Positions 1 through 64,000 of a stretch of 64,000 nucleotides of DNA are shown here, piece by piece (position 1 is the first letter of the stretch; every line of letters starts with the position of its first letter). The position numbers and the translations under genes were made by a program. The notes beneath the pieces were generated by a model. The model ran no database searches. It saw only the letters and a program-made list of their open reading frames with translations, and had not been told where the DNA came from. The stretch comes from Thiobacillus denitrificans ATCC 25259 (lineage in GTDB: Bacteria; Pseudomonadota; Gammaproteobacteria; Burkholderiales; Thiobacillaceae), in NCBI RefSeq assembly GCF_000012745.1, contig NC_007404.1, positions 744,001 to 808,000 of the forward strand, given 5' to 3'.

Positions 1-88
1 GTTCGAGCGTCGCGGTGACTTCCTCGGCGACCTTCTTCTTTTGCTCGCGCGTCAGCGTCCCGGCGAGCTTGATGGTGACGACAGGCAT
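1..88 (-). CDS. 4-oxalocrotonate tautomerase family protein (partial)
   Basis: Only the first 29 codons lie in the window; the gene runs off the left edge. The protein starts Met-Pro-Val-Val-Thr-Ile-Lys, so after Met removal Pro would be the N-terminal residue, which is the general base of the tautomerase superfamily. The beta strand followed by a Lys/Glu-rich helix (TREQKKKVAEEVTATLE) fits the small 4-OT fold. Substrate unknown. It sits directly downstream of the uracil-DNA glycosylase gene on the same strand, with only two bases between them, so the two are probably cotranscribed. Confidence 0.75.
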   Translation of the reverse strand, partial: MPVVTIKLAGTLTREQKKKVAEEVTATLE

Positions 89-90
89 GG

Positions 91-714
91 TCAGTCCTTG
101 CGTTGGATCTGGGTGAACACCGCGGCGAACATCTCGGGCGTGAGGCGGCGGGTCTGCGTATTGTAGCGGGAGCAGTGGTAGCTGCTGACGAGCCGAAGGC
201 CGCCGGGCAAGGCGTAATCACTGGCGTGCGTGAAAGGGTAATCCTTGAGCTTGAGCCCCTGCGCCCGCAGTACCGCCTGATGCGCGATCTGCCCCAGGGC
301 GAGGATCGTCGCGCCCCCGGGCAGGCCGGCGATTTCGGCGGCGAGATAGCCGTTGCACGCGCGTATCTCGCCCGGCTCGGGCTTGTTCGCCGGCGGCAGG
401 CATTTGACTGCATTGGTGATGCGGCAGCCTGTCAACTGCAGGCCGTCGTCGCGCGCGCGCGATGCGGGTGCGCTCGCGTAGCCGAAGCGGTGTAGCGTCT
501 CGTAGAGCAGGATGCCCGCGTGGTCGCCGGTGAACGGGCGTCCACTGCGGTTGGCACCGTGCATGCCGGGTGCGAGGCCGACGATCAGCAGACGCGGCGC
601 CGCGTCGCCGAACGGCGGCACCGGGCGGGCGTGATAGTCGGGGTGGCGCCCGCGTACCTCGTCGAGAAAGGTGGCGAGGCGCGGACAGGCGCGGCAGTTG
701 GCGTCGAATTCCAT
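91..714 (-). CDS. Type 5 uracil-DNA glycosylase (UDGb-like)
   Basis: A 207-aa protein of the uracil-DNA glycosylase superfamily that excises uracil from DNA in base excision repair. The motif GLAPGMHGANRSGRPFTGD matches the family 5 motif 1 block, in which the usual catalytic Asp is absent, and SSYHCSRYNTQTRRL is the C-terminal His motif. Cysteines in the N-terminal CRAC and later CRI/CLPP segments could bind the 4Fe-4S cluster typical of families 4 and 5. I chose the ATG at 714, which begins MEFDANCRACPRL; the upstream in-frame extension is Arg/Pro-rich and looks non-coding. It lies just after bfr and before the tautomerase gene. Confidence 0.85.
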   Translation of the reverse strand: MEFDANCRACPRLATFLDEVRGRHPDYHARPVPPFGDAAPRLLIVGLAPGMHGANRSGRPFTGDHAGILLYETLHRFGYASAPASRARDDGLQLTGCRITNAVKCLPPANKPEPGEIRACNGYLAAEIAGLPGGATILALGQIAHQAVLRAQGLKLKDYPFTHASDYALPGGLRLVSSYHCSRYNTQTRRLTPEMFAAVFTQIQRKD

Positions 715-769
715 TGGTCGAATTGAAAATGCCCCACGGCGGGGGCATCGATTGTAGGCGCGATGCGGC

Positions 770-1249
770 TCAGCTTTCGATCGGGCCGGCGGCGGTCTGC
801 ATGTAGTTCTGCTCGCCCATGCGGCTGACAAGGTCGAGCTGGGTTTCGAGATAGTCGATGTGCTCCTCGGTGTCGGACTGGATGCCGACGAGGATTTCGC
901 GCGACACGTAATCCTTGACCGATTCGCAGTGCGCGATCGCCTCGACGTACAGCGCGCGGCCGGTCAGCTCGAGCTTGAGGTCGCAGTTCAGGCATTCGAC
1001 GACGTTCTCGCCGATCATGAGCTTGTTGAGGTCCTGCAGGTTGGGGAGGCCGTCCAGGAACAGGATGCGCTCGATCAGCTTGTCGGCGTGTTTCATCTCC
1101 TCGATCGACTCCTCGTATTCATGCTTGCCGAGTGCGTTGAGGCCCCAGTTCTTGTACATGCGCGCGTGCAGAAAATACTGGTTGATGGCGGTCAGTTCGA
1201 CCGTCAGCGCCTTGTTCAGATACTGGATAACTTGCTTGTCGCCTTTCAT
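770..1249 (-). CDS. bfr: Bacterioferritin
   Basis: A 159-aa bacterioferritin, the 24-mer haem-containing iron-storage protein. It starts [19 protein letters not shown], with Glu18 as first ferroxidase ligand, and the segment [18 protein letters not shown] carries the Glu-Met-x-His pattern giving Met52 (haem ligand), Glu51 and His54. A second ferroxidase helix is seen around [13 protein letters not shown]. Full family length. The start is preceded by an AGGAGAGAAGA-type ribosome binding site. The bfd gene lies immediately upstream on the same strand, the normal partner that reduces and releases stored iron. Confidence 0.97.
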
Positions 1250-1405
1250 TCTTCTCTCCTGTGGTTGAAAGCACCCCGAATAGCCGTTGGCTATATGGCG
1301 TTATAGGCTACGTGGCTGGAGGGCGAAGCGGGGTTTCCGCCATTCTTGGGAAGAACGACGGACCAGGCAAGCAAAGAAAGAGTTCCGGCGGCCCGGATGC
1401 GCGGG

Positions 1406-1618
1406 TCAGGCCGCCATCAAGGCGCCGCAGCAGGCGTTTTCCTGGCGGACGTCGGCCACGGCCTGGCACAGCACTTCCTTGGCGCAGCGACCGCACTTGC
1501 CGCACTGGGTCGCAACGCCGAGTTCCTGGCTCAGTTCACGCATCGTGCACACACCTTCGGTGCGCACGAGGCGGCGAATGTCGGTGTCGGTGACGCCGTG
1601 GCACAGGCAGACGTACAT
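1406..1618 (-). CDS. bfd: Bacterioferritin-associated ferredoxin
   Basis: A 70-aa protein with Cys4, Cys6, Cys39 and Cys42, the CXC-X32-CXXC spacing that binds the [2Fe-2S] cluster of Bfd. Bfd docks on bacterioferritin and passes electrons through the haem to mobilise stored iron. The gene lies 156 nt upstream of bfr on the same strand. A Fur-box-like AT-rich sequence lies about 40 nt before its start, which fits induction under iron limitation. The usual helix-turn-helix fold (GVTDTDIRRLV, MRELSQELGV) is present. Confidence 0.95.
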   Translation of the reverse strand: MYVCLCHGVTDTDIRRLVRTEGVCTMRELSQELGVATQCGKCGRCAKEVLCQAVADVRQENACCGALMAA

Positions 1619-1659
1619 GGAATTTCTCCGCTCAGGATCAATTGATGATCATTCTAAAT

Positions 1660-1679
1660 AAATGAGAATGATTGTCAAT
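1660..1679 (-). promoter_or_regulatory. Candidate Fur box upstream of bfd
   Basis: The stretch contains TGAGAATGATTGTCAAT, an AT-rich island in GC-rich DNA that resembles the Fur consensus GATAATGATAATCATTATC. A second weak half-site (AATGATCAT on the minus strand) lies about 15 nt nearer the gene. It is placed where a bfd promoter would be. Call based on motif and position only. Confidence 0.55.
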
Positions 1680-1721
1680 AGGTTTATCGTTTGATTCGAA
1701 CATTTGCCGGCTCGTAAGGCG

Positions 1722-1757
1722 AAAAAAACCCGCCGGACCTCAGCGAGGTGTGGCGGG
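1722..1757 (-). terminator. Rho-independent terminator after the porin gene
   Basis: Read on the minus strand, CCCGCC and GGCGGG form the outer stem, ACCTC and GAGGT the inner stem, with a short symmetric internal loop and a three-base apical loop, followed by seven T residues. It lies 44 nt after the stop codon of the porin gene. Confidence 0.9.
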
Positions 1758-1800
1758 CGTAGACGGCGGCCGTGGATCACGACCCGCCGATGGGGAAGCG

Positions 1801-3024
1801 TCAGAACTGGTAGCCGACGCCGAGGTTGAAACCATTCTGGTTCTGGCCGTTGTCGTTGTCCTGATGCTGGTAGTCGGCCTTGACCACCACGTCGGGATGC
1901 GGCCAGAAGTTCACGCCGGCGTCGATCTGTTTCTTTTCGCTGTCGGCGCTGTCGCCTGCGGTGTTGTCCCACAGGTTGTAGCGGGCGAAGACGCCCCACT
2001 GTTCGGACAGCTTGAACGAGGGCTCGATGTACCAGCCGAGCTGCTTGTCGGCGCCGATCGCCTCGGGTCCGCTGCCGTCGAGATTCCACTGCGAATACAG
2101 CGCCTTGAGGCCGAACGGGCCCTTGGTGAAGACGCCGTGCACTTCGGCCAGCGTCGCGCTGCCGGCGTTGGCGTCGAGGCTTTGGGTCATGTCGCTCTGG
2201 TATTGCAGCGAGCCGCCCAGTTCGAGTCCGGGCATGCCGGTCCACTTCAGGCGCGCGGTATAGGCGAGGTCGTTGGCCTTGGCATTGCTCGTCTTCTGGC
2301 GGCCGTCGCGCGGTTTGTAGCTCTTCGCCGCGGTCGTCCCCAGGCCCTCGTGGACCGCGAAGTCGTAGCCGAAGCCGGCGCCGAGGTCGCCCGCGATTGC
2401 GGCGCCGCCGGCCCACCAGGTCGCCGGAATGATGTTGCTCTCGACCGGGTTGCGCTCGACGCCGTAGAAGGTCGGCGGCTCGTGCGTTTCGTTGATCAGG
2501 CCGACCGGAAGCAGGAAGAGGCCGCCCTTGACGCGGTGATTGGGCGTGAGGTCGTATTCGACGTAGGCCTGCTCGAGCTCGATCTCACCGTTCTTGCCCT
2601 CGCCGGCGATGCTGTGCTCGACCTCGACCTCTGAGAAGAAACGCGTGCGTTCGTTGAAGGTGTGGCCGAAGAACAGCACGAAGCGATGCAAGTCGAATTC
2701 TTCCTTGTCCGATGCACCACCTTCGCCGTCGAGGTTGTTGTAGTGCAGTTCGCCATAGCCGCCGATGCGCGTGTTCTCGGCCCAGCTCGCGCCGCCGGTG
2801 GAAGCCGTGCGCGACACTTCCTCGATTTGCGCCGTGGTCGCCGTGACCTTCTGCTCGGTGCTCTGCAGCTGGCCCTTGAGCGCCTGGTTCTCGGCTTCGA
2901 GCGCGTTCAGGCGGCTTTCCATCGCCTTCAGGCGCTCTTCGACGCTCATGTCGGCCCATGCAGGTGCGGCCAGGGCCGACAGAAGCGCCGCAGCGAGTGT
3001 GGTGCGTTTCAATTCGTACTTCAT
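1801..3024 (-). CDS. Outer-membrane porin (OprO/OprP-like)
   Basis: A 407-aa protein with a signal peptide (cleavage near AAPAWA/DMS), then a short coiled coil (about residues 28-60, EERLKAMESRLNALEAENQAL) and a long stretch of alternating amphipathic strands ending in GYQF with a C-terminal Phe, the usual signature for BAM-assembled beta-barrels. The coiled-coil plus 16-stranded barrel plan resembles the phosphate-selective porin family, but substrate cannot be read. It closes the tonB-exbB-exbD-FMN gene row and carries the shared leader element 31 nt before its ATG. A strong terminator follows. Confidence 0.8.
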   Translation of the reverse strand: MKYELKRTTLAAALLSALAAPAWADMSVEERLKAMESRLNALEAENQALKGQLQSTEQKVTATTAQIEEVSRTASTGGASWAENTRIGGYGELHYNNLDGEGGASDKEEFDLHRFVLFFGHTFNERTRFFSEVEVEHSIAGEGKNGEIELEQAYVEYDLTPNHRVKGGLFLLPVGLINETHEPPTFYGVERNPVESNIIPATWWAGGAAIAGDLGAGFGYDFAVHEGLGTTAAKSYKPRDGRQKTSNAKANDLAYTARLKWTGMPGLELGGSLQYQSDMTQSLDANAGSATLAEVHGVFTKGPFGLKALYSQWNLDGSGPEAIGADKQLGWYIEPSFKLSEQWGVFARYNLWDNTAGDSADSEKKQIDAGVNFWPHPDVVVKADYQHQDNDNGQNQNGFNLGVGYQF

Positions 3025-3055
3025 TTACTACTCCCCTTGTTGCAGTTGAGAAAGA

Positions 3056-3085
3056 GCTGGCTTGGGGCGATCGCCCTGGCTGGCG
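3056..3085 (-). promoter_or_regulatory. Shared leader element, copy a (porin)
   Basis: On the minus strand CGCCAGCCA (3085-3077) and AGCCAGC (3062-3056) flank a 14-nt spacer that contains the perfect palindrome GGGCGATCGCCC. The proximal box ends 31 nt before the porin ATG. The same arrangement recurs upstream of five other genes in the iron region. Confidence 0.6.
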
Positions 3086-3095
3086 GGTAAAAAAA

Positions 3096-3569
3096 TCAGG
3101 TGGAACGTGCCGGTTTGCGATGCATCGCGTGCGCGGGCGGGCGTCGCCCCTGGCGCACGTGAACGAGCCCCGCGAGCGGCACGGCGAGACCGGCGATCCA
3201 GTGCGTGAGCGGCAGCCACGCCTCGTTGGCCTCGGACGCGAAGTAATAAAGCGCGTAGCCGCTCACGGCGAGCCACGCCGTCATCGCGAGCATCGGCAGG
3301 CCGGTGCCGAGGTTCTTGCCGCGCTTCCACGCGAGCCGCACGTGATTGGTCGCAAGCGAACCGACGGCAACCAGCGCGAGCATCGCCGTCAGCCCGTGCA
3401 GGCGGAGCCACCAGACTTCGAGCGGATGCGCTTCGGGGCCGAAGTCGCCTTCGACGCGCAAAAAGTAATGGAACGCCAGCCACAGCGCGCCGCTCGTCCA
3501 GAGCAGGGCGAAGGTCGCGTAAGTGAGCCGCCTGTGGCGCGCACCGAGACGAATGGTCAGTGCGCTCAC
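3096..3569 (-). CDS. Small four-helix membrane protein, possible b-type cytochrome
   Basis: A 157-aa protein with about four transmembrane segments and no recognised name. Histidines sit at 34, 58, 76, 123 and 137; the 58/76 pair brackets helix 2 and the 123/137 pair brackets helix 4, the kind of spacing used for bis-His haem b ligation. The GTG start at 3569 overlaps the apbE stop codon (GTGA), so it is translationally coupled to apbE. In context with a secreted FMN-binding protein and ApbE, a quinol-to-periplasm electron carrier is a reasonable guess. Haem binding is inference. Confidence 0.6.
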   Translation of the reverse strand: MSALTIRLGARHRRLTYATFALLWTSGALWLAFHYFLRVEGDFGPEAHPLEVWWLRLHGLTAMLALVAVGSLATNHVRLAWKRGKNLGTGLPMLAMTAWLAVSGYALYYFASEANEAWLPLTHWIAGLAVPLAGLVHVRQGRRPPAHAMHRKPARST

Positions 3570-4429
3570 GCCGTGCCTCCCGCGGGCAGGTCGTGCCAGC
3601 CGTCGGCATCGCTGCATATCGCGCGTTGGCCGTCGAGCACGATGGCCTGCGCGCCATGGCGCGCGAGCACGCCGGCGGCGCAGGCCGAGTCGGCCGCGAC
3701 GACCTTGGTCAGCGCGTCAGCCGTCATGCAGTCAGGCGCGAGCACGGTGACGCTGGTCTCGGCGCACAGTGCTTCGCCGCTGCGCGGATGGCGCAGCGCG
3801 CCGGGCTGGAAATAGCCGGCCGAGGTCGCGGCTGCACCGTGGTCGAGTTCGGCGAGCCGCACGCTCTGCGTCGGCTGCTGCGGCAGGCGGACGTGAATCG
3901 GCGTCGCGCCGCCGAAGCGCGCGAGATCGCCGCCGGCGTTTACGGTGGCGGCCGCGAGGCCCGCGTCGCGCAGGCTCGTGAGCGCCACGTCGACCGCATA
4001 GCCCTTGGCGATGCCCGAGAGGTCGACGAGCAGCGGCTGCGTGTAGCGCACGCGGTCGCCGTCGAGTTCGATACCGCGCCAGTCGGTCGTCGTCGCGTCC
4101 GGGAAGCCGGTGTGCCGCGGCAACTGGCCCGATTCGACGAGCCGCCCTGCGACGCTCGGGTCGAACAAACCGTCGCTCGCGCGCGCGAACGCCAGCGCTG
4201 CGGCGAACACGGCGGCAAGATCAGGCGACAGCGTGACCCAGTCGTGCTGCGCGTCGCGGTTGACGCGCGACAGCGCGGAGTCGGCGGCCTGGAAACTCAT
4301 CTGCGCATGAACCGCGGCGATGCGCGCGAAGGCGCGATCGGACGCGGCGATCAGCGTCGCGTCGTCCGCCCCCTCGGCGACGATTTCGACCAAGGTGCCG
4401 AGCCAGGGCTGGGCGCGTCGCGAAATCAC
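3566..4429 (-). CDS. apbE: FAD:protein FMN transferase (ApbE)
   Basis: A 287-aa ApbE family protein, which transfers FMN from FAD to a Ser/Thr of target proteins. Visible family blocks are LVDLSGIAKGYAVD, VNAGGDLARFGG and the C-terminal APDCMTADALTK metal/FAD-binding region. The GTG start at 4429 overlaps the stop of the FMN-binding protein gene (GTGA), so enzyme and probable substrate are coupled. No signal peptide or lipobox is visible from this start, unlike many periplasmic ApbE proteins; the in-frame upstream extension is out of character and was rejected. Confidence 0.9.
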   Translation of the reverse strand: MISRRAQPWLGTLVEIVAEGADDATLIAASDRAFARIAAVHAQMSFQAADSALSRVNRDAQHDWVTLSPDLAAVFAAALAFARASDGLFDPSVAGRLVESGQLPRHTGFPDATTTDWRGIELDGDRVRYTQPLLVDLSGIAKGYAVDVALTSLRDAGLAAATVNAGGDLARFGGATPIHVRLPQQPTQSVRLAELDHGAAATSAGYFQPGALRHPRSGEALCAETSVTVLAPDCMTADALTKVVAADSACAAGVLARHGAQAIVLDGQRAICSDADGWHDLPAGGTA

Positions 4430-4971
4430 TTCAAGGCCACCTCGTGGATCGCGAGCACGCGCCGCACGCCCTCGCTGATGTGTTTGCACGAAAGCGTCGC
4501 GCCGCTGATGTTCTGGATGTCGTCGTCCAGCCGCAGCGGGGCGCCGTGTTTCTTGCCGGTGAACTGCGCGCGCCATTTCGGATTACGCACCTCGCGTCCG
4601 TGGGTTTCGCGGTAGTCGAGGATTTCGACGCCGCGCACCGCGCCCGACAGGTCGAGCGCGACGGCGTAGGTGATGAATTCGTGCTTGCCGTAGACCTCGT
4701 CGAGCACGAACCATCCCACGGGCTTGCCGTCGGCCACGGCCTGCCACACCGGCTGCTCGGGGTAGCGCATGCGCACCCGCGCGACCTTCTCGACCGCGCG
4801 CTTCTGCGCCTCGTCGAGCTTGACCGGCTGGGCCGTGAAGGCGCTCGCTTCGGGAAACATCAGCTTCTGCGCCGCTTCGGCGGTCATGTACTGCACGGCG
4901 AAAGCCGGCGCCGCCGCCAACAGCGGGGCGCACACGGCGGGAACGATTAACCAGTCGGGCCGGATCGACAT
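4426..4971 (-). CDS. Secreted FMN-binding domain protein
   Basis: A 181-aa protein with a signal peptide (PAVCAPLLAAAPAFA) and a single FMN-binding domain like the periplasmic parts of RnfG/NqrC. The motif NISGATLSCKHIS matches the flavinylation site consensus SGA(T/S)xS/T, and DEVYGKHEFITYAVALD fits the domain core. It is the likely substrate of the ApbE encoded just downstream with overlapping codons. Its position in a row with tonB-exbB-exbD suggests a role in periplasmic reduction, possibly of ferric iron; this last point is inference. Confidence 0.85.
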   Translation of the reverse strand: MSIRPDWLIVPAVCAPLLAAAPAFAVQYMTAEAAQKLMFPEASAFTAQPVKLDEAQKRAVEKVARVRMRYPEQPVWQAVADGKPVGWFVLDEVYGKHEFITYAVALDLSGAVRGVEILDYRETHGREVRNPKWRAQFTGKKHGAPLRLDDDIQNISGATLSCKHISEGVRRVLAIHEVALK

Positions 4972-4979
4972 GGCGGGCC

Positions 4980-5927
4980 TCAGAAGTTGTAGCCGAGCTT
5001 CAGGCGCAGCTCGTGCTTGGTTTTTTCGATCAGGTGCAGGTCGTCGTCGGCCTGGCTGATGTACTGCTCCTTGCCGCCCGCGAGCTGCTCGAACCAGGTC
5101 AGCGTCGCCCACCACTGCTTGCTGCCGTAGTGGATCGACGGTCCCGCGAACACCGACCAGCGCTCCTGCCCGACCTCGGTTTCGAACTCGGTCTCGTACA
5201 GGGTTTCGGCGCCGATGTACCAGTTGGGCGCGATGCGGTACGCGGCGCCCGCGCCGAGCTTGAACTCGATTTCCATTTCGGGATCGGTCGGCCATTCGAA
5301 GCTCGCGCCGGGGTCGCCGGTCAGCGTCTGGATTTCGGCGTCGGCGGCAGCCTGGGTCGCGGCGTCGAGGGCGGCGCGCTTGGCGTAGGTGCCCTCGAAG
5401 CCGGTGTTGAACATGAGCGAGAGCTGGTCGTCGACCAGCAGCTTCTGCAGCTGCAGGCCCAGCTCGAACTTGGTCACGTCCTTGTCGCGGCCGGAATGCG
5501 GGTCGAGCCAGCTTTGCTGGAGCGAGAAGGTGCCCGATAGGCCGACTTCATCCTTCGCCACCGACAGGAAGGCGTACTTGAGCTTGGCCTCGATGCCCGA
5601 CGCCTTGATGCCGTATTCCTCCGCGCCCGGCATGTAGCCGTCGATGACCAGACCGCTGGTGTCGATCGACTGGCCCTTGAGCTCGATGCCGCCGGTCAGG
5701 CGATGGGTCAGGCCGCGCTCGTATTCGAGCGAGTAGTCGTGAGCCGTGTAGTCGCCGCGTCCCTTGTCCCAGCGGCGCGTCACGAACAGATAGGCGTCGT
5801 TCGCGCCCTGGGGCAGCGTCTCGGCGCCGCTGACGTAGCCGAGCAGGTGTTCGTCGGCCTGGGCGACGGAGGGGGTCAATGCGAGGACGAAAGGAAGCGA
5901 AGCGAGCATCGCGATACGTGATTTCAT
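4980..5927 (-). CDS. Outer-membrane beta-barrel protein (DUF6662-like)
   Basis: A 315-aa protein with a clear signal peptide (MLASLPFVLALTPSVAQA) followed by alternating amphipathic strands and a C-terminal GYNF, typical of outer-membrane barrels. It has repeated Tyr/Trp-rich strands and an Ala/Glu-rich loop near residues 190-215. I do not recognise a transported substrate. It lies 73 nt after exbD and 8 nt before the FMN-binding protein gene, so it is part of the same transcription unit. The shared leader element stands 31 nt upstream of its ATG. Confidence 0.7.
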   Translation of the reverse strand: MKSRIAMLASLPFVLALTPSVAQADEHLLGYVSGAETLPQGANDAYLFVTRRWDKGRGDYTAHDYSLEYERGLTHRLTGGIELKGQSIDTSGLVIDGYMPGAEEYGIKASGIEAKLKYAFLSVAKDEVGLSGTFSLQQSWLDPHSGRDKDVTKFELGLQLQKLLVDDQLSLMFNTGFEGTYAKRAALDAATQAAADAEIQTLTGDPGASFEWPTDPEMEIEFKLGAGAAYRIAPNWYIGAETLYETEFETEVGQERWSVFAGPSIHYGSKQWWATLTWFEQLAGGKEQYISQADDDLHLIEKTKHELRLKLGYNF

Positions 5928-5958
5928 GGTTAGTTCCCAGAGGAGCGTTGAAGGCTTG

Positions 5959-5987
5959 GCTGGCTGTTCCATGCGGAGTGGCTGGCG
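5959..5987 (-). promoter_or_regulatory. Shared leader element, copy b (barrel protein)
   Basis: On the minus strand CGCCAGCCA (5987-5979) and AGCCAGC (5965-5959) are separated by 13 nt that can form a weak hairpin (TCC-GCAT-GGA). The proximal box ends 31 nt before the ATG, the same spacing as copies a and c. It lies in the intercistronic gap after exbD. Confidence 0.6.
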
Positions 5988-6000
5988 GAGTGGAGAGGCG

Positions 6001-6423
6001 TCAGGAGGTGGTGCGCGGTTCGGTGACGAAGCCGAGCCGGGTGAGTCCGGCGCGCGCGGCGTCGGCCATGATCTGCGCGACGTGCCGGTAGGCGAGTTCG
6101 CCGTCGGCGCGGATGTGGATTTCGGGTTGCGGCGTCTGCTGCGCGGCCGCATTCATGCGCGTCTGCCAGGCCGTGGCGTCGACGCGCTCGGTGTTCCAGT
6201 GCACCGAGCCGTCGGCCTGGATCGAGAGCTGGATCGTTTCCGGCTCGACCTCGTTGGGCCGGCTCGACGCCTGCGGCAGGTCGACCTTGACCGCGTGCGT
6301 CATGAGCGGTGCGGTGATGATGAAGATGACGAGCAGCACGAGCATCACGTCGATCAGCGGGATCATGTTGATCTCCGCGTTGTCGCTGTCGCCGCTGCCG
6401 GCCGAGAGTCCGCCGAAGGCCAT
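6001..6423 (-). CDS. exbD: Biopolymer transporter ExbD
   Basis: A 140-aa inner-membrane protein with a short cytoplasmic N-terminus, one transmembrane helix preceded by INMIPLIDVMLVLLVIFIIT, which contains the proton-pathway Asp, and a periplasmic domain. It works with ExbB to energise TonB by proton motive force. The ATG at 6423 shares its A with the exbB stop codon (TGATG), so translation is coupled. A GTG one codon upstream is a possible alternative start. Confidence 0.93.
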   Translation of the reverse strand: MAFGGLSAGSGDSDNAEINMIPLIDVMLVLLVIFIITAPLMTHAVKVDLPQASSRPNEVEPETIQLSIQADGSVHWNTERVDATAWQTRMNAAAQQTPQPEIHIRADGELAYRHVAQIMADAARAGLTRLGFVTEPRTTS

Positions 6424-7175
6424 CACACGCTCCTTGCGACGGGCGCTGCGTAGATCTGCGGCGCGTCCTTTTCGATCCGCGTATCGCTGCGCACGCCGGT
6501 CGACATGAAGGCGAAGAGGTCGTGCGCGAAGCCGTCGACCTCGGACAGCATCTCGCGGCGGGCGCGATTGAAGAAGTTGTACGCGAGCACGGCGGGGATC
6601 GCGACCGCGAGGCCGAGCGCGGTCATGATCAGTGCCTCGCCGACTGGCCCGGCGACCTGGTCGAGGCTGCCCGAGCCCGACATGCCGATGTTGACCAGGG
6701 CGTGGTAGATGCCCCAGACCGTGCCGAACAGGCCGACGAAGGGCGCGGAGGACGCGATCGACGCGAGCATGGTGTGGCCGTATTCGAGACGCGCCGTGTC
6801 CTGATTGATCGCACGGCGCAGCGCGCGGGTCAGGAATTCGTCTTCCGAGCCCGACTCGATCAGGCGCTGGCCCGAGCGGTTGCGGTACTGCTCGGCGGCC
6901 TTGAGGCCGTGATGGGTCAGGTGCGAGAACGGATCCTTGACGCCGTGCTTCTGCAGATGGTCGGCGACCGCGGGCAGGCCGGGGGCATTCCAGAAGTGCG
7001 CGAGGAAGGCCCGTGCGTGTTGCTTCATGCGCCAGTTGCCGACGCTTTTGGCGACGATGAGCGTCCAGGTGACGACCGACATCGCGAGCAGCACGACGAG
7101 CAGGAAATGCGCGAGCCCGTCGGCCTGGGCGATGAAGTGGGCGAAGCCCAGTTGGGTGGGGGCGGCGGTTGGCAT
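6423..7175 (-). CDS. exbB: MotA/TolQ/ExbB proton channel protein
   Basis: A 250-aa protein with three transmembrane segments. The central part contains SSAPFVGLFGTVWGIYHAL and VGEALIMTALGLAVAIPAVLAYN, the family hallmark of ExbB/TolQ. It forms the proton channel with ExbD and drives TonB. The ATG at 7175 is preceded by AGGAGCT at good distance and lies only 2 nt after the tonB stop codon. The longer in-frame extension was not used. Confidence 0.94.
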   Translation of the reverse strand: MPTAAPTQLGFAHFIAQADGLAHFLLVVLLAMSVVTWTLIVAKSVGNWRMKQHARAFLAHFWNAPGLPAVADHLQKHGVKDPFSHLTHHGLKAAEQYRNRSGQRLIESGSEDEFLTRALRRAINQDTARLEYGHTMLASIASSAPFVGLFGTVWGIYHALVNIGMSGSGSLDQVAGPVGEALIMTALGLAVAIPAVLAYNFFNRARREMLSEVDGFAHDLFAFMSTGVRSDTRIEKDAPQIYAAPVARSV

Positions 7176-7177
7176 GC

Positions 7178-7909
7178 TTAGCTCCTGAGCGTGAATTGAA
7201 TCGGCACGATGACCCACGCGGCCACCGGGCTGCCGCCCTGGCGGGCCGGCTCGAATTTCCAGCTCGACTGCACCGTCTCCATCGCCGAGCGATCGAGGCG
7301 CGGGTGGCCGCTGCTCTCCGCGAGTTCGAGGCGGGCGACGCTGCCGTCGGGGTTGACCAGAATGTTGAGACGAACCGTGCCTTCCTCGCCGAGCCGGCGC
7401 GACAGACGCGGGTACGGCGGCTTGGGATTGGTCCGGTAGTCGGCCGGGCGCGCTGGGGTCGGCGCGGGGGTCGGTGTCGCTTGGGCGACCGGCGCCGGCT
7501 GGCTTGGCGGCGCGACGGGCGGCGGAGGCTCGGAGCGGGGCGCGGGCGCTTCGACGACGGGCTCGGCAGGCAGCGCCGGCGTCGGCTCCGCGGCCAGCCG
7601 CGGTGGTGCCGGCGTCTCCTGTTTCGGTTCGGGCGGCTGCGGCTCGGCGGGGCGTTCGGGTGTCGTTGGCCGTGGGGCGGGTTGCGGCTCGGGCCGTTCA
7701 GGCTCAGGCACGATCAGACTCACCGTCAGCGGGCGCGGGGGAACGGGCGGCTCGGCCTCGTCGGCGGCAGACATGAGCATGCCCAGCAGGGCCGCGTGCA
7801 CGAGCGTCACGCCCAGGAACGCGGGCCGCAGCGCACGCTGGCGCGTTGCCGTGACGGCAAAGCCGGGAGCGGGCAGCGGGGCGGGCGCGGCGGAGGGCGA
7901 AGCGGTCAT
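7178..7909 (-). CDS. tonB: Energy transducer TonB
   Basis: A 243-aa TonB. A single N-terminal helix (about residues 30-48, FLGVTLVHAALLGMLMSA) anchors it, a long Pro/Glu/Ala-rich spacer (about 55-150) crosses the periplasm, and the C-terminal domain has YPRLSRRLGEEGTVRLNILV and WKFEPARQGG, which touch TonB boxes of receptors. First gene of the tonB-exbB-exbD row. A Fur-box-like sequence lies about 120 nt upstream and the shared leader element 31 nt upstream of the start. Confidence 0.93.
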   Translation of the reverse strand: MTASPSAAPAPLPAPGFAVTATRQRALRPAFLGVTLVHAALLGMLMSAADEAEPPVPPRPLTVSLIVPEPERPEPQPAPRPTTPERPAEPQPPEPKQETPAPPRLAAEPTPALPAEPVVEAPAPRSEPPPPVAPPSQPAPVAQATPTPAPTPARPADYRTNPKPPYPRLSRRLGEEGTVRLNILVNPDGSVARLELAESSGHPRLDRSAMETVQSSWKFEPARQGGSPVAAWVIVPIQFTLRS

Positions 7910-7940
7910 TCCCAGACGGTCCAGTTCAAAAACAAACGGT

Positions 7941-7978
7941 GCTGGCTGGGGGCGCTTCGGCGCGGTCCGTGGCTGGCG
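7941..7978 (-). promoter_or_regulatory. Shared leader element, copy c (tonB)
   Basis: On the minus strand CGCCAGCCA (7978-7970) and AGCCAGC (7947-7941) flank 22 nt that include GCGC-CGAA-GCGC, a GC stem with a four-base loop. The proximal box ends 31 nt before the tonB ATG. It lies between the Fur-like promoter and the gene, so it would be in the mRNA leader. Confidence 0.62.
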
Positions 7979-8025
7979 TATCAGAGGTCGCGCAGCAAAG
8001 GATTCCGCGGACGATCTCAAGCAAC

Positions 8026-8049
8026 GCGAATAATAATGGTTCGCATTAC
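8026..8049 (-). promoter_or_regulatory. Candidate Fur box upstream of tonB
   Basis: The sequence GCGAATAATAATGGTTC is identical to that upstream of TonB receptor 1 (11464-11480) and is extended here by GCATTAC. It is AT-rich against a GC-rich background and resembles the 19-bp Fur consensus. It lies between the PepSY gene and tonB, upstream of the latter. Confidence 0.6.
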
Positions 8050-8090
8050 TGTAGTCAATGGTGGGCGCATGGATTAGCGTGGGAGGACGC

Positions 8091-9179
8091 TTACCGAGGT
8101 GGGCGCTTGCGCCGGCGGCGGTTCGCCCACATCGCCAACCCTGTCACCATGAGGACGAGCGGCGCGAGGCCGACCGCTGCTTGCAGGATGCGGGTCGGCG
8201 TCCCCGCGATCGCCCCGACGTGCAGCGGATAAAGGGTATTGAAGACGCGCGTGCCGCGCGGCGCCAACAGGTCGCGTTCGAGCTGCAGCACCGCGCCGGA
8301 ACGCGGATCGAGAAAGACGAAGTTGCGTCCGTTCGGGTGCGGCTCGTCCGGCCGTTTCTTGCGCACGACGAGCGGCGCGCTCGCGGTTTGCGGCAGGCTG
8401 ACCCAGGTGGTCGGCAAGGGCAGCGCGCGGTCGGCCGCTTGCAGCAGCGCGTCGAGCGTCGGCGCAGGCGCGCCCGGGCGATCGGGCGGGAGGCGCGGTG
8501 CCGGCGGCCGCGGCGCGCTCGCGGTCAGTGCGTCGACGAGATCGATCGCGCTTGCGTTGAACACGAAGGCGGCGCCGGTCGCAGCCGTGATCGAGAGGAA
8601 CAGCACCGCGTAGATGCCGGTCGCGCGGTGGAGGTCGAAATTCAGCCGCTTCCAGTGCGCCGACCACTGCATCTTGAAGCCCTGCGAAAGTTTTCCGTTT
8701 CGCGGCCACCAGAGGACGACCCCCGTCGCGCCCAGGCCGAGCAGCAGCAGCCCGCCGACTCCGACCACGGTCTCGCCCGCCTCGCCGGCCAGCAGTTCGG
8801 TGTGCAGCAGTGCAAGCCATCCGAGCACGGTCTCGCGCTGGCGATGCGTGCCGAGGATGCTGCCGTCGTAGGGATCCACATAGACGAAGCGGTCGTGTGC
8901 GTTATTGAGCTTGACGAGATAGGTCTCCTGCGGCGCGCGCGGCACGCGGATCGCGAAGGGCTTGTCGGCCGGGTAGGCGCGCTGCACGGCCGCCACCACG
9001 TCTGCCACCGCAACGCGCTCGCCTGACCCGTCGGAAACGAGCAGATGCTGATGGGCGAGCGCTTCGAGCTCCTCGCGGAATACGAGCACGCTGCCGCTCA
9101 GCCCCGTCACCGCCAGCAGCAGGCCGACGAAGAGCCCCGTATAGAGGTGGAGCTTGACGACGAGGCGGCGTGCCGTCAT
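8091..9179 (-). CDS. PepSY-associated transmembrane protein, putative ferrisiderophore reductase
   Basis: A 362-aa membrane protein starting MTARRLVVKLHLYTGLFVG. It has four main transmembrane segments (about residues 10-35, 140-165, 190-215 and 330-350) with PepSY-type periplasmic domains between them; His residues in KLHLYTG, LLHTELL, NFDLHRATG and PLHVGA are in positions typical of this family. PepSY-TM proteins beside siderophore receptors are proposed to reduce ferric siderophores at the inner membrane. It follows receptor 1 by 50 nt on the same strand, so a joint role is likely. The Arg-rich tail is cytoplasmic. Confidence 0.82.
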   Translation of the reverse strand: MTARRLVVKLHLYTGLFVGLLLAVTGLSGSVLVFREELEALAHQHLLVSDGSGERVAVADVVAAVQRAYPADKPFAIRVPRAPQETYLVKLNNAHDRFVYVDPYDGSILGTHRQRETVLGWLALLHTELLAGEAGETVVGVGGLLLLGLGATGVVLWWPRNGKLSQGFKMQWSAHWKRLNFDLHRATGIYAVLFLSITAATGAAFVFNASAIDLVDALTASAPRPPAPRLPPDRPGAPAPTLDALLQAADRALPLPTTWVSLPQTASAPLVVRKKRPDEPHPNGRNFVFLDPRSGAVLQLERDLLAPRGTRVFNTLYPLHVGAIAGTPTRILQAAVGLAPLVLMVTGLAMWANRRRRKRPPR

Positions 9180-9229
9180 CGCTGCGGCTTCCCTTGCCCC
9201 GGCGTTCGACACGCGGCCTGCTGTGGCGA

Positions 9230-11326
9230 TCAGAACTCGACCTTTGCCGTCAGCTTCAGCGTGCGCGGCGCGCCGACGCCGAGCAGGCCGTTGCCCGCCG
9301 TGCTCCAGTAGCTTTCGTTGGTCACATTGTCGACGACGGCCTGGAAGGTCGTGCGCTTGCCATTCAGCTTCGTGCTGTGGCGGGCGCCGAGCGAAAGCGT
9401 CGTGTAGCCGTCGACGAAGGCGCGGTTTTCGTTGTCCACCGGGCGCTTGCCGACGTAGTAGAGGCCGCCGCTCAGCGCGAGCCCCGGCACAGCGGGCAGC
9501 CGGTATTCCGCGAACAGGCTCGCCGTGCGCTCGGGCGTATTGTCCGGCACCTTGCCGAAGGTCGCCGGGTTGGCTGCGTTCTGCTGCTCGGCGTCGAGAA
9601 AGAGGGCGGACCCGATCAGCGCCAGGTAGCGCGTGACTTCGCCGCTGGCCGCGAGTTCGATGCCGCGGTACTGGGCGAGGCCGTTGAGGACGAAGCGGTT
9701 GGACGCGTCGACCGTCGTCGAGGGGCGCTCGATGTCGAAATACGCGGCCTGCAGCAGGACGCCTTGCGCTACCTCGGCCTTGACGCCGATTTCCTTCTGC
9801 TTCGACAGCGCAGGCGGCAGCAGCTCGCCGGCGTTGGCGCGGTGGGCCGGCGCCTGGCCGCTTTCCTCGAGGCCCTCGAGATAGCTGCCATAGACCGACA
9901 CGCCGGCGACCGGCTTGTACATGATCGCGACGGACGGATTGACGTCGTCCGCCTCGTAGCGCGTGCTCGTCGTTTCGCTCACATAACGGCTGGCGCGCGC
10001 GCCGAGCATGAGTTGCCACTTTTCGCCGAAAGACATGCGGTCGAACAGATACCAGCCGCGATCCTCGATCGTGGACGGGTTGTGGCTCGGGGCCGAGGGG
10101 GCGGTCTGTTCCGGCACCTCGGTCGGGTCGTAGAGGTTCTGCGCGACGCTGACGCTGCCGCCGGAACGGGAATTCTGGTCGCGCTGGTTCGCGGTGTAGC
10201 CGAACGAGAGGTCGTGGCTGACCCAGGTGCCGGGGATGTGACCGAAGCTCTCGGCGCGGTAGTTGCTGTTCTCGTATTCCTGGTTCGGGCTGAAGAAGAT
10301 TTTCAGCGTGCCGTCCCCGGTCGCGAGGTTGTAGTTCTCGAACTGGGAGAAGCGTCGGTCGCGGTTGGTCTGCGCGTGGCCGGCTTCGAGCAGCAAACCC
10401 CAGTCGTCGCTCAGCACGTAGTCGGTACGGAAGAGCACGTTGGTCGCGTCGGCGTCGTAGGTCTGCCATTCGCCCGCAAGATTGGTCCGGGCGTCCGGAA
10501 TGGCGGGCAGCGTGATCGTCCCGTCTGCGTTCGGGGCCAGCACTTTGATCGCCGCTTGCTCGGAAACGTCCTTGCGGTAGTGCTCGACGTCGAGCTTGAA
10601 CGACAGCGCGTCGCTGGCCTGCCAGTCGAACGCGACCGCGCCGAGGGAGCGGTCGCCAGAGTAGTTGTCGACGCCGATATCCTCGCGGCCGGCAAGCAGA
10701 TTGACGCGTGCGCCGAACTGCTGCTCTTCACCGAAGCGCCGGCCGACGTCGGCGTGCACATTGGCGCCGCCGTAGTGGTTGGCCGACAGCGCCAGGCTCG
10801 ACACCGGGTCCTTGCCCGCGCGCTTGGTGACGAGGTTCACGATGCCCGACGGCGGCACGAAGCCGTAGTAGAGCGACGAGGCGCCCTTGAGCACTTCGAC
10901 GCGCTCCTTGTTTTCGAGCGGCACATCGATCAGGTTGATGATCGGCAAGGAGCCGTTGAGCCGGTAGTTGCCGCGGTTCTCGACCAGGATGCCGCGGATC
11001 GCGATGTTGTCGTAGGTCGAGCCGTTGAGTTGCGAGCGGGTGACCCCCGCGGTGTTGCGCAAGGCGCCGAACAGCGTCGACGCGGCCTGCGCGTCGAGCA
11101 CTTCGCGCGTCACGACGTTGCTGGTCTGCGGCACGTCGAGCGGCGACGCCTCGCGGAAGGTGCCGACCTGGACCGTGTCGGACTTGAAGCTGCCCGCGTA
11201 TTCCGACCAGACGGTGACCGTGTCGAGTTCGCCGGGCGGGTTTTCCTGCGGAGTCTGGGCGTTGACCGGTGACGCCGAGAACGCGAGCGAAAGCGCGCCT
11301 GCCAGCGCGGAGAGACGGAATTTCAT
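9230..11326 (-). CDS. TonB-dependent siderophore receptor 1
   Basis: A 698-aa outer-membrane receptor with a signal peptide (LAGALSLAFSASPVNA). A plug domain (about 40-160) contains NIAIRGILVENRGNYRLNG and VEVLKGASSLYYGFVPPSG, then a barrel ending in a C-terminal Phe (LTAKVEF). The layout is that of FhuE/FpvA-type ferric hydroxamate or mixed-ligand receptors, without an N-terminal signalling domain. Ligand is not readable; it may take up the vibrioferrin-like product or a foreign siderophore. A Fur-like box and the shared leader element precede it. The PepSY gene follows. Confidence 0.9.
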   Translation of the reverse strand: MKFRLSALAGALSLAFSASPVNAQTPQENPPGELDTVTVWSEYAGSFKSDTVQVGTFREASPLDVPQTSNVVTREVLDAQAASTLFGALRNTAGVTRSQLNGSTYDNIAIRGILVENRGNYRLNGSLPIINLIDVPLENKERVEVLKGASSLYYGFVPPSGIVNLVTKRAGKDPVSSLALSANHYGGANVHADVGRRFGEEQQFGARVNLLAGREDIGVDNYSGDRSLGAVAFDWQASDALSFKLDVEHYRKDVSEQAAIKVLAPNADGTITLPAIPDARTNLAGEWQTYDADATNVLFRTDYVLSDDWGLLLEAGHAQTNRDRRFSQFENYNLATGDGTLKIFFSPNQEYENSNYRAESFGHIPGTWVSHDLSFGYTANQRDQNSRSGGSVSVAQNLYDPTEVPEQTAPSAPSHNPSTIEDRGWYLFDRMSFGEKWQLMLGARASRYVSETTSTRYEADDVNPSVAIMYKPVAGVSVYGSYLEGLEESGQAPAHRANAGELLPPALSKQKEIGVKAEVAQGVLLQAAYFDIERPSTTVDASNRFVLNGLAQYRGIELAASGEVTRYLALIGSALFLDAEQQNAANPATFGKVPDNTPERTASLFAEYRLPAVPGLALSGGLYYVGKRPVDNENRAFVDGYTTLSLGARHSTKLNGKRTTFQAVVDNVTNESYWSTAGNGLLGVGAPRTLKLTAKVEF

Positions 11327-11377
11327 GGATCTGACCTTTTTCTCGTTGGAAGGATGGAAGTCGCCGCAAAGCAAGCT

Positions 11378-11423
11378 GCTGGCTGCGACCCACCTCCGTG
11401 CCGGGAGGGGTCAGTGGCTGGCG
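11378..11423 (-). promoter_or_regulatory. Shared leader element, copy d (receptor 1)
   Basis: On the minus strand CGCCAGCCA (11423-11415) and AGCCAGC (11384-11378) flank 30 nt able to form a good hairpin: GACCC pairs with GGGTC and CTCC with GGAG. The proximal box lies 51 nt before the ATG, the only copy that far away. Confidence 0.6.
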
Positions 11424-11463
11424 TGACCGGATACGTGCGCGCGTGGCGCGGAATCGAGGCGAT

Positions 11464-11486
11464 GCGAATAATAATGGTTCTTATTA
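11464..11486 (-). promoter_or_regulatory. Candidate Fur box upstream of TonB receptor 1
   Basis: AATAATAATGGTTCTTATT at 11467-11485 is a near-palindromic AT-rich 19-mer resembling the Fur consensus, preceded by GCG as at the tonB site. It lies about 140 nt upstream of the receptor start and 55 nt after the stop of the aldolase gene, so receptor 1 probably has its own iron-regulated promoter. Confidence 0.62.
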
Positions 11487-11541
11487 GCGATGTCAAAACC
11501 ACGGCTGCCTTGAGGGGATTTCTCCCGTTTGGCCGCAGGGC

Positions 11542-12303
11542 TCAGCGGAAGGCCGCGAGATGCGCCTTGAGCGCGCGGAAGCTCACGCCGCGGTCGTCGC
11601 CGAGCAGATACGCCTGCACGCCGCGCGCTTTCCAGGCGGCCGTCTGCTCGGCGACGCGCGGGATCGCGCAAAACGGAACGCCGCGCGCGGCACACGCGGC
11701 CGCAACCTTCGCGATCGCTTCCTGCACGATCGGGTGCTGCGCCTGTCCCGGCACGCCGTAGGATTGAGACAGGTCGATCGCGCCTTCGAGAACCATGTCG
11801 ATGCCGGCAACCGACAGGATCGCGTCACTGGCGTCGACGCCCGCGCGGTCTTCGATCATCGCGACGACCATGATTTCCGCGTTGGCGCGCGCGAGATAAG
11901 CCGCCAGATCGGTGGTGCCGAAGCCGGTCGTGCGGCCGCCGCTGATGCCGCGCGTGCCGAGCGGCGCGTAGCGGCTCGCGGCGACGGCCTGCGCCGCTTC
12001 GGCCGCGCTCTGCACGTGCGGCACGACGACGCCCTGCGCGCCGCAGTCGAGCGCGCGCAGGATGACGTCGGGCGCGGCACTTGGTACGCGGACCAGCGGC
12101 GTGATGCCGGCGCATTCGGCCGCGCGTACCATGTTTTCGAGCGTCTCCGGATTGACGCAGACGTGTTCCATGTCGAGGACGACGAAATCGAATCCGGCGT
12201 AGCCGATCATTTCGACGACGAGCGGCGACGGAATCGAATTGAGCAGGCCGAACACGGACTTGCCGTCGGCGAGCGCGCGTTTGAGGCGATTGGTCTGCAG
12301 CAT
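11542..12303 (-). CDS. HpcH/HpaI aldolase family protein, SbnG-like
   Basis: A 253-aa TIM-barrel protein. Family blocks are DFVVLDMEHV, RVPSAAPDVILRALDCGAQGVVVPHV, the metal-binding MIEDRAGVDASDAI and GAIDLSQSYG. Members in staphyloferrin B (SbnG) and achromobactin clusters act in siderophore synthesis; SbnG makes citrate from oxaloacetate and acetyl-CoA. Here it is the last gene of a vibrioferrin-type row, 5 nt after the pvsE-like gene, so supplying citrate for the siderophore is the best guess. A general 2-keto-3-deoxy aldolase role cannot be ruled out from sequence. Confidence 0.82.
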   Translation of the reverse strand: MLQTNRLKRALADGKSVFGLLNSIPSPLVVEMIGYAGFDFVVLDMEHVCVNPETLENMVRAAECAGITPLVRVPSAAPDVILRALDCGAQGVVVPHVQSAAEAAQAVAASRYAPLGTRGISGGRTTGFGTTDLAAYLARANAEIMVVAMIEDRAGVDASDAILSVAGIDMVLEGAIDLSQSYGVPGQAQHPIVQEAIAKVAAACAARGVPFCAIPRVAEQTAAWKARGVQAYLLGDDRGVSFRALKAHLAAFR

Positions 12304-12308
12304 GCGCG

Positions 12309-13517
12309 TCACTCCACGGGCAGGTACCACTGCGCCGGATGCGGGTGGCGCAGGAAGTCGTGATGCGAGATGTGCCAGGCATAGGCGCCGGCGTAGGGAA
12401 AGACCAGCACGTCGTTGCAGCGCACCGATTCGACCGGGGCGTCGAAGGCCAGCAGGTCCTTCGGCGTGCACAGCTGGCCGACGACGCTGACGCGCTGATC
12501 CGCCGCCTGCGGGCGCGCGAACGCATACGGCCAGTCATCGACCGGCAGCACGTGGAAGGGGTGGCTGTGGCCTTGCGCGTAGGGCGTGCGGAAGTGATGC
12601 GAGCCGCCGCGGCCGACGACGAAGGTCTTGCCATGGCTGTGCTTGATGTCGACGACCTGCATCGCGTAGTAGCCGCAGGCGGCGGTCACATAGCGGCCGA
12701 GTTCGAAGCGCACGCGCACGCCCGGCAGGCCGGCTTCGTGCAGCAGCGATGCGAGCCCGGCGCTGAACGCGGGCCAGTCGAACTGCCGGGCGGGCTCGCG
12801 GTAGTTGATGCCGATGCCGCCGCCGACGTTGACGTGGTCGAGGGCGAGGCCGTGCGCCTCGCACCAGCGGCGGGTCTGCGCGAGGTAGGCCGCGACGAGC
12901 CGTAGGTGCGCGGCGGCATCGAGCTGGTGCGACAGCAGGTGGAAATGCAGGCCGCGCAGGCGGATCTCGGGCCGCTCGCGCAGCCAGTCCAGGCATGCCG
13001 GCAGCTGCTCGGTCGGAATGCCGAACGGCGTCGGCTTGCCGCCCATCATGAGCGGGGTCTCGGCGAGCGCGTCGAGCGTAAGGTTGACGCGCAGGGCCAC
13101 AGGCGCGGTACGACCGAGCCGGGCCGCGATTTCTGCGAGCCGCTGCAATTCGTGCCGGCTCTCGACATGCAGGCAATCGACGCCGTGTTCGAGCGCCTGC
13201 CGGAGCTCGTCGTCGAGCTTGCCCGGCCCGCTGAAGATCACCGGGATCTCGGCGAAATGTGCGCGCACCCAGGCGAGTTCGCCGCCCGACGAGACCTCGA
13301 AGCCGGCGACGTGCGGCGCCAGCGTCTGCAGGATCGGCAGATCGGAATTAGCCTTGATCGCGTAGAAGAGGTCGCAGCCCGGCGGCAGGCTCGCGGCGAG
13401 CGCCGCGGCGTGTGCGTCGAGCGCGGCGAGGTCGTAGAGGTAGGCGCACAGGGGCGCGCCGGCCTCGGCTTCGGCTTCGCGCAGGTGGGCGAACACCTCG
13501 GCGAGCCTCAGTTCCAT
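12309..13517 (-). CDS. pvsE: PLP-dependent decarboxylase of siderophore pathway (PvsE/SbnH-like)
   Basis: A 402-aa fold-type III PLP enzyme of the Orn/DAP/Arg decarboxylase group. The PLP lysine is in LFYAIKANSD (about residue 54), the phosphate-binding glycines in HVNVGGGIGINY, and the C-terminal barrel holds QLCTPKDLLAFD with the active-site Cys. In vibrioferrin synthesis PvsE decarboxylates the seryl-citrate intermediate to an ethanolamine derivative; SbnH does the matching step for staphyloferrin B. The start overlaps the end of the upstream NIS synthetase gene by 10 nt. Confidence 0.88.
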   Translation of the reverse strand: MELRLAEVFAHLREAEAEAGAPLCAYLYDLAALDAHAAALAASLPPGCDLFYAIKANSDLPILQTLAPHVAGFEVSSGGELAWVRAHFAEIPVIFSGPGKLDDELRQALEHGVDCLHVESRHELQRLAEIAARLGRTAPVALRVNLTLDALAETPLMMGGKPTPFGIPTEQLPACLDWLRERPEIRLRGLHFHLLSHQLDAAAHLRLVAAYLAQTRRWCEAHGLALDHVNVGGGIGINYREPARQFDWPAFSAGLASLLHEAGLPGVRVRFELGRYVTAACGYYAMQVVDIKHSHGKTFVVGRGGSHHFRTPYAQGHSHPFHVLPVDDWPYAFARPQAADQRVSVVGQLCTPKDLLAFDAPVESVRCNDVLVFPYAGAYAWHISHHDFLRHPHPAQWYLPVE

Positions 13518-15349
13518 GCGCGGCGCTCCGCGAGCGTGCCGAGGGGGTTGTTGACCGGCAGGTAGCCGGAGGCGCGGTCGGCGCGCTTGAAGAAGCGGTT
13601 GATCAGATTGGCCTTGCCCGGAAAGGCTTCGCCGGCGAGCAGCGCGTTGATGCGGCGTGCCGACGCGTCGTCGCCATGCTGGTTCTGATAGCGGTGCAGA
13701 TGGTCGCGCACGACCGCCCACAGGCGACGCTGCAGTGCCGCATTGCCGGCGCCGATCTGGCTGATCGCCTCGCAGAAGTTGTTGACGAAGAGGCAATAGG
13801 CGATGCGCTTCCAGCCCTGCTCGGCGTCATACCAGAGCGCTTCGCGGGCACGCGCGCTGATCGCGTCCAATCGCTCGGCGCCGAAGCGTTCCTGCACCAG
13901 CTTCACGCCTTCGAAGTCGCGCAGGAAGACCTGACGCACCTCGCCGGCGGCGACGCCGATCACGACGTTCTGCAGGTGCGGCTCGAAGATCACGCCGTGC
14001 GCGAAATAGCAGTACAGCACCGGGTGCATGAGTTCGCCGACGTAGCGCGAGAACCAGGACTCGGCAGCGTCCTCGCGCGAGGTGCCTGCGTGGCGCGGCA
14101 GCGCGTCGAGCAGTTCGGCGAGCCGTGCTTCGCCGTAGACGTGGTTGCCGAACAGCGCGCCGGCCAGCAGCGGCGTGACGCCGGGCTGCAGCAGGCCGGC
14201 GAAGCCATGTCGCAGGATCAGGCCGAAGCCTTCGGTGATCATTTTGTCGGCGCGGGCGTCGCCGGTCTTCATGTCGGCCGAGAGGAAGGCCGGCTCCTCC
14301 ATGACCGCGAGGTTCGGGAAGCGCGCACGCAGCTGCGGCCCGAGACCGCGCAGGACGCGCGTGACCTGCAGCGCCCCTTCGAGCTCGTAGATCGCGTTCT
14401 TGCGCACGCAGTTGGTGATGCGCACGTTGAGCGAGCACTTGTAGAAATAGGGGGTGTCGGGATGGAACAGCGTGCGGATCGACGAGGTCGGGTAGAAATC
14501 CGCGCCCTGCGGGCCGAGGTCGCGCATGCGGTCGCCCGCGAGCGCCGTCGCCACGGCGGGCTGGTCGAGCAGATGGCGCGCCTGCCAGGGATGGACCGGC
14601 AGGAGAAAGAAGTCGTCGTCGGCGGCGATTCCGTCCGGCGCGTGCGCCGCGACGACGCGGTCGCAGGGCTCGGCGAGCACCGACTGCTGCAGCAGATGTT
14701 CGCGGCGCACGGCGAAATAATGCAGCGCGAAGCGCGCCCCCGTTTCCGGCGAATAGCGCCGCATGTCCTCGCCCGACAGGCCCTGCCGGCTTTTCGGTGC
14801 GGGGTGGAAGGGGTGGCCGAACATCAGCGACTGCTCGGATTCGACGAAGGCCTGCAGCGGCTCGGACGAAAACCGCTCCCGGCGCGCGTGGTTCAGCACG
14901 CTCGCGGTGACGGCGACGCTGTCGGCGATCTGCTGCATGAGCTCGTCGTTCGCCGGCTGTTCGTGTTTGAGCGCGAGCTCGCGCAGCAGGCGGCCGGCGA
15001 GCGCCTGCCAGTCGAGCAGCGCCCAGGGACGGCCGGGTGCCTTGCAATACATCGGCGAGCGGTAGCGGTAGTTGCCGGTGGCGCAGGCGTCGTCGACCAC
15101 GGTCAGCACGCGCTCGCCGGTCAGCGGCAGGCGCAGATGCAGCGCGCGTCCGCCGCTGCCGCGCAGGGCGAGGTGTACCGCTGCCGGGCTGTCGCTCTGG
15201 CCGAACAGCGGACCGACGCTGAGCTGGCCCTCGGGCGCCGCGACCTCGCGGCAATAGCAGTTGAGCAGCGTTTCCATGCTGCGGCGGCCGGCTTCCTGCT
15301 GCGCCAGCGTCGCGGCGTCGATCGCACTTGCGAGATGGTGTGAGTGCAT
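13508..15349 (-). CDS. pvsD: IucA/IucC family NIS siderophore synthetase (PvsD-like)
   Basis: A 613-aa NRPS-independent siderophore synthetase that activates a carboxylate with ATP and condenses it with an amine or alcohol. The conserved blocks are TSSIRTLFHP, LPVHPWQARHLLD and, in the C-terminal FhuF-like part, HGVIFEPHLQNVVIG and RDFEGVKLVQ. Order relative to the neighbours (ATP-grasp, NIS, MFS, NIS, decarboxylase) matches pvsABCDE, which assigns it to PvsD. Start at the ATG before HSHHLASAIDAATLAQQ; 14 nt separate it from the exporter stop. Confidence 0.92.
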   Translation of the reverse strand: MHSHHLASAIDAATLAQQEAGRRSMETLLNCYCREVAAPEGQLSVGPLFGQSDSPAAVHLALRGSGGRALHLRLPLTGERVLTVVDDACATGNYRYRSPMYCKAPGRPWALLDWQALAGRLLRELALKHEQPANDELMQQIADSVAVTASVLNHARRERFSSEPLQAFVESEQSLMFGHPFHPAPKSRQGLSGEDMRRYSPETGARFALHYFAVRREHLLQQSVLAEPCDRVVAAHAPDGIAADDDFFLLPVHPWQARHLLDQPAVATALAGDRMRDLGPQGADFYPTSSIRTLFHPDTPYFYKCSLNVRITNCVRKNAIYELEGALQVTRVLRGLGPQLRARFPNLAVMEEPAFLSADMKTGDARADKMITEGFGLILRHGFAGLLQPGVTPLLAGALFGNHVYGEARLAELLDALPRHAGTSREDAAESWFSRYVGELMHPVLYCYFAHGVIFEPHLQNVVIGVAAGEVRQVFLRDFEGVKLVQERFGAERLDAISARAREALWYDAEQGWKRIAYCLFVNNFCEAISQIGAGNAALQRRLWAVVRDHLHRYQNQHGDDASARRINALLAGEAFPGKANLINRFFKRADRASGYLPVNNPLGTLAERRAWN

Positions 15350-15363
15350 GCTGTCTCCTCGGG

Positions 15364-16527
15364 TCAAGGGTTTCTCGGTTGAGCCGCCACGGCGCCGAGA
15401 TAGGCGCCGGCGGCGAGCAGGACGGCGGCGCCGATGAAGAACGGCGCGCGCAAATCGATGGCCTGGACGGCGGCCCCGGCGATCACGCCGGCACCGACCG
15501 CGCCCCATTTGGCGTTGCTCTCGAACCAGCCGAAGGTGCGGCCGGCGCGTTCGCGGGTCACGATCGCGGCGATCAGCGCGTGCAGGCTGATGAAGCCGAG
15601 CGTCATGCCGAGGCCCATCGCCAGGCGCCCGGCGGTCAGCCCGGCGAGTGTCGGCAACAGCGCCTGCGCCGCGAGCGCGCCCGCGAGCACGAGAAAGGAC
15701 AGCGCGAGCGTCGCGAGCAGCCGACCCGGCACGAGGCGGCGGCTCAGCGGCACCGCGCAGAGCAGGTAGACGAGATGCGGGACGCCGAACAGCAGCCCGG
15801 CCATCGCGAGCGACGCCGGCTGTGAAGCCGCCTGGGCGAAGGGCACGAAATACGGAAAGGTCAGCACGGTCGCGAATATGAACGCGAACTGCGCGGCGTA
15901 GATCTGGTTCGCGCGCGCTTCCGGTGCAACGGCCGGCGCGCGCGCCGCGGGTTTCGCGGCAGCCGAGGCCGGCGGCGACGGCAGGCGCGCGATCAGTACC
16001 GCGGCGGCGAGCGGGAGCAGCGCGAGGTAACGGTAGAGCTCAAGCGGCGATTCGATCGTCATGAGCACGCCGAGGCCCGCCGGCGCGGCGACGAGCGCGG
16101 CGCGTGCCGACCATTGCATCAGGTCGAGGCTGCGCGAAAGCGCGGCGCCGCTGACCACCGTCGCGAGATACGCGTTCGACGCGGCGAAGGTGCCGCCGAG
16201 CAGGCCTTGCAGCGCGAGCGCGAGCGCGAACGTCGCGGCGTCGGGCGCGAAGCCGGCGAGCAGGAAGCTCGCCGCGAGGCCGAGCTGGGCGCGCAGGAGC
16301 AGCGGCTTCTTGCCGTAGCGGTCAGCGAGCCGCCCCCACCACGGGCTGCTCACGGCGGTGAAGAAGACCGGCACGATGTAGAGCCAGCCCGCCAGGTAGG
16401 CCGCGTCGCTGTGCAGCGATCGCTCGAGGATCAGCGCAAAGAAAGGCGGCATCCCGAGCGCCGCGAACGCGGCGACGAAATGGCAGACCATGATCGTGGC
16501 GACGACGCGCCGCGTGTCGAGGCTCAT
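15364..16527 (-). CDS. pvsC: MFS siderophore exporter (PvsC-like)
   Basis: A 387-aa major facilitator superfamily protein with about 12 transmembrane segments. The loop 2-3 motif is present as WWGRLADRYGKKPLLLRAQLG. It sits between two siderophore synthetase genes in the place of pvsC, so export of the siderophore is the likely job. The start codon overlaps the upstream pvsB-like stop (ATGA). A His/Arg-poor central loop rich in Pro/Ala (about 180-205) joins the two halves. Confidence 0.88.
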   Translation of the reverse strand: MSLDTRRVVATIMVCHFVAAFAALGMPPFFALILERSLHSDAAYLAGWLYIVPVFFTAVSSPWWGRLADRYGKKPLLLRAQLGLAASFLLAGFAPDAATFALALALQGLLGGTFAASNAYLATVVSGAALSRSLDLMQWSARAALVAAPAGLGVLMTIESPLELYRYLALLPLAAAVLIARLPSPPASAAAKPAARAPAVAPEARANQIYAAQFAFIFATVLTFPYFVPFAQAASQPASLAMAGLLFGVPHLVYLLCAVPLSRRLVPGRLLATLALSFLVLAGALAAQALLPTLAGLTAGRLAMGLGMTLGFISLHALIAAIVTRERAGRTFGWFESNAKWGAVGAGVIAGAAVQAIDLRAPFFIGAAVLLAAGAYLGAVAAQPRNP

Positions 16528-18446
16528 GCCGGCTTCAGGAAGTTCGGCGCGCTGCGGCCGTAGAACTTGTTGACGTCGGCCGCGCCGGTCTCGCTTTTCT
16601 CGGCGAGGGTCGCCGCGATCAGCAGATATTTGAGGTAAAGCCGGTCGTCCTCGAGCAGCACGTGGCGCGCCGGCGCGACGTCTTCGCCTGCGGCCGCGAG
16701 TTCGTCGAGCACGCCCGCGAGGCGCATGCGCACGCGCCCGTGCAGCGTGCCGGCAGGCACACCGAGGCGTTCGGCGTAGCCCTCGGCGAGCACCGCGATG
16801 TTGAGCTGCAGCGTGATCGTCGTGAACATCTGCGCGAGGGGTAGCGTGTCGGCGACGAATATCCTGCGGTCATGCAGGCCGGCGACGCGCTGGGCGAGAT
16901 CGGGCCAGCGGCTGGCGAGGGCGTCGAAATGGATGCGCCCCGCGTCGTTGTCCTTCAGCAGCAGGCGCAGGCGCGGGGCATTCCGGCTGAGGACGAGGAC
17001 CGAGTTCTGCTGGTTCGATTCGAGCGCGACGCCATACCGCAGCCACAGCGTGAGGTGCAGTCGCAGCGTGAGATCGAGGTAGTCGTCGAAGAAGGCAGCG
17101 AGGTCGCCCGCATAGAATTCCGCCGCGATTTCTTCGGCCACCGTGGTGCCGCCGGGCGCCGCGGCGAGCAGGCTCGCGACCGGAACCAGCGTGCTCTCGC
17201 CGAGCGCGGCGACCGGGTAGCGGCGCAGGATGTGGCCGAGGAAGGGGCGGTGGTCGACGTGCGCGCCGCAGCCCTCGAAGGTCAGCAGCACGCGACCGTC
17301 GAGCGCAGGCTCGCGCACTGCGATGTCGGCGAGCAGCGTCTGGAAGCGGTGGCCGTCGTGGATCGTGCTCGGCTTTATCGTGCGGATGTTCTTGGCGCCG
17401 AGCGTGCGGATCGTCAGCGGAAGCTTCAGATGCCATTCCGGCGCGTCGAGCAGCACGACCGTGCGCACCGACAGCGTCGGCGCGACCGCGAGATAGGGGT
17501 CCGGCGCGCGCACGACGGTTTCATGCAGCCCGGCCTCGTCGAGGAAGGCGTCGAGCTGATGCGCCCAGACGAAGGGGTGCACCGGGACCAGGACATGGGT
17601 GGCGGCCATCGCCGCCGGCAGGCCGACGGCTTCGACGGTCGGCCAGACCGCGGGCGGCGCCACGCCGTCTTTGGCGCTCGGATGATGGAGATCGCGCGGC
17701 ACCGCGAGCCAGCGCAGCATGAAGGGGCGCTGGAACTCGGGACCGTAGGCTTCGAGCGCGTCGCGATCGAAGCCGAGCTTGGCGCGTGCGGTCGGATAGA
17801 ACGGATGGTCGAGGAAAGCGCCGAGGCGGTCGTAGTGCAACAGGCGCGCGTGCCAGTTCGGCAACCCGGCGCCGGACGCGCGCCCGTAGGCCGCGCGGAA
17901 TTCGGCGAACCAGCGCTCGCGTTCCGCTTCGCCGGCACGGCGGTGTTCGACGGCGACGCGGCATTCTTCGGCGAAGGCGGCGAAGCGCTCGGCGGCCGGC
18001 GCTTCGAGGCCTTGCTGGAAGCGGGCGAGAACGGCGTCGACCGTGTGCAGCGCTTCGCATCGTCGACCGTCGTCCCATACGGGCGGCAGGGCGGCGCCGC
18101 GCCAGGCCTGCATGAAGGTCGACGCGACGACCGGAATCCACAGCACGCCGCCGCCGAAATGGCCGACCTCGAGCCAGGTGTCGGCGTCGCCGAACCGGGC
18201 GAGCGCCCGCGACCCGGCGCCTTCCGCGAGGGCGGCGCCGCCAGTGAGAGTGGCGCCGACCGCGGGGGCGACGCCGCCCGTGAGAGTGGCACCGCCCGCG
18301 TGCACCGTCGCCCGGCTCACGCAGGCACGCACGTCTTCGCGCAGCAGGGCGTCGACGACGCGCCGGCAGATGTAGGCCTCCGGCGACGCGTCGTCGTTGC
18401 GTGACGGGGCGGCGGCGAGGGCGGTCTTCGGGGCGCGCGCGTTCAT
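16524..18446 (-). CDS. pvsB: IucA/IucC family NIS siderophore synthetase (PvsB-like)
   Basis: A 640-aa NIS synthetase with the family blocks PTLSVRTVVLLDAPEWHLKL, HVLVPVHPFVWAHQLD, IKPSTIHDGHRF, and the C-terminal ALESNQQNSVLVLSRN. It is placed between the ATP-grasp gene (4-nt overlap) and the MFS exporter (4-nt overlap), matching pvsB. An unusual Gly/Ala-rich insert around residues 48-75 contains the heptapeptide GATLTGG twice, coded by an imperfect DNA repeat near 18235-18300; it may be a recent expansion in a surface loop. Confidence 0.9.
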   Translation of the reverse strand: MNARAPKTALAAAPSRNDDASPEAYICRRVVDALLREDVRACVSRATVHAGGATLTGGVAPAVGATLTGGAALAEGAGSRALARFGDADTWLEVGHFGGGVLWIPVVASTFMQAWRGAALPPVWDDGRRCEALHTVDAVLARFQQGLEAPAAERFAAFAEECRVAVEHRRAGEAERERWFAEFRAAYGRASGAGLPNWHARLLHYDRLGAFLDHPFYPTARAKLGFDRDALEAYGPEFQRPFMLRWLAVPRDLHHPSAKDGVAPPAVWPTVEAVGLPAAMAATHVLVPVHPFVWAHQLDAFLDEAGLHETVVRAPDPYLAVAPTLSVRTVVLLDAPEWHLKLPLTIRTLGAKNIRTIKPSTIHDGHRFQTLLADIAVREPALDGRVLLTFEGCGAHVDHRPFLGHILRRYPVAALGESTLVPVASLLAAAPGGTTVAEEIAAEFYAGDLAAFFDDYLDLTLRLHLTLWLRYGVALESNQQNSVLVLSRNAPRLRLLLKDNDAGRIHFDALASRWPDLAQRVAGLHDRRIFVADTLPLAQMFTTITLQLNIAVLAEGYAERLGVPAGTLHGRVRMRLAGVLDELAAAGEDVAPARHVLLEDDRLYLKYLLIAATLAEKSETGAADVNKFYGRSAPNFLKPA

Positions 18447-19651
18447 GCCGCGATCGTCCACGCGAGGCCGCTGCTGAGCCGGTCCATCTCGAGCCCCAGC
18501 CGCTGGACGTCGGCGCCCGTGCCGCGCAGCACGCCGAGGTAGTCCTTGTTGGAGTGGGTGAGATTGACGGTCTCGCCGATCGCGCGCAATGGCTTGAACG
18601 TGATCTGCACGTCCTCCGAGCGCCGGTCGAAGGCATCCGGCGCGCCGGTCAAGCGCCCGGCCGACTGCGCGGTGAAATAGCGGATCAGCGCCGCGCCCGG
18701 CCCAACGTCGATGTCGGGCAGCGGCTGACCGGCGTAGAGATCGAGAATGATCTCGAACAAGGGCAGGCCGAGCGCGTCCTGCAGCAGGAACTCGCGGTAG
18801 TCGCCGATGCTGCGGTAGTTGATCTCGATCAGCTTCGGGCCGGCGTCGGTCATCACGAACTCGGTGTGGCAGGCGCCGAAGCCGACGCCGAAATGCCTTA
18901 CGAGGTCGATGACCTGCGCCTCCTGCTCGGCGGTCAGACCCGTTCCCCAGCGCGCCTCGAGCTCGACGAAATGCGGCGGCGGCGACAGCCTGACCTGGAA
19001 GCCGCCGAGCACGCAGAGCCGCTTGTCGTCGCCGAGGGTTTCCAGCGTGTAGAGCGGACCCGCGACGTATTCCTCGAGCAGCAGCGGCTGGCCCGGATGG
19101 CTGGACCAGGCGGCGGCGCACTGCGCGGCGAGTTCGGCGCGGTCATGGGCGAGACTGACCTGCTGGCTGGCCACGCCTTCGCGCGGCTTGACGACGCAGG
19201 GTAAAGGCGCGCCGTCGACGACGCGCGCGAGCCCTGCCGCGTCGCAGACCACGGCATGCCAGAGCGTGTCGAGGCCGCGCGCCTTGAGCCGGGCGCGCAT
19301 TTCCGCCTTGTTCTTCGCGCGATAGGTGACGTGCCAGTCCTTGCGCGGCAGGTCGAAGTATTCGGCGGCGATCGCCGCGCTCGTCTGCAGGTGGTCGCTG
19401 TTGGAAAACACCGCTGTGGGCGCCTCGGCCCGGCAGGTGATCGCGTCGACGACCGCGAGCGGATTGAACACGTCGCAGGCGACGATTTCGTGGGGATAGG
19501 CGGCAAGGCCGGCCCGGCTGAAATGCTGCCGGTGCGCCTCGGCGTGGTCGGTCAGCAGCACGACCGACAGGCCGCGCCGCTGCGCTGCCGGAATGAAGCC
19601 GTCGTTGACCGAATCGGTCGGCACGTGGGCCAGCAGGATGAGCTCTCGCAT
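18443..19651 (-). CDS. pvsA: ATP-grasp ligase of siderophore pathway (PvsA-like)
   Basis: A 402-aa ATP-grasp enzyme. The central domain shows PCVVKPREGVASQQVSL (ATP-binding Lys), PLLLEEYVAGPLYTLETL and the metal site GPKLIEINYRSIGDYREF. ATP-grasp enzymes join a carboxylate to an amine via acylphosphate; PvsA is the ligase of vibrioferrin assembly. It is the first pathway gene after the receptor, whose stop is 11 nt away, and overlaps the next gene by 4 nt. The upstream in-frame region overlaps the receptor gene and was not counted. Confidence 0.88.
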   Translation of the reverse strand: MRELILLAHVPTDSVNDGFIPAAQRRGLSVVLLTDHAEAHRQHFSRAGLAAYPHEIVACDVFNPLAVVDAITCRAEAPTAVFSNSDHLQTSAAIAAEYFDLPRKDWHVTYRAKNKAEMRARLKARGLDTLWHAVVCDAAGLARVVDGAPLPCVVKPREGVASQQVSLAHDRAELAAQCAAAWSSHPGQPLLLEEYVAGPLYTLETLGDDKRLCVLGGFQVRLSPPPHFVELEARWGTGLTAEQEAQVIDLVRHFGVGFGACHTEFVMTDAGPKLIEINYRSIGDYREFLLQDALGLPLFEIILDLYAGQPLPDIDVGPGAALIRYFTAQSAGRLTGAPDAFDRRSEDVQITFKPLRAIGETVNLTHSNKDYLGVLRGTGADVQRLGLEMDRLSSGLAWTIAA

Positions 19652-19662
19652 GGTCGCCCTCC

Positions 19663-21690
19663 TCACATGTCCATCTGTAGCGTGAGCAAGGCGGCGCGGC
19701 CCGGCGCCGGCATGCGGCCCTGGCTGAAGTCGACGCCGCGGAAGTAATAGTCGCGATCGAACAGGTTGTTGAGCGCGAGCGCGGCCTTCATCTTCGTGCC
19801 GTTCCAGCGGAAGTCGCGCGTGACCTGCGCGTTCCATACCGAATAGGCCGGGATGCGTCCGACCGAGCCGGTCGCGTTCTCGTCGACCGTGTTCGCGCCG
19901 TCGGAGAAGGACGCGCTCTGGTAGAGGCCGTTCAGGTTCCAGTTCCAGTCGCCGCTGCGGTAGTTGCCCTGCAGGTTGAGCTGGTGGTGCGGGGCGAGCG
20001 GCAGTTCGTTGCCCTCGAACTGGCCCGAGCGTTGCTCGGTGTCGACGTAGGTGTAGGCGGTCTTGAGTTCGAGCCCGCGCACCGCGGCCGGGCGCCACGC
20101 GACTTCGGCCTCGACGCCCTGATGGCGCGCCTCGCCGAGGTTGCGGAAGCCGACGGCCTGGCTGACGAATTCGAGCTTGTTGTCGAAGTCGAAGCGGAAG
20201 GCGGTCAGGCTCGTATCGACGTTCGCGGTCGGCGCGACGCGGATGCCGGCTTCGTAGTTTTCCGCGCGCTCGGCGTCGAGGTCGCCGCCGAAGGTGATCT
20301 GCGTGAACTGCACCGGCCGCAGCGACTTGTGATAGTTCGCGAACAGGAAGACCGCGTCGCTCGCCTGATAGCCGATGTCGATGCCGGGCAGCCAGTCCTT
20401 GGTCGTGTCACGCGTTTCCGCGCCGGTCAGGTTATTGCGGTAATAGAGGTCGACCGTTTCGTGGCGGACGCCGGGCGTGACCTTGAGCCTGTCGTCGAGC
20501 AGGAAGAAGGTGTCGCTCAGGTAGGCGGCGACGGCGTCGTTCTCGAAGCGCCAGTCGCGCGTGACCGCGTAGGCATTGGTCGCCAGCGTGCGCGAGTCGA
20601 CGACGTAGTCGACCTCCTCGCGCAGGTAGCGCGCGCCGAGCGAGATCTTCTGCTTGACGCCCGCGTCGATGTCGAAGGTCAGCCGCGGCTCGCTGCCGTA
20701 GACCCAGAATTCGCGCGGCGACGACATCTCGTTGGTCGACGGCGTGTCGGCGTTGCTCGAGTTGCCGAAGAAGAACTGCCGGTTGCTGCGGTGGGCGAAA
20801 TTCGCCCAGCTCAATTCCGCGCCGTTGGCGAAAGCCTGGCTGTAGGTGACGTGGCCGCGCAGCGTGTCGCCGTCGAAGCGGTCGAGCGGGCGGGTCGACT
20901 GCTCGCGGTCGGCTTCGTACGAGGCCGGCGTCAGCGCGCCGGGCATGTCGTTCTCGGTCTTGTAGTACTGCAGGCCGGCGCGGAGGTTGGCGCTGTCGGT
21001 CAGGAACCAGTCGGCGTCGAGCATGAGGTTCTGCACGGAGGTGCTCGAATGGTCGCGCTCGGCTTCGCCTTCGATGAGATTGGCCTGGGCCTGCAGGCCC
21101 AGACGCTCGCTGACGAAGCCGCCCGCGCGCAGGTAGGTGTCGCTGAGCAGATTGCCGCTGCTCGCGATCGACAGCGTCTCCTTCGCAGTGAAAGCGGGTT
21201 TGCGCGGGATGCGCTTGGTCACGAAATTGATCACGCCGCCGACGTTGTTCGGGCCGTAGTGGACCGCGACGCCGCCGCGCGCCACGTCGATCGCCTCGAC
21301 CGCATTGAGCGTCAGCGGAAACAGCGACAAACCGGTCTGGCCGTAGGGCGCGAGCGTGATCGGCATGCCGTCGACGAGCACCAGCACCTGTTCGCTGCGC
21401 AGCGGGCTGAGGCCGCGCACGCCGATGTTGGGCAGGATGCCGGTCCCGCTTTCGTCGAGGACGCGCACGCCGGGCACCGTGCGCAAGGCGTCTTCGACGG
21501 TGCGCGCGCCCGATTCGGCGAGTTCCTGCTCGGTGACGACGGTGCGTGCACCGGGGTGCTTCTTCGCCGCTTCCGGCGTCGCGGCGCCGAGCCAGTCGGC
21601 GCTCACGCTCACCGCCTCGAGTTGCTCGGTCTCCTGCGCGTGCGCGGAAAACGCCAGGGGAATCAGTACAGCCAACAGCTTCTTCTTCAT
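19663..21690 (-). CDS. TonB-dependent receptor 2, probable receptor for the vibrioferrin-like siderophore (PvuA-like)
   Basis: A 675-aa receptor with signal peptide (LLAVLIPLAFSAHA), a TonB-box-like QLEAVSVSA at the mature N-terminus, a plug with NIGVRGLSPLRSEQVLVLVD and VARGGVAVHYGPNNVGGVIN, and a 22-strand barrel. The GPNNVGGVIN form is seen in FecA-like carboxylate siderophore receptors, which fits an alpha-hydroxycarboxylate ligand. It lies 11 nt upstream of the pvsA-like gene in the same direction, the best candidate for the cognate uptake receptor. The shared leader element precedes it. Confidence 0.9.
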   Translation of the reverse strand: MKKKLLAVLIPLAFSAHAQETEQLEAVSVSADWLGAATPEAAKKHPGARTVVTEQELAESGARTVEDALRTVPGVRVLDESGTGILPNIGVRGLSPLRSEQVLVLVDGMPITLAPYGQTGLSLFPLTLNAVEAIDVARGGVAVHYGPNNVGGVINFVTKRIPRKPAFTAKETLSIASSGNLLSDTYLRAGGFVSERLGLQAQANLIEGEAERDHSSTSVQNLMLDADWFLTDSANLRAGLQYYKTENDMPGALTPASYEADREQSTRPLDRFDGDTLRGHVTYSQAFANGAELSWANFAHRSNRQFFFGNSSNADTPSTNEMSSPREFWVYGSEPRLTFDIDAGVKQKISLGARYLREEVDYVVDSRTLATNAYAVTRDWRFENDAVAAYLSDTFFLLDDRLKVTPGVRHETVDLYYRNNLTGAETRDTTKDWLPGIDIGYQASDAVFLFANYHKSLRPVQFTQITFGGDLDAERAENYEAGIRVAPTANVDTSLTAFRFDFDNKLEFVSQAVGFRNLGEARHQGVEAEVAWRPAAVRGLELKTAYTYVDTEQRSGQFEGNELPLAPHHQLNLQGNYRSGDWNWNLNGLYQSASFSDGANTVDENATGSVGRIPAYSVWNAQVTRDFRWNGTKMKAALALNNLFDRDYYFRGVDFSQGRMPAPGRAALLTLQMDM

Positions 21691-21720
21691 GCAGCCTCCA
21701 GATACGGTTAAGGATTTCTG

Positions 21721-21741
21721 GCTGGCTGTAAGGCTGGCTGG
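21721..21741 (-). promoter_or_regulatory. Shared leader element, copy e (receptor 2), variant
   Basis: Two close boxes, CCAGCCA (21741-21735) and AGCCAGC (21727-21721), are separated by only 7 nt, with no room for a hairpin. The proximal box ends 30 nt before the start codon, near-identical to copies a-c. The left box lacks the leading CG. Confidence 0.5.
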
Positions 21742-21833
21742 GTGGTAGCGGTTCTACTCGATAGGGTGGGCGGGCCCGGCGGCCGCGAAGGGCCTGCGGG
21801 CGAAATTCATTGCGTGCGCCTTGCGAACGTGCA

Positions 21834-23807
21834 TCAGCGGAGTGCGTCGCCGCTGGCGAGCGCAAGCCCGCGCCGGGCGTGGCCCCAGGCAAAGCCGACG
21901 AGGATCACTGCAATCAGGCCGCCCTGCAGCGACAAGGCCTGTACGTTGGCGTAAATGCCGAGAAGCGGGACCTCTATGAAATTGACAGGATCGAGCGGCA
22001 GCCAGCCCGCTTCCTGCAGCGCGGCGACGCCGTGGCCGGCGAACATGACCGCGAGCAGCGCGAGCAGCGCCGAGCTCGCGGCGAAGAAGGGGCCGATCGG
22101 CAGGCGCAGGCCGAAGCGGAAGATCATCCAGCCGAGCACGGCGAGCGTTGCGGCGCCGAGGCCGGCGCCCGCCAGCACCGAACTCCGCGCGCCTTCGGCC
22201 TGCTGCCAGAGCGCCTGATAGAACAGCACCGTCTCGAAGGCTTCGCGGTAGACCGCCAGGAAGGAGACGCCGGCGAGCGCCCACAGCGTGCCGCGCGACA
22301 AGGCGTGCGTCAGGTGGCGGCCGACGAAGGCCTTCCAGCGGTCGGCGTGGGACTTGTCGTGCAGCCAGAAGCCGACGTAGAGCAGGATCGCGCTCGCGGC
22401 GAGCGCGGTGATCCCTTCCGTGACCTCGCGCCCGGCGCCGCTGATCGCGATGACGTAGCTCGCGACGAACCAGGTCAGCACGCCCAGGCCCAGCGCGCCG
22501 ATCCAGCCGACATGGACGTAGCGCAGCGCCTCGCGGCGTTCGGCCTTGACCAGGAAGGCGACGACCGCCGCGACCACGAGCAGTGCTTCGAGGCCTTCAC
22601 GCACGAGGATGAAGAAGGCACCGAGCAGGGCGGCGAACGGCGACAGCCCGCCGGCGTCGAGTGTGTCGCCCGCACGGGCGAGCAGCGCGTGCAGCAGCGC
22701 GGCCTGTTTTTCCGCATCGGCGACGGGTGCGCCGGCGCGCAGCAGATTGCGGTAGGCCGTCATCTGGGTTTCGATTTCCTGCCGCAGTGCGCGGTCGGAG
22801 GCGTCGAGACTGGCCTCGACGAGCTCGAAGCCTTCGAGATAGCCCGTCACGGCGAGCCGCTGGGCCAGCGCGACGTCGCCCGAGCGGTAGGCGGCGAGGC
22901 TCTCGTCGACATGGCGGCCGGCGAAGGCGAGCGGCGGCTCGGCCGTCGCCTTCGCTTCGACCGGGTTTTGCCGGAGCCAGGCGAAGACCGCGGCGGCGGC
23001 GTCGCCGTCGCGCGCGCGGACTTCGTTCTCGGTCGTCATCACGAGCGTTTTCAGGTTGGCGAAGGGCAGGTCGCTGCCGCCGGCGGCGAATCGCGCCGCG
23101 CCTTGCTGGGCAACCTCGGCCGGCGTCCCGAGCGAGGAGACGTAGAACGCGAGTGCCCAGCGCTCCGCCTCGGACAGCTGGTCGAATCCACCCATCGCGG
23201 TGCCGCTTACGCCGAGACTGATCGTGCTGAAAAGGCCGTACACGCTGCGTTGCCGCATGCGCGCCGCGTCGTGGAAGTCGGCCGGCGCCGGCTCCATGCC
23301 GCCCGCCTGGACGCCGTCGCCCTTGCCTTCCGCACCGTGACAGGCGGCGCACTGCGCGGCATACAGCCGGGCGGCGCCGCGCAGGTCGGGTGCGCGCTTG
23401 GGCGCGACGGCGATGCGATACGCGGCGATGACGCCCTGCCTCAATTCGCCGGCGAGACGGGACACCTCGTCGCCGGGCGCACGGGCGGCGATGCGCGCGT
23501 TGAGCGTTTCGGCCTGTCGCAGCAACCCCGCCTTGGCGGGATTGTCCGGCAGCTTGCGCAACTGTTCGATGACCTGGACGGAAAACTCCGACTGCTCCTG
23601 ATATTCGGCCGCGTCGAGCACCTTGCCGTCGCGCACGAATTCCGGGTAGTCGACGCCGACGTAGTCGAGCATGTGCGCAATGGTCTGGGCCGTGCGCCCA
23701 GGGTCGGCCGAGGCGGCGCGGGCCGGCAGGCTCAGCGCGACGAGCACGAGGAGCGCGGCGACCCAGCCCACCGCGTGGAAGGCCGCCTGGAAGGTGCGTT
23801 GATTCAT
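21834..23807 (-). CDS. FTR1-type iron permease with N-terminal cytochrome c domain
   Basis: A 657-aa fusion. A signal peptide and helical periplasmic region are followed by a cytochrome c domain (haem site CAACH near residue 155, with later Met candidates), then an FTR1 permease with about seven transmembrane helices carrying two REXXE iron motifs, LVREGLEALLVV and VYREAFETVLFY. FTR1 proteins move oxidised or reduced iron across the inner membrane, in bacteria often with a periplasmic oxidase or cytochrome. Here the redox part is built in. It stands between the hemP-linked small gene and receptor 2, all same strand. Confidence 0.9.
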   Translation of the reverse strand: MNQRTFQAAFHAVGWVAALLVLVALSLPARAASADPGRTAQTIAHMLDYVGVDYPEFVRDGKVLDAAEYQEQSEFSVQVIEQLRKLPDNPAKAGLLRQAETLNARIAARAPGDEVSRLAGELRQGVIAAYRIAVAPKRAPDLRGAARLYAAQCAACHGAEGKGDGVQAGGMEPAPADFHDAARMRQRSVYGLFSTISLGVSGTAMGGFDQLSEAERWALAFYVSSLGTPAEVAQQGAARFAAGGSDLPFANLKTLVMTTENEVRARDGDAAAAVFAWLRQNPVEAKATAEPPLAFAGRHVDESLAAYRSGDVALAQRLAVTGYLEGFELVEASLDASDRALRQEIETQMTAYRNLLRAGAPVADAEKQAALLHALLARAGDTLDAGGLSPFAALLGAFFILVREGLEALLVVAAVVAFLVKAERREALRYVHVGWIGALGLGVLTWFVASYVIAISGAGREVTEGITALAASAILLYVGFWLHDKSHADRWKAFVGRHLTHALSRGTLWALAGVSFLAVYREAFETVLFYQALWQQAEGARSSVLAGAGLGAATLAVLGWMIFRFGLRLPIGPFFAASSALLALLAVMFAGHGVAALQEAGWLPLDPVNFIEVPLLGIYANVQALSLQGGLIAVILVGFAWGHARRGLALASGDALR

Positions 23808-23876
23808 GATTGCGTGCTCACGATTTCATTTTGGAGAAGGAACGCCGCGGACGCCGGACGCCTTCGGCAAGCCCCC

Positions 23877-24167
23877 TCAAACCGCGGGCAGTCCGCCACG
23901 CCAGAACAGGGGCGCGTCGACGCTCGGGCGCTCGGCGTCCATGTCGTCGGCAAGACAGCGGCAGACTTCACGCTCGGCCGGCGTGAGTTCGCCGGTTTCG
24001 GCGGCACGTTCGAGCAGCAGGCGCGCGGTCGCCCGGCTGCGCGAACAGGGCTGGCGCAGCAAGGCGAGTGCGGCGACCAGGAGCGATGCGGGACGGGCGG
24101 TATGCATGGGCTTCTCCTCGGACAAGGATGCTGCAGGGTGGGTCGCGTGAGGCTTCGGTTCGGGCAT
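23877..24167 (-). CDS. Small conserved-context protein of unknown function
   Basis: A 96-aa protein (or 76 aa from an internal ATG at 24107; both starts have a good AGGAG/GGAGAA ribosome site). From the internal start it begins MHTARPASLLVAALALLRQP, a possible signal-anchor, then an acidic helical region with a Cys-Arg-Cys (CRCLADD). I do not recognise it. It lies between hemP and the FTR1 permease gene, so it is likely under the same iron control. The shared leader element lies 22 nt before the 24167 start. Confidence 0.55.
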   Translation of the reverse strand: MPEPKPHATHPAASLSEEKPMHTARPASLLVAALALLRQPCSRSRATARLLLERAAETGELTPAEREVCRCLADDMDAERPSVDAPLFWRGGLPAV

Positions 24168-24189
24168 GCCAGTCTCCTGTGGATTGAGC

Positions 24190-24219
24190 GCTGGCTTGCG
24201 CCGGCGGCGCGTGCTGGCG
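24190..24219 (-). promoter_or_regulatory. Shared leader element, copy f (small gene)
   Basis: On the minus strand CGCCAGCA (24219-24212) and AGCCAGC (24196-24190) flank a perfect GCGCC-GCC-GGCGC hairpin. The proximal box ends 22 nt before the ATG at 24167. The left box is one base short of the consensus. Confidence 0.5.
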
Positions 24220-24228
24220 GGCGGTTCA

Positions 24229-24411
24229 CTACTTCGTGAGAATCAGTTTGCCGTTCTTCGTGATGCGCAGCCGATAGTGCGCGCCGTTATGGCTGATCAC
24301 GATCTCGTGATGGCCGCGGAACAGCGCGTCCGCCTCGACGACGCCGGGTTGCAGGGCGGGTTGACCGGGCTCGGATCGCGCAGCGGGAGAAGAGGGTATC
24401 TGGAGGTCCAT
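24229..24411 (-). CDS. hemP: HemP-like hemin uptake protein
   Basis: A 60-aa protein whose C-terminal part, EIVISHNGAHYRLRITKNGK followed by LILTK, matches the HemP family (beta strands ending in KLILTK). HemP is a small cytosolic protein at the head of many haem/iron uptake operons and acts in some bacteria as an activator of haem receptor expression. No haem receptor or HmuTUV genes follow here; the next genes are FTR1 and the siderophore set. A strong Fur-overlapped promoter lies just upstream. Confidence 0.88.
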   Translation of the reverse strand: MDLQIPSSPAARSEPGQPALQPGVVEADALFRGHHEIVISHNGAHYRLRITKNGKLILTK

Positions 24412-24453
24412 GACGGCGTCTCGTTGATTGAAGCGGTTTTCATTCTTGCGTTG

Positions 24454-24473
24454 ATATGAATGATAACGATTCG
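24454..24473 (-). promoter_or_regulatory. Candidate Fur box over the hemP promoter
   Basis: ATATGAATGATAACGATTCG contains TGATAACGATT, a good match to Fur hexamer repeats. It overlaps the -10 element of the predicted hemP promoter, the classic arrangement for iron repression. Confidence 0.65.
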
Positions 24474-24487
24474 CGTTTACGTGTCAA
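24460..24487 (-). promoter_or_regulatory. Sigma-70 promoter of hemP and downstream iron genes
   Basis: On the minus strand a perfect TTGACA (24487-24482) is followed after 16 nt by TATCAT (24465-24460). The start codon of hemP is 48 nt further on. This is the best sigma-70 promoter seen in the window. Confidence 0.7.
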
Positions 24488-24673
24488 GTCTCGTGGGGCA
24501 GTCGTGGCGTTTTTTTGCAAGCAAGACAGGAATCGGGGTGCACGCAGGAAACGCAGGCGGGCTGGCGTCAGGGCCAAAAACGGGCGAAACGGGTTATCGG
24601 GTGTGACCGCAAGACCCGGCGGAGCCACGAACGCGCGGCGCGACGGCGGCCTGGCGGCCGCTCGCCTGACTCA

Positions 24674-25615
24674 TCAGCCGTGCGGGCGGCTTTCCCGCGG
24701 CGGCCATTCCGCGCGCTGCAGGGGCAGCGCGGCGAGCGTCTCGGGTTGCAGCGTGACGTGGCGGATGCCGTGCCGCGCGTCCATGTCCCTGCGCGCGGCC
24801 GCGAGAATGCCCGGCCAGTCGGCGAGGTCGCGCAGTTCCAGGTGGGCCGAGAGCGCCACGGTGCCGGTCGAGAGGGTCCACACGTGCAGGTCGTGAACGC
24901 GCAGCACGCCGTCGAGCGCGGCGAGGTCGCGGCCGACCGCTTCGAGTTCGACGTCGAGCGGCACGCCTTCCATCAGCACGTGGACGACCTCGCGCAGCAG
25001 CCGCAGCGCGGAGACGAGGATCAAGACGGCGACGAGGATCGACAGCAGCGGGTCGATCGGCGTCCAGCCGGTCGTGACGACGACGATGCCGGCGGCGATC
25101 GCCGCGACCGAGCCGAGCGCGTCGCCGAGCACGTGGAGCAGGGCGGCGCGGCTGTTGAGGCTGTGCGCGCCGCGCGAGAGCACCCAGGCGACCGTCAGGT
25201 TGACCGCGAGACCGATTACGGCGACGCCGATGACGGCGCCGCCGGCGACGTCGCGCGGGCTGCCGATGCGTTCGAGCGCTTCGTGCACGATGAAGCCGAC
25301 CAGCACGAGCACGAGCAGGCTGTTGAGCAGCGCCGCGAGCACCTCGGCGCGCACGAGGCCGTAGGAGTGGCGCATGCTCGGCGGGCGCCGCGCGAGCCAG
25401 GCCGCTGCCGCGGCGAGTCCGAGCGCCGAACTGTCGGCGACCATGTGCGCGGCGTCGGAGAGCAGCGCGAGCGAGCCCGACCACAGGCCCGCCGCGGCCT
25501 CGATGCCGGCGAACGCGAGCGTCAGCAGTAGCGCGACGAGCAGCGTGCGGCTCCCGCCCGCGTGCGCGCCGTGAAAGTGCGTGTGGCCGGCGTGGTCGTG
25601 CTTATGCGCGGCCAC
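24674..25615 (-). CDS. Cation diffusion facilitator (CDF) metal exporter
   Basis: A 313-aa CDF/ZnT-type transporter. A His-rich N-terminus (HKHDHAGHTHFHGAH) precedes six transmembrane helices; the zinc site residues are visible in LLSDAAHMVADSS and LLHVLGDALGSVAA (HxxxD and DxxxD patterns). The C-terminal cytoplasmic domain is the usual ferredoxin-like fold. I chose the GTG at 25615, which overlaps the nagZ end by 14 nt; no better start is available downstream of the His-rich tail. Zinc, cobalt or cadmium efflux is likely. Confidence 0.9.
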   Translation of the reverse strand: MAAHKHDHAGHTHFHGAHAGGSRTLLVALLLTLAFAGIEAAAGLWSGSLALLSDAAHMVADSSALGLAAAAAWLARRPPSMRHSYGLVRAEVLAALLNSLLVLVLVGFIVHEALERIGSPRDVAGGAVIGVAVIGLAVNLTVAWVLSRGAHSLNSRAALLHVLGDALGSVAAIAAGIVVVTTGWTPIDPLLSILVAVLILVSALRLLREVVHVLMEGVPLDVELEAVGRDLAALDGVLRVHDLHVWTLSTGTVALSAHLELRDLADWPGILAAARRDMDARHGIRHVTLQPETLAALPLQRAEWPPRESRPHG

Positions 25616-26681
25616 AGTAGTCGGTCGGGTCGGACAGATCGAGTTCGGCGGAATCCCGGCCGAGCCCGGCGACGTGGTGCAGCGCCTCGGCATAACGCGC
25701 CGATTCGCGCAGCGCGGTCATCGTCGGCGCGTGGGCGGGATGGCCGTGCATGCGCGCGAGCCGCGCGCGCGCCGGGGCCGGCCAGTCGACGTCGAGCTTG
25801 GCCAGCACCTCGTCGGCAAGCTCGGGGTGGTTGCACACGAGGGCCATGTCGCAGCCGGCGTCGAGCGCGGCCCGCACGCGCTCGACGATGCCGCCGGCGA
25901 ACGCCGCGCCGGCCATGCACAGGTCGTCGCTGAACACCGCGCCGTCGAAGCCGAGTTGCTGGCGCAGGATCTTCTGCAGCCAGACGCGCGAGAAGCCGGC
26001 CGGCTGCGCGTCGACCTCGGGATAGATCACGTGCGCGGGCATCATCGCCGCGAGCCCGGCCTCGACCATCAGGCGGAAGGGCACCAGGTCGGCGCGAGCG
26101 ATGTCGCCGAGCGTGCGTCGGTCGACCGGAATGTCGACGTGCGAATCGGCGATGACGAAGCCGTGGCCGGGGAAGTGCTTGCCGCAGGCCGCCATGCCGG
26201 CGTCCTTCATGCCGAGCATGACCGCCTGCCCGAGCTGGAACACGGCCTGCGGGTCGGCGTGGAAGGCGCGGTCGCCGATCACCGACGACGCGCCGTAGTC
26301 GAGGTCGAGCACGGGCGCGAAGCTGAAGTCGACGCCGTGCGCGCGCAGCTCGCTTGCGAGCACGTAGCCGGTCTCGCGCGCGAGTTCGCGGGCGCGCTGC
26401 GGGTGCTCGTTCCAGATCGCGCCGAGGCTGCGCATCGGCGGCAGGCGGGTGAAGCCGTCGCGGAAGCGCTGCACGCGCCCGCCTTCGTGGTCGACGCCGA
26501 TCAGGAGCGGCGCGGCCTTGAGCGCGTGGATCTCCTCGCACAGCGCGGCGAGCTGCGCCGGGTCGCGGTAGTTGCGCGAGAAAAGAATGACGCCGCCGAC
26601 CAGCGGGTCGCTGAGGCGGCGGCGGTCGTCGTCGCACAGTTCGGTGCCGGCGACGTCGAGCATCAAGGGTCCAAGGGTCAC
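25602..26681 (-). CDS. nagZ: Beta-N-acetylhexosaminidase (peptidoglycan recycling)
   Basis: A 359-aa cytosolic glycoside hydrolase family 3 enzyme that removes N-acetylglucosamine from anhydromuropeptides during cell-wall recycling. The signature KHFPGHG with the catalytic His/Asp loop (FVIADSHVDIP) and the nucleophile region FSDDLCMAGA are present. Start codon is GTG. It follows acpS by one base, the same neighbour pair found in many beta- and gammaproteobacteria (pdxJ-acpS-nagZ), although pdxJ is absent here. Confidence 0.95.
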   Translation of the reverse strand: MTLGPLMLDVAGTELCDDDRRRLSDPLVGGVILFSRNYRDPAQLAALCEEIHALKAAPLLIGVDHEGGRVQRFRDGFTRLPPMRSLGAIWNEHPQRARELARETGYVLASELRAHGVDFSFAPVLDLDYGASSVIGDRAFHADPQAVFQLGQAVMLGMKDAGMAACGKHFPGHGFVIADSHVDIPVDRRTLGDIARADLVPFRLMVEAGLAAMMPAHVIYPEVDAQPAGFSRVWLQKILRQQLGFDGAVFSDDLCMAGAAFAGGIVERVRAALDAGCDMALVCNHPELADEVLAKLDVDWPAPARARLARMHGHPAHAPTMTALRESARYAEALHHVAGLGRDSAELDLSDPTDYCGRA

Positions 26682-26682
26682 G

Positions 26683-27078
26683 TCAGTCCTCCTGCGTCGC
26701 GGATTGTTCGAGCACGACGAAGGCGAGCACGAAGTCGCCCTCGTCGGAAAGCGAAACGTGCTGCGCGGTGACGCCGCGTTCGCGCAGAAACGCGGTGAGT
26801 TCGGGCGCGCAGTCGATGTGGGGCTTGCCGTGCGCGTCGCGCATGACGGCGATGTTGCGCAGCGTGACCGGCGCGCGCAGCCCCGTGCCGAGCGCCTTGG
26901 CGAAGGCTTCCTTGGCGGCGAAGCACTTGGCGAGAAAGCCCGCGGGGTCGCGGCTCGCGTAATAGCGCGTGTGCTCGGCCGGCGCGAGGATGCGGTCGGC
27001 GTAGTGCTCGCCGTAGCGCGCGAGCCCGGCGCGGATGCGGCGCGCGTCGAGCAGGTCGGTGCCGATGCCGTGGATCAT
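26683..27078 (-). CDS. acpS: Holo-[acyl-carrier-protein] synthase
   Basis: A 131-aa AcpS that transfers 4'-phosphopantetheine from CoA to acyl carrier protein. The Mg-binding IHGIGTDLLDARRI (Asp8) and CFAAKEAFAKALGTG (Glu) blocks are intact. Start ATG overlaps the radical SAM gene stop by 4 nt, and nagZ follows after one base, so these four genes read as one unit. Confidence 0.95.
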   Translation of the reverse strand: MIHGIGTDLLDARRIRAGLARYGEHYADRILAPAEHTRYYASRDPAGFLAKCFAAKEAFAKALGTGLRAPVTLRNIAVMRDAHGKPHIDCAPELTAFLRERGVTAQHVSLSDEGDFVLAFVVLEQSATQED

Positions 27079-27956
27079 GGCGAGACGCGCACCGGCAGGC
27101 CCGCGGCGCGAATCCGCTCGGCGTAAGCCTCGAGCCATTCGGCCGGCAGCGCCGAGAGCCGGCTCGCCTGCGGCTGCATCGACGGGCGCGCGAGGCCGTA
27201 GAGCAGCACGCCCTGCACCGGGATCGCCTCGGCGCGAATGCGCGTGACCGCGGCGAGATACGCAGCCTGCTCGGCCTCGCTCGGCGGCGCGCCGTCGCGC
27301 GCGAAGACGCAGGTCTGCAGCCAGGTCGGGCACAGCCGCGCGGTCGCCGCCAGGCGTTCGAACTGCCGCGCCGGCGAGACGCGGGTCTGGTTGATTGCGC
27401 GCATGCCCTCGGCGGTCGCGCTGTCGAACTTGAACCACGCCTCGCCGCCGAGCGCCGCGATCCGGCGGAGGCCCTGCTGCACGCGCGGGCGGTCGGCGAG
27501 GCTGCCGTTGGTGATCAGCACGAGTTTGGCCGCTTGTCCTTGCGCACTGCCTTCGCGGCCGACGAGGCCGAAGTCGGCCATGACCCGGCCGATCAGTTCG
27601 ACGACCTCGGGAAACGCCCGCGCGCTCGTCGGCTCGCCGTTGCCCGACAGCGCGACGTCGTTGAGCCGCCGCGCCTCGGGCGGCACGCGGCGCTGCATGA
27701 AGTCGCCATGCACGACGTCGTCGAGCATCGCGCGCAGCTCGGTTTCGAGTCGCGCCAGATCGATCGGCGGCGCGGTGCCGCGCTTGAGGTCCGGCACCTG
27801 GCAGTAGACGCAGGCCCAGTTGCAGGCGTTGTTCGGGTTGAGGTTGACGCCGATCGAGACGCCGCGGGCGCGGCGCGAGACGACCGGGTAGACGTAGGTC
27901 ATGCCCGCGCTGTCGCGGTCGTGGTCGGTGCGGGTCAGGATCGAGGTGCGCGGCAT
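27075..27956 (-). CDS. Radical SAM protein
   Basis: A 293-aa radical SAM protein with Cys45, Cys49 and Cys52 in NNACNWACVYCQ, the CX3CX2C site for the 4Fe-4S cluster. GNGEPTSARAF is the SAM-contacting GGE-like motif and VLITNGSL a core strand. No second cluster is obvious and the C-terminus is short, so it is a compact enzyme. Substrate unknown; it resembles stand-alone MoaA/NifB-type small proteins of betaproteobacteria. Coupled to acpS by a 4-nt overlap. Confidence 0.85.
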   Translation of the reverse strand: MPRTSILTRTDHDRDSAGMTYVYPVVSRRARGVSIGVNLNPNNACNWACVYCQVPDLKRGTAPPIDLARLETELRAMLDDVVHGDFMQRRVPPEARRLNDVALSGNGEPTSARAFPEVVELIGRVMADFGLVGREGSAQGQAAKLVLITNGSLADRPRVQQGLRRIAALGGEAWFKFDSATAEGMRAINQTRVSPARQFERLAATARLCPTWLQTCVFARDGAPPSEAEQAAYLAAVTRIRAEAIPVQGVLLYGLARPSMQPQASRLSALPAEWLEAYAERIRAAGLPVRVSP

Positions 27957-28054
27957 CGGCGGATTTTCTCATCAACCGGCGGCGCGGCGAACATCGGCCT
28001 TGGGCGCGGCGCCGGGCGGGGCAAGCCCGCAGGCGCGCGGGAGAACTCGAGGGG

Positions 28055-28360
28055 TGGCGGAAGGTGTGGGATTCGAACCCACGAACGCCTTGCGACGTTG
28101 CCGGTTTTCCTTACTCCTATGGCTTTCGCCACCAGCCCGGCGGGCTGTTTGAGAGTCTGGACTTTGCCTTCGCCTTAGCCGTTCGGCCTTAGGCGGGAGC
28201 CGTCAAGTCTCTACACGTTCATGGTGTCGACCACGCTTCGCTCGGCGTTGCCTCGGGTTTCCAGGGGGTCCGCCGACTTTGACTCCTTACATCTGCTGCG
28301 TTTCCACAGCAGCGCTCGATCGAACAAGACCGGTGCATTCAACCGCTCTGCCAACCTTCC
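28055..28360 (-). tRNA. tRNA-Ser(UGA), interrupted by a group I intron
   Basis: Minus strand. The 5' exon (28360-28326) starts GGAAGGTTGGCAGAGCGG and ends in GGTCTT; the 3' exon (28109-28055) starts GAAAACCGGC and ends CACCTTCCGCCA. Joined, they give a 90-nt tRNA with a 7-bp acceptor stem GGAAGGT/ACCTTCC, an anticodon stem CCGGT/ACCGG with loop CTTGAAA (anticodon TGA), a long variable arm typical of tRNA-Ser, a T loop TTCGAAT, and encoded CCA. The break falls between U34 and G35 of the anticodon. Confidence 0.95.
28110..28325 (-). ncRNA. Group I intron (IC3-like), 216 nt, in tRNA-Ser anticodon
   Basis: The intron begins directly after U34 and ends in G (omega-G), as group I introns do. A P2 hairpin lies at 28312-28293 (CTGCTG/CAGCAG), followed by a guide GAG able to pair with exon CUU with the terminal U-G wobble. 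The core block GTGTAGAGACTTGACGGC (28217-28200) and AAGGCAAAGTCCAGAC (28170-28155) are the P3/P7 and J8/7-P7 strands, and P9 has an AGCCC/GGGCT stem and a GGCGAAAGCC GAAA tetraloop. Same order and much the same sequence as the 205-nt Azoarcus tRNA-Ile intron as I remember it. No homing endonuclease ORF. Confidence 0.93.
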
Positions 28361-28371
28361 GTGGGCGGGGA

Positions 28372-29538
<1,167 letters not shown>

Positions 29539-29631
29539 GACGCGGTTTTGAGGTCTTCATGCTAATCGCGCGGGCCGGCAGCCGAATGAGACAAACGCGT
29601 ATTCGGAAGCAGGATGATTCCTACACCCCCG

Positions 29632-29649
29632 GCCCTGTCGCGACAGGGC
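29632..29649. promoter_or_regulatory. Perfect 18-bp palindrome, candidate enhancer site
   Basis: GCCCTGTCGCGACAGGGC is a perfect inverted repeat with TGTCGCGACA core, typical of dimeric HTH enhancer-binding protein sites. It lies 94 nt from the activator start and about 150 nt upstream of a -24/-12-like element, the normal distance for sigma-54 enhancers. Confidence 0.5.
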
Positions 29650-29797
29650 AGTCCGCGCTTACTCGTGCCGGGCTGCGCCACGGGGAGCGCCTGCGCGACG
29701 GCCGCCGCCAGGCCGCGGGAACGGCACTTGCTATCGGGGAGGATGGCCGGTGCCATGCTGTCCTCGAGGCTCGGACGTCCTCCCCGTTCCGAAAGGC

Positions 29798-29813
29798 TGG
29801 CATGGTCCCGGCC
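29798..29813 (+). promoter_or_regulatory. Candidate sigma-54 (-24/-12) promoter
   Basis: TGGCATGGTCCCGGCC keeps the invariant GG and GC dinucleotides at the correct spacing of the consensus TGGCACG-N4-TTGCA, but has CG in place of TT at -12. It points at the Gly-rich gene whose ATG is 51 nt downstream. Confidence 0.4.
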
Positions 29814-29863
29814 ATATCTACTTATCCCGCAACCGCTTTCAAGCTTCCTGAAAGGACCTGGCC

Positions 29864-30796
29864 ATGGGCAAACATCGGAAGGAAGACTCCCGCGGGCACG
29901 ATCCCTCGCACGACGACCGCGGCGACGCTGCCCGCTACCGCGCAGCCGACGAGCACCGCGGGGGCGCAGCCGACCATCACGGCGGCGCGCACGACGCCGC
30001 CCATCCGGGCGATCGCGACAGCCGGCGCGAACAGCGCGGCCGCGCGCCGGGCAGTAGTTACGGCGGCAAGCAGGGCAGTTACGCGCAGGGGAGTTACGCC
30101 CAGGGCAACTACCGCGAGCGCGGCGATGTTTCTTCAGGCCGTGGACTGCACGACGACGCCGCGTCCTGGCAGAGCGGCGCGCAGGATCATTGGCGGCAGG
30201 GAGCGCAGGAGCGCGGCGGGCCGGGCCAGGGCGGCTACGGCGAATTGAGCTACGGACAGGGCGGCCAGCGCCGCGGTCAGGGCGAGGGCGCTTACGAACG
30301 CGGACCGGAGGCGTTCGGCCAGTGGCAGGGCGGTTCCCGCGGCGGCTACGGTCAGCCGGGGCACGAGCCGGGTAGCTACGGCGCCGGCAGCTACAGCCAG
30401 GGCGAGCAGGTCGAGGGGCCGCGCGGGCAAAGCAGCCAGGGCACGGACGAGGCAGCGTGGCGCCGGAACCGGCTCGCCGAGGGCGCCAATCCCGGCATGT
30501 CGGGCCCCCACGGCTCGCCGCACGAAGGCGCGTCGCGCGACACCGGTCCCCACCACGACCCGCATTATCTGAAGTGGCGCGAGGAACAGATCCGCAAGCT
30601 CGACGCCGACTACGAGGCCTTCAGCCAGGAGCGCTACAGCCGCTTTGCCGACGAATTCGACAGTTGGCGGCGCGAACGCGCGGCGGCTGGCGGCACGCGG
30701 GACGAATCGAAGGTGGGCAGCAAGCGCGCGCCGGGCGACGCCGACAAAAGTGACGGCGGCACGCAGGACACGGGCGACGCGCCGAAGCGGCGCTAG
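29864..30796 (+). CDS. Gly/Gln/Tyr/Arg-rich low-complexity protein
   Basis: A 310-aa hydrophilic protein, unrecognised. Residues 1-65 are Asp/His/Arg-rich, 62-190 carry loose repeats of G-S/N-Y-A/G-Q-G type (SYAQGSYAQGNY, GGYGELSYGQGG, GSYGAGSYSQG), and residues about 230-280 form a charged helical block DPHYLKWREEQIRKLDADYE then AFSQERYSRFADEF that resembles the C-terminal part of proteobacterial stress-type proteins. No signal peptide or membrane segment. A GAAAGGA ribosome site precedes the ATG. The composition suggests a disordered, possibly phase-separating or desiccation/stress protein; function is not known. Confidence 0.75.
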   Translation: MGKHRKEDSRGHDPSHDDRGDAARYRAADEHRGGAADHHGGAHDAAHPGDRDSRREQRGRAPGSSYGGKQGSYAQGSYAQGNYRERGDVSSGRGLHDDAASWQSGAQDHWRQGAQERGGPGQGGYGELSYGQGGQRRGQGEGAYERGPEAFGQWQGGSRGGYGQPGHEPGSYGAGSYSQGEQVEGPRGQSSQGTDEAAWRRNRLAEGANPGMSGPHGSPHEGASRDTGPHHDPHYLKWREEQIRKLDADYEAFSQERYSRFADEFDSWRRERAAAGGTRDESKVGSKRAPGDADKSDGGTQDTGDAPKRR

Positions 30797-30817
30797 TCTT
30801 CGCCGGCTGCGGCCGGC

Positions 30818-32248
30818 TCAGCCGTGGTAGCGGCGCATGTCGACGTTGGGGATCGCCATCATCTGGCGGTACTTGGTGACCGTGCGCCGCGCGACGCGCA
30901 GGCCCTGCTGCATCAGGATGCGCGCGATGTCGGCGTCCGAGTGCGGCGAGCGGGCATCCTCCGAAAGAATCATCTTGCGGATCGCCTCGCGGATCGCCGT
31001 GGTCGAGCACTGACTGCCCTGTTCGGTGTTCAGCGCGCGCGAGAAGAAATACTTCAGTTCGAACACGCCCAGCGGCGTCACCATGAATTTGTTGCAGGTC
31101 GCGCGCGAGACGGTCGACTCGTGCAGGCCCAGTTCGTCGGCGATGTCCTTGAGGCCGAGCGGCTGCATGGCGAGCGTGCCGTGCTCGAAGAAATGCTGCT
31201 GGCGGTCGACCAGGGCCTGCGCCACGCGCAGGATCGTCGAGAAGCGCTGCTCCATGTTCTGCACCGCCCAGCGCGCTTCGCGCAGGTGGCCGGCGAGGTC
31301 GCCGTGGTGCGGCTCGCGGTGGCGTTGGAACAGCTCGGCGTAGGTGCGGTTGAGGCTGACGCGCGGAACCGCCGAACTGTTCAGCAGGGCCGTCCACTGC
31401 CCGCGAATCTTGCGCACGATCACGTCGGGGCGGATGGCCGCGGCGACGTGGTGGCCGAAGCACGCGCCGGGCCGCGGCTCGAGGCGGCGGATGTAGGCGC
31501 ACACGGCCTCCACTTCCGCGGGAGTGCTGCCGACGCGCTGGGCGATGCGCTGCAGGTCGCGCTGCTGCAGCAGCTTGAGTTCGTCGCGCACGATGCGCAG
31601 CGCGAGCTCGCGTTGCGGCGACGGCGGCCGACGCCGCAACTGCAGGGTCAGGCACTCGGGGACGTCGCGGGCCGCGAGGCCCGCCGGGTCCAGGGATTGC
31701 ACGCGCGTGAGCGCCGCGAGCATCTCGCGCGCGTCGACACGCGGTTCGAGCCCCGCCATCGCGCGCAAGGCGTCGAGTTCGACGCGCAGGTAGCCGTCGT
31801 CGTCGAGCGCCTCGGCGATGATCCAGGCGAGAAAGTGCTCGCGCGGCGGCAGGTCGAGCATGTTGAGCTGGCTGTGCACGTGCTGGCGCAGCGTGACCGG
31901 CGCGCAGGCGAAGTCGATCGCGTCGGCATTCGCCTCGCTGTACCGCCCCGGCGCCTCGCCGCCGTCGCCGAGCCGCTCCTCGTAAGCGGTCTCGGCATAG
32001 TCTTCCGCCTGCGCCCCGTCGGCTGCCGGGGGCGTGTCGGCCGCGGTCGTGGCGGTGTCCGGTGCGGCCGCGTCTTCGTCGGCGAACTCGCCATCCTCGA
32101 GTTCGAGGAACGGGTTGCTGCTGACGAGCTCCTGCAGCTCAAGCGCGAAATCGAAGGTCGAAAGCTGCAGCAGCCGCACCGCCTGTTGCAGCCGCGGCGT
32201 CAGGGTCTGCGTCTGGCGCGGCTCGAGGGCGAGGGCGGGACGATTCAT
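30818..32248 (-). CDS. rpoN: RNA polymerase sigma-54 factor
   Basis: A 476-aa sigma-54. Region I is the Gln/Leu-rich PRQTQTLTPRLQQAVRLLQL, region II is acidic (about 50-95), and region III holds the core-binding part, the HTH (DIADELGLHESTVSR) and the RpoN box ARRTVTKYR (about 453-461), which reads the -24 element. Complete and of usual length. The normal neighbours (lptB, hpf, ptsN) are absent, so this may be a second copy. It is convergent with the Gly-rich gene and near a sigma-54 activator. The ATG at 32248 has GGAGG upstream. Confidence 0.95.
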   Translation of the reverse strand: MNRPALALEPRQTQTLTPRLQQAVRLLQLSTFDFALELQELVSSNPFLELEDGEFADEDAAAPDTATTAADTPPAADGAQAEDYAETAYEERLGDGGEAPGRYSEANADAIDFACAPVTLRQHVHSQLNMLDLPPREHFLAWIIAEALDDDGYLRVELDALRAMAGLEPRVDAREMLAALTRVQSLDPAGLAARDVPECLTLQLRRRPPSPQRELALRIVRDELKLLQQRDLQRIAQRVGSTPAEVEAVCAYIRRLEPRPGACFGHHVAAAIRPDVIVRKIRGQWTALLNSSAVPRVSLNRTYAELFQRHREPHHGDLAGHLREARWAVQNMEQRFSTILRVAQALVDRQQHFFEHGTLAMQPLGLKDIADELGLHESTVSRATCNKFMVTPLGVFELKYFFSRALNTEQGSQCSTTAIREAIRKMILSEDARSPHSDADIARILMQQGLRVARRTVTKYRQMMAIPNVDMRRYHG

Positions 32249-32646
32249 CCGCAGGCCTCCTGGCCGAAAGCTGCGGCGACGCGCAGCCGGCACCGCGGCA
32301 GCGCATGCACGGGAGGAACGGACATCGCAGCGTCGCACGGAATACTCGGGTGCGGAAGCGGCGAGGGGAGCGAGAAGACCATGCTTGAACCGAGGGAAAC
32401 CGACTGAGGCGTTCAAAGCACGACCCGTTCCAGCCACGGGGACGTTCGCCGCTGCGCCGTCTATGCGCCGCCGCGGGATCGACCCGAAAAAAAAAGCGCC
32501 TCGACGGCGCCGACGCATGTAGAAATTACGCGGGCTTTTGCAACTTAGGGCCCCGCGTCAGGCCGGGCGGGCCCACACCGAGGTCGGTTTCGCCCGGCGG
32601 TGCAACGCCGGGCGCCGTGACCGCGTCGGCGGGACGCGGTCGCGCT
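32249..32646. other. Intergenic region between rpoN and hemerythrin gene
   Basis: 398 nt with no gene that I can support. It contains the intrinsic terminator at 32487-32510 and, upstream of it on the minus strand (about 32560-32640), GC-rich inverted repeats such as CCCGGC/GCCGGG that could fold into the 3' untranslated region of the hemerythrin transcript. The rpoN promoter should lie in 32249-32480; no clear sigma-70 boxes were seen there. Confidence 0.5.
32487..32510 (-). terminator. Rho-independent terminator
   Basis: On the minus strand GCGCC-GTCGA-GGCGC is followed by nine T residues. It ends transcripts that come from the hemerythrin-domain gene, whose stop codon is about 137 nt upstream, and insulates rpoN. 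Confidence 0.88.
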
Positions 32647-33234
32647 TCAGCGGCCACTGCGACCGGCGGGGGCGCGGGGCCGGGCCGGCGCGGACGCCTC
32701 CGCGGCGTCCGCTTCCATGCCGTGCTCGACCATGAGTGCCTGGCGACGCTGTTGCAAGGATTCGAGCATGCCGCTCCAGTCGATCTTGGCGCGTTCGAGC
32801 TGCTTGAACATCTCCTGCTCCTCTTCGCGGATGTGGTGCTTCACGTATTCGCCGAGCACGGTGAAGCTGGCCGCGTATTTCTCGTCCTCCGGAGAGAGGC
32901 TGCGGATGTCGGCGATGAGCTGCTTCGCGCTCTTGTGCTCGACCTCGGCCTCGGTGACGAGGTCCGCTTCGCTGATGTTCTCGCGCACGGCCGGATAGAA
33001 GATCTCTTCCTCGAGCTGGGCGTGCACTTCGAGTTCGCTGCAGGTCTGCTCGACGAGTTCGGCGGCGCGCTCGGGGTCTTCGTGCGGGTCGATCTTCTCG
33101 AAGTCGCGGAAGGCTTTCTTGACGCGCTTGTGATCGTCCTTGAGCATGTCGAGCACGCTCTCGCGCAGGCTCGCCACCGAGCGCCGCGCGGTCTGCCGGC
33201 CCGTGGTTCTGGTTTGAGTGGATCGCAAAGGCAT
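32647..33234 (-). CDS. Hemerythrin HHE cation-binding domain protein
   Basis: A 195-aa soluble helical protein with the HHE pattern: DDHKRVKKAFRDFE, EVHAQLEEEIFYPAV, EVEHKSAKQLIAD and VKHHIREEEQEMF, which together supply His/Glu ligands for a di-iron centre. Such proteins sense or bind O2, NO or iron. The C-terminus is Ala/Pro/Arg-rich and likely disordered. Its own transcription unit, ending at the terminator near 32.5 kb. Confidence 0.9.
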   Translation of the reverse strand: MPLRSTQTRTTGRQTARRSVASLRESVLDMLKDDHKRVKKAFRDFEKIDPHEDPERAAELVEQTCSELEVHAQLEEEIFYPAVRENISEADLVTEAEVEHKSAKQLIADIRSLSPEDEKYAASFTVLGEYVKHHIREEEQEMFKQLERAKIDWSGMLESLQQRRQALMVEHGMEADAAEASAPARPRAPAGRSGR

Positions 33235-33403
33235 GGGAAACCTCCATTGGTTGCTCCGCGGGAACCGGGATTGGCCCCCGGAAAACCTGCGTCATGCAAA
33301 CGCCGTACCGCGGACGCGCGCCGACGCCGGCGCCCTGAAGAAAGCGGCACCGGCTTTGCAAAAACGTCCTGCGGAAAAGCGCGCGAGAAACGCGGTGTCG
33401 GAC

Positions 33404-34132
33404 TCAGGGCCAGGAGGTTTCGCGCATCGGCAGCACCATGATCTCGGCGATCACGCTCTCCGCCGGCAGCGTCAGCAGATAGCGCACGGTGTCGGCGACG
33501 TTGTCCGGGTCCTGCAGCAGGCCGGGGTCGAGATCGGGAAAGCGTTCGAGCAGGAACGGCGTGCGCATGCCGCCGGCGATGACCGTCGTCACCTTGATGC
33601 CCTCGGGCCGCAGTTCGACGTGCAAGGCCTGCGACAGCCCGACGAGGCCCCACTTCGACGCGTGATAGGCCGACGCGTTGGCCCAGGCGCGCTTGGCGGC
33701 GGTCGACGCGATGTTGACGATCTGCCCGCCGTTGCCCTGCGCGCGCATTTGCTCGGCCGCGTATTTGGCGAGCATGAACGGGCCGCTCAGGTTGGTGCGC
33801 AGGATGCGCTCCCACTCGTCGCAGGCGAGTTCTTCGACGCTGCAGGTCTTGTCGATGCCGGCGTTGTTGACGAGCGCGTCGAGGCGGCCGAAGCGCGCGA
33901 CGACCTCCGCGATCGCAGCCTTGACCTGCGCCTCGCTGCCGACGTCGGTTTCGAGGGCGAGGGCGTCGGCGCCCTTGTCGGTGAGCGCGGCGGCCTCGCG
34001 GCGCGCGGCCTTGCCGTCGACGTCCATCACGGCGATCTTGGCGCCTTCGCGTGAAAGCGCGCGGCAGATCGAGGCGCCCAGGCCTCGCCCGCCTCCGGTG
34101 ACGACTACCACCTGGTCAGTCAGTGCGGCCAC
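33404..34132 (-). CDS. Short-chain dehydrogenase/reductase
   Basis: A 242-aa classical SDR. The NAD(P) site is VVVTGGGRGLGASIC, with DVDG after strand 2 favouring NAD(H); LVNNAGI and the catalytic SAYHASKWG (Tyr-x3-Lys) are present, as is the Ser of IVNIAST. Start is GTG. Substrate not predictable from sequence. It lies 35 nt downstream of the mutarotase-like gene on the same strand. Confidence 0.9.
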   Translation of the reverse strand: MAALTDQVVVVTGGGRGLGASICRALSREGAKIAVMDVDGKAARREAAALTDKGADALALETDVGSEAQVKAAIAEVVARFGRLDALVNNAGIDKTCSVEELACDEWERILRTNLSGPFMLAKYAAEQMRAQGNGGQIVNIASTAAKRAWANASAYHASKWGLVGLSQALHVELRPEGIKVTTVIAGGMRTPFLLERFPDLDPGLLQDPDNVADTVRYLLTLPAESVIAEIMVLPMRETSWP

Positions 34133-34167
34133 GTTTCTTCCTCCAGTCTAGGGTTTGCGGCAGGGAC

Positions 34168-35067
34168 TCAGTCGACGTGCAGACTGAGGTCGAGCGTGCG
34201 CATCGTGTCGCGACCGAGCCAGAACGCGGTGTCGCGCGCGATCACTTCGCGCAGGTCGTAGGGCTTGCTGGTGCAGGGTTCGAGCATCAGCACGTAGTGG
34301 CCGTTGAAGCCGCCGTAGCTCTGGAACACCCAGACGAACGGGAAGGCGGCGCGGTCGAACGCGAAGCTGAGCCGGCTGCCGGTCCGCGCGTTGCGCACGC
34401 CGCAGCGTCCTTCTTCGAGCGCCGAGCAGTAGACGAACTCGCGCAGGCCGCTGTCCGCGGGGCGGGTGCGGTCGAGCCGCACGGTGCCGCCGTCGGCGGT
34501 GCGGCCGTCCGGCCAGCGCGTCTTGCCCTCGCGTCCGATCAGGCGGCTGAATTCGATCGCGACGGCCTCGACGGTGCAGTCGGGCAGGTCGATTTCGTCG
34601 CCTTCCTCGATCGCGAGCGCGGGGTGGAGCTTGAGCATGCACGGCACCGGGGACGCGCCCAGGTTGGTCATGCGGTAGCGCAGATGCAGGACCGGGGCGT
34701 CGGGTTCGAGCACGAGCAGCTTTTCGAGACGCACCGGAACGGTCCGGCACTCGAGCGTGAGGGCGAGGCGGTGCGGCGCGTCGAGCTTGGAGTCCCAGAC
34801 CGCGGACCAGGTTTCGCCATGGTCGGGCAGCGCGCGGCCGTCGACCGTGCACGCCGCGTCGTTCGGAAACATCTCCTCGAAGCCGCCCTGCCAGCAGGCG
34901 TCGAACGAAGCCGCTTCCGTCACCGGGCGGGCGGCGTCGGGGTCATACTCCGGCGGGTGCCAGAGCCATTCCTTGGCGCGTGCGAGATCGGTGATCTGGT
35001 CGATGCGGCCCCCGCACTCGGGGCGCACCGTGACTTCGAGGTGGCGGTTCTTGAGGACGACACTCAT
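34168..35067 (-). CDS. Aldose 1-epimerase (mutarotase)-like protein
   Basis: A 299-aa beta-sandwich protein. LEVTVRPECGGRIDQITDL at the N-terminus, GGFEEMFPND, LKLHPALAIEEGD and FNGHYVLMLEPCTSKPYDL fit the galactose mutarotase-like superfamily. The Glu of LMLEP could be the general base. It may be a sugar epimerase or only a carbohydrate-binding relative. The SDR gene follows; the glycan cluster begins divergently next door. Confidence 0.75.
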   Translation of the reverse strand: MSVVLKNRHLEVTVRPECGGRIDQITDLARAKEWLWHPPEYDPDAARPVTEAASFDACWQGGFEEMFPNDAACTVDGRALPDHGETWSAVWDSKLDAPHRLALTLECRTVPVRLEKLLVLEPDAPVLHLRYRMTNLGASPVPCMLKLHPALAIEEGDEIDLPDCTVEAVAIEFSRLIGREGKTRWPDGRTADGGTVRLDRTRPADSGLREFVYCSALEEGRCGVRNARTGSRLSFAFDRAAFPFVWVFQSYGGFNGHYVLMLEPCTSKPYDLREVIARDTAFWLGRDTMRTLDLSLHVD

Positions 35068-35177
35068 GTTTCTGGCGGAAGACGGCGATGCGAACGATCT
35101 TGCAAGCCACGTGCCGGGGTGGAGATGGGCACGCTTTCTGCTGAATGCCGGGTTTCCCCCTTCGTCAGGAGAGCACC

Positions 35178-35819
35178 GTGCATTCCGTTTCCGCCGCGCG
35201 TGTCGTCGAACTCCATCGCCGCTGCCTCGCGGCGCCGGCCTGGCCCCATCATGTCAGCGGCGAGGCCGGGGCGCGTTCGGATATCTGGTCGTGGATCGAA
35301 TACAACCACCGCTGCAACAGCCTGCTGTGGGTCGCCGAGGACGAGGCGCGGCGCACCGACGTGCCCGACGCCGAGATCGTGCGCCGCAAGCGCGAGATCG
35401 ATCACTACAACCAGCGGCGCAACGACGCCGTCGAACGCATCGACGAGTGCGTCCTGGCGGGGCTGACCGGTGTCTTCTATCCGCAGCACGCGCGCCAGCA
35501 CAGCGAGACCGTCGGCGCGATGATCGACCGCCTGTCGATCCTCGCGCTCAAGACGCGCCACATGCGGCTCGAGAGCCAGCGCCAGGAGGCGGGCGCGGAG
35601 CACGTCCAGCGCTGCACCGCTCGGCTCGCGATCCTGCGTGAGCAGCGGGCCGATCTCGCCGCCTGCCTCGACCGGCTGCTCGCCGACGCGCGGGCCGGAC
35701 GCGTCTACTTCAAGGTCTATCGCCAGTTCAAGATGTACAACGATCCGCAGTTGAATCCCGCGCTCTATTCGCGGGCGCACGCCGGCGCCCGCGGCACCAA
35801 GGCCGCGGCCGGGCAGTGA
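35178..35819 (+). CDS. DUF4254 family protein
   Basis: A 213-aa soluble, mostly helical protein: WSWIEYNHRCNSLLWVAEDE, then VRRKREIDHYNQRRNDAVERID and MIDRLSILALKTRH. This is the pattern of DUF4254, a family of unknown function found beside glycosyltransferases. I chose the GTG at 35178 with AGGAGAGC before it; an upstream frame start at 35145 lacks one. First gene of the plus-strand glycan cluster, 37 nt before a GT9 gene. Confidence 0.75.
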   Translation: MHSVSAARVVELHRRCLAAPAWPHHVSGEAGARSDIWSWIEYNHRCNSLLWVAEDEARRTDVPDAEIVRRKREIDHYNQRRNDAVERIDECVLAGLTGVFYPQHARQHSETVGAMIDRLSILALKTRHMRLESQRQEAGAEHVQRCTARLAILREQRADLAACLDRLLADARAGRVYFKVYRQFKMYNDPQLNPALYSRAHAGARGTKAAAGQ

Positions 35820-35856
35820 GGGCGGCGCAGGCGCGTCGGCGGCCGGGCTGAGCGCC

Positions 35857-36969
35857 GTGGCGTGCGGGCCTTACGCCGGCGTGCGCCGCATCGTCGTGCT
35901 GCGGCCCTGCGCGCTGGGCGATCTGATGTTCGCGTTGCCGGCGCTCGGCGCCCTGCGGGAAACCTATTCCGACGCGTCGATCACCCTGCTCGGCTTGCCG
36001 TGGCAGGCGGATTTTCTCGCCGGCCGGCCCGGCGCGATCGACGAAGTCCGCGTCGTGCCGACGATTCCGGGCGTCGGCGCGCCGCCCGACGCGGCCGAGG
36101 ACGGCGCTGCCGTCGCAGCCTTGCTGGCCGGATTGAACGAGGGCGAACACGGCGGCGTCGATCTCGCGATCCAGCTCTACGGCGGCGGGCGCTATTCCAA
36201 TCCCTTCCTGCAGCGCATCGGCGCGCGCCATACGATCGGCATGCGCGCGCCGGACGCGCCGCCGCTCGAGCGCACGCTGCGCTACGTCTATCTGCAGAAC
36301 GAGCGCCTGCGCCTGCTCGAGGTCGTCGGCCTTGCCGGTGCGCGAACCGCCGCGCTCGAGCCGCGCCTCGCGGTGCTGCCGCGCGACCGCGCCGAGGCCG
36401 CGGCCTGGCTCGGCGCCGACGACGGCGCGCCGTGGGTCGTCGTCCAGCCGGGGGCGACCGACCCGCGGCGGCGCTGGCGACCCGAGCGTTTCGCCGCGGT
36501 GGCCGATGCGCTCGCCGCGGCCGGTGCGCGCATCGCGGTCAACGGCGGCCCCGACGAGCGCGCGGTCGGGGCCGCGGTGATCGCTGCGATGCGTTACCCC
36601 GCGGTCGATCTCGCCGCCGCCGGCCTCTCGCGCTCGGGGCTCGTCGGCGCGATCGCGCGTGCCGCGCTCGTGCTGTCGAACGACACCGGTCCGCTGCATC
36701 TCGCGCAGGCGGTCGGCACGGCAAGCGTCGGCATCTACTGGTTCAGCAACCTGCTGATCTCGGGTCCGCTCTTCACCGGCCGCCATCGTCACGCGGTCGC
36801 GCTCGACCCCCGCTGCCCGGTGTGCGGGCAGGACAACGTCGGCGCGCGCTGCGCACACGACGTGAGCTTCGTCGACGCCGTATCGGTCGACGCGGTGCGC
36901 GATCAGGCGCTCGCGCTGCTCGCCGAGGTGCTGACGAGCAGGTCGAGCGCCTCGTCGAGCACGGCCTGA
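35857..36969 (+). CDS. Glycosyltransferase family 9 (heptosyltransferase-like) A
   Basis: A 370-aa GT-B glycosyltransferase. The N-terminal RRIVVLRPCALGDLMFALPA is the GT9 acceptor/active-site block, and VVVQPGATDPRRRWRPERFA with VLSNDTGPLHLAQAVGT is the nucleotide-sugar half. ADP-heptose is the common donor in the family. GTG start. Its 3' end overlaps the 3' end of the convergent GT9 gene by 67 bp, so the two transcripts are antisense there. Cys residues near the C-terminus (CPVCGQDNVGARCAHD) may form a small metal or structural site. Confidence 0.88.
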   Translation: MACGPYAGVRRIVVLRPCALGDLMFALPALGALRETYSDASITLLGLPWQADFLAGRPGAIDEVRVVPTIPGVGAPPDAAEDGAAVAALLAGLNEGEHGGVDLAIQLYGGGRYSNPFLQRIGARHTIGMRAPDAPPLERTLRYVYLQNERLRLLEVVGLAGARTAALEPRLAVLPRDRAEAAAWLGADDGAPWVVVQPGATDPRRRWRPERFAAVADALAAAGARIAVNGGPDERAVGAAVIAAMRYPAVDLAAAGLSRSGLVGAIARAALVLSNDTGPLHLAQAVGTASVGIYWFSNLLISGPLFTGRHRHAVALDPRCPVCGQDNVGARCAHDVSFVDAVSVDAVRDQALALLAEVLTSRSSASSSTA

Positions 36970-37946
36970 GCGCGGATTCCGAGCGGGTCCCAGACGGCAC
37001 GGTGGCACGACGGGTCGAGCGGCGCCCAGCGGCTCATCTCGGAAGCCCGGAAGATCACGACGCTCGGCAGGCCGAGGCCGCAGGCGATGTGCGAGGTGCC
37101 GGTGTCGTTGCAGACGAGGAGCGCCGCGCCGGCCATGAGATGGGCCATCGCGCCGAGCGAGATGGCGGCAGCGGCGTCGAAGGCGGGTGCGCACATCGCC
37201 GCCGACACGGCCGCGGTGAGCGGCCGCTCGGCCTCGGATCCGGTCAGGACGACCTGCAGTCCGTGCGCGGCGAGCGCGTCGCCGAGCGCGGCGAAGCGCT
37301 CGGGCGGCCAGCGTCGCGCGGCGTCGCGCGCGCCGGGGTGCAGGCAGACGTAAGGGGCGCCCGGCGGCGGGAGTTTGAGGCCCGAGCGCGCGAGTTCGCG
37401 CGCGTCGGCGTCGAGCAGGGGAAAGCGGAGGTGGTCGCCGCGCGGCGGCGCGCCGAGGTGCGTCGTCAGCGCGAGCAGGCGGTGGATCTCGTGGCCGCGC
37501 GCCGGATAGCGCAGGAAGCTCGCGCCGCGCGCGCTCGCGTCGTCGTCGAAGCCGGCCTGCCAGACCGTGCCGAACTGTGCGACGAGCGCGTTGACGATGC
37601 GGCCGTTGCCGTGCAGCTGCAGCGCAAGATCGAAGCGGCGGGCGCGCACGGATTCGAGGAAAGGCGGATAGGCCTCGGGCGCCGGCTGCCGTTCGGGCAG
37701 GCCGGGGTGGCCGGGAAAAGCAATGAATTCGTTGACCAGCATCGCGAAGCGCTCGACGAACTGCTCGGCCCAGGGCAGGCCGACGAGCGCGATGCGCGCG
37801 TCGGGCAGGCGCCAGCGCAGCGCGCGCAGGGCCGGCACCGCACACAGCAGGTCGCCGACCTGAAGCGCGCGGAAGACGACGACCGACGCGGGCGCGTGGC
37901 GGTCGAACCAGCTCGGTGAGGCGGGGGACGCGTCGAAGCTCTCCAT
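36903..37946 (-). CDS. Glycosyltransferase family 9 (heptosyltransferase-like) B
   Basis: A 347-aa GT9 enzyme: VVFRALQVGDLLCAVPALRALR at the N-terminus, YVCLHPGARDAARRWPPERFA and VCNDTGTSHIACGLGLPSVV in the donor half. The ATG at 37946 has GGAGA upstream. It is the only minus-strand gene inside the cluster; it shares a 144-nt divergent promoter region with the ABC exporter and runs into the GT9 A gene. Confidence 0.9.
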   Translation of the reverse strand: MESFDASPASPSWFDRHAPASVVVFRALQVGDLLCAVPALRALRWRLPDARIALVGLPWAEQFVERFAMLVNEFIAFPGHPGLPERQPAPEAYPPFLESVRARRFDLALQLHGNGRIVNALVAQFGTVWQAGFDDDASARGASFLRYPARGHEIHRLLALTTHLGAPPRGDHLRFPLLDADARELARSGLKLPPPGAPYVCLHPGARDAARRWPPERFAALGDALAAHGLQVVLTGSEAERPLTAAVSAAMCAPAFDAAAAISLGAMAHLMAGAALLVCNDTGTSHIACGLGLPSVVIFRASEMSRWAPLDPSCHRAVWDPLGIRAQAVLDEALDLLVSTSASSASA

Positions 37947-38090
37947 GGCTGTCTCCGGAAGGGGGTGCCCCGTTCCAGCAGCAATCGTGCCCGCAGGCGG
38001 CGGCGGCATGCTTCTTGCCGAGCGGGGGATCGGGGGACGCCGTCAGGGCGCACAGGTCCGGCTTGTCGCCCCCCGTGGAGAGAAAACCGC

Positions 38091-39965
38091 ATGGCTTCCC
38101 ATTCCCGCTCCGCCGTATACGAGCCGCCTGCGCGCCGTCGCATCATGCGCGAACTTTTGACAGCGGCCTGGCTGTATCGCGGCCGGCTCGTCGCGACCAT
38201 CGTGCTGCTCCTGCTTGCCAAGGTCGCGGTGGTGGCGGTGCCGCTCGCGCTGAAAGGCGTGATCGACGCCCTGAGCCGGCCCGAACAGGTGCTCGCCGTG
38301 CCGGTCGTGCTGCTCGTGGGCTACGCAGTGCTGCGCTTCGCCGGGACCCTGTTCAACGAACTGCGCGACCTGGTCTTTTCGCGCGTGACGCAGAACATCG
38401 TCGCCGATTACGCGCACCGGGTGTTCGTCCATCTGCACACGCTGTCGCCGCGCTTTCATGCCCGCCGGCGCAGCGGCGCGCTACTGCGCGACATCGACCG
38501 CGGGACCAACGGCGTCGGATTTCTGCTCGGCGCGAGCCTCTTTACGCTGCTGCCGGCGCTGGTCGAGTTCGCGATGGTGCTCGGCATCATCGTCTCGCGC
38601 TATGCCGACGCCTTCGCCTGGATCATCGTCTCGACCTTCGTCGTCTACTCGGTATTCACCTTCTTCTTCACCGCGCGCCGCACCCTGCATCAGCGCCGCG
38701 TGAACCGCCTCGACAGCACGGCCAAGGCGCGCCTCGCGGACAGCCTCATCAACTACGACACGGTCAAATTCTTCACCGGCGAGAAGGCCGAGTCCGGCCA
38801 CTTGCACGACATCTTTCGCGACTGGGTCGAGGCCATGGTGCGCAACCAGAAGGCGCTGTTCATCCTGCACGTCGGGCAAAGCCTGATCATCGCGCTCGGC
38901 GTCGCCTCGGTGATGCTGCTCGCGGGCTACAACGTCGTCGGCGGCGTGCTCACGGTCGGTGACCTGGTGCTGATCAACGCCTACGTGATCCAGGTCTGCC
39001 TGCCGCTCAATACGCTCGGCTTCGTTTATCGCGAGACGCAGGACGCACGGACCAACGCCGAGCAACTGCTCGCGCTGCTCGACGAGCCGGTCGAGATCGT
39101 CGATGCGCCCGGCTCGCAGCCGCTCGCCGTCACCCACGGCGAGGTCGAGTTCCGCAACGTGAGCTTTCGCTACGACCCCGGGCGTCCGCTGCTGGACGAC
39201 GTCAGCTTCAGGATTCCGCCGGGCCACACGGTCGCGGTCGTTGGCGGAAGCGGTTCGGGCAAGTCGACGCTCGCGCGCCTGCTGCTGCGCTTCTACGACG
39301 TCGACGAAGGGGCGATCCTGATCGACGGGCAGGACATCCGCGAAATCACCCAAGAGAGCCTGCGCGGCGCGATCGGCGTGGTGCCGCAGGACACCGTGCT
39401 GTTCAACGACGACATCGCCTACAACATCGGCTACGGCCGCCCCGGCGCACGCGAGAATGAGATCGCCGACGCGGCGCGTTCGGCCGACATCCATCGCCTC
39501 GTCGAGTCGCTTCCGGACGGCTACCACACCGAGGTCGGCGAGCGCGGCGTCAAGCTCTCCGGCGGCGAGCGCCAGCGCATCGCGATCGCGCGGGCGATCC
39601 TCAAGAACCCGCCCATCCTCATCTTCGACGAGGCGACGAGCGCGCTCGATACGCAGACCGAACGCGCGATCGAGCAGGAACTCGAGCGCATCTCGCGCGA
39701 CCGCACCGCACTCGTCATCGCGCACCGCCTGAGCACGATCGCCGGTGCCGACACGATCCTCGTCATGGAGCGCGGCCGCGTCGTCGAACGCGGCACCCAC
39801 GCCGAACTGCTGCAGGCGCGCGGCGTCTACGCCCAGATGTGGGTGCTGCAGCAGCGCGAGCAGGCGCTGGCGTCGAGCAAGGCGGGTTTCGGCGACGTGC
39901 CGCCCGCGCACGGCGAGGCCCAGCGCAGCGAGGTCCGGCGCAGCGACCTCGCCCAGGGTGAGTGA
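38091..39965 (+). CDS. ABC exporter, ATM1/HMT1-like half transporter
   Basis: A 624-aa fused membrane-ATPase half transporter. Six transmembrane helices (about residues 20-310) with RLDSTAKARLADSLINYDTVKFF and AMVRNQKALF, motifs of the Atm1 family, then the ATPase: Walker A VVGGSGSGKS, Q-loop VVPQDTVLFNDDI, signature KLSGGERQR, Walker B LIFDEATSALD, H-loop AHRLST. Atm1 relatives export glutathione-linked sulfur or metal compounds. Its place in a glycan cluster is unusual; a lipid-linked substrate is also possible. The start has GGAGAG upstream. Confidence 0.88.
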   Translation: MASHSRSAVYEPPARRRIMRELLTAAWLYRGRLVATIVLLLLAKVAVVAVPLALKGVIDALSRPEQVLAVPVVLLVGYAVLRFAGTLFNELRDLVFSRVTQNIVADYAHRVFVHLHTLSPRFHARRRSGALLRDIDRGTNGVGFLLGASLFTLLPALVEFAMVLGIIVSRYADAFAWIIVSTFVVYSVFTFFFTARRTLHQRRVNRLDSTAKARLADSLINYDTVKFFTGEKAESGHLHDIFRDWVEAMVRNQKALFILHVGQSLIIALGVASVMLLAGYNVVGGVLTVGDLVLINAYVIQVCLPLNTLGFVYRETQDARTNAEQLLALLDEPVEIVDAPGSQPLAVTHGEVEFRNVSFRYDPGRPLLDDVSFRIPPGHTVAVVGGSGSGKSTLARLLLRFYDVDEGAILIDGQDIREITQESLRGAIGVVPQDTVLFNDDIAYNIGYGRPGARENEIADAARSADIHRLVESLPDGYHTEVGERGVKLSGGERQRIAIARAILKNPPILIFDEATSALDTQTERAIEQELERISRDRTALVIAHRLSTIAGADTILVMERGRVVERGTHAELLQARGVYAQMWVLQQREQALASSKAGFGDVPPAHGEAQRSEVRRSDLAQGE

Positions 39966-40172
39966 GGCCGGTAAAAAATACATGGCGGCTGTAATTCTTT
40001 CGTGCACGGGACCGCACGCCGCGCGGCCGGCTTCGCGTGGCGCCCGCGGCGGGCGTAAAAATCACGACGTCGAATCAATGGCTTACGAACGTTTCCGCGA
40101 GCCGGGGCATGGCGGTTGCTTTTTTGCCATTCAAGTTTCCCATTCGGAGCCACCCGTGTTTCGGGCGCCGCC

Positions 40173-41501
40173 ATGTCACGACGCATTGCGCTCATCAGCG
40201 ATCACGCTTCGCCGCTCGCGGTCCTCGGCGGCGTCGACAGCGGCGGCCAGAACGTCTACGTTGCGCAGGTCGCGCGCGAGCTCGCGGCGCGCGGACACGA
40301 GGTCGACGTGTTCACGCGCCGCTACCGCAGCGGGCAGCCGCGCATCGTCGAGTGGTGCAGGAACGTGCGCGTCATCCATGTGCCGGCGGGGCCGGCGACC
40401 GACGTGCGCAAAGAGGACCTGCTGCCTTACATGGCCGATTTCGCGCGCTGGATGATCGGCTTTTGCCGGATGCGGGGTGGCTACGACCTGCTTCACGCCA
40501 ACTTCTTCATGTCCGGCGTCGTCGCGCGGCAGGTGAGGCGCGCGCTCGGCACGCCGTTCGTGATTACCTTTCATGCCCTCGGCCGCGTGCGTCGCAAGTA
40601 TCAGCGCGAGGCGGACGAGTTTCCCGACGAGCGCGCAGAGATCGAGGAGCAGTTGGTCGCCGAAGCCGACGCGGTCATCGCCGAATGCCCGCAGGACAAA
40701 TCCGACCTCGAGACGCTCTACGGTGCCGATCCGGCCAGGCTCCACGTCGTGCCGTGCGGCTTCGAGAAGGACGCGTTCCTGCCGCTGCCGCGCCACTTCG
40801 CGCGCCAGGTGCTCGGCATCGCGCCCGAAGAGCGCCTGCTCGTGAACGTCGGCAGGCTGGTGCCGCGCAAGGGCATCGACAACGCGATCCGTGGCCTCGG
40901 TTGTCTGCGGCGCGTATACGGCATCGACGCGACGCTGCTCGTCGTCGGCGGCAATTCGGACGTCCCCGATCCCCACGAGACGCCCGAGATCGGCCGGCTC
41001 GCCGAGGTCGCGGCGCACGACGCGGCCGGTCAGCGCGTGATCTTCACGGGGCGGCGCTCGCGCGAATTGCTCAAGCTTTATTACGCGGCCGCGGACGCGC
41101 TCGTGACGACGCCCTGGTACGAGCCCTTCGGCATCACGCCGCTCGAAGCGATGGCCTGCGGGACGCCCGTGATCGGGTCCGACGTCGGCGGCCTCAAGTA
41201 CACGATCCAGGACGGCGAGACCGGCTTTCTCGTTCCACCCGACGACCCCGAGGCGCTCGGCGAGCGCTTCGCGCGCTTCTACGGCAGCCCGCGCCTGATG
41301 CGGCGCATGAGCCGCAGCGCGCTGCGCCGCGCCAACAGCTTGTTCACCTGGGACCGCGTCGTCGCCAGGCTCGATCGTGTCTACGCGCGCGCGGCGCGAT
41401 GGGACGCGCCGGCGGCAATCGTCACCCCGTTGCGTCCGCCGCGGGCGCTCCCGCCCGAAGCCGAATTGCCCGGCGTGCTCGGAGGCGCGCTCTTGCCATG
41501 A
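40173..41501 (+). CDS. Glycosyltransferase family 4 (sucrose-phosphate synthase type)
   Basis: A 442-aa GT-B enzyme. GGVDSGGQNVYVAQVARELA at the N-terminus and EPFGITPLEAMACGTPVIGS with the E-x7-E donor motif are typical of GT4 enzymes such as MshA or sucrose-phosphate synthase. LVNVGRLVPRKGIDNAI is the start of the donor domain. Its stop overlaps the start of the phosphatase gene (ATGA), so it heads a coupled four-gene run. Confidence 0.9.
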   Translation: MSRRIALISDHASPLAVLGGVDSGGQNVYVAQVARELAARGHEVDVFTRRYRSGQPRIVEWCRNVRVIHVPAGPATDVRKEDLLPYMADFARWMIGFCRMRGGYDLLHANFFMSGVVARQVRRALGTPFVITFHALGRVRRKYQREADEFPDERAEIEEQLVAEADAVIAECPQDKSDLETLYGADPARLHVVPCGFEKDAFLPLPRHFARQVLGIAPEERLLVNVGRLVPRKGIDNAIRGLGCLRRVYGIDATLLVVGGNSDVPDPHETPEIGRLAEVAAHDAAGQRVIFTGRRSRELLKLYYAAADALVTTPWYEPFGITPLEAMACGTPVIGSDVGGLKYTIQDGETGFLVPPDDPEALGERFARFYGSPRLMRRMSRSALRRANSLFTWDRVVARLDRVYARAARWDAPAAIVTPLRPPRALPPEAELPGVLGGALLP

Positions 41502-42079
41502 CCCGCGCCGTGTTTCTCGACAAGGACGGCACGCTCGTCGACGACGTGCCGTACAACGCCGACCCGACGAAGATCCGGCTCGCCGCGGGCGCCGGCCGCG
41601 CGCTCGCCGCGCTGCTCGCCGGCGGCTTTCGCCTGTTCGTCGTCTCCAACCAGCCGGGCGTCGGCCTCGGCTACTTCCCGCTCGCGGCCCTGCAGCCGCT
41701 GTCGCAGCGCATCCGACAGCTCGTGCGCGCGGACGGCGCCGATCTCCACGGCTTCTATTACTGTCCGCACGCGCCGGCGCGGGGGCAGCCCGCCTGCGGC
41801 TGCCGCAAGCCGGCGCCGGGCCTGGTGCTGCAGGCGGCCGCCGAGCATGGCATCGCGCTCGAGAATTCGTGGTTCATTGGCGACATCCTCGACGACGTCG
41901 AGGCCGGTCATCGCGCCGGCTGCCGCAGCATCCTCATCGACAACGGCAACGAAACCGAATGGCTGAGATCACCAATACGCGAGCCCGACCACGTCGTGCG
42001 CAACCTGCACGACGCGGCGGCACACATTCTGAGCGCGGCGCAGCGCGAAACCGGGCGGGCGAGGGCCCTCGCGTCATGA
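41498..42079 (+). CDS. gmhB: HAD-IIIA phosphatase, D-glycero-heptose-1,7-bisphosphate phosphatase-like
   Basis: A 193-aa HAD enzyme of the GmhB type. FLDKDGTLVDDVPYNADP holds the Asp nucleophile and acid, VVSNQPGVGLGYF motif II, CGCRKPAPGLV the lysine and the zinc loop (CPH...CGC), and FIGDILDDVEAGHRAGC motif IV. It removes a phosphate in ADP-heptose synthesis, which fits the three GT9 genes around it. HldE/HldD genes are not in the window. Overlaps both neighbours by 4 nt. Confidence 0.88.
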   Translation: MTRAVFLDKDGTLVDDVPYNADPTKIRLAAGAGRALAALLAGGFRLFVVSNQPGVGLGYFPLAALQPLSQRIRQLVRADGADLHGFYYCPHAPARGQPACGCRKPAPGLVLQAAAEHGIALENSWFIGDILDDVEAGHRAGCRSILIDNGNETEWLRSPIREPDHVVRNLHDAAAHILSAAQRETGRARALAS

Positions 42080-43257
42080 GCGGCAACTGGCACGACGCGC
42101 GGCGCATCCTCTGCGTGCGGCTCGACAACATGGGCGACGTGCTGATGACGACGCCGGCGATCCGCGCCTTGAAGGCCGCGCGCCCCGACCGCCACATCAC
42201 GCTGCTGACCTCGCCGGCCGGCGCGGCGGTCGCGAAACTGATTCCGGACGTCGACGCGGTGATCGTGTTCGACGCGCCGTGGATGAAGGGCGGCGAGCAA
42301 CGCACGATCGCGCCCGCCGACGACGCCGCGCTCGAGGCGCTGCTGCGCGCCGGCGAATACGACGCCGCTGTGATCTTCACCGTCTACAGCCAGAGCGCGC
42401 TGCCGGCCGCCTACCTGTGTTACCGGGCCGGCATTCCGCTGCGCCTCGCCCACTGCCGCGAGAATCCCTACGCGCTTCTGACCGACTGGGTCGCCGAGAG
42501 CGAGCCCGGCAAGACGATCCGACACGAGGTGCGGCGGCAGCTCGACCTCGTCGCGACCGTCGGCTGCGCGAGCGACAGCCAGCGCATGTCGTTCGCCGTG
42601 CACGATCACGCGTGCCGCGAAGTGCGGCAGATGCTGGGGGCGCTCGGCCTCGATTTCGGGCGGCCCTGGGTGCTGCTCCACGCCGGCGCGAGCGCCCCGT
42701 CCCGGCGCTACCCGCCGCCGCTCTTCGCGCAGGCCGTACGTCTGCTCGCCGAAGCTGGCTGCCAGACCGTCCTCGCCGGGTCGGCCGACGAGGTCGACGA
42801 CGTCGAAGCGATCCGCCGCATGGCCGACGTGCCGACCCTGTCGCTCGCCGGGCGGCTCGACCTCGCCGGGCTCGGCGCCGCGATCCTGCTGGCCGACGTG
42901 GTGATCTGCAACAACAGCGGCCCCGCCCACCTCGCGGCCGCGATCGGGACGCCGCTGGTCGAACTCTATGCGCTGACCAACCCGCAGCACACGCCGTGGA
43001 TGGTGCGCCATACGCTGTTGTTCCACGACGTGCCGTGCCGGTTCTGCTACAAGAGCGTGTGCCCGCAGGGCCACCACGACTGCCTGCGCCGCGTCGACCC
43101 GGTCGAGGTCGCCGAGGCCGCGCTGGCGCTGCTGCCCTTCGGCCTGCGCTGGATGATCAGCGAGGTCGCGGCGCCGCGCCCGCCGATCCCGGTGCATCCG
43201 GCAAAGCGGGCGGTTCTGCCGCGCGACAAGGCGTCATGCGTCGGCTCCGCATCCTGA
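42076..43257 (+). CDS. Glycosyltransferase family 9 (heptosyltransferase-like) C
   Basis: A 393-aa GT9 enzyme: ILCVRLDNMGDVLMTTPAIRALKA, VLLHAGASAPSRRYPPPLFAQA and VICNNSGPAHLAAAIGTPLVELYA. C-terminal CRFCYKSVCPQGHHDCLRRVDP is Cys/His-rich, as seen in some lipopolysaccharide core heptosyltransferases. The start overlaps the GmhB-like stop (ATGA); its end overlaps the next gene by 22 nt. Confidence 0.92.
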   Translation: MSGNWHDARRILCVRLDNMGDVLMTTPAIRALKAARPDRHITLLTSPAGAAVAKLIPDVDAVIVFDAPWMKGGEQRTIAPADDAALEALLRAGEYDAAVIFTVYSQSALPAAYLCYRAGIPLRLAHCRENPYALLTDWVAESEPGKTIRHEVRRQLDLVATVGCASDSQRMSFAVHDHACREVRQMLGALGLDFGRPWVLLHAGASAPSRRYPPPLFAQAVRLLAEAGCQTVLAGSADEVDDVEAIRRMADVPTLSLAGRLDLAGLGAAILLADVVICNNSGPAHLAAAIGTPLVELYALTNPQHTPWMVRHTLLFHDVPCRFCYKSVCPQGHHDCLRRVDPVEVAEAALALLPFGLRWMISEVAAPRPPIPVHPAKRAVLPRDKASCVGSAS

Positions 43258-44228
43258 CCTGGCACGTCCACGGCAGCTATCTCCATTACCTCACGCAGGT
43301 GCCGCACGATTTCTACGTGCTGTCGCGGCCCGAGCGGCCGCCAGGCTACGTCGGGCGCTTCGGCCATTTCCCGTGGGGCGACAACGTTCACGACATGCCG
43401 GTCGCCGCGGTCGCCGACGAGTCCTTCGACTGCATCCTGTTCCAGAACGCGCAGCACTACCGCGAGGACCAGCATGCGATCCTGAGCGCGGCGCAGCGGC
43501 GGGTGCCGCGCATTTTTCTCGAGCACGACCCGCCGCGGCAGTCGCCGACCGACACGCGGCACCCGGTCGACGATCCCGACACGCTGCTCGTGCACGTCAC
43601 CGCGTTCAATCGCCTGATGTGGGACAACGGCCGCACGCCGACCCGCGTCGTCGAGCACGGCGTGATCGCGCCCACCGGCGCGGCCTACGAGGGCTCGCTG
43701 TTGAAGGGCCTCGTCGTCGTCAACCACATCGCGCAACGCGGCCGCCGTCTCGGTCTCGACGTCTTCGAGGCGGCGCGCGCGCAGATTCCGCTCGATCTGG
43801 TCGGCATGGGGTCGGCCGAACTCGGCGGGCTCGGCGAGGTCCGCCACGACGCGCTGCCGGCCTTCGCCGCGCGCTACCGCTTTTTCTTCAATCCGATCCG
43901 CTACACGAGCCTCGGTCTCGCGGTCATCGAGGCGATGATGCTGGGCCTGCCGGTCGTCGCCCTGGCGACGACCGAAATGACGACCGTGATCGAGAACGGC
44001 GTTTCGGGCTACGTCGACACTGAGCCGCAACGTCTCGTCGAGCGCATGGAGACGCTGCTCGCCGAGCCCGAACTCGCGCGCCGTCTCGGCGAGAACGCGC
44101 GCCGCTACGCGCTCGAACGCTTCGGCATCGGACGTTTCGTCGACGACTGGTGCGACGTCCTCGGCACGGTCTGCGGCACGCCGCGGCTCGCGCCCGGACT
44201 TAGGCAGGGCGTCAAGGGGACTTGCTGA
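43236..44228 (+). CDS. Glycosyltransferase family 4
   Basis: A 330-aa glycosyltransferase. Unusual short N-terminal half (LTWHVHGSYLHYLTQVPHDF), then YRFFFNPIRYTSLGLAVIEA and MMLGLPVVALATTEM, the E-x7-E donor site of GT4. The start ATG lies 22 nt inside the upstream GT9 gene, and the 3' end overlaps the convergent DUF4142 gene by 17 nt. Last gene of the cluster. Confidence 0.87.
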   Translation: MRRLRILTWHVHGSYLHYLTQVPHDFYVLSRPERPPGYVGRFGHFPWGDNVHDMPVAAVADESFDCILFQNAQHYREDQHAILSAAQRRVPRIFLEHDPPRQSPTDTRHPVDDPDTLLVHVTAFNRLMWDNGRTPTRVVEHGVIAPTGAAYEGSLLKGLVVVNHIAQRGRRLGLDVFEAARAQIPLDLVGMGSAELGGLGEVRHDALPAFAARYRFFFNPIRYTSLGLAVIEAMMLGLPVVALATTEMTTVIENGVSGYVDTEPQRLVERMETLLAEPELARRLGENARRYALERFGIGRFVDDWCDVLGTVCGTPRLAPGLRQGVKGTC

Positions 44229-44781
44229 GCTTCTCGGCTTCCGCTTTCAGCAGAACCTCGACGTGCTGCAGGTGCTGCTGCAGCTTCGGGAGCGTCTCCG
44301 AAGCGAAGGTCCGCAGTTCCGGGTCCGATCCCGATTCGGCTTCGCGGCTGTACAACGCGATCGCCGCCTGATGGTCGTCGCGCGCGTGAGAGAGCAGGGC
44401 GCGGTCGAAGGCCTCGCCGGCGAGACTCTGCAGTTCGTCGAGCCTGCGGCGCGCCGCGTCGTTGGGCGCTTTCGGGATCGAAATGTTCTTCTGCGAGGCG
44501 ATCGCCGTGAGTTTTTCGTTGGCCCGGCTGTGGTCCTCGAGGATGACCTCGGCGAACTGGCGAACGCCGTCGGAGGCGGCGCGCTTCATCGCGATCTTGC
44601 CGACCTCGACTTCGGCGAGGCCCGCGGCGGCGGCGTCGACCGCGAACTGCACGTCGGCTTTGCTCGGCGCGGCGGGGCGCGTGGGGCCGGGCTCGACGGT
44701 GATCGCGGCCGATTGCGCGAAGCTCGGCTGGGCCACGGCCAGTGCCGCGAGCAGCAGGCTGGCCTGGAGGGGATGTCGCAT
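44212..44781 (-). CDS. DUF4142 secreted helical protein
   Basis: A 189-aa protein with a signal peptide (SLLLAALAVAQPSFAQS) and a four-helix bundle of ferritin-like type: VQFAVDAAAAGLAEVEVGKIA, VRQFAEVILEDHSRANEKL, ALLSHARDDHQAAIALYSRE, ELRTFASETLPKLQQHLQHV. Conserved His/Glu/Asp positions as in DUF4142, a family of periplasmic proteins of unclear role. Single-gene unit convergent with the glycan cluster. Confidence 0.85.
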   Translation of the reverse strand: MRHPLQASLLLAALAVAQPSFAQSAAITVEPGPTRPAAPSKADVQFAVDAAAAGLAEVEVGKIAMKRAASDGVRQFAEVILEDHSRANEKLTAIASQKNISIPKAPNDAARRRLDELQSLAGEAFDRALLSHARDDHQAAIALYSREAESGSDPELRTFASETLPKLQQHLQHVEVLLKAEAEKLSKSP

Positions 44782-44922
44782 CAATGGCTCCTTCGGAAGG
44801 TGGCAGGCCGGCGACGGGCGGCCCTTGCGCGGGCGCCCGGAACGCCGGGCGGTTTGGTCCCTGTTCCGCACCAGCAAGCGCCGTGCCTTGGCCAGATACC
44901 TGGGCCGGCGCTGCGCGGCAGC

Positions 44923-45993
44923 TCAGGCGCAGCGCGCCTCGTGCTGCGTTTCGAGAAAGCCGAGCAGCGCGGCCTCGTCGGCGTTCAGATGCTTGCGGCG
45001 CCGCGGACGGGCGAGGGCCGCGAGTTCGCCCGCGACGAAGGCCTCGACGATGGCCGGATGGACGTAACACTTCCTGCAGACCGCCGGCGTGTTGCCGAGC
45101 TGCGCGGCGACCTCGGCGATGACCCCGGAGACCCGGCGCTCGGCCTCGCCGCGGCTCTGCCAGGGCAGGCGACGGAATAGCGCGAGCGCGAGCGCGCTGC
45201 CGGCCCAGGTGCGGTAATCCTTGGCGGTGTAGTCGCCGCCGCCGTGTGCCCGGAGATAGGCGTTGACGTCGTTCGAAGTCACCGGCCGCGGGTGGCCGTC
45301 GGTGTCGAGATATTGAAAAAGCTGCTGCCCGGGCAGCTCCTGGCAACGCTTGAGGATGCGCGCGAGGCGGGGATGCTCGAGCGTGCGGCAATGTTTGATG
45401 CCGCTCTTGCCGGTGAAGCGAAACTGCACGGCGCTGCCGCGCACCGCGACGTGCCGGTTCTGCAGCGTGGTCAGCCCGAAGGACGCGTTCTCGCGCGCGT
45501 ATTGCGGGTTGCCGACCCGGATCAGCGTCTGTTCGAGCAGGGCGACGACGGTCGCCATGACCTTGTCGGCCGCCAGCCCCGGCGCGTCGAGATGGGCCGC
45601 GATCGCCGCGCGCAGCTTCGGCAGCGCGTGGCCGAAGCCGAGCATGCGGCAGTACTTGTCGGTGCCGCGCGCCGCGATCCACGCCGGATGGTAGCGGTAC
45701 TGCTTGCGTCCCCGCGCGTCGCGCCCGGTCGCCTGCAGGTGCCCGCGCGGATCGGCGCAGATCCAGACGTCGACGTAGGCCGGCGGGATCGCGAGCCGGG
45801 CGATGCGTGCGATTTCCTCGCGGTCCCGGATGCGCCGGCCGTCCGGGTCGAGGTAGACGAAGCGCGCGCCGCGGCGCACCCGCCGGATGCCCGGCGTGCC
45901 GGCGCCGATGTAGTTGAGGCCCTCGGGCGCACTCGCGCGCGGGTCGGACGGCGCGTTCCGCGGGGGCGTCGCGCGGGCGGGGTACGCGCTCAT
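44923..45993 (-). CDS. DNA topoisomerase IB (poxvirus type)
   Basis: A 356-aa bacterial type IB topoisomerase that relaxes supercoils by a 3'-phosphotyrosine nick. The N-terminal domain begins LNYIGAGTPGIRRVRRGARF; catalytic residues are in KQYRYHPAW, FTGKSGIKHCR, KDYRTWAGS and the active-site Tyr in CRKCYVHPAIVEAF. Complete length for the family. Such genes are patchily spread in bacteria and are often with DNA-repair genes; here it is alone. Confidence 0.92.
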   Translation of the reverse strand: MSAYPARATPPRNAPSDPRASAPEGLNYIGAGTPGIRRVRRGARFVYLDPDGRRIRDREEIARIARLAIPPAYVDVWICADPRGHLQATGRDARGRKQYRYHPAWIAARGTDKYCRMLGFGHALPKLRAAIAAHLDAPGLAADKVMATVVALLEQTLIRVGNPQYARENASFGLTTLQNRHVAVRGSAVQFRFTGKSGIKHCRTLEHPRLARILKRCQELPGQQLFQYLDTDGHPRPVTSNDVNAYLRAHGGGDYTAKDYRTWAGSALALALFRRLPWQSRGEAERRVSGVIAEVAAQLGNTPAVCRKCYVHPAIVEAFVAGELAALARPRRRKHLNADEAALLGFLETQHEARCA

Positions 45994-46287
45994 CGGCTGC
46001 CGCGCGGCGCCGGCGACAACGCGAGACGGGGCGGAGCGCGTCGTGCGCAGGGCGTCATGGCTTCTCCGATGCGGGACAGTTCAAGGATCGTGAGGCAAAC
46101 GGCGTGCCGCCCAGAATTCGCCGAGCCGGCGACACCGCGGCGTCGAGGTTTCGTCAATTGCAGGCCTGCGCGAGAACGCGGCCGGCGGAAAACCGGAAAT
46201 GGAACAGGGGCATGGCCGACGCGGACCGGACGAGAGCGTCTGGCATGGATGGTGCAGTGAACGGGTTCCGGAGGAGGATGCCCGTCG

Positions 46288-47802
46288 ATGACCGCTATCT
46301 TTGAAATGCTCGGCGCGATCACGCGCCGCAGAAAGGCCGAGGGTGGATCGCCGTTCGCGTCGCCGAAGGCGACCGAGCGGTGGCTCAAGCACCTGCACGC
46401 CGACTCGGACTACGACGCGCATCACCTGCTCGTCGAGGGGCTCGAGCGTTTCAACGCCGAGAACGCGGCGCCGTCGGTCGCGCGCCTCGATTCGCTGAGC
46501 CGGCTCGAAGACGCCGGCCTGCCGCTGCAGTCGCGCATCGTCGAGCAGTACGTGCGCAACCAGGCGACCTTCCGCCTGGCGCGCCAGGCCCTGTGGCGCG
46601 AGTCCTGGATGTTCTGGTCGCTGCTCGCCGAAGCCTGGCTCGGACTGCTCAAGGAAGCCTACCGGCGCGCGGCGAGCGAAGAACTCAAGGCGCAGCGTCC
46701 CGCCATCGCGGCACGGGCCCTGCGCTACGCCGGGCTGGTCATGCGCTGGGAATATCACCAGGCACGCACGCCGGCGGAATCGGCGTGGCGCCGCCTGCAC
46801 AAGATCTATCGCCTGGTCGAACGCGACGGCTACGCGCGGCACGTGCTGACGCTCGCGGGGCACGGCACGAGCTGCGTACGGGAATACACGCTCACGGTGC
46901 TGATGGGGCTGGTCAATCCGCTCGGCTACCGCGCGCAGGAGATCGAGGCGATCGCGCGCATTCTCGAGGCCTACCCGTCCTTGCCGCTTCCGAGCCCGGT
47001 CGCGATCGACGGCGTGCACACGCATCGCGTCGATCTTTCGCTCGGCGAAGGCGCGGCGGTTCTCGACAAGGACGGCGTGCCCGGCCGCCGCCTGCGCTAC
47101 TTCGCGCTCGCGCCGTTGGTCAGGCATCTGAAAGCCTTCGACGCCGGCTCGGGGCCGGAGGCCGACGGCATGCACGCGCTCACCTGCCAGGCGGCGAGCC
47201 TGATCGAGCGTGGCGGCGTCCGGCGCAGCCGCCAGCGTACCCAACGCTTCGGGCGCGTCTGGGTCGCCGCTGGGATGGAGCGGGTGCTGAGTGCGCTCGC
47301 GCACGCCGATCCCGCGCCGGCGCGCCCGGCGCTCGAGCCCTGGATGCTGCGCGACGAAAGCTGCGAGGGCATGGGCTTCGCGCTCGGCGAGCCGGCGGCG
47401 CTGCCGCACGGCCGCCTCGTCGCCGTGACCTGGGACCCCGGCGAAAACGTCTGGCAACTGCTGGCCGTCCGCTGGAGCCGAGACGAGGGCGGCCAGCACC
47501 TGATCGGCACCGAGCGGCTGTCGCGCCATCCCAAGCGGGTCCAGGTCTATTTCGAGGCGGACGTCGCCGACGTGCCGAGCGAACAGGTCTCGGCGGTATT
47601 CCTGCCGATGGCGCCGAGCGAAGGCGGCAGCAGCCATCTACTGCTTCCCCGCACACACTACCGGCTGGGCGCCGCGATGATGCTGCGTGAAGGCGAGGCC
47701 GTCTACCGCCTGCGCCTCGGCGAGGTGCAGGAAAGCCACGAGGACTGGCTGCGCGTCGGGATGGACGTCGTCGGCCGGGAGCAGCTCGCGGCCGCGGCCT
47801 GA
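46288..47802 (+). CDS. Hypothetical protein, 504 aa
   Basis: A complete, unrecognised gene with good codon use and a GGAGGAGG ribosome site. The N-terminal two-thirds is helical (ATERWLKHLHADSDYDAHHLL, VEQYVRNQATFRLARQALW), with a hydrophobic stretch around 180-205. The last 130 residues (VAVTWDPGENVWQLLAVRW, HPKRVQVYFEADV, HLLLPRTHYRLGAAMML) look like a small beta barrel, perhaps PilZ-like, but the RxxxR...D/NxSxxG motif is not evident. Cytosolic. Convergent to nothing; the Nudix gene follows on the opposite strand after 9 nt. Confidence 0.8.
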   Translation: MTAIFEMLGAITRRRKAEGGSPFASPKATERWLKHLHADSDYDAHHLLVEGLERFNAENAAPSVARLDSLSRLEDAGLPLQSRIVEQYVRNQATFRLARQALWRESWMFWSLLAEAWLGLLKEAYRRAASEELKAQRPAIAARALRYAGLVMRWEYHQARTPAESAWRRLHKIYRLVERDGYARHVLTLAGHGTSCVREYTLTVLMGLVNPLGYRAQEIEAIARILEAYPSLPLPSPVAIDGVHTHRVDLSLGEGAAVLDKDGVPGRRLRYFALAPLVRHLKAFDAGSGPEADGMHALTCQAASLIERGGVRRSRQRTQRFGRVWVAAGMERVLSALAHADPAPARPALEPWMLRDESCEGMGFALGEPAALPHGRLVAVTWDPGENVWQLLAVRWSRDEGGQHLIGTERLSRHPKRVQVYFEADVADVPSEQVSAVFLPMAPSEGGSSHLLLPRTHYRLGAAMMLREGEAVYRLRLGEVQESHEDWLRVGMDVVGREQLAAAA

Positions 47803-47811
47803 AACCGCGGG

Positions 47812-48345
47812 TCAGCGGGTGCGGATGTCGCCGAAGTGGAAGTCGAAGGCGCCGGCCTTGCGGTCTTTGAAATACTGCTCGAGCGTCGCCTGCACGGTGC
47901 GGAAGGCGATCTGGTCCCACGGGATTTCGTCTTCGCCGAACAGCCGTGCCTCGAGCGACTCGACGCCCGGCTGGAAGTCGAGGTCGAGCAGACGCGCGCG
48001 GAACATGAAATACACCTGATTGATGTGCGGCAGGTTGTACAGGGTATAGAGACCGCCCATCTCGATGCGTGCGCCGGCCTCTTCCCAGGTTTCGCGCGCC
48101 GCGCCTTCGAGCGTCGTTTCGCCGTTTTCCATGAAGCCGGCCGGTAGCGTCCAAAGGCCGTAGCGTGGTTCGATCGCGCGGCGGCACAGCAGGATCTTGT
48201 CTTCCCACTCGGGGATGCAGCCGACGACCATCTTCGGGTTCTGGTAGTGGACCGTGCCGCAGCCGGCGCAAACGTGGCGGGGCAGGGTGTCGCCCTCGGG
48301 TACGCGAAGCACGACGGCGCTGCCACATTCACTGCAAAAATTCAT
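47812..48345 (-). CDS. Nudix hydrolase with N-terminal zinc ribbon
   Basis: A 177-aa protein. Cys4, Cys7, Cys26 and Cys29 form a zinc ribbon (CSEC...CAGC), and the Nudix box is GFMENGETTLEGAARETWEE then AGA (G-X5-E-X7-RE-UXEE-XGU). This is the NudC-like/ADP-ribose pyrophosphatase layout; substrates are likely nucleoside diphosphate derivatives. The start at 48345 puts the first zinc Cys at position 4; an upstream frame extension is not convincing. Confidence 0.9.
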   Translation of the reverse strand: MNFCSECGSAVVLRVPEGDTLPRHVCAGCGTVHYQNPKMVVGCIPEWEDKILLCRRAIEPRYGLWTLPAGFMENGETTLEGAARETWEEAGARIEMGGLYTLYNLPHINQVYFMFRARLLDLDFQPGVESLEARLFGEDEIPWDQIAFRTVQATLEQYFKDRKAGAFDFHFGDIRTR

Positions 48346-48555
48346 GCTGCATTCACTCCAGACCGGTCCCGCACGGTAACAAAATTCCCCGGCCCCGGGC
48401 AAGCCGAGGCGTGGACGCGGCGGAGCATCCGGCGCCCCCCCGCCGCTGGGGGAAGCCCGCGCCGCGCCGCGCGCGGCAAGACCCTGCGCCGCGCGGGTGG
48501 AAGGCGAACCCCTCAGCGATTATCATTCAAGGCCCTACCGCTGCCTTGACCGATC

Positions 48556-49599
48556 ATGCGTCCCGCCCACATCGAAACCATCCTCGACCGCGAATTCGAA
48601 AGCGCCGCCGACGGCCACCACACGCCCGTCATGCTGTGGGGGCCCCCGGGGGTGGGCAAGTCGCAGATCGTCGCCAAGATCGCGCAGCAGCACGGCGTGC
48701 CGCTCATCGACATCCGCCTGAGCCAGATGGAGCCGACCGACCTGCGCGGCATCCCCTTCCGCAGCGGCGATCTCGTCGAGTGGTCGATCCCGGCCGTGCT
48801 GCCGGACGCCGGGCGGCATGGCCCTTCTGGCATCCTCTTCCTCGACGAGATCACCTCGGCGCCGCCGACCGTCTCGGCCGCGGCCTACCAGCTGATCCTC
48901 GACCGTCGCCTCGGCGAATACAAAGTGCCGGAAGGCTGGGTCATCTTCGCCGCCGGCAACCGCCAGGGCGACCGCGGCGTGACCTACGCGATGCCGGCGC
49001 CGCTCGCCAACCGCTTCACGCACTACGAGGTCGAGGCCTACCTCGACGACTGGATCGACTGGGCGCACAACGAGAGCGTCGATCCGCGCGTCATCGCCTT
49101 CCTGCGCTTTCGCCCCGATCTGCTGTTCAGCTTCAATCCGGCGCACACGCCGATCGCCTTCCCGAGCCCGCGCTCGTGGGAGTACGCCCACCGCGCGCTG
49201 CAGAAGTTCGACCGCACCGAACTGCTCGCCGACGCGCTGACCGCCTGCGTCGGCCAGTCGGCGGGGCTGGAATTGAAGACCTTCGTCGACAACATGGCGC
49301 AGATGCCCGACATCGACGCGATCATCGCCGGCGAAGCGTCCGACGTGCCCGAGGGCATCGACCTGCAATACGGCGTCGCCGCGGCCCTGGTAAGGAAAGC
49401 GCTGCAGGCCGCCGACGCCGGCAACGCCGCGACGGTATACGGCAATATCCTCAAATACGCGCAGCGCTTCCCGCAGCGCGAGATGGGCGTGATGCTCGTC
49501 TCCGACCTCCACCGCGCGGTCGGGCGGCCGCTCTTCGCGGTGCCGGCCTTCGCCGAGTGGGCCAACAGCATCACCGACCTCGTCCTGTACGAACATTGA
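48556..49599 (+). CDS. MoxR-type AAA+ ATPase
   Basis: A 347-aa AAA+ protein with Walker A GPPGVGKS (29-36), Walker B ILFLDEITSA, sensor 1 IFAAGNRQGD and a C-terminal lid. MoxR ATPases work with von Willebrand A (VWA) proteins as chaperones that activate enzymes or insert metals. The VWA partner gene starts 6 nt downstream. A short gap with no clear promoter separates it from the divergent Nudix gene. Confidence 0.92.
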   Translation: MRPAHIETILDREFESAADGHHTPVMLWGPPGVGKSQIVAKIAQQHGVPLIDIRLSQMEPTDLRGIPFRSGDLVEWSIPAVLPDAGRHGPSGILFLDEITSAPPTVSAAAYQLILDRRLGEYKVPEGWVIFAAGNRQGDRGVTYAMPAPLANRFTHYEVEAYLDDWIDWAHNESVDPRVIAFLRFRPDLLFSFNPAHTPIAFPSPRSWEYAHRALQKFDRTELLADALTACVGQSAGLELKTFVDNMAQMPDIDAIIAGEASDVPEGIDLQYGVAAALVRKALQAADAGNAATVYGNILKYAQRFPQREMGVMLVSDLHRAVGRPLFAVPAFAEWANSITDLVLYEH

Positions 49600-49605
49600 T
49601 CCGCC

Positions 49606-50862
49606 ATGGCTGACGCCGACGACGCCGCGCTCGCGCCGATCCTGACCAAGCTCGCCGCGGCGCGCACGCGGCTCATCATGGAGCGGCCCTTCCTCGGCGC
49701 GCTCGTCATGCATCTGCCGCTCAAGGTCGGCGGCGAGTGGTGCACGACGACCGGCACCGACGCGCAGGCGTTCTACTTCAACCCGAAGTTCATCGACAAC
49801 CTCAACCTCGCGCAGACGCAATTCGTGCTTGCGCACGAGGCGATGCACTGCGCGATGGGCCATACCCATCGCCGCCAGCACCGCGTCAAGCGGCGCTGGG
49901 ACGTCGCCTGCGACCACGCCGTCAACCTGATCCTGATCGAGGAGGGGCTCAAGCCGCCGCTGCACGGCATCCTCGCCGACCAGAACTTCATGACGCTGTC
50001 GGCCGAGGAAATCTATCCGCTGATCCCCGAGGACACGCCCGAGGAATCCTTCGACCAGCACATCTTCGACGACGACAACGAAGCCGGGGCGAGTCCCGAC
50101 GACAGCCAGCGCCAGGACAACCCCGACGCCGGCGATGCGGGCGGGCAGGGCAAGGAGGGCCAGAGCGAGGCGGAGCAGACGCAGGGCAGCGGCAGCCAGC
50201 CGTCGCAAAAGCCGAACGAGCTTTCGCCGTCCGAGCGCGAGGAGCTCGCCGAGCAATGGAAGAACCGCCTCGCCGCGGCCGCGCAGGCGGCGCGCCAGGC
50301 CGGCAAGCTGTCGCAGTCGATGATGCGCTGGGTCGACGGCATGCTCGCCCCCAACCTGCCGTGGCGGGCACTGCTCGCGCGCTTCTTCGCGGTCAACCAG
50401 CGCGACGATTACTCCTGGCGCCGGCCCTCGCGCCGCGAAGGCGACGCGCTGCTGCCGCGTCTGTCGAGCGAGGGGCTCGACGTCGTCGCGGCGATCGACA
50501 CGAGCGGCTCGATCAGCGACGAGGAGCTGCGCGAGTTCGTCAGCGAGCTCGACGCGCTCAAAGGCCAGGTGCGCGCCAAGGTCACGCTGCTCGCCTGTGA
50601 CAACCACGTCGCCGACGCGGCACCCTGGGAGTTCGAGCCCTGGGATACGATGCAGCTGCCGGTCGAGATCGCGGGCGGCGGCGGCACCGACTTCCGGCCG
50701 GTCTTCGACTGGGTCGAGAACGAAAACCGCAACCCCGCCATGCTCGTGTATTTCACCGACGCCGAGGGCGACTTCCCCGCGCTGCCGCCGAACTACCCCG
50801 TGATCTGGCTCGTCAAGGGCAAAGGCGCCGTGCCCTGGGGCGAGCGGGTGCAACTGAACTGA
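49606..50862 (+). CDS. VWA-like metallopeptidase domain protein (MoxR partner)
   Basis: A 418-aa protein of the DUF2201 type. The N-terminal half has a zinc protease-like HEAMH (77-81) followed by GHTHRR and DVACDHAVN; an acidic/Gln-rich linker (about 145-205) leads to a VWA domain with the MIDAS start VVAAIDTSGSISDEE and GGGGTDFRPVF. Paired with MoxR ATPase upstream. In other bacteria such pairs aid assembly of protein complexes; the target here is not known. Confidence 0.88.
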   Translation: MADADDAALAPILTKLAAARTRLIMERPFLGALVMHLPLKVGGEWCTTTGTDAQAFYFNPKFIDNLNLAQTQFVLAHEAMHCAMGHTHRRQHRVKRRWDVACDHAVNLILIEEGLKPPLHGILADQNFMTLSAEEIYPLIPEDTPEESFDQHIFDDDNEAGASPDDSQRQDNPDAGDAGGQGKEGQSEAEQTQGSGSQPSQKPNELSPSEREELAEQWKNRLAAAAQAARQAGKLSQSMMRWVDGMLAPNLPWRALLARFFAVNQRDDYSWRRPSRREGDALLPRLSSEGLDVVAAIDTSGSISDEELREFVSELDALKGQVRAKVTLLACDNHVADAAPWEFEPWDTMQLPVEIAGGGGTDFRPVFDWVENENRNPAMLVYFTDAEGDFPALPPNYPVIWLVKGKGAVPWGERVQLN

Positions 50863-50864
50863 GC

Positions 50865-51758
50865 ATGACGACCGATCCCGACCCACGCCCCGACACGCCC
50901 GCCGCGCAGCCCAATCGCGTGCGCAGCTTCCTGTTCGAGCAGCTCGACATCCGCGGCGCCTGGGTTCAACTGGGCCCCGCGTGGCGCGGAATGACGGCCG
51001 GGCGCGGCTACCCCGCGCCGGTGACCGAACTGCTCGGCCAGCTCGCCGCCGTGACCACGCTCATCAGCGCGAACCTCAAGCAGCCGGGCCGCCTGACCTT
51101 CCAGCTGCGCGGCGCGGGGGCGGTGTCGCTGCTGATCATGGACTGCGACGAACAGCTGCGGCTGCGTGGCATGGCGCGCAGCCCGACGGAACTCGAAGCC
51201 GGCAGCCTGCAGGCCTTGCTCGGCGAGGGCGCGCTGACGCTGACGCTTGACACGGCCGAGATGCGCGAGCCGTATCAGAGCCACGTGCCGCTCGAAGGCG
51301 ACACCGTCGCGGCCGTGTTCGAGCATTACCTGATGCAGTCCGAGCAGCTGCCGACGCGGCTCTGGCTGGCAGCGGACGGCGATGCTGCCGCCGGGCTTTT
51401 CCTGCAGGCGCTGCCCGGCGCGGCTCTGCGCGACAGCGACGGCTGGAACCGCGTGCAGATCCTCGCCGACACCGTGCGCGCCGACGAGTTACTGTCGCTC
51501 GGCGCGATCAAGCTGATCGAGCGCCTGTTCCCGGAGGAGGACGTGCGCGTCTACGATCCGCGCAGCGTCAGCTACCACTGCCCCTACGACCCCGACAAGA
51601 TCCACGCGATGCTCAAAGGCCTCGGCCAGGCCGAGTGCGAGGCGATCGTCGCCGAGCACGGCGAAATCCGCGTCCACGACGACATCTGCAACCACGAATA
51701 CGTGCTCGACGCGGCGGCCGTCGCGGCACTCTTTTCCGCGCCGCATCAGGGGGAGTGA
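50865..51758 (+). CDS. hslO: Hsp33-family chaperone with incomplete redox zinc site
   Basis: A 297-aa Hsp33. The body matches the family (SFLFEQLDIRGAWVQL, LTFQLRGAGAVSLLIMDCDE, YLMQSEQLPTRLWLA). At the C-terminus the E. coli CXC-X~30-CXXC zinc site appears as HCPYD (Cys239) and HDDICNHEY (Cys275): the second Cys of the first pair is Tyr and the first Cys of the second pair is Asp. Only two of four ligands remain, so the classic oxidation switch should be lost or different. It follows the VWA gene by 2 nt. Confidence 0.88.
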   Translation: MTTDPDPRPDTPAAQPNRVRSFLFEQLDIRGAWVQLGPAWRGMTAGRGYPAPVTELLGQLAAVTTLISANLKQPGRLTFQLRGAGAVSLLIMDCDEQLRLRGMARSPTELEAGSLQALLGEGALTLTLDTAEMREPYQSHVPLEGDTVAAVFEHYLMQSEQLPTRLWLAADGDAAAGLFLQALPGAALRDSDGWNRVQILADTVRADELLSLGAIKLIERLFPEEDVRVYDPRSVSYHCPYDPDKIHAMLKGLGQAECEAIVAEHGEIRVHDDICNHEYVLDAAAVAALFSAPHQGE

Positions 51759-51760
51759 TC

Positions 51761-52042
51761 ATGCGCACGACATGGATGGTGTGGGGGCTGCTCGCGCTGG
51801 CGCCCGCCGCGGCCGCCGCCGACGGCCGCTATCAGGCCTTGCCGCTGGCCGGCGCCGAGGGCGGCAGCGGCGGCGGGCGCGCGTTCATTCTCGACACCCG
51901 CGAGGGGCACGTGTGGGTCTGGAGCGAGAACGAACTCATGGCGACGCCGGGCGGCGGCCGCCGCTATGGCCCCGGCTTCATCTATCAGGGCAGGCTGCGG
52001 CCGGGCGACGCGCCCGGCGAGACGATCGACCCGCGCAGATGA
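51761..52042 (+). CDS. Small secreted hypothetical protein
   Basis: A 93-aa protein with a signal peptide (MVWGLLALAPAAAAADG) and a mature part with GRAFILDTREGHVWVWSENE then GFIYQGRLRPGD, a short beta-rich domain. Not recognised. It lies 2 nt after the Hsp33 gene with a GGGGGA ribosome site, and an intrinsic terminator follows 28 nt after the stop. Confidence 0.7.
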   Translation: MRTTWMVWGLLALAPAAAAADGRYQALPLAGAEGGSGGGRAFILDTREGHVWVWSENELMATPGGGRRYGPGFIYQGRLRPGDAPGETIDPRR

Positions 52043-52070
52043 CCGCCGCCGGCCGGTCCCGGTTCTGCCC

Positions 52071-52096
52071 GCCGCGCCTGCACGCGGCTTTTTTTT
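52071..52096 (+). terminator. Rho-independent terminator
   Basis: GCCGCG-CCTGCA-CGCGGC followed by eight T residues. It closes the MoxR-VWA-Hsp33 run and separates it from the MSHA operon. Confidence 0.92.
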
Positions 52097-52192
52097 CGCC
52101 GCGCGACCCGGCAGCCGGCCTGCGCGGCTCAAGGCGGCGCCCTCCGAAGCCGATACCAGCTCATCCCTCATAGCCAAAACAAACCCAGAACC

Positions 52193-53926
52193 ATGCTGAC
52201 CGAGACCGTTCCGCCGGCCGCCGCGCCCGCGGCGCGCCAGAAAATCCGCCTCGGCGATCTGCTCGTCGAACAGAAGGTCATTTCGGCCGCCGACCTCGAT
52301 ATCGCGCTGACGGCGCAGAAGAAGAGCGGACGGCGGCTGGGCCGCATCATCGTCGAGTCGGGCCTCGCCGGGGAGAACGACATCGCCCAGGCGCTGGCCC
52401 GCCAACTCGCGATTCCCTTCGTCGACCTCCGGAAATTCAACCCCGACCCGTCGATCCTGCAGTTGCTCGGGGAGACCCAGGCGCGGCGCTTCCGCGCGAT
52501 TCCGCTCGGCCGGCGCGAAGGCGACATCTTCGTCGGCATGGCCGACCCGACCGACCTGTTCGCCTACGACGAGGTCGCGCGCCTGATCGAGGGCGGCATC
52601 CAGCTCGCAGTCGTCGCCGAGGGCGATCTCCTGTCGGCGATCGACCGCCTGTACCGGCGCACCGACGACATCCACGGCCTGACCGAGGAACTCGCACGCG
52701 ACATGGGCGAGAGCGAGGCCAGCATCATCGGCCTCGACGCGCTCGGCGAAGGCCAGGCCGACGCGCCGGTGGTGCGGCTGCTGCAGACGCTGTTCGAGGA
52801 CGCACTGCAGGTCAACGCCTCGGACGTGCATATCGAGCCGCAGGAAAAGCAGCTCATGATCCGCTTTCGCATCGACGGCGTGCTGCATCGGCAGACCGAG
52901 GCCGACCTCAGGATCGCCCCCGCGCTGGCGCTGCGCCTGAAGATCGTCTCCGGGCTCGACATTTCGGAGAAGCGGCTGCCGCAGGACGGCCGCTTCGCCG
53001 TCAAGGTGCGCGGCCGCACCGTCGACGTGCGCCTGTCGACGATGCCGACGCAATACGGCGAATCGGTCGTGATGCGCCTCCTGAGCCAGGGCGACAACGC
53101 GCCGACGCTCGACACGCTGGGCATGCCGCCCGCGATGCTCGAACGCTTCCGCGCGATCCTGCACCGCCCCAACGGCCTCGTCCTCGTCACCGGCCCGACC
53201 GGCAGCGGCAAGACGACGACGCTCTATGCCGCGCTCGGCGAACTCAACGACCCGGGCACCAAGATCATCACGGTCGAGGACCCGGTCGAATACCGCCTGC
53301 CCGGTGTCAACCAGGTCCAGGCCAACGACAAGATCGACCTCAGCTTCGCGCGGGTGCTGCGCGCGATGCTGCGCCAGGACCCCGACGTCATCCTGGTCGG
53401 CGAGATGCGCGACCCCGAGACTGCGCAGATCGCGCTGCGCGCCGCGATGACGGGCCATCTCGTACTCTCGACGCTGCACACCAACGACGCCGCGTCGACG
53501 CCGGTGCGCCTGCTCGACATGGGCGTGCCGTCGTTCATGGTCGCGACCTCGGTTCAGGGCGTGCTTGCGCAGCGCCTGCTGCGCAAGGTCTGCGAACACT
53601 GCAAGGCGCCGCATGTGCCGACCCCCCAGGAACGCGTGTGGCTCGGCGCGGCCTATGCCGAGGGCGACGCCTACGTGGCGGGACGCGGCTGCGAGCGCTG
53701 CCACGGCACGGGCCACGCCGGCCGCCAGGCGATCCACGAACTGCTCGAGATCAGCGCGCCGCTCGCCGACGCGCTCGCGCGCAAGCCGCCGGCCGAGTTC
53801 GTCCTCGCCGCTCGCGCCGAACTCGCCGGCCGCACGCTGCGCGATCAGGCGCTCGCGCTCGCGCGCAGCGGCGTCGCCTCGCTGTCCGAGGCGATGCGGG
53901 TCAGCGCGCAGGACGAGACGCACTGA
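52193..53926 (+). CDS. mshE: MSHA pilus assembly ATPase MshE (GspE/PilB family)
   Basis: A 577-aa type II/IV secretion ATPase. The N-terminal MshEN region has two copies of the RLG-x2-(L/I)-V-x2-(G/K)-(L/V)-I pattern, IRLGDLLVEQKVISAADLDI and RRLGRIIVESGLAGENDIAQ, which in MshE binds cyclic di-GMP. Walker A GPTGSGKTTT is at about 334, with Asp box, Walker B VILVGEMRDPETAQIALRAA, His box and a tetracysteine CEHC...CERC. It powers pilus extension. First gene of the operon, preceded by an intergenic gap of 96 nt after the terminator. Confidence 0.93.
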   Translation: MLTETVPPAAAPAARQKIRLGDLLVEQKVISAADLDIALTAQKKSGRRLGRIIVESGLAGENDIAQALARQLAIPFVDLRKFNPDPSILQLLGETQARRFRAIPLGRREGDIFVGMADPTDLFAYDEVARLIEGGIQLAVVAEGDLLSAIDRLYRRTDDIHGLTEELARDMGESEASIIGLDALGEGQADAPVVRLLQTLFEDALQVNASDVHIEPQEKQLMIRFRIDGVLHRQTEADLRIAPALALRLKIVSGLDISEKRLPQDGRFAVKVRGRTVDVRLSTMPTQYGESVVMRLLSQGDNAPTLDTLGMPPAMLERFRAILHRPNGLVLVTGPTGSGKTTTLYAALGELNDPGTKIITVEDPVEYRLPGVNQVQANDKIDLSFARVLRAMLRQDPDVILVGEMRDPETAQIALRAAMTGHLVLSTLHTNDAASTPVRLLDMGVPSFMVATSVQGVLAQRLLRKVCEHCKAPHVPTPQERVWLGAAYAEGDAYVAGRGCERCHGTGHAGRQAIHELLEISAPLADALARKPPAEFVLAARAELAGRTLRDQALALARSGVASLSEAMRVSAQDETH

Positions 53927-55149
53927 TGCGTTTCAGCTACACCGGCCGCACCCAGGGCGGCGAGAAGGCGCAGGGCATCCTCGAAGCAGAAAGCGCGACC
54001 GAATGCGCGGCGAGCCTCCTGAAGAGCGGCATCGCGCCGATCACGATCCGCGAGACCGGGCGCTCGGAGCGCCGCGGCACCGGCAGCGAAGCGTCGGGGC
54101 TCTTCGCGCCGCGGATCAAGCCGATCGACGTACAGCTTTTTTCGCGCCAGCTCTACACGTTGCTGCGCGCCGGCGTGCCGATCCTGCGCGCGCTCGCCGG
54201 CCTGATCGAGTCGACTGCCAATCTCGCGTTCGCGCGCGTGATCGCCTCGCTCAAGGAATCGCTCGAAGCCGGGCGCGACCTGTCGACCGCGATGCGCCAG
54301 CACCCGCGCGTGTTCTCGCCGTTCTACGTCGCGATGGTGCGCGTCGGCGAGGCGACGGGGCGCCTCGATGAAATCTTCCTGCGCATGTTCGAACACCTCG
54401 AATTCGAGCGCGAGACGCGCGCCCGCATCAAGGAGGCGCTGCGCTACCCGACCTTCGTGCTCATCGCCATGGTCGTCGCCGTCGCGGTCATCAACGTCTT
54501 CGTGATCCCGGCCTTCGCCAAGGTCTACGCCGGGTTTGGCGCCGAGTTGCCGCTCATGACCCGCATCCTGATCGAGACCTCGCGCCTGACGCTGGCCTAC
54601 GGCTGGTATCTGCTCGCAGGCGCCGTGCTCGCCGGGGCAGGCTTCAGCCTCTGGCGCGCCTCGCCCGACGGCCGTCTGGTCTGGGACCGCTTGAAATTGC
54701 GCCTGCCGCTGACCGGGTCGATCGTGCTGCGCAGCACGCTCGGGCGCTTCGCGCGCACGCTCGCGCTGTCGATGAAGAGCGGCATTCCGGTGGCGCAGGC
54801 GCTCTCGGTCGTCGCCGAAGTCACCGACAACGCCTGGATCGGCTCGCGCGTCGAGCAGATGCGCAACGGCATCGAGCGCGGCGAATCGATCCTGCGCACG
54901 GCCCAGCACGCCGGCGTGTTCAACGCCGTCGTGCTGCAGATGATCGCGGTCGGCGAGGAGACCGGCAGCATCGACGAACTCATGCAGGAAGTCGCCGAGA
55001 TGTACGAGCGCGAGGTCGACTACGAGATCAAGACCCTCTCGGCGCGCATCGAGCCGATCATCATCGCCGCCATGGGCGGCCTCGTGCTCGTGCTCGCGCT
55101 CGGCGTCTTCCTGCCGATGTGGGACCTCGCGAGCGTCGCGATCAAGTGA
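53926..55149 (+). CDS. mshG: MSHA inner-membrane platform protein MshG (GspF/PilC family)
   Basis: A 407-aa protein with two GspF domains, each preceded by a cytoplasmic helical region: FSRQLYTLLRAGVPILRAL and FARTLALSMKSGIPVAQAL are the paired family motifs, and three transmembrane helices are visible. It links the ATPase to the pilin assembly. Start and mshE stop share one base (TGATG). Confidence 0.93.
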   Translation: MRFSYTGRTQGGEKAQGILEAESATECAASLLKSGIAPITIRETGRSERRGTGSEASGLFAPRIKPIDVQLFSRQLYTLLRAGVPILRALAGLIESTANLAFARVIASLKESLEAGRDLSTAMRQHPRVFSPFYVAMVRVGEATGRLDEIFLRMFEHLEFERETRARIKEALRYPTFVLIAMVVAVAVINVFVIPAFAKVYAGFGAELPLMTRILIETSRLTLAYGWYLLAGAVLAGAGFSLWRASPDGRLVWDRLKLRLPLTGSIVLRSTLGRFARTLALSMKSGIPVAQALSVVAEVTDNAWIGSRVEQMRNGIERGESILRTAQHAGVFNAVVLQMIAVGEETGSIDELMQEVAEMYEREVDYEIKTLSARIEPIIIAAMGGLVLVLALGVFLPMWDLASVAIK

Positions 55150-55267
55150 GTTTTTCGCCGTGATTTCGCGTTTTTCGTTCAAGTCCGGCGCACCAACGCC
55201 GAAATAGTTGCAGCGCTGCCGCGCTTGCGGGCCGGCAGTGAACTCGTCCAAACCTGTGGAGAACATA

Positions 55268-55855
55268 ATGATTACCCAAAAGGGCATGCAGTCCAGGCAG
55301 CACGGTTTCACCATGATCGAACTGATCGTCGTCATCGTCATTCTCGGCATTCTGGCGGCGGTGGCGCTGCCGCGGTTCACCAACGTCCAGCGCGACGCGC
55401 GGATCGCCAAGCTCAATGCGGCGCGCGGCGCCGTGCAGGCAGCGGCGGCGATGGTTCATGGGGCCGCGCTCGCTCGCGCCGGCGTGGCTGACACGGCCAA
55501 CTGCGGGTCGGCCATCGGCTTTGGTCCCGACCCGGCGAACAATACGACCAACATCTGTACCGAGAATGGGCTGGTCCAGATCGTCAACACTTATCCCACG
55601 GCCAACGTGCTCGGTATTCTCAACGCGAGCGGGCTGATCTCGACCTTCTTCCCCGCGGGAACGGGGGTCGCTGCCGCCAACACTGCGCTTGATCCCGAGG
55701 GCTACAGCGTGGCCGGCGGAGGCGCTGCGGCAGGCTCGGTGCTGACGGTTCGGGTGGACGGCGGGACCACCCCCGCGAATTGCTCGTTCACCTACACCTC
55801 GCCCGCAGCCAATACCGCCCCGGTAGTCAGCGCCGTGAATACCGCGGGCTGCTGA
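55268..55855 (+). CDS. mshA: MSHA major pilin (MshA/MshB type)
   Basis: A 195-aa type IV prepilin. The prepilin site is QHG/FTMIELIVVIVILGILAA with Glu5 of the mature protein. The C-terminal region is Ala/Gly/Thr-rich with Cys pairs (NCGSA...NICTEN, NCSFTY...AGC) for disulfides. It is the only major-pilin-like gene in the cluster, so MshA and MshB roles may be combined. A good GGAGAACATAATG start lies at 55268; the 118-nt gap before it is slightly AT-rich and may hold a promoter. Confidence 0.88.
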   Translation: MITQKGMQSRQHGFTMIELIVVIVILGILAAVALPRFTNVQRDARIAKLNAARGAVQAAAAMVHGAALARAGVADTANCGSAIGFGPDPANNTTNICTENGLVQIVNTYPTANVLGILNASGLISTFFPAGTGVAAANTALDPEGYSVAGGGAAAGSVLTVRVDGGTTPANCSFTYTSPAANTAPVVSAVNTAGC

Positions 55856-55867
55856 TCGCATCGCGTC

Positions 55868-56335
55868 ATGGCTCACTCAAACCGCGGCACTAGCCGCGGT
55901 TTTACCATGGTGGAGCTGATCCTCGTCATGGTCATCGCCGGCATCATCGCGGCGGTGGCGATGCCGCGCCTGGTCGGCAATAACGGTTTCGACACCCGCG
56001 GCTTCGCCGACGAGCTCGCCGCGACCCTGCGCTTCGCGCAGAAGCTCGCGGTCGCGCAACGGCGCGCGGTGTTCGTCCAGATCACGGCGGCCGACGCGAG
56101 CCTGTGCTACGTCGCGACCTCGCCGTGTCCGGCGGCGGACCAGGCGCCCGGCCCGGGGGGAGAGAAGCCCTATACGATCACGGCGCCGAATGGCGTGGCG
56201 ATCGCGCCGGCGACGACGCTTGGTTTTGCCGCAAGCGGCGGCCCGGACATCACGGCGCCGCTCGTCCTGCAGGTCGTCGGCGCGGCGACGTATCCGATCC
56301 GCGTCGAACGCGAAACGGGCTACGTCCATGAATAA
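55868..56335 (+). CDS. mshC: MSHA minor pilin MshC
   Basis: A 155-aa prepilin-like protein. SRG/FTMVELILVMVIAGIIAA is the prepilin peptidase site and helix, and VGNNGFDTRGFADELAATLR follows as in MshC. A Cys pair (CYVATSPCP) is present. It overlaps mshD by 8 nt. Confidence 0.85.
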   Translation: MAHSNRGTSRGFTMVELILVMVIAGIIAAVAMPRLVGNNGFDTRGFADELAATLRFAQKLAVAQRRAVFVQITAADASLCYVATSPCPAADQAPGPGGEKPYTITAPNGVAIAPATTLGFAASGGPDITAPLVLQVVGAATYPIRVERETGYVHE

Positions 56336-56870
56336 GGCGCGCGGCGTCAGCCTGATCGAGCTCCTGGTCTTCATCGTCGTCGTCGGCATCGCGGTGACCG
56401 GCGTGCTCGCGCTCTATGGCCTCAACGTGCGGACGAGCGGCGACCCGATGGTGCGCAAGCAGGCGCTCGCGATCGCCGAATCGCTGCTCGAGGAAGTGCT
56501 CGCCAAGCCCTTTACCTATTGCGATCCGGACGATGCGAACGTGGAGACGGCCGCCGACGCCTCGGGGTGCGCGACGACCCCAGAAGGCCCAGGGCCGGAA
56601 GACGCCAGCGAAACGCGCCATGCCAACCTCACGCCCTTCGACAACGTCAACGACTACGACGGCTTTGCCATGACCGGCATCGTCGATCTGGCAGGCAATT
56701 CCGTCGCGGGCCTCGACGCCTACAGCGCGCGCGTCGCGGTGCAGCCTGCCGGCGCGTTCCACGGCATCCCGGCCGGAGAAACGCTGCTCGTCACGGTCAC
56801 GGTCAGCGGCCCGGGCAACCAGACGGTCAGCCTCTCGGGCTACCGCACGCGTCATGCGCCCAATCTCTGA
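56328..56870 (+). CDS. mshD: MSHA minor pilin MshD
   Basis: A 180-aa pseudopilin with KARG/VSLIELLVFIVVVGIAV. After the helix, VRKQALAIAESLLEEVLAKP and FTYCDPDD are typical of MshD. It overlaps mshO by 17 nt and mshC by 8 nt, so translation of the set is coupled. Confidence 0.85.
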   Translation: MNKARGVSLIELLVFIVVVGIAVTGVLALYGLNVRTSGDPMVRKQALAIAESLLEEVLAKPFTYCDPDDANVETAADASGCATTPEGPGPEDASETRHANLTPFDNVNDYDGFAMTGIVDLAGNSVAGLDAYSARVAVQPAGAFHGIPAGETLLVTVTVSGPGNQTVSLSGYRTRHAPNL

Positions 56871-57639
56871 CAGCGCAGGCTTCACGCTGGTCGAAATGAT
56901 CATCGTGATGGCGGTCACCGCCGTCGTCGGGGCGATGGTCGCGGTGTTCCTGCGCGGGCCGATCGAAAGCTACGTCGCGCAAGACCGTCGCGCGGGCCTC
57001 GTCGACGCCGCCGACACGGCCTTGCGGCGCATGCAGCGCGACATCCGGCTTGCGCTTCCCAACAGCGTGCTCGTCGACACGATTCCGGGCGGGCCGTCGC
57101 TCGAATTCCTCGGTACGCGGGCGGGCGGGCGCTACCGCGCCGACGGCAGCGGCGACATCCTCGACTTCACGGGGGCCGATGCGAGCTTTGACGTGCTCGG
57201 TCCCGGTGTCGAAATGCGGACGGGCGACCGCATCGCGATCTACAACCTCGGCATCGAGGGCGCCGACGCCTGGTCGGGGGTCAACATGACGACCTACACC
57301 GGCGGCGATGTTCCGAGCGCGAAAAACATCGCGATCACGCCGTTTCAGTTCCCGCTCGCCTCACCGGGCAACCGCTTCCAGGTCGTCGACGGGCCCGTCG
57401 CGTATCAATGCAACCTCGCCGCCGGCACGCTCACGCGCTTCTGGGGCTACGATCCCTTCGCCGGAATCACCGCGGCGACGCCGCGCGCGCTGCTCACGAC
57501 CGGCGTCAGCGCCTGCACCTTTACCTACGAGCCCGGCGTCACCGAGCGCGGCGGCCTCGTCAGCATGACGCTGGCGCTGAGCGACGGCGGCGAATCGGTG
57601 CGGCTCTACGCAGCGACGCAGGTCAGCAACCAGCCATGA
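56854..57639 (+). CDS. mshO: MSHA minor pilin MshO
   Basis: A 261-aa pseudopilin with SAG/FTLVEMIIVMAVTAVVGAMV. The body begins LRRMQRDIRLALPNSVLV, as in MshO and PilW-type minor pilins. A late Cys pair (YQCNLAAG...SACTFTY) may form a disulfide. Its stop overlaps the mshP start (ATGA). Confidence 0.85.
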   Translation: MRPISDSAGFTLVEMIIVMAVTAVVGAMVAVFLRGPIESYVAQDRRAGLVDAADTALRRMQRDIRLALPNSVLVDTIPGGPSLEFLGTRAGGRYRADGSGDILDFTGADASFDVLGPGVEMRTGDRIAIYNLGIEGADAWSGVNMTTYTGGDVPSAKNIAITPFQFPLASPGNRFQVVDGPVAYQCNLAAGTLTRFWGYDPFAGITAATPRALLTTGVSACTFTYEPGVTERGGLVSMTLALSDGGESVRLYAATQVSNQP

Positions 57640-58073
57640 GCGGCCGGCCTCGTTCCCGCACCCACATGCGCGGCTTCGCGCTGCCGACGGCGATTTTCCT
57701 GCTCGTCGTGCTCGCGGCGCTCGGCGGCTACATGGTGTTGCTCTCGCGCAGCAGCCAGCTCAGCAGCGCGCTCGACATCCAGGGGGCGCGTGCGAGCCAG
57801 GCGGCGCGGGCCGGGATCGAATGGGCCGCCTGGCAGGTCACCGACCCGCAGGCCCTGCAGCCGGCGCCGACGCCGTGCCCGACCTCGCCGACGCTGCTGA
57901 CGCTCGACGGCACGCTCGCGGGTTTCGCGGTCAGCGTCGAGTGCCTGCGCTCGCTCGAAGATGACGGTGCCGCAACGGTCGCGGTCTACGAGATCACGGC
58001 GACGGCGAGCACGGGCGCCGTCGGTGGGCTGGATCGGGTCGAGCGGCAAATCCGCGCGACCCTGGCGAAATGA
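57636..58073 (+). CDS. mshP: MSHA minor pilin-like protein MshP
   Basis: A 145-aa PilX-like protein with a single N-terminal helix GFALPTAIFLLVVLAALGGY. The Glu5 of pilins is missing, as in MshP. The rest carries SSALDIQGARASQAARAGIEW, a usual PilX/MshP helix continuation. It overlaps mshQ by 4 nt. Confidence 0.82.
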   Translation: MSGRPRSRTHMRGFALPTAIFLLVVLAALGGYMVLLSRSSQLSSALDIQGARASQAARAGIEWAAWQVTDPQALQPAPTPCPTSPTLLTLDGTLAGFAVSVECLRSLEDDGAATVAVYEITATASTGAVGGLDRVERQIRATLAK

Positions 58074-60793
58074 AGCGAACCCTGGGCCGCAAATCACTCG
58101 ACCGAGCCGTCCGCCTGAGCCGTGTGCTGCTCGGCGGGTTTTGCGCCACGGCGCTGCTTCTGGTCACGGCGCCAGCCCTCGGCGCAGGCCAGTGCTCGCC
58201 CGAGATCGGCAGGGCCACACTCAACGAGTACAACCACCAGGACAAGTTCGTCGAGGTGAAGCGGCTCAATGTCGCGACCGCCATGACGGGCTGGAAGGTG
58301 CGCGTCTATTCAAGTGCCGGTGGCTACGCGCAGCGCGATTTTCCAGCCACGTCGGGCAACGCCTGCGGCGAATATCACGTGTTCGACCTCAAGGCCGCAC
58401 CGAAGGACGCGGACATCGTTCTGCTCGACGGCAACGACGACGTCGTCGACATCCTGCGCGTCCGGGATTCGTCGCTGCCCGTGGGGACGCCGTTCTACAC
58501 GCCTTATCCGGGCTGCGCCTTCCTCAGCCCGCCGACCGACCTGGAGATCGACGCCGCCCGCAAAGGGGTCGACCGCACCCCCGACGGTGTCGGCCCGTGG
58601 CGCAACACGCCGGGCGTCGGCGCCAATTCCTACGAGACCCGCTGCGGCGGCAACACGCCCGCAGGCGCGGCTGCTGATCTGCGGATCACGAAGACGGCCG
58701 GCGCCGCCAGTATTCTCCTCGGCGCCAGCGTCAAATTCACCGTGACGGTGACCAACCTCGGCCCCAACATCGGCAGCACGCTGATCGTCACCGATACGCT
58801 GCCGGCCGGCCTGACCTATGTGTCGCACACGGCGTCGGCCGGGATCTACAGCGTCGCGACGGGCCTCTGGACCCTGGGGTCACTCGCCGTGGGGGCGTCG
58901 CAGACGCTCACGCTCACGGCAAGCGGCAACAGTGTCGGCACCTGGACCAATACCGCCACCGTCGCCTCCGACAATCGCGACCCGGTGACGGCGAACAACA
59001 CGGCCAGCGCCGGGGTCACGGTGATCAACCCGGCGCCGGCGGGGTTCAACGCCTTCGAATCGGCGACGCCGGCCGGTGCGACGACCGGCGTGATACGCAC
59101 CAAGCGCGCGGGCAGCGCCTTCAGCCTCGACGTCATCGCGATCAGCGGCGGCGCGCAGGATGCCTGGTTCAATGGCAACGTCCGCGTCGAACTGCTCGGC
59201 AACACGACGACGGGCGTGGGTCTCGACGCCCGCAATTGCCCGGCGAGCGCGACGCTGTTGCAGACCGTGCCGGCCGCAGCGCTGAGCGGCGGACGGGCGA
59301 CGCTCGGCTTCGCGGCGGTCAGCGACGCCTGGAAGGACGTGCGGGTGCGAATCGGCTACCCGGCGTCGGCGCCGACGGTCTTCGCCTGCTCGAACGACAA
59401 CTTCGCGATCCGCCCCGAGCGTTTCGAGGGCGTGGTCGTGAGCGACGCCGACAGCAGCACCGCCGGCACGGCGCGCGCGCTCGACAACCTTTTGGTCAAC
59501 GGCGGTGTCGTCCACAGGGCAGGCCGCCCGTTCCGCATCGCGGCCAGGGCGGTCAACGCCGGCGGCGCGAGTACGGCGAATTACGTCGACAGTCCCGAGG
59601 CCGACCTCGCGGGCTGCCTGCTGCCGAGCGGAACCTGCACGCCCGGCCTGCTCGCGACCGGTGCCTGGTCGGTCGTCGGCACGGGCACCGTCGCGACCAT
59701 GGCCGCAACCTATTCCGAAGTCGGCGCGTTTGCCATGACACTCGTCGACCGGCACTTTGCCGACGTCGACGCGGCCGATTCGACGCCGGCCGAACGCCAT
59801 GTCGTATCCGGGGCCGCGAACGTCGGCCGCTTCGTCCCCGACCATTTCGACCTCGTCGCCGCGAACACGCCCGTCTTCAAAACCTTCAACGACACCACCT
59901 GCGGCACCCGTTCCTTCACCTACGTCGGCCAACCCTTCGGCTACGCGACGCTGCCGCAGGCAACGATCACCGCGAAGAATGCGGGCGGCGGCGTCACCGT
60001 CAACTACGCCGGTGCGCTGTGGAAACTCGCGGCCTCCGGCGTGACCGAGAGCTACACGGCGGTCACGGGCACGCTCGACACCGGCCTGATCGGCACGTCG
60101 GCGGTGAGCGAGACGGGTTCCGGCAGCGGGACCCTGAGCCCCGATGCGAACGGCCTTATCGCATTCGCGCGCAGCCTGCCGCTGACACCCTTCAGCGCGG
60201 ACGTCAATCTGTCGCTAAGTGTCCGGGACAGCGCGGAAAACGGCGAACCGGGCAACGGCGTCATCGAGACCGCGACGCCGGCCCAGTTCCCCGACATCGC
60301 CTTCGATTCCGGCGACGAGATCCGCTTCGGCCGCCTGGTCCTGCGCAACGCCCACGGTTCGGAGCTGCTCCCGCTGCCGGTCGCGATCGAGACCCAGCAC
60401 TGGACCGCCGCGGGCTTCGTGCGCAACGCCGCGGATTTCTGCACGCGGCTTGCGGCCAATCACGTGGTGCTGTCGAACTGGCAACGCAACCTCGTCGCCT
60501 GCGAGACTTCGTCGGCGCTGTCGGGGCGTTTCAACGCCGGCCGCGGCAATCTGCGATTCGGCGCGCCGGGCCAGAACAACAGCGGCAGCGTCGACCTCGT
60601 CGTGCGGCTCGACGGGGTCGGCGGCGGCAGCGGCTGCGTCGGTGGTGCGACGACGCCCGCGGTCGGCGCGGACCAGTCATGGCTGCGGGGCCGTTGGAGC
60701 GGGGGCGCCTACGACCAGGATCCGGCGGCGCGCGCGAGCTTCGGCCTTCATCGCGGCAGCCGGGCGCAGATCTATGTGCGCGAGTTGTACTGA
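58070..60793 (+). CDS. mshQ: MSHA-associated adhesin-like protein MshQ
   Basis: A 907-aa secreted protein. After a signal peptide (TALLLVTAPALGAG) comes a lamin-tail-like domain (NEYNHQDKFVEVKRLN), then a DUF11 repeat (about 203-325, ADLRITKTAGAASILLGASV onward), and the large C-terminal DUF6701/MshQ region. The Cys pairs suggest a folded surface protein; in other systems MshQ is at the pilus tip or is an adhesin candidate. Last gene of the E-to-Q run; 58 nt separate it from mshI. Confidence 0.85.
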   Translation: MKRTLGRKSLDRAVRLSRVLLGGFCATALLLVTAPALGAGQCSPEIGRATLNEYNHQDKFVEVKRLNVATAMTGWKVRVYSSAGGYAQRDFPATSGNACGEYHVFDLKAAPKDADIVLLDGNDDVVDILRVRDSSLPVGTPFYTPYPGCAFLSPPTDLEIDAARKGVDRTPDGVGPWRNTPGVGANSYETRCGGNTPAGAAADLRITKTAGAASILLGASVKFTVTVTNLGPNIGSTLIVTDTLPAGLTYVSHTASAGIYSVATGLWTLGSLAVGASQTLTLTASGNSVGTWTNTATVASDNRDPVTANNTASAGVTVINPAPAGFNAFESATPAGATTGVIRTKRAGSAFSLDVIAISGGAQDAWFNGNVRVELLGNTTTGVGLDARNCPASATLLQTVPAAALSGGRATLGFAAVSDAWKDVRVRIGYPASAPTVFACSNDNFAIRPERFEGVVVSDADSSTAGTARALDNLLVNGGVVHRAGRPFRIAARAVNAGGASTANYVDSPEADLAGCLLPSGTCTPGLLATGAWSVVGTGTVATMAATYSEVGAFAMTLVDRHFADVDAADSTPAERHVVSGAANVGRFVPDHFDLVAANTPVFKTFNDTTCGTRSFTYVGQPFGYATLPQATITAKNAGGGVTVNYAGALWKLAASGVTESYTAVTGTLDTGLIGTSAVSETGSGSGTLSPDANGLIAFARSLPLTPFSADVNLSLSVRDSAENGEPGNGVIETATPAQFPDIAFDSGDEIRFGRLVLRNAHGSELLPLPVAIETQHWTAAGFVRNAADFCTRLAANHVVLSNWQRNLVACETSSALSGRFNAGRGNLRFGAPGQNNSGSVDLVVRLDGVGGGSGCVGGATTPAVGADQSWLRGRWSGGAYDQDPAARASFGLHRGSRAQIYVRELY

Positions 60794-60799
60794 AAGATT

Positions 60800-60828
60800 T
60801 TGACCGCAACGACGTGTTTGTTTAATTT
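60800..60828 (+). promoter_or_regulatory. Candidate promoter before mshI
   Basis: TTGACC (60800-60805), a 17-nt spacer and TAATTT (60823-60828) lie in an unusually AT-rich gap, 23 nt before the mshI start. This may drive the mshI-L part independently. Confidence 0.35.
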
Positions 60829-60851
60829 CGGAAAATTTTTGACCTTCGATC

Positions 60852-61757
60852 ATGCGCTTCCTGCGTCGCAAAGCTGAACTGGGCCTCACCGCCTACCTGC
60901 GCCTTCCCGGGCGCGTCGCCTACGCGCGCGTCGATCGCCGTGCCGCCGTACCGAAGCTGCTCGACGTCGGCGTCGTCCCGGTCAAGGACAACAACTGGAA
61001 CGAAGCGCTGTCGAAGCTGCCCCGGCGCGGCCCGCTCAGCCTGGTGCTGCGTCCCGCCGACTACAAGATGCGTCTGCTCGACGCGCCGAACGTCCCGGCT
61101 GAGGAAATCAAGTCGGCGGTGCGCTGGCAAATGCAGGACACGCTCGATTTCCATGCCAACGACGGCACGCTCGACGTGCTCGACGTGCCGCATCCCGAGC
61201 ATCTCAGCCACGTCCGGCAGATTTTTGCCGTCGCCGCGCGTAACGCGCTGCTGGCCGAGGAGACCACACTCGCGACCAACGCCGGCCTGCACCTGACGAT
61301 CATCGACATCATCGAGACCGCGCAGCGCAACCTCGTCGCGCGCCTCGAAACGCGCGGGCGCGCTCTCGCCGTCTTCGCCTTCGTCGAAACCGGCGGCCTG
61401 CTGACGCTGACCCTCGACGGCGAGCTCTGCATGACACGCACGCTCGGCGTCAACCCCGGGCTGCTCGAGAGCGACCCGGAGGGCGCGCTCGAGCGCCTGA
61501 CGCTGGAAATCCAGCGCAGCCTCGACCACTTCGACCGTCAGTTCGGCGGCATTCCGGTGGACCGCCTGCTGCTGCTGCCGGGAGAGGCGATCGGGCGCCT
61601 GCGCGACGGCCTCGCCGGCAACCTCGCGCTGCCGGTCGACGTGCTGGCCTTCGCGAGCGCACTCGATACCTCGGCCTTCCCCGAGGTCGACACGCTGCCG
61701 CCGCCGTGCTTCCACGCAATCGGCGCGGCGCTGCGCATGGAAGACAGCCAGCCATGA
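60852..61757 (+). CDS. mshI: MSHA biogenesis protein MshI (PilM-like)
   Basis: A 301-aa cytoplasmic actin-like protein of the PilM/MshI family. GPLSLVLRPADYKMRLLDAP, EEIKSAVRWQMQDTLDF and DHFDRQFGGIPVDRLLLLPG fit MshI. It should join the N-terminal tail of the PilN-like protein encoded next (4-nt overlap), linking the inner-membrane alignment complex to the machinery. Confidence 0.85.
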   Translation: MRFLRRKAELGLTAYLRLPGRVAYARVDRRAAVPKLLDVGVVPVKDNNWNEALSKLPRRGPLSLVLRPADYKMRLLDAPNVPAEEIKSAVRWQMQDTLDFHANDGTLDVLDVPHPEHLSHVRQIFAVAARNALLAEETTLATNAGLHLTIIDIIETAQRNLVARLETRGRALAVFAFVETGGLLTLTLDGELCMTRTLGVNPGLLESDPEGALERLTLEIQRSLDHFDRQFGGIPVDRLLLLPGEAIGRLRDGLAGNLALPVDVLAFASALDTSAFPEVDTLPPPCFHAIGAALRMEDSQP

Positions 61758-62401
61758 GCCAGCAGATCAACCTCGCCAATCCCCTGCTGCTGCGCAAGCG
61801 CTACGTCTTCGGCGTGCGCGAGATGGGTCTCGCGCTCGTCGCGATCGTCGCGCTGGCTCTGGCCTGGGCGGGCTACCAGCACTATCGCGCCCGGGCACTC
61901 GACGCCGAGGCCACCGAGCACGAGGCGCGGGCGGCGCAGGCGCAGCACGAGCTCGACCGCCTGAGCGCAGCGATCCGCCCGCCGAGCGCGTTGCTCGCCG
62001 AGCGCGTGAGCTTCGCACGCGCCCAGACCGTGCAGCGCGAGGCGGTGCTCGCGTCGCTCGAGGGCGTCATCGAAAAAGGTTCGAAGGGCTTCTCAGAGCG
62101 GTTGCGCGCGCTCGCCCACGGCCGCATCGACGGCGTCTGGCTCAACGGCTTCGTGCTCTCTGCGGACTACGTCTCGCTCGAGGGCTCGGCCCTGAGTGTG
62201 GGCCTCGTCGGCGACTACATCGAGCGTCTCGGCAGGCAGGCGCCGTTCGCCGGGATGAAATTCTCGGGGATGGAGGCGGCGGCGCCGCGGGGGGCCGATC
62301 CGGCGCGGCAGGACGCCGACGCGCCATTGGCGGCCGTCGATTTCACCCTTTATTCGGGCAATGCGCCCGGCAGCACGGAAGGAAAGCCGCATGCTCCGTG
62401 A
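61754..62401 (+). CDS. PilN-like MSHA alignment protein
   Basis: A 215-aa bitopic protein. The cytoplasmic tail SQQINLANPLLLRKRYVFG has the INL-N/P motif that binds PilM-type proteins. One transmembrane helix (MGLALVAIVALALAWAGY) and a coiled-coil and ferredoxin-like periplasmic domain follow. In MSHA nomenclature this could be MshI2 or MshN-like; PilN equivalence is the safer statement. Confidence 0.82.
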   Translation: MSQQINLANPLLLRKRYVFGVREMGLALVAIVALALAWAGYQHYRARALDAEATEHEARAAQAQHELDRLSAAIRPPSALLAERVSFARAQTVQREAVLASLEGVIEKGSKGFSERLRALAHGRIDGVWLNGFVLSADYVSLEGSALSVGLVGDYIERLGRQAPFAGMKFSGMEAAAPRGADPARQDADAPLAAVDFTLYSGNAPGSTEGKPHAP

Positions 62402-63047
62402 CAAGTTTCAGCAGCTCGGAGAGCGTATCGAGGGCATGAGTCCGCGCGAGCGCGCCTTCGTCTTCGCCGCGGCCGTCATGCTCGCGCTCGCCCTCGTGCA
62501 GACCCTGGTGATCGACCCCGCGCGCGAGCGCCAGCAGCGCGCACAGGAGCGGGTGCAAAGCGCCCGGGCGGCGCTGCAGCAGATCGCGCAGCAGACCGCC
62601 GCGGTCCGCGACACGTTGCGTGTCGACCCCGACCGGACGGCCCGCGATGCGCTCGCCGCCGAGGAGGCACGACTGGCCGAACTTGCCCGTGAACTCGAGG
62701 CGCGCGAACGTCTGCTGATCGCACCGGAGCGCATGCAGCAGGTATTGAAGGACGTGATCGACGGGGAGGGCCGGGTGCATGTCGTCGGCTTCAAGACGTT
62801 GAGCCCGCAGCCCGTTGCCGTGCAGAACGCGCCGGGCGACGCGCCGCCGGGGTTTTATCGCCACGGCTTCGAGGTGACCGTGACTGGCCCCTATGCCGAG
62901 CTCGTCGCATACCTCGAGCGCCTCGAGGGGCTGCCGTGGCAACTCGGCTGGACGTCGGCGACGCTCGATGCGGCCGAGCGACCCGCGCTCTCGCTCACCC
63001 TGATCGTCAACACCCTGAGCCTGGAGGAAACATGGCTGCGCGTATGA
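62391..63047 (+). CDS. mshJ: MSHA biogenesis protein MshJ (PilO-like)
   Basis: A 218-aa bitopic protein with a transmembrane helix (RAFVFAAAVMLALALVQTLV), a long coiled coil (about 45-115) and a periplasmic ferredoxin-like domain with VHVVGFKTLSPQPV. It pairs with the PilN-like protein. The start overlaps the previous gene by 11 nt. Confidence 0.85.
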   Translation: MLRDKFQQLGERIEGMSPRERAFVFAAAVMLALALVQTLVIDPARERQQRAQERVQSARAALQQIAQQTAAVRDTLRVDPDRTARDALAAEEARLAELARELEARERLLIAPERMQQVLKDVIDGEGRVHVVGFKTLSPQPVAVQNAPGDAPPGFYRHGFEVTVTGPYAELVAYLERLEGLPWQLGWTSATLDAAERPALSLTLIVNTLSLEETWLRV

Positions 63048-63358
63048 TGCGTCCCGTTCTTGCGGCGCTGCTAGCGGCGCCGCTCGCTGCACTGGCGCTG
63101 CCCGATCCGACCGCGCTCCCGGTTGCGCCGGGCGCCGGCGGCGCGGAAGCCGGAGCGGGTGCGACGCTCGCCGCGATCAAGCGCAACGGGCACACCCGCA
63201 TCGCGGTCATCGGTGGACGCGAGTTCGCCGAGGGCGGGCACTACCAGGACGCGCGCATCGTGCGCATCGGCGAAAGCGAGGTCGTGCTGCGCCGCGGCGG
63301 TGAAACCACGGTGCTCAGACTCTACCCGCAGGTCGAAAAACGGCCGCGCGGGAAATAA
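63032..63358 (+). CDS. mshK: MSHA biogenesis protein MshK (PilP-like)
   Basis: A 108-aa secreted protein with signal peptide (VLAALLAAPLAALALPDP) and a PilP/GspC-like beta domain, TRIAVIGGREFAEGGHY and VRIGESEVVLRRGGETTVLR. It connects the inner-membrane complex to the secretin. Ribosome site GGAGGAAAC lies before the ATG. Confidence 0.82.
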   Translation: MAARMMRPVLAALLAAPLAALALPDPTALPVAPGAGGAEAGAGATLAAIKRNGHTRIAVIGGREFAEGGHYQDARIVRIGESEVVLRRGGETTVLRLYPQVEKRPRGK

Positions 63359-63378
63359 GAAAACAGGAGACATTGCGG

Positions 63379-64000
63379 ATGATGAAGACCCTATTGCTCG
63401 CTGCGCCGCTCGCGCTGGCCGGCTGCGCCGCGACGCTCACCGGGCAGGATACCCGGCAGGCGATCCGCGACGACGTCGCGCAGGCCGCGCAGGCGAAGCC
63501 CGTTGCACCACCGGCCCTGAGCGACGATGAGGCCCGCGCTGCGCTGATGCCGCCCATCAAGCTCGAGCGTCCGAAAGTTGCTGCGCCAGCCGAACCCCGC
63601 TTCGATCTCGCGGTCAGCGGCGCGCCGGCGCAGGAGGTGTTCCTGGCGATCGTCTCCGGCACGCCCTACAGCATGCTCGTGCACCCGGAAGTCGCGGGCT
63701 CGGTTTCGGCCAACCTCAAGAACGTGACCGTGCCCGAAGCGCTGTCTGCGATCCGCGAACTTTACGGCTACGAGTACACGATCGAGGGCCGCCGCGTCAT
63801 GGTGCACCCGCTGACCCCGCAGACGCGGATCTTCAAGGTCAACTATCTGGCCGGAACCCGCGCCGGTGCGTCGGACACGCGCGTGATCTCGGGCTCGGTC
63901 AGCGCCGCCTCGGGCAACGGCAACGGCGCGTCCGCAGGCGGCAGCGGCAGCAGCAACCAGCAGTCGCTCGAAACGAGCAAGATCAGTACCGCGGTCAATT
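63379..64000 (+). CDS. mshL: MSHA secretin MshL (partial)
   Basis: Runs off the right edge after about 207 codons. It starts at one of two adjacent ATGs (63379 or 63382) after AGGAGACATTGCGG. The N-terminus MMKTLLLAAPLALAGCAA has a lipobox (LAGC, Cys16), then secretin N-domains with FDLAVSGAPAQEVFLAIVSG and VTVPEALSAIRELYGYEYTI. It forms the outer-membrane pore of the pilus. Confidence 0.88.
   Translation, partial: MMKTLLLAAPLALAGCAATLTGQDTRQAIRDDVAQAAQAKPVAPPALSDDEARAALMPPIKLERPKVAAPAEPRFDLAVSGAPAQEVFLAIVSGTPYSMLVHPEVAGSVSANLKNVTVPEALSAIRELYGYEYTIEGRRVMVHPLTPQTRIFKVNYLAGTRAGASDTRVISGSVSAASGNGNGASAGGSGSSNQQSLETSKISTAVN

Follow-up and report, generated by a model that had tools for sequence, protein, structure and literature searches.

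How could a tRNA able to read the serine codon UCA arise from a gene that is interrupted within its own anticodon? This question is raised by a locus in the 64,000-nt stretch of Thiobacillus denitrificans ATCC 25259 analyzed here (the window). With introns allowed, ARAGORN reports a tRNA-Ser(UGA) at 28055-28360 on the minus strand, 90 nt long when mature, with a 216-nt intron after tRNA base 35 (U34), i.e., between U34 and G35 and thus within the anticodon. The arms of this tRNA pair and its CCA is encoded. The same host, intron length and insertion point had been proposed in an earlier sequence-only reading, and the program places the edges identically; the edge rules invoked there can also be seen directly, with the 5' exon ending in ...CUU and the intron in a terminal G. 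The split gene went unseen in the default tRNA scan of the window. The only default call in the window, a tRNA-Gln(CUG) at 28593-28670 on the plus strand, sits inside the open reading frame of a sigma-54-type regulator on the opposite strand and is probably spurious. A consensus scan upstream of the tRNA-Ser(UGA) gene did not find a full promoter. The features of the locus are collected in Table 1.

We regard it as highly probable that this sole tRNA-Ser(UGA) gene is split by a group I intron of the IC3 type that is spliced out to give the mature tRNA, and that the Ser introns, as one clade, go back to a single change of host from within the Leu(UAA)/Arg introns. Once the precursor is transcribed, its guide UCGAG would hold the bases of the anticodon loop, pairing with CUU in P1 and with GA in P10. 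Cleavage after U34 by a guanosine bound in P7 would follow, and the freed 3'-OH of U34 would attack after the terminal G, joining U34 to G35 and releasing mature tRNA-Ser(UGA).

Table 1. Features of the split tRNA-Ser(UGA) locus in window coordinates, in order of transcription
Feature	Position	Strand	Basis
TATAAT, probable -10 box 10 nt before tRNA-Ser(UGA)	28371..28376	-	sequence
5' exon of tRNA-Ser(UGA), positions 1-34, end C32-U33-U34	28326..28360	-	ARAGORN with introns
216-nt group I intron, IC3 type, without own ORF; last base 28110 is the terminal G	28110..28325	-	ARAGORN, core helices
Guide 5'-UCGAG-3': GAG (IGS, P1) against C32U33U34 with U.G at the splice site; UC (P10) against G35A36	28315..28319	-	sequence; host-guide covariation
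P2 hairpin, 8 bp, GAAA loop	28293..28312	-	6/8 pairs changed on both sides
P3 5' strand GGAGUC	28281..28286	-	pairs with 28201-28196 GGCUCC; covaries across hosts
P4-P5 domain UCGGCG...CGCCGA	28242..28276	-	hand-written structure, covariation
P7 5' strand GACUU, guanosine-binding helix	28205..28209	-	pairs with 28164-28160 AAGUC
P3 3' strand GGCUCC	28196..28201	-	covariation
P8, CCUAAG...UAAGG motif resembling the 11-nt tetraloop receptor	28171..28195	-	sequence
P7 3' strand AAGUC	28160..28164	-	hand-written structure, covariation
P9 domain, GAAA-capped hairpin	28113..28156	-	hand-written structure, covariation
3' exon of tRNA-Ser(UGA), start G35-A36, CCA encoded	28055..28109	-	ARAGORN with introns

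Writing out the structure by hand places the core elements in the order P3, P4-P6, P7, P3', P8, P7', with the P3/P7 pseudoknot, and adds P6/P6a and a P1 of 3 bp ending in U.G. The P3-P7-P8 strand order recognized in the earlier reading is thus present. The minimum-energy fold of the intron is more stable than that of dinucleotide shuffles (z -2.8), and such a fold cannot represent the P3/P7 pseudoknot. A compact core, the absence of P5abc, the tRNA host and the similarity to the Azoarcus and Leu introns all place the intron in subgroup IC3. This assignment, also made from the letters alone, agrees with the tree described below and with the finding that a covariance model built from Leu, Thr and Ser introns detects Azoarcus-like Ile introns as well.

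Covariance models offer a more formal comparison. The general group I model RF00028 does not match the present intron in the window or in the genome, not even at E=5, and the check suggested by the earlier reading formally failed for this copy. The same model did detect a Ser(UGA) orthologue (L122) across its full length, at 36.7 bits and E=5e-6, a score below the gathering score. It finds two Leu introns at E=8e-5 (L038) and 8e-4 (L039), and Azoarcus-like Ile introns at 49.1 bits, with the cut-off at 50 (L075), and at 64 bits (L077). The sensitivity of RF00028 for such introns is weak, and a published survey likewise obtained no significant RF00028 matches where subtype models succeeded (PMC6125680). 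We built our own model from five introns with Leu, Thr and Ser hosts. It gives the present intron 209.7 bits, but this intron is one of its seed sequences; the Azoarcus-like Ile intron L075 reaches 111 bits. With this model, homologues turned up in 63 of 399 order genomes, 71 of 369 class genomes and 41 of 398 genomes in the phylum sample. Nearly all fetched matches lie in tRNA anticodon loops, most commonly in Leu(UAA), followed by Ile(CAU), Arg(CCU), Arg(UCU), Leu(CAA), Thr(UGU), Asn(GUU) and Ser(UGA).

Introns in tRNA-Ser(UGA) at the identical position occur at 14 loci, representing about a dozen distinct introns. A pattern scan over one genome per species returned 18 contigs: nine intron-bearing Ser(UGA) genes, a contig piece (L130) cut in the 5' exon and too near the contig edge for ARAGORN, and eight chance matches without a tRNA, which were discarded. 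The named carriers are Achromobacter aloeverae, Allopusillimonas soli and Giesbergeria anulus. The others are metagenome-assembled genomes (MAGs) assigned to Burkholderiaceae, Propionivibrio, Sulfuritalea (two), Rhodocyclales (L130), Betaproteobacteria (L129) and Acidobacteriaceae (L124). The last may be a binning error, and its Ser reading was assigned by hand where ARAGORN had picked other edges. The genome survey adds Ser(UGA) introns in G219, G153, G261 and, from another order, G728; G219 and the Betaproteobacteria MAG share the same intron sequence. Three further loci called Ser(UGA) by ARAGORN (L099, L101, L203) were set aside, since with the 3' exon AATCCGTTGG they read as tRNA-Ile(CAU) whose edges had been wrongly placed.

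In an alignment of 12 Ser introns, 94.7% of the pair cells are standard, and this fraction drops to about 41% when partners are slid by one column. The alignment contains 65 double-change cells against 20.9 in shuffles, and 24 base pairs changed on both sides against 12.2. P3 and P7 are invariant inside the Ser set. Across hosts, P3 varies with compensation, and P7 displays a C-G/G-C switch, seen in a helix slice displaced by one column. The terminal intron G (G216) is invariant among the Ser introns, and all of them keep GAG against CUU. The recurrence of the same intron at the same site in about a dozen further genomes, together with covariation above that in shuffles, indicates that the intron is not a chance resemblance.

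The guide offers the best indirect sign of splicing. In introns inserted after U34, its core GAG (rarely GGG) lies opposite C32U33U34, and a U.G pair marks the cut. The dinucleotide 5' of the core is UC in 12/12 Ser, UU in 48/56 Leu(UAA), AG in 8/8 Arg(UCU) and AC in 1/1 Thr(UGU) introns, so that 69 of 77 introns carry there the reverse complement of host positions 35-36 when the Arg(UCU) guide is taken as the GAG before CC. Uniform automatic anchoring still yields 63 matches out of 77, and at most 45 were reached in 10,000 permutations of the host labels; these counts include related introns and are hence inflated, independent host switches being few. A fitting change of the guide accompanies no fewer than three host switches (Ser, Arg(UCU) and Thr). 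We read UCGAG as a P1 plus P10 element co-adapted to the host tRNA, with only two base pairs of P10 supported in the Ser introns. A guide rewritten to fit its host argues for function.

Several other anticodon-loop introns came to light in the survey. Introns of tRNA-Leu(CAA) cut after C34 (L050, L068, L069, L153, L228) would have C-G rather than U.G at their 5' splice site; in the tree they are nested, perhaps repeatedly, among the Leu(UAA) introns. Group I introns of tRNA-Thr(UGU) (L037 in G013 of the same genus, L096, L098, L177) occupy two positions, after U34 and after U36, and those of tRNA-Arg(UCU) lie after U34 (L178, L179, L205, L207-L210, L215), in some cases with a long hairpin preceding the guide. 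Further introns reside in tRNA-Asn(GUU) and in another tRNA, possibly Lys(UUU) or Thr (L105, L106, L176, L206). Group I matches separated by only a few hundred nt, possibly tandem or nested introns, occur in pairs at L107, L217, L220, L221, G575:C13 and G713:C481; at L107 both fall in one tRNA-Leu with a 455-nt insert. In one genome (G219), introns interrupt four tRNAs: Ser(UGA), Leu(CAA), Leu(UAA) and probably Ile(CAU) (L046, L069, L071, L108).

Whether the cell depends on splicing hinges on the other serine tRNAs. The genome, a single 2.9-Mb contig, encodes Ser(CGA), Ser(GCU), Ser(GGA) and the split Ser(UGA), and the genome-wide tRNA inventory contains no second Ser(UGA) copy. The earlier reading had named an intact second copy as a finding that would speak against it. 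The mature tRNA-Ser(UGA), used as a genome query, matches only its own two halves and, at 76%, the Ser(CGA) gene. An intact second copy was likewise not seen in G153, G261 and G728. Under the standard decoding rules, no isoacceptor other than UGA reads UCA. Since the split gene is the only one for this isoacceptor, reading of UCA should require removal of the intron, which supports the dependence on splicing claimed earlier.

Two other identities for the insert have to be weighed against this. The tRNA gene might be dead and the intron decayed, its core a mere relic, with UCA read by another tRNA. The present copy does carry private changes, T49 to G before P4 and A56 to G between P4 and P5, at positions otherwise nearly invariant among the Ser introns, and these could weaken it; it also escapes RF00028, and UCA is rare in three neighboring genes (2 of 48 serine codons). 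However, UCA codons do occur in a genome that lacks another Ser(UGA) gene, the exons make up a full tRNA with its CCA, and in this very copy P3 and P7 are intact while P2, P4 and P6 are fully paired. We therefore judge a decayed intron very improbable. Even less credence, close to none, is given to a protein-spliced intron of the bulge-helix-bulge type. It would share the anticodon-loop site with many archaeal and eukaryotic tRNA introns, as is generally known and as described in PMC4033280. Yet the insert lies at 34/35 rather than at the canonical 37/38, and it combines 216 nt of length, a terminal G and U.G at the splice site with a group I core whose P3 covaries. The completeness of this core led us to set the class aside. 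Endonucleases that splice bulge-helix-bulge introns are not known in these bacteria.

With a self-splicing group I intron as the strongly preferred identity, its history can be considered separately. The Ser introns form one clade inside the Leu/Arg introns, with UFBoot support of 100 for 13 Ser introns and 91 when the Ser intron from another order is added, in trees built from a short alignment and rooted at the midpoint. This nesting bears out the kinship with the Leu(UAA) intron family suggested earlier. We infer that the host switch would have run from Leu to Ser. The C32U33U34 common to Leu(UAA) and Ser(UGA) would have made it an easy one. The jump to a similar target proposed from the letters alone gains support from the shared GAG guide facing this sequence, and can be refined in that the guide dinucleotide opposite the 3' exon was altered along with the host. 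The P10 dinucleotide would have changed from UU to UC after the switch. For the present copy, vertical inheritance from the ancestor of the order, followed by loss in nearly all relatives, would account for a Ser clade that spans several families and at least one further order. This scenario concerns the history alone and leaves the identity of the intron untouched; we consider it unlikely. The present genome is the only one of 56 in its genus with a Ser(UGA) intron, the Thr(UGU) intron of its congener G013 being placed elsewhere in the tree. Its tRNA body is 91-92% identical to those of four intron-bearing Ser tRNAs and 90% to a fifth, against 81-83% to the intact tRNAs of the genus. The acceptor stem GGAAGGT is found in all aligned intron-bearing Ser tRNAs but one (L155), and also in an intronless tRNA outside the genus (L010). 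A downstream radical-SAM gene is common to the present locus and thirteen sister loci, which makes the tRNA-Ser(UGA) locus orthologous among them. Hence, tRNA and intron probably arrived together by recombination at the resident tRNA-Ser locus.

Sister genomes display a separate peculiarity at this gene. Just upstream of an intact tRNA-Ser(UGA), they carry 5' halves of the tRNA, single or in tandem, that stop after the anticodon stem and have a GC-rich insert of 72-77 nt between G35 and A36 (L015, L019 with two copies, L021, L022 and L030; also L027 and L028, masked or incomplete). The inserts match no Rfam family. We rejected these copies as relics of the intron, as they lack group I motifs and are interrupted at a different position.

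On a broader scale, we lean slightly toward viewing the anticodon-loop IC3 introns as a retargeting family. Their 5-nt guide, the reverse complement of tRNA positions 32-36, would be rewritten by point changes, allowing one ribozyme to move between the U34 isoacceptors of Leu, Ser, Thr and Arg. The Ser(UGA) clade would then reflect one jump, after which tRNA and intron would have spread through the proteobacteria as one unit, without the help of an endonuclease. For such changes of host, the agreement of the guide with the host isoacceptor provides a simple, testable rule.

Hosts named in the available parts of reviews and surveys are the tRNAs Leu(UAA), fMet, Ile(CAU) and Arg, along with some cyanobacterial ones (PMC3984707, PMC4033280, PMC8450103, PMC5733544), and the part of the tRNAscan-SE 2.0 paper seen lists fMet and Ile2, the latter in Acidovorax and Burkholderia (PMC8450103). 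We found no earlier report of a Ser(UGA) host in the open literature, including the accessible parts of these four sources (PMC3984707, PMC4033280, PMC8450103, PMC5733544); subscription papers or database entries could hold one. The intron class is well known, while tRNA-Ser(UGA) as a host and the guide-host rule appear new. The locus would extend the host range of bacterial self-splicing introns to a tRNA that is present in one copy and on which all reading of UCA should depend, and it illustrates that tRNA finders at default settings overlook such split genes.

Among known systems, the bacterial and plastid IC3 introns of tRNA-Leu(UAA) come closest. They share with the Ser intron the insertion between U34 and N35, the GAG guide against CUU, the size, the core and the GAAA loops, and are nested with the Ser introns in the trees. 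They differ in having UU before GAG, matching A35A36, where the Ser(UGA) intron has UC matching G35A36; with its different host and separate clade, the latter does not belong to the Leu(UAA) family itself. The introns of Arg(CCU), Arg(UCU), Ile(CAU) and fMet resemble it in their anticodon-loop insertion and short P1 ending in U.G, but reside in other isoacceptors, and those of CCU and CAU are cut after position 36. The Azoarcus pre-tRNA-Ile(CAU) intron, for which L075 served as proxy here, has the same compact IC3 core and a guide of the same 3-nt length, yet it differs in its host, its cut after U36 and its guide GUG. Its guide follows the pattern GNG against CNU, and a GAG variant has also been studied (PMC6274277). 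The Ser introns thus offer natural variants for IGS and P10 studies on the Azoarcus-type ribozyme.
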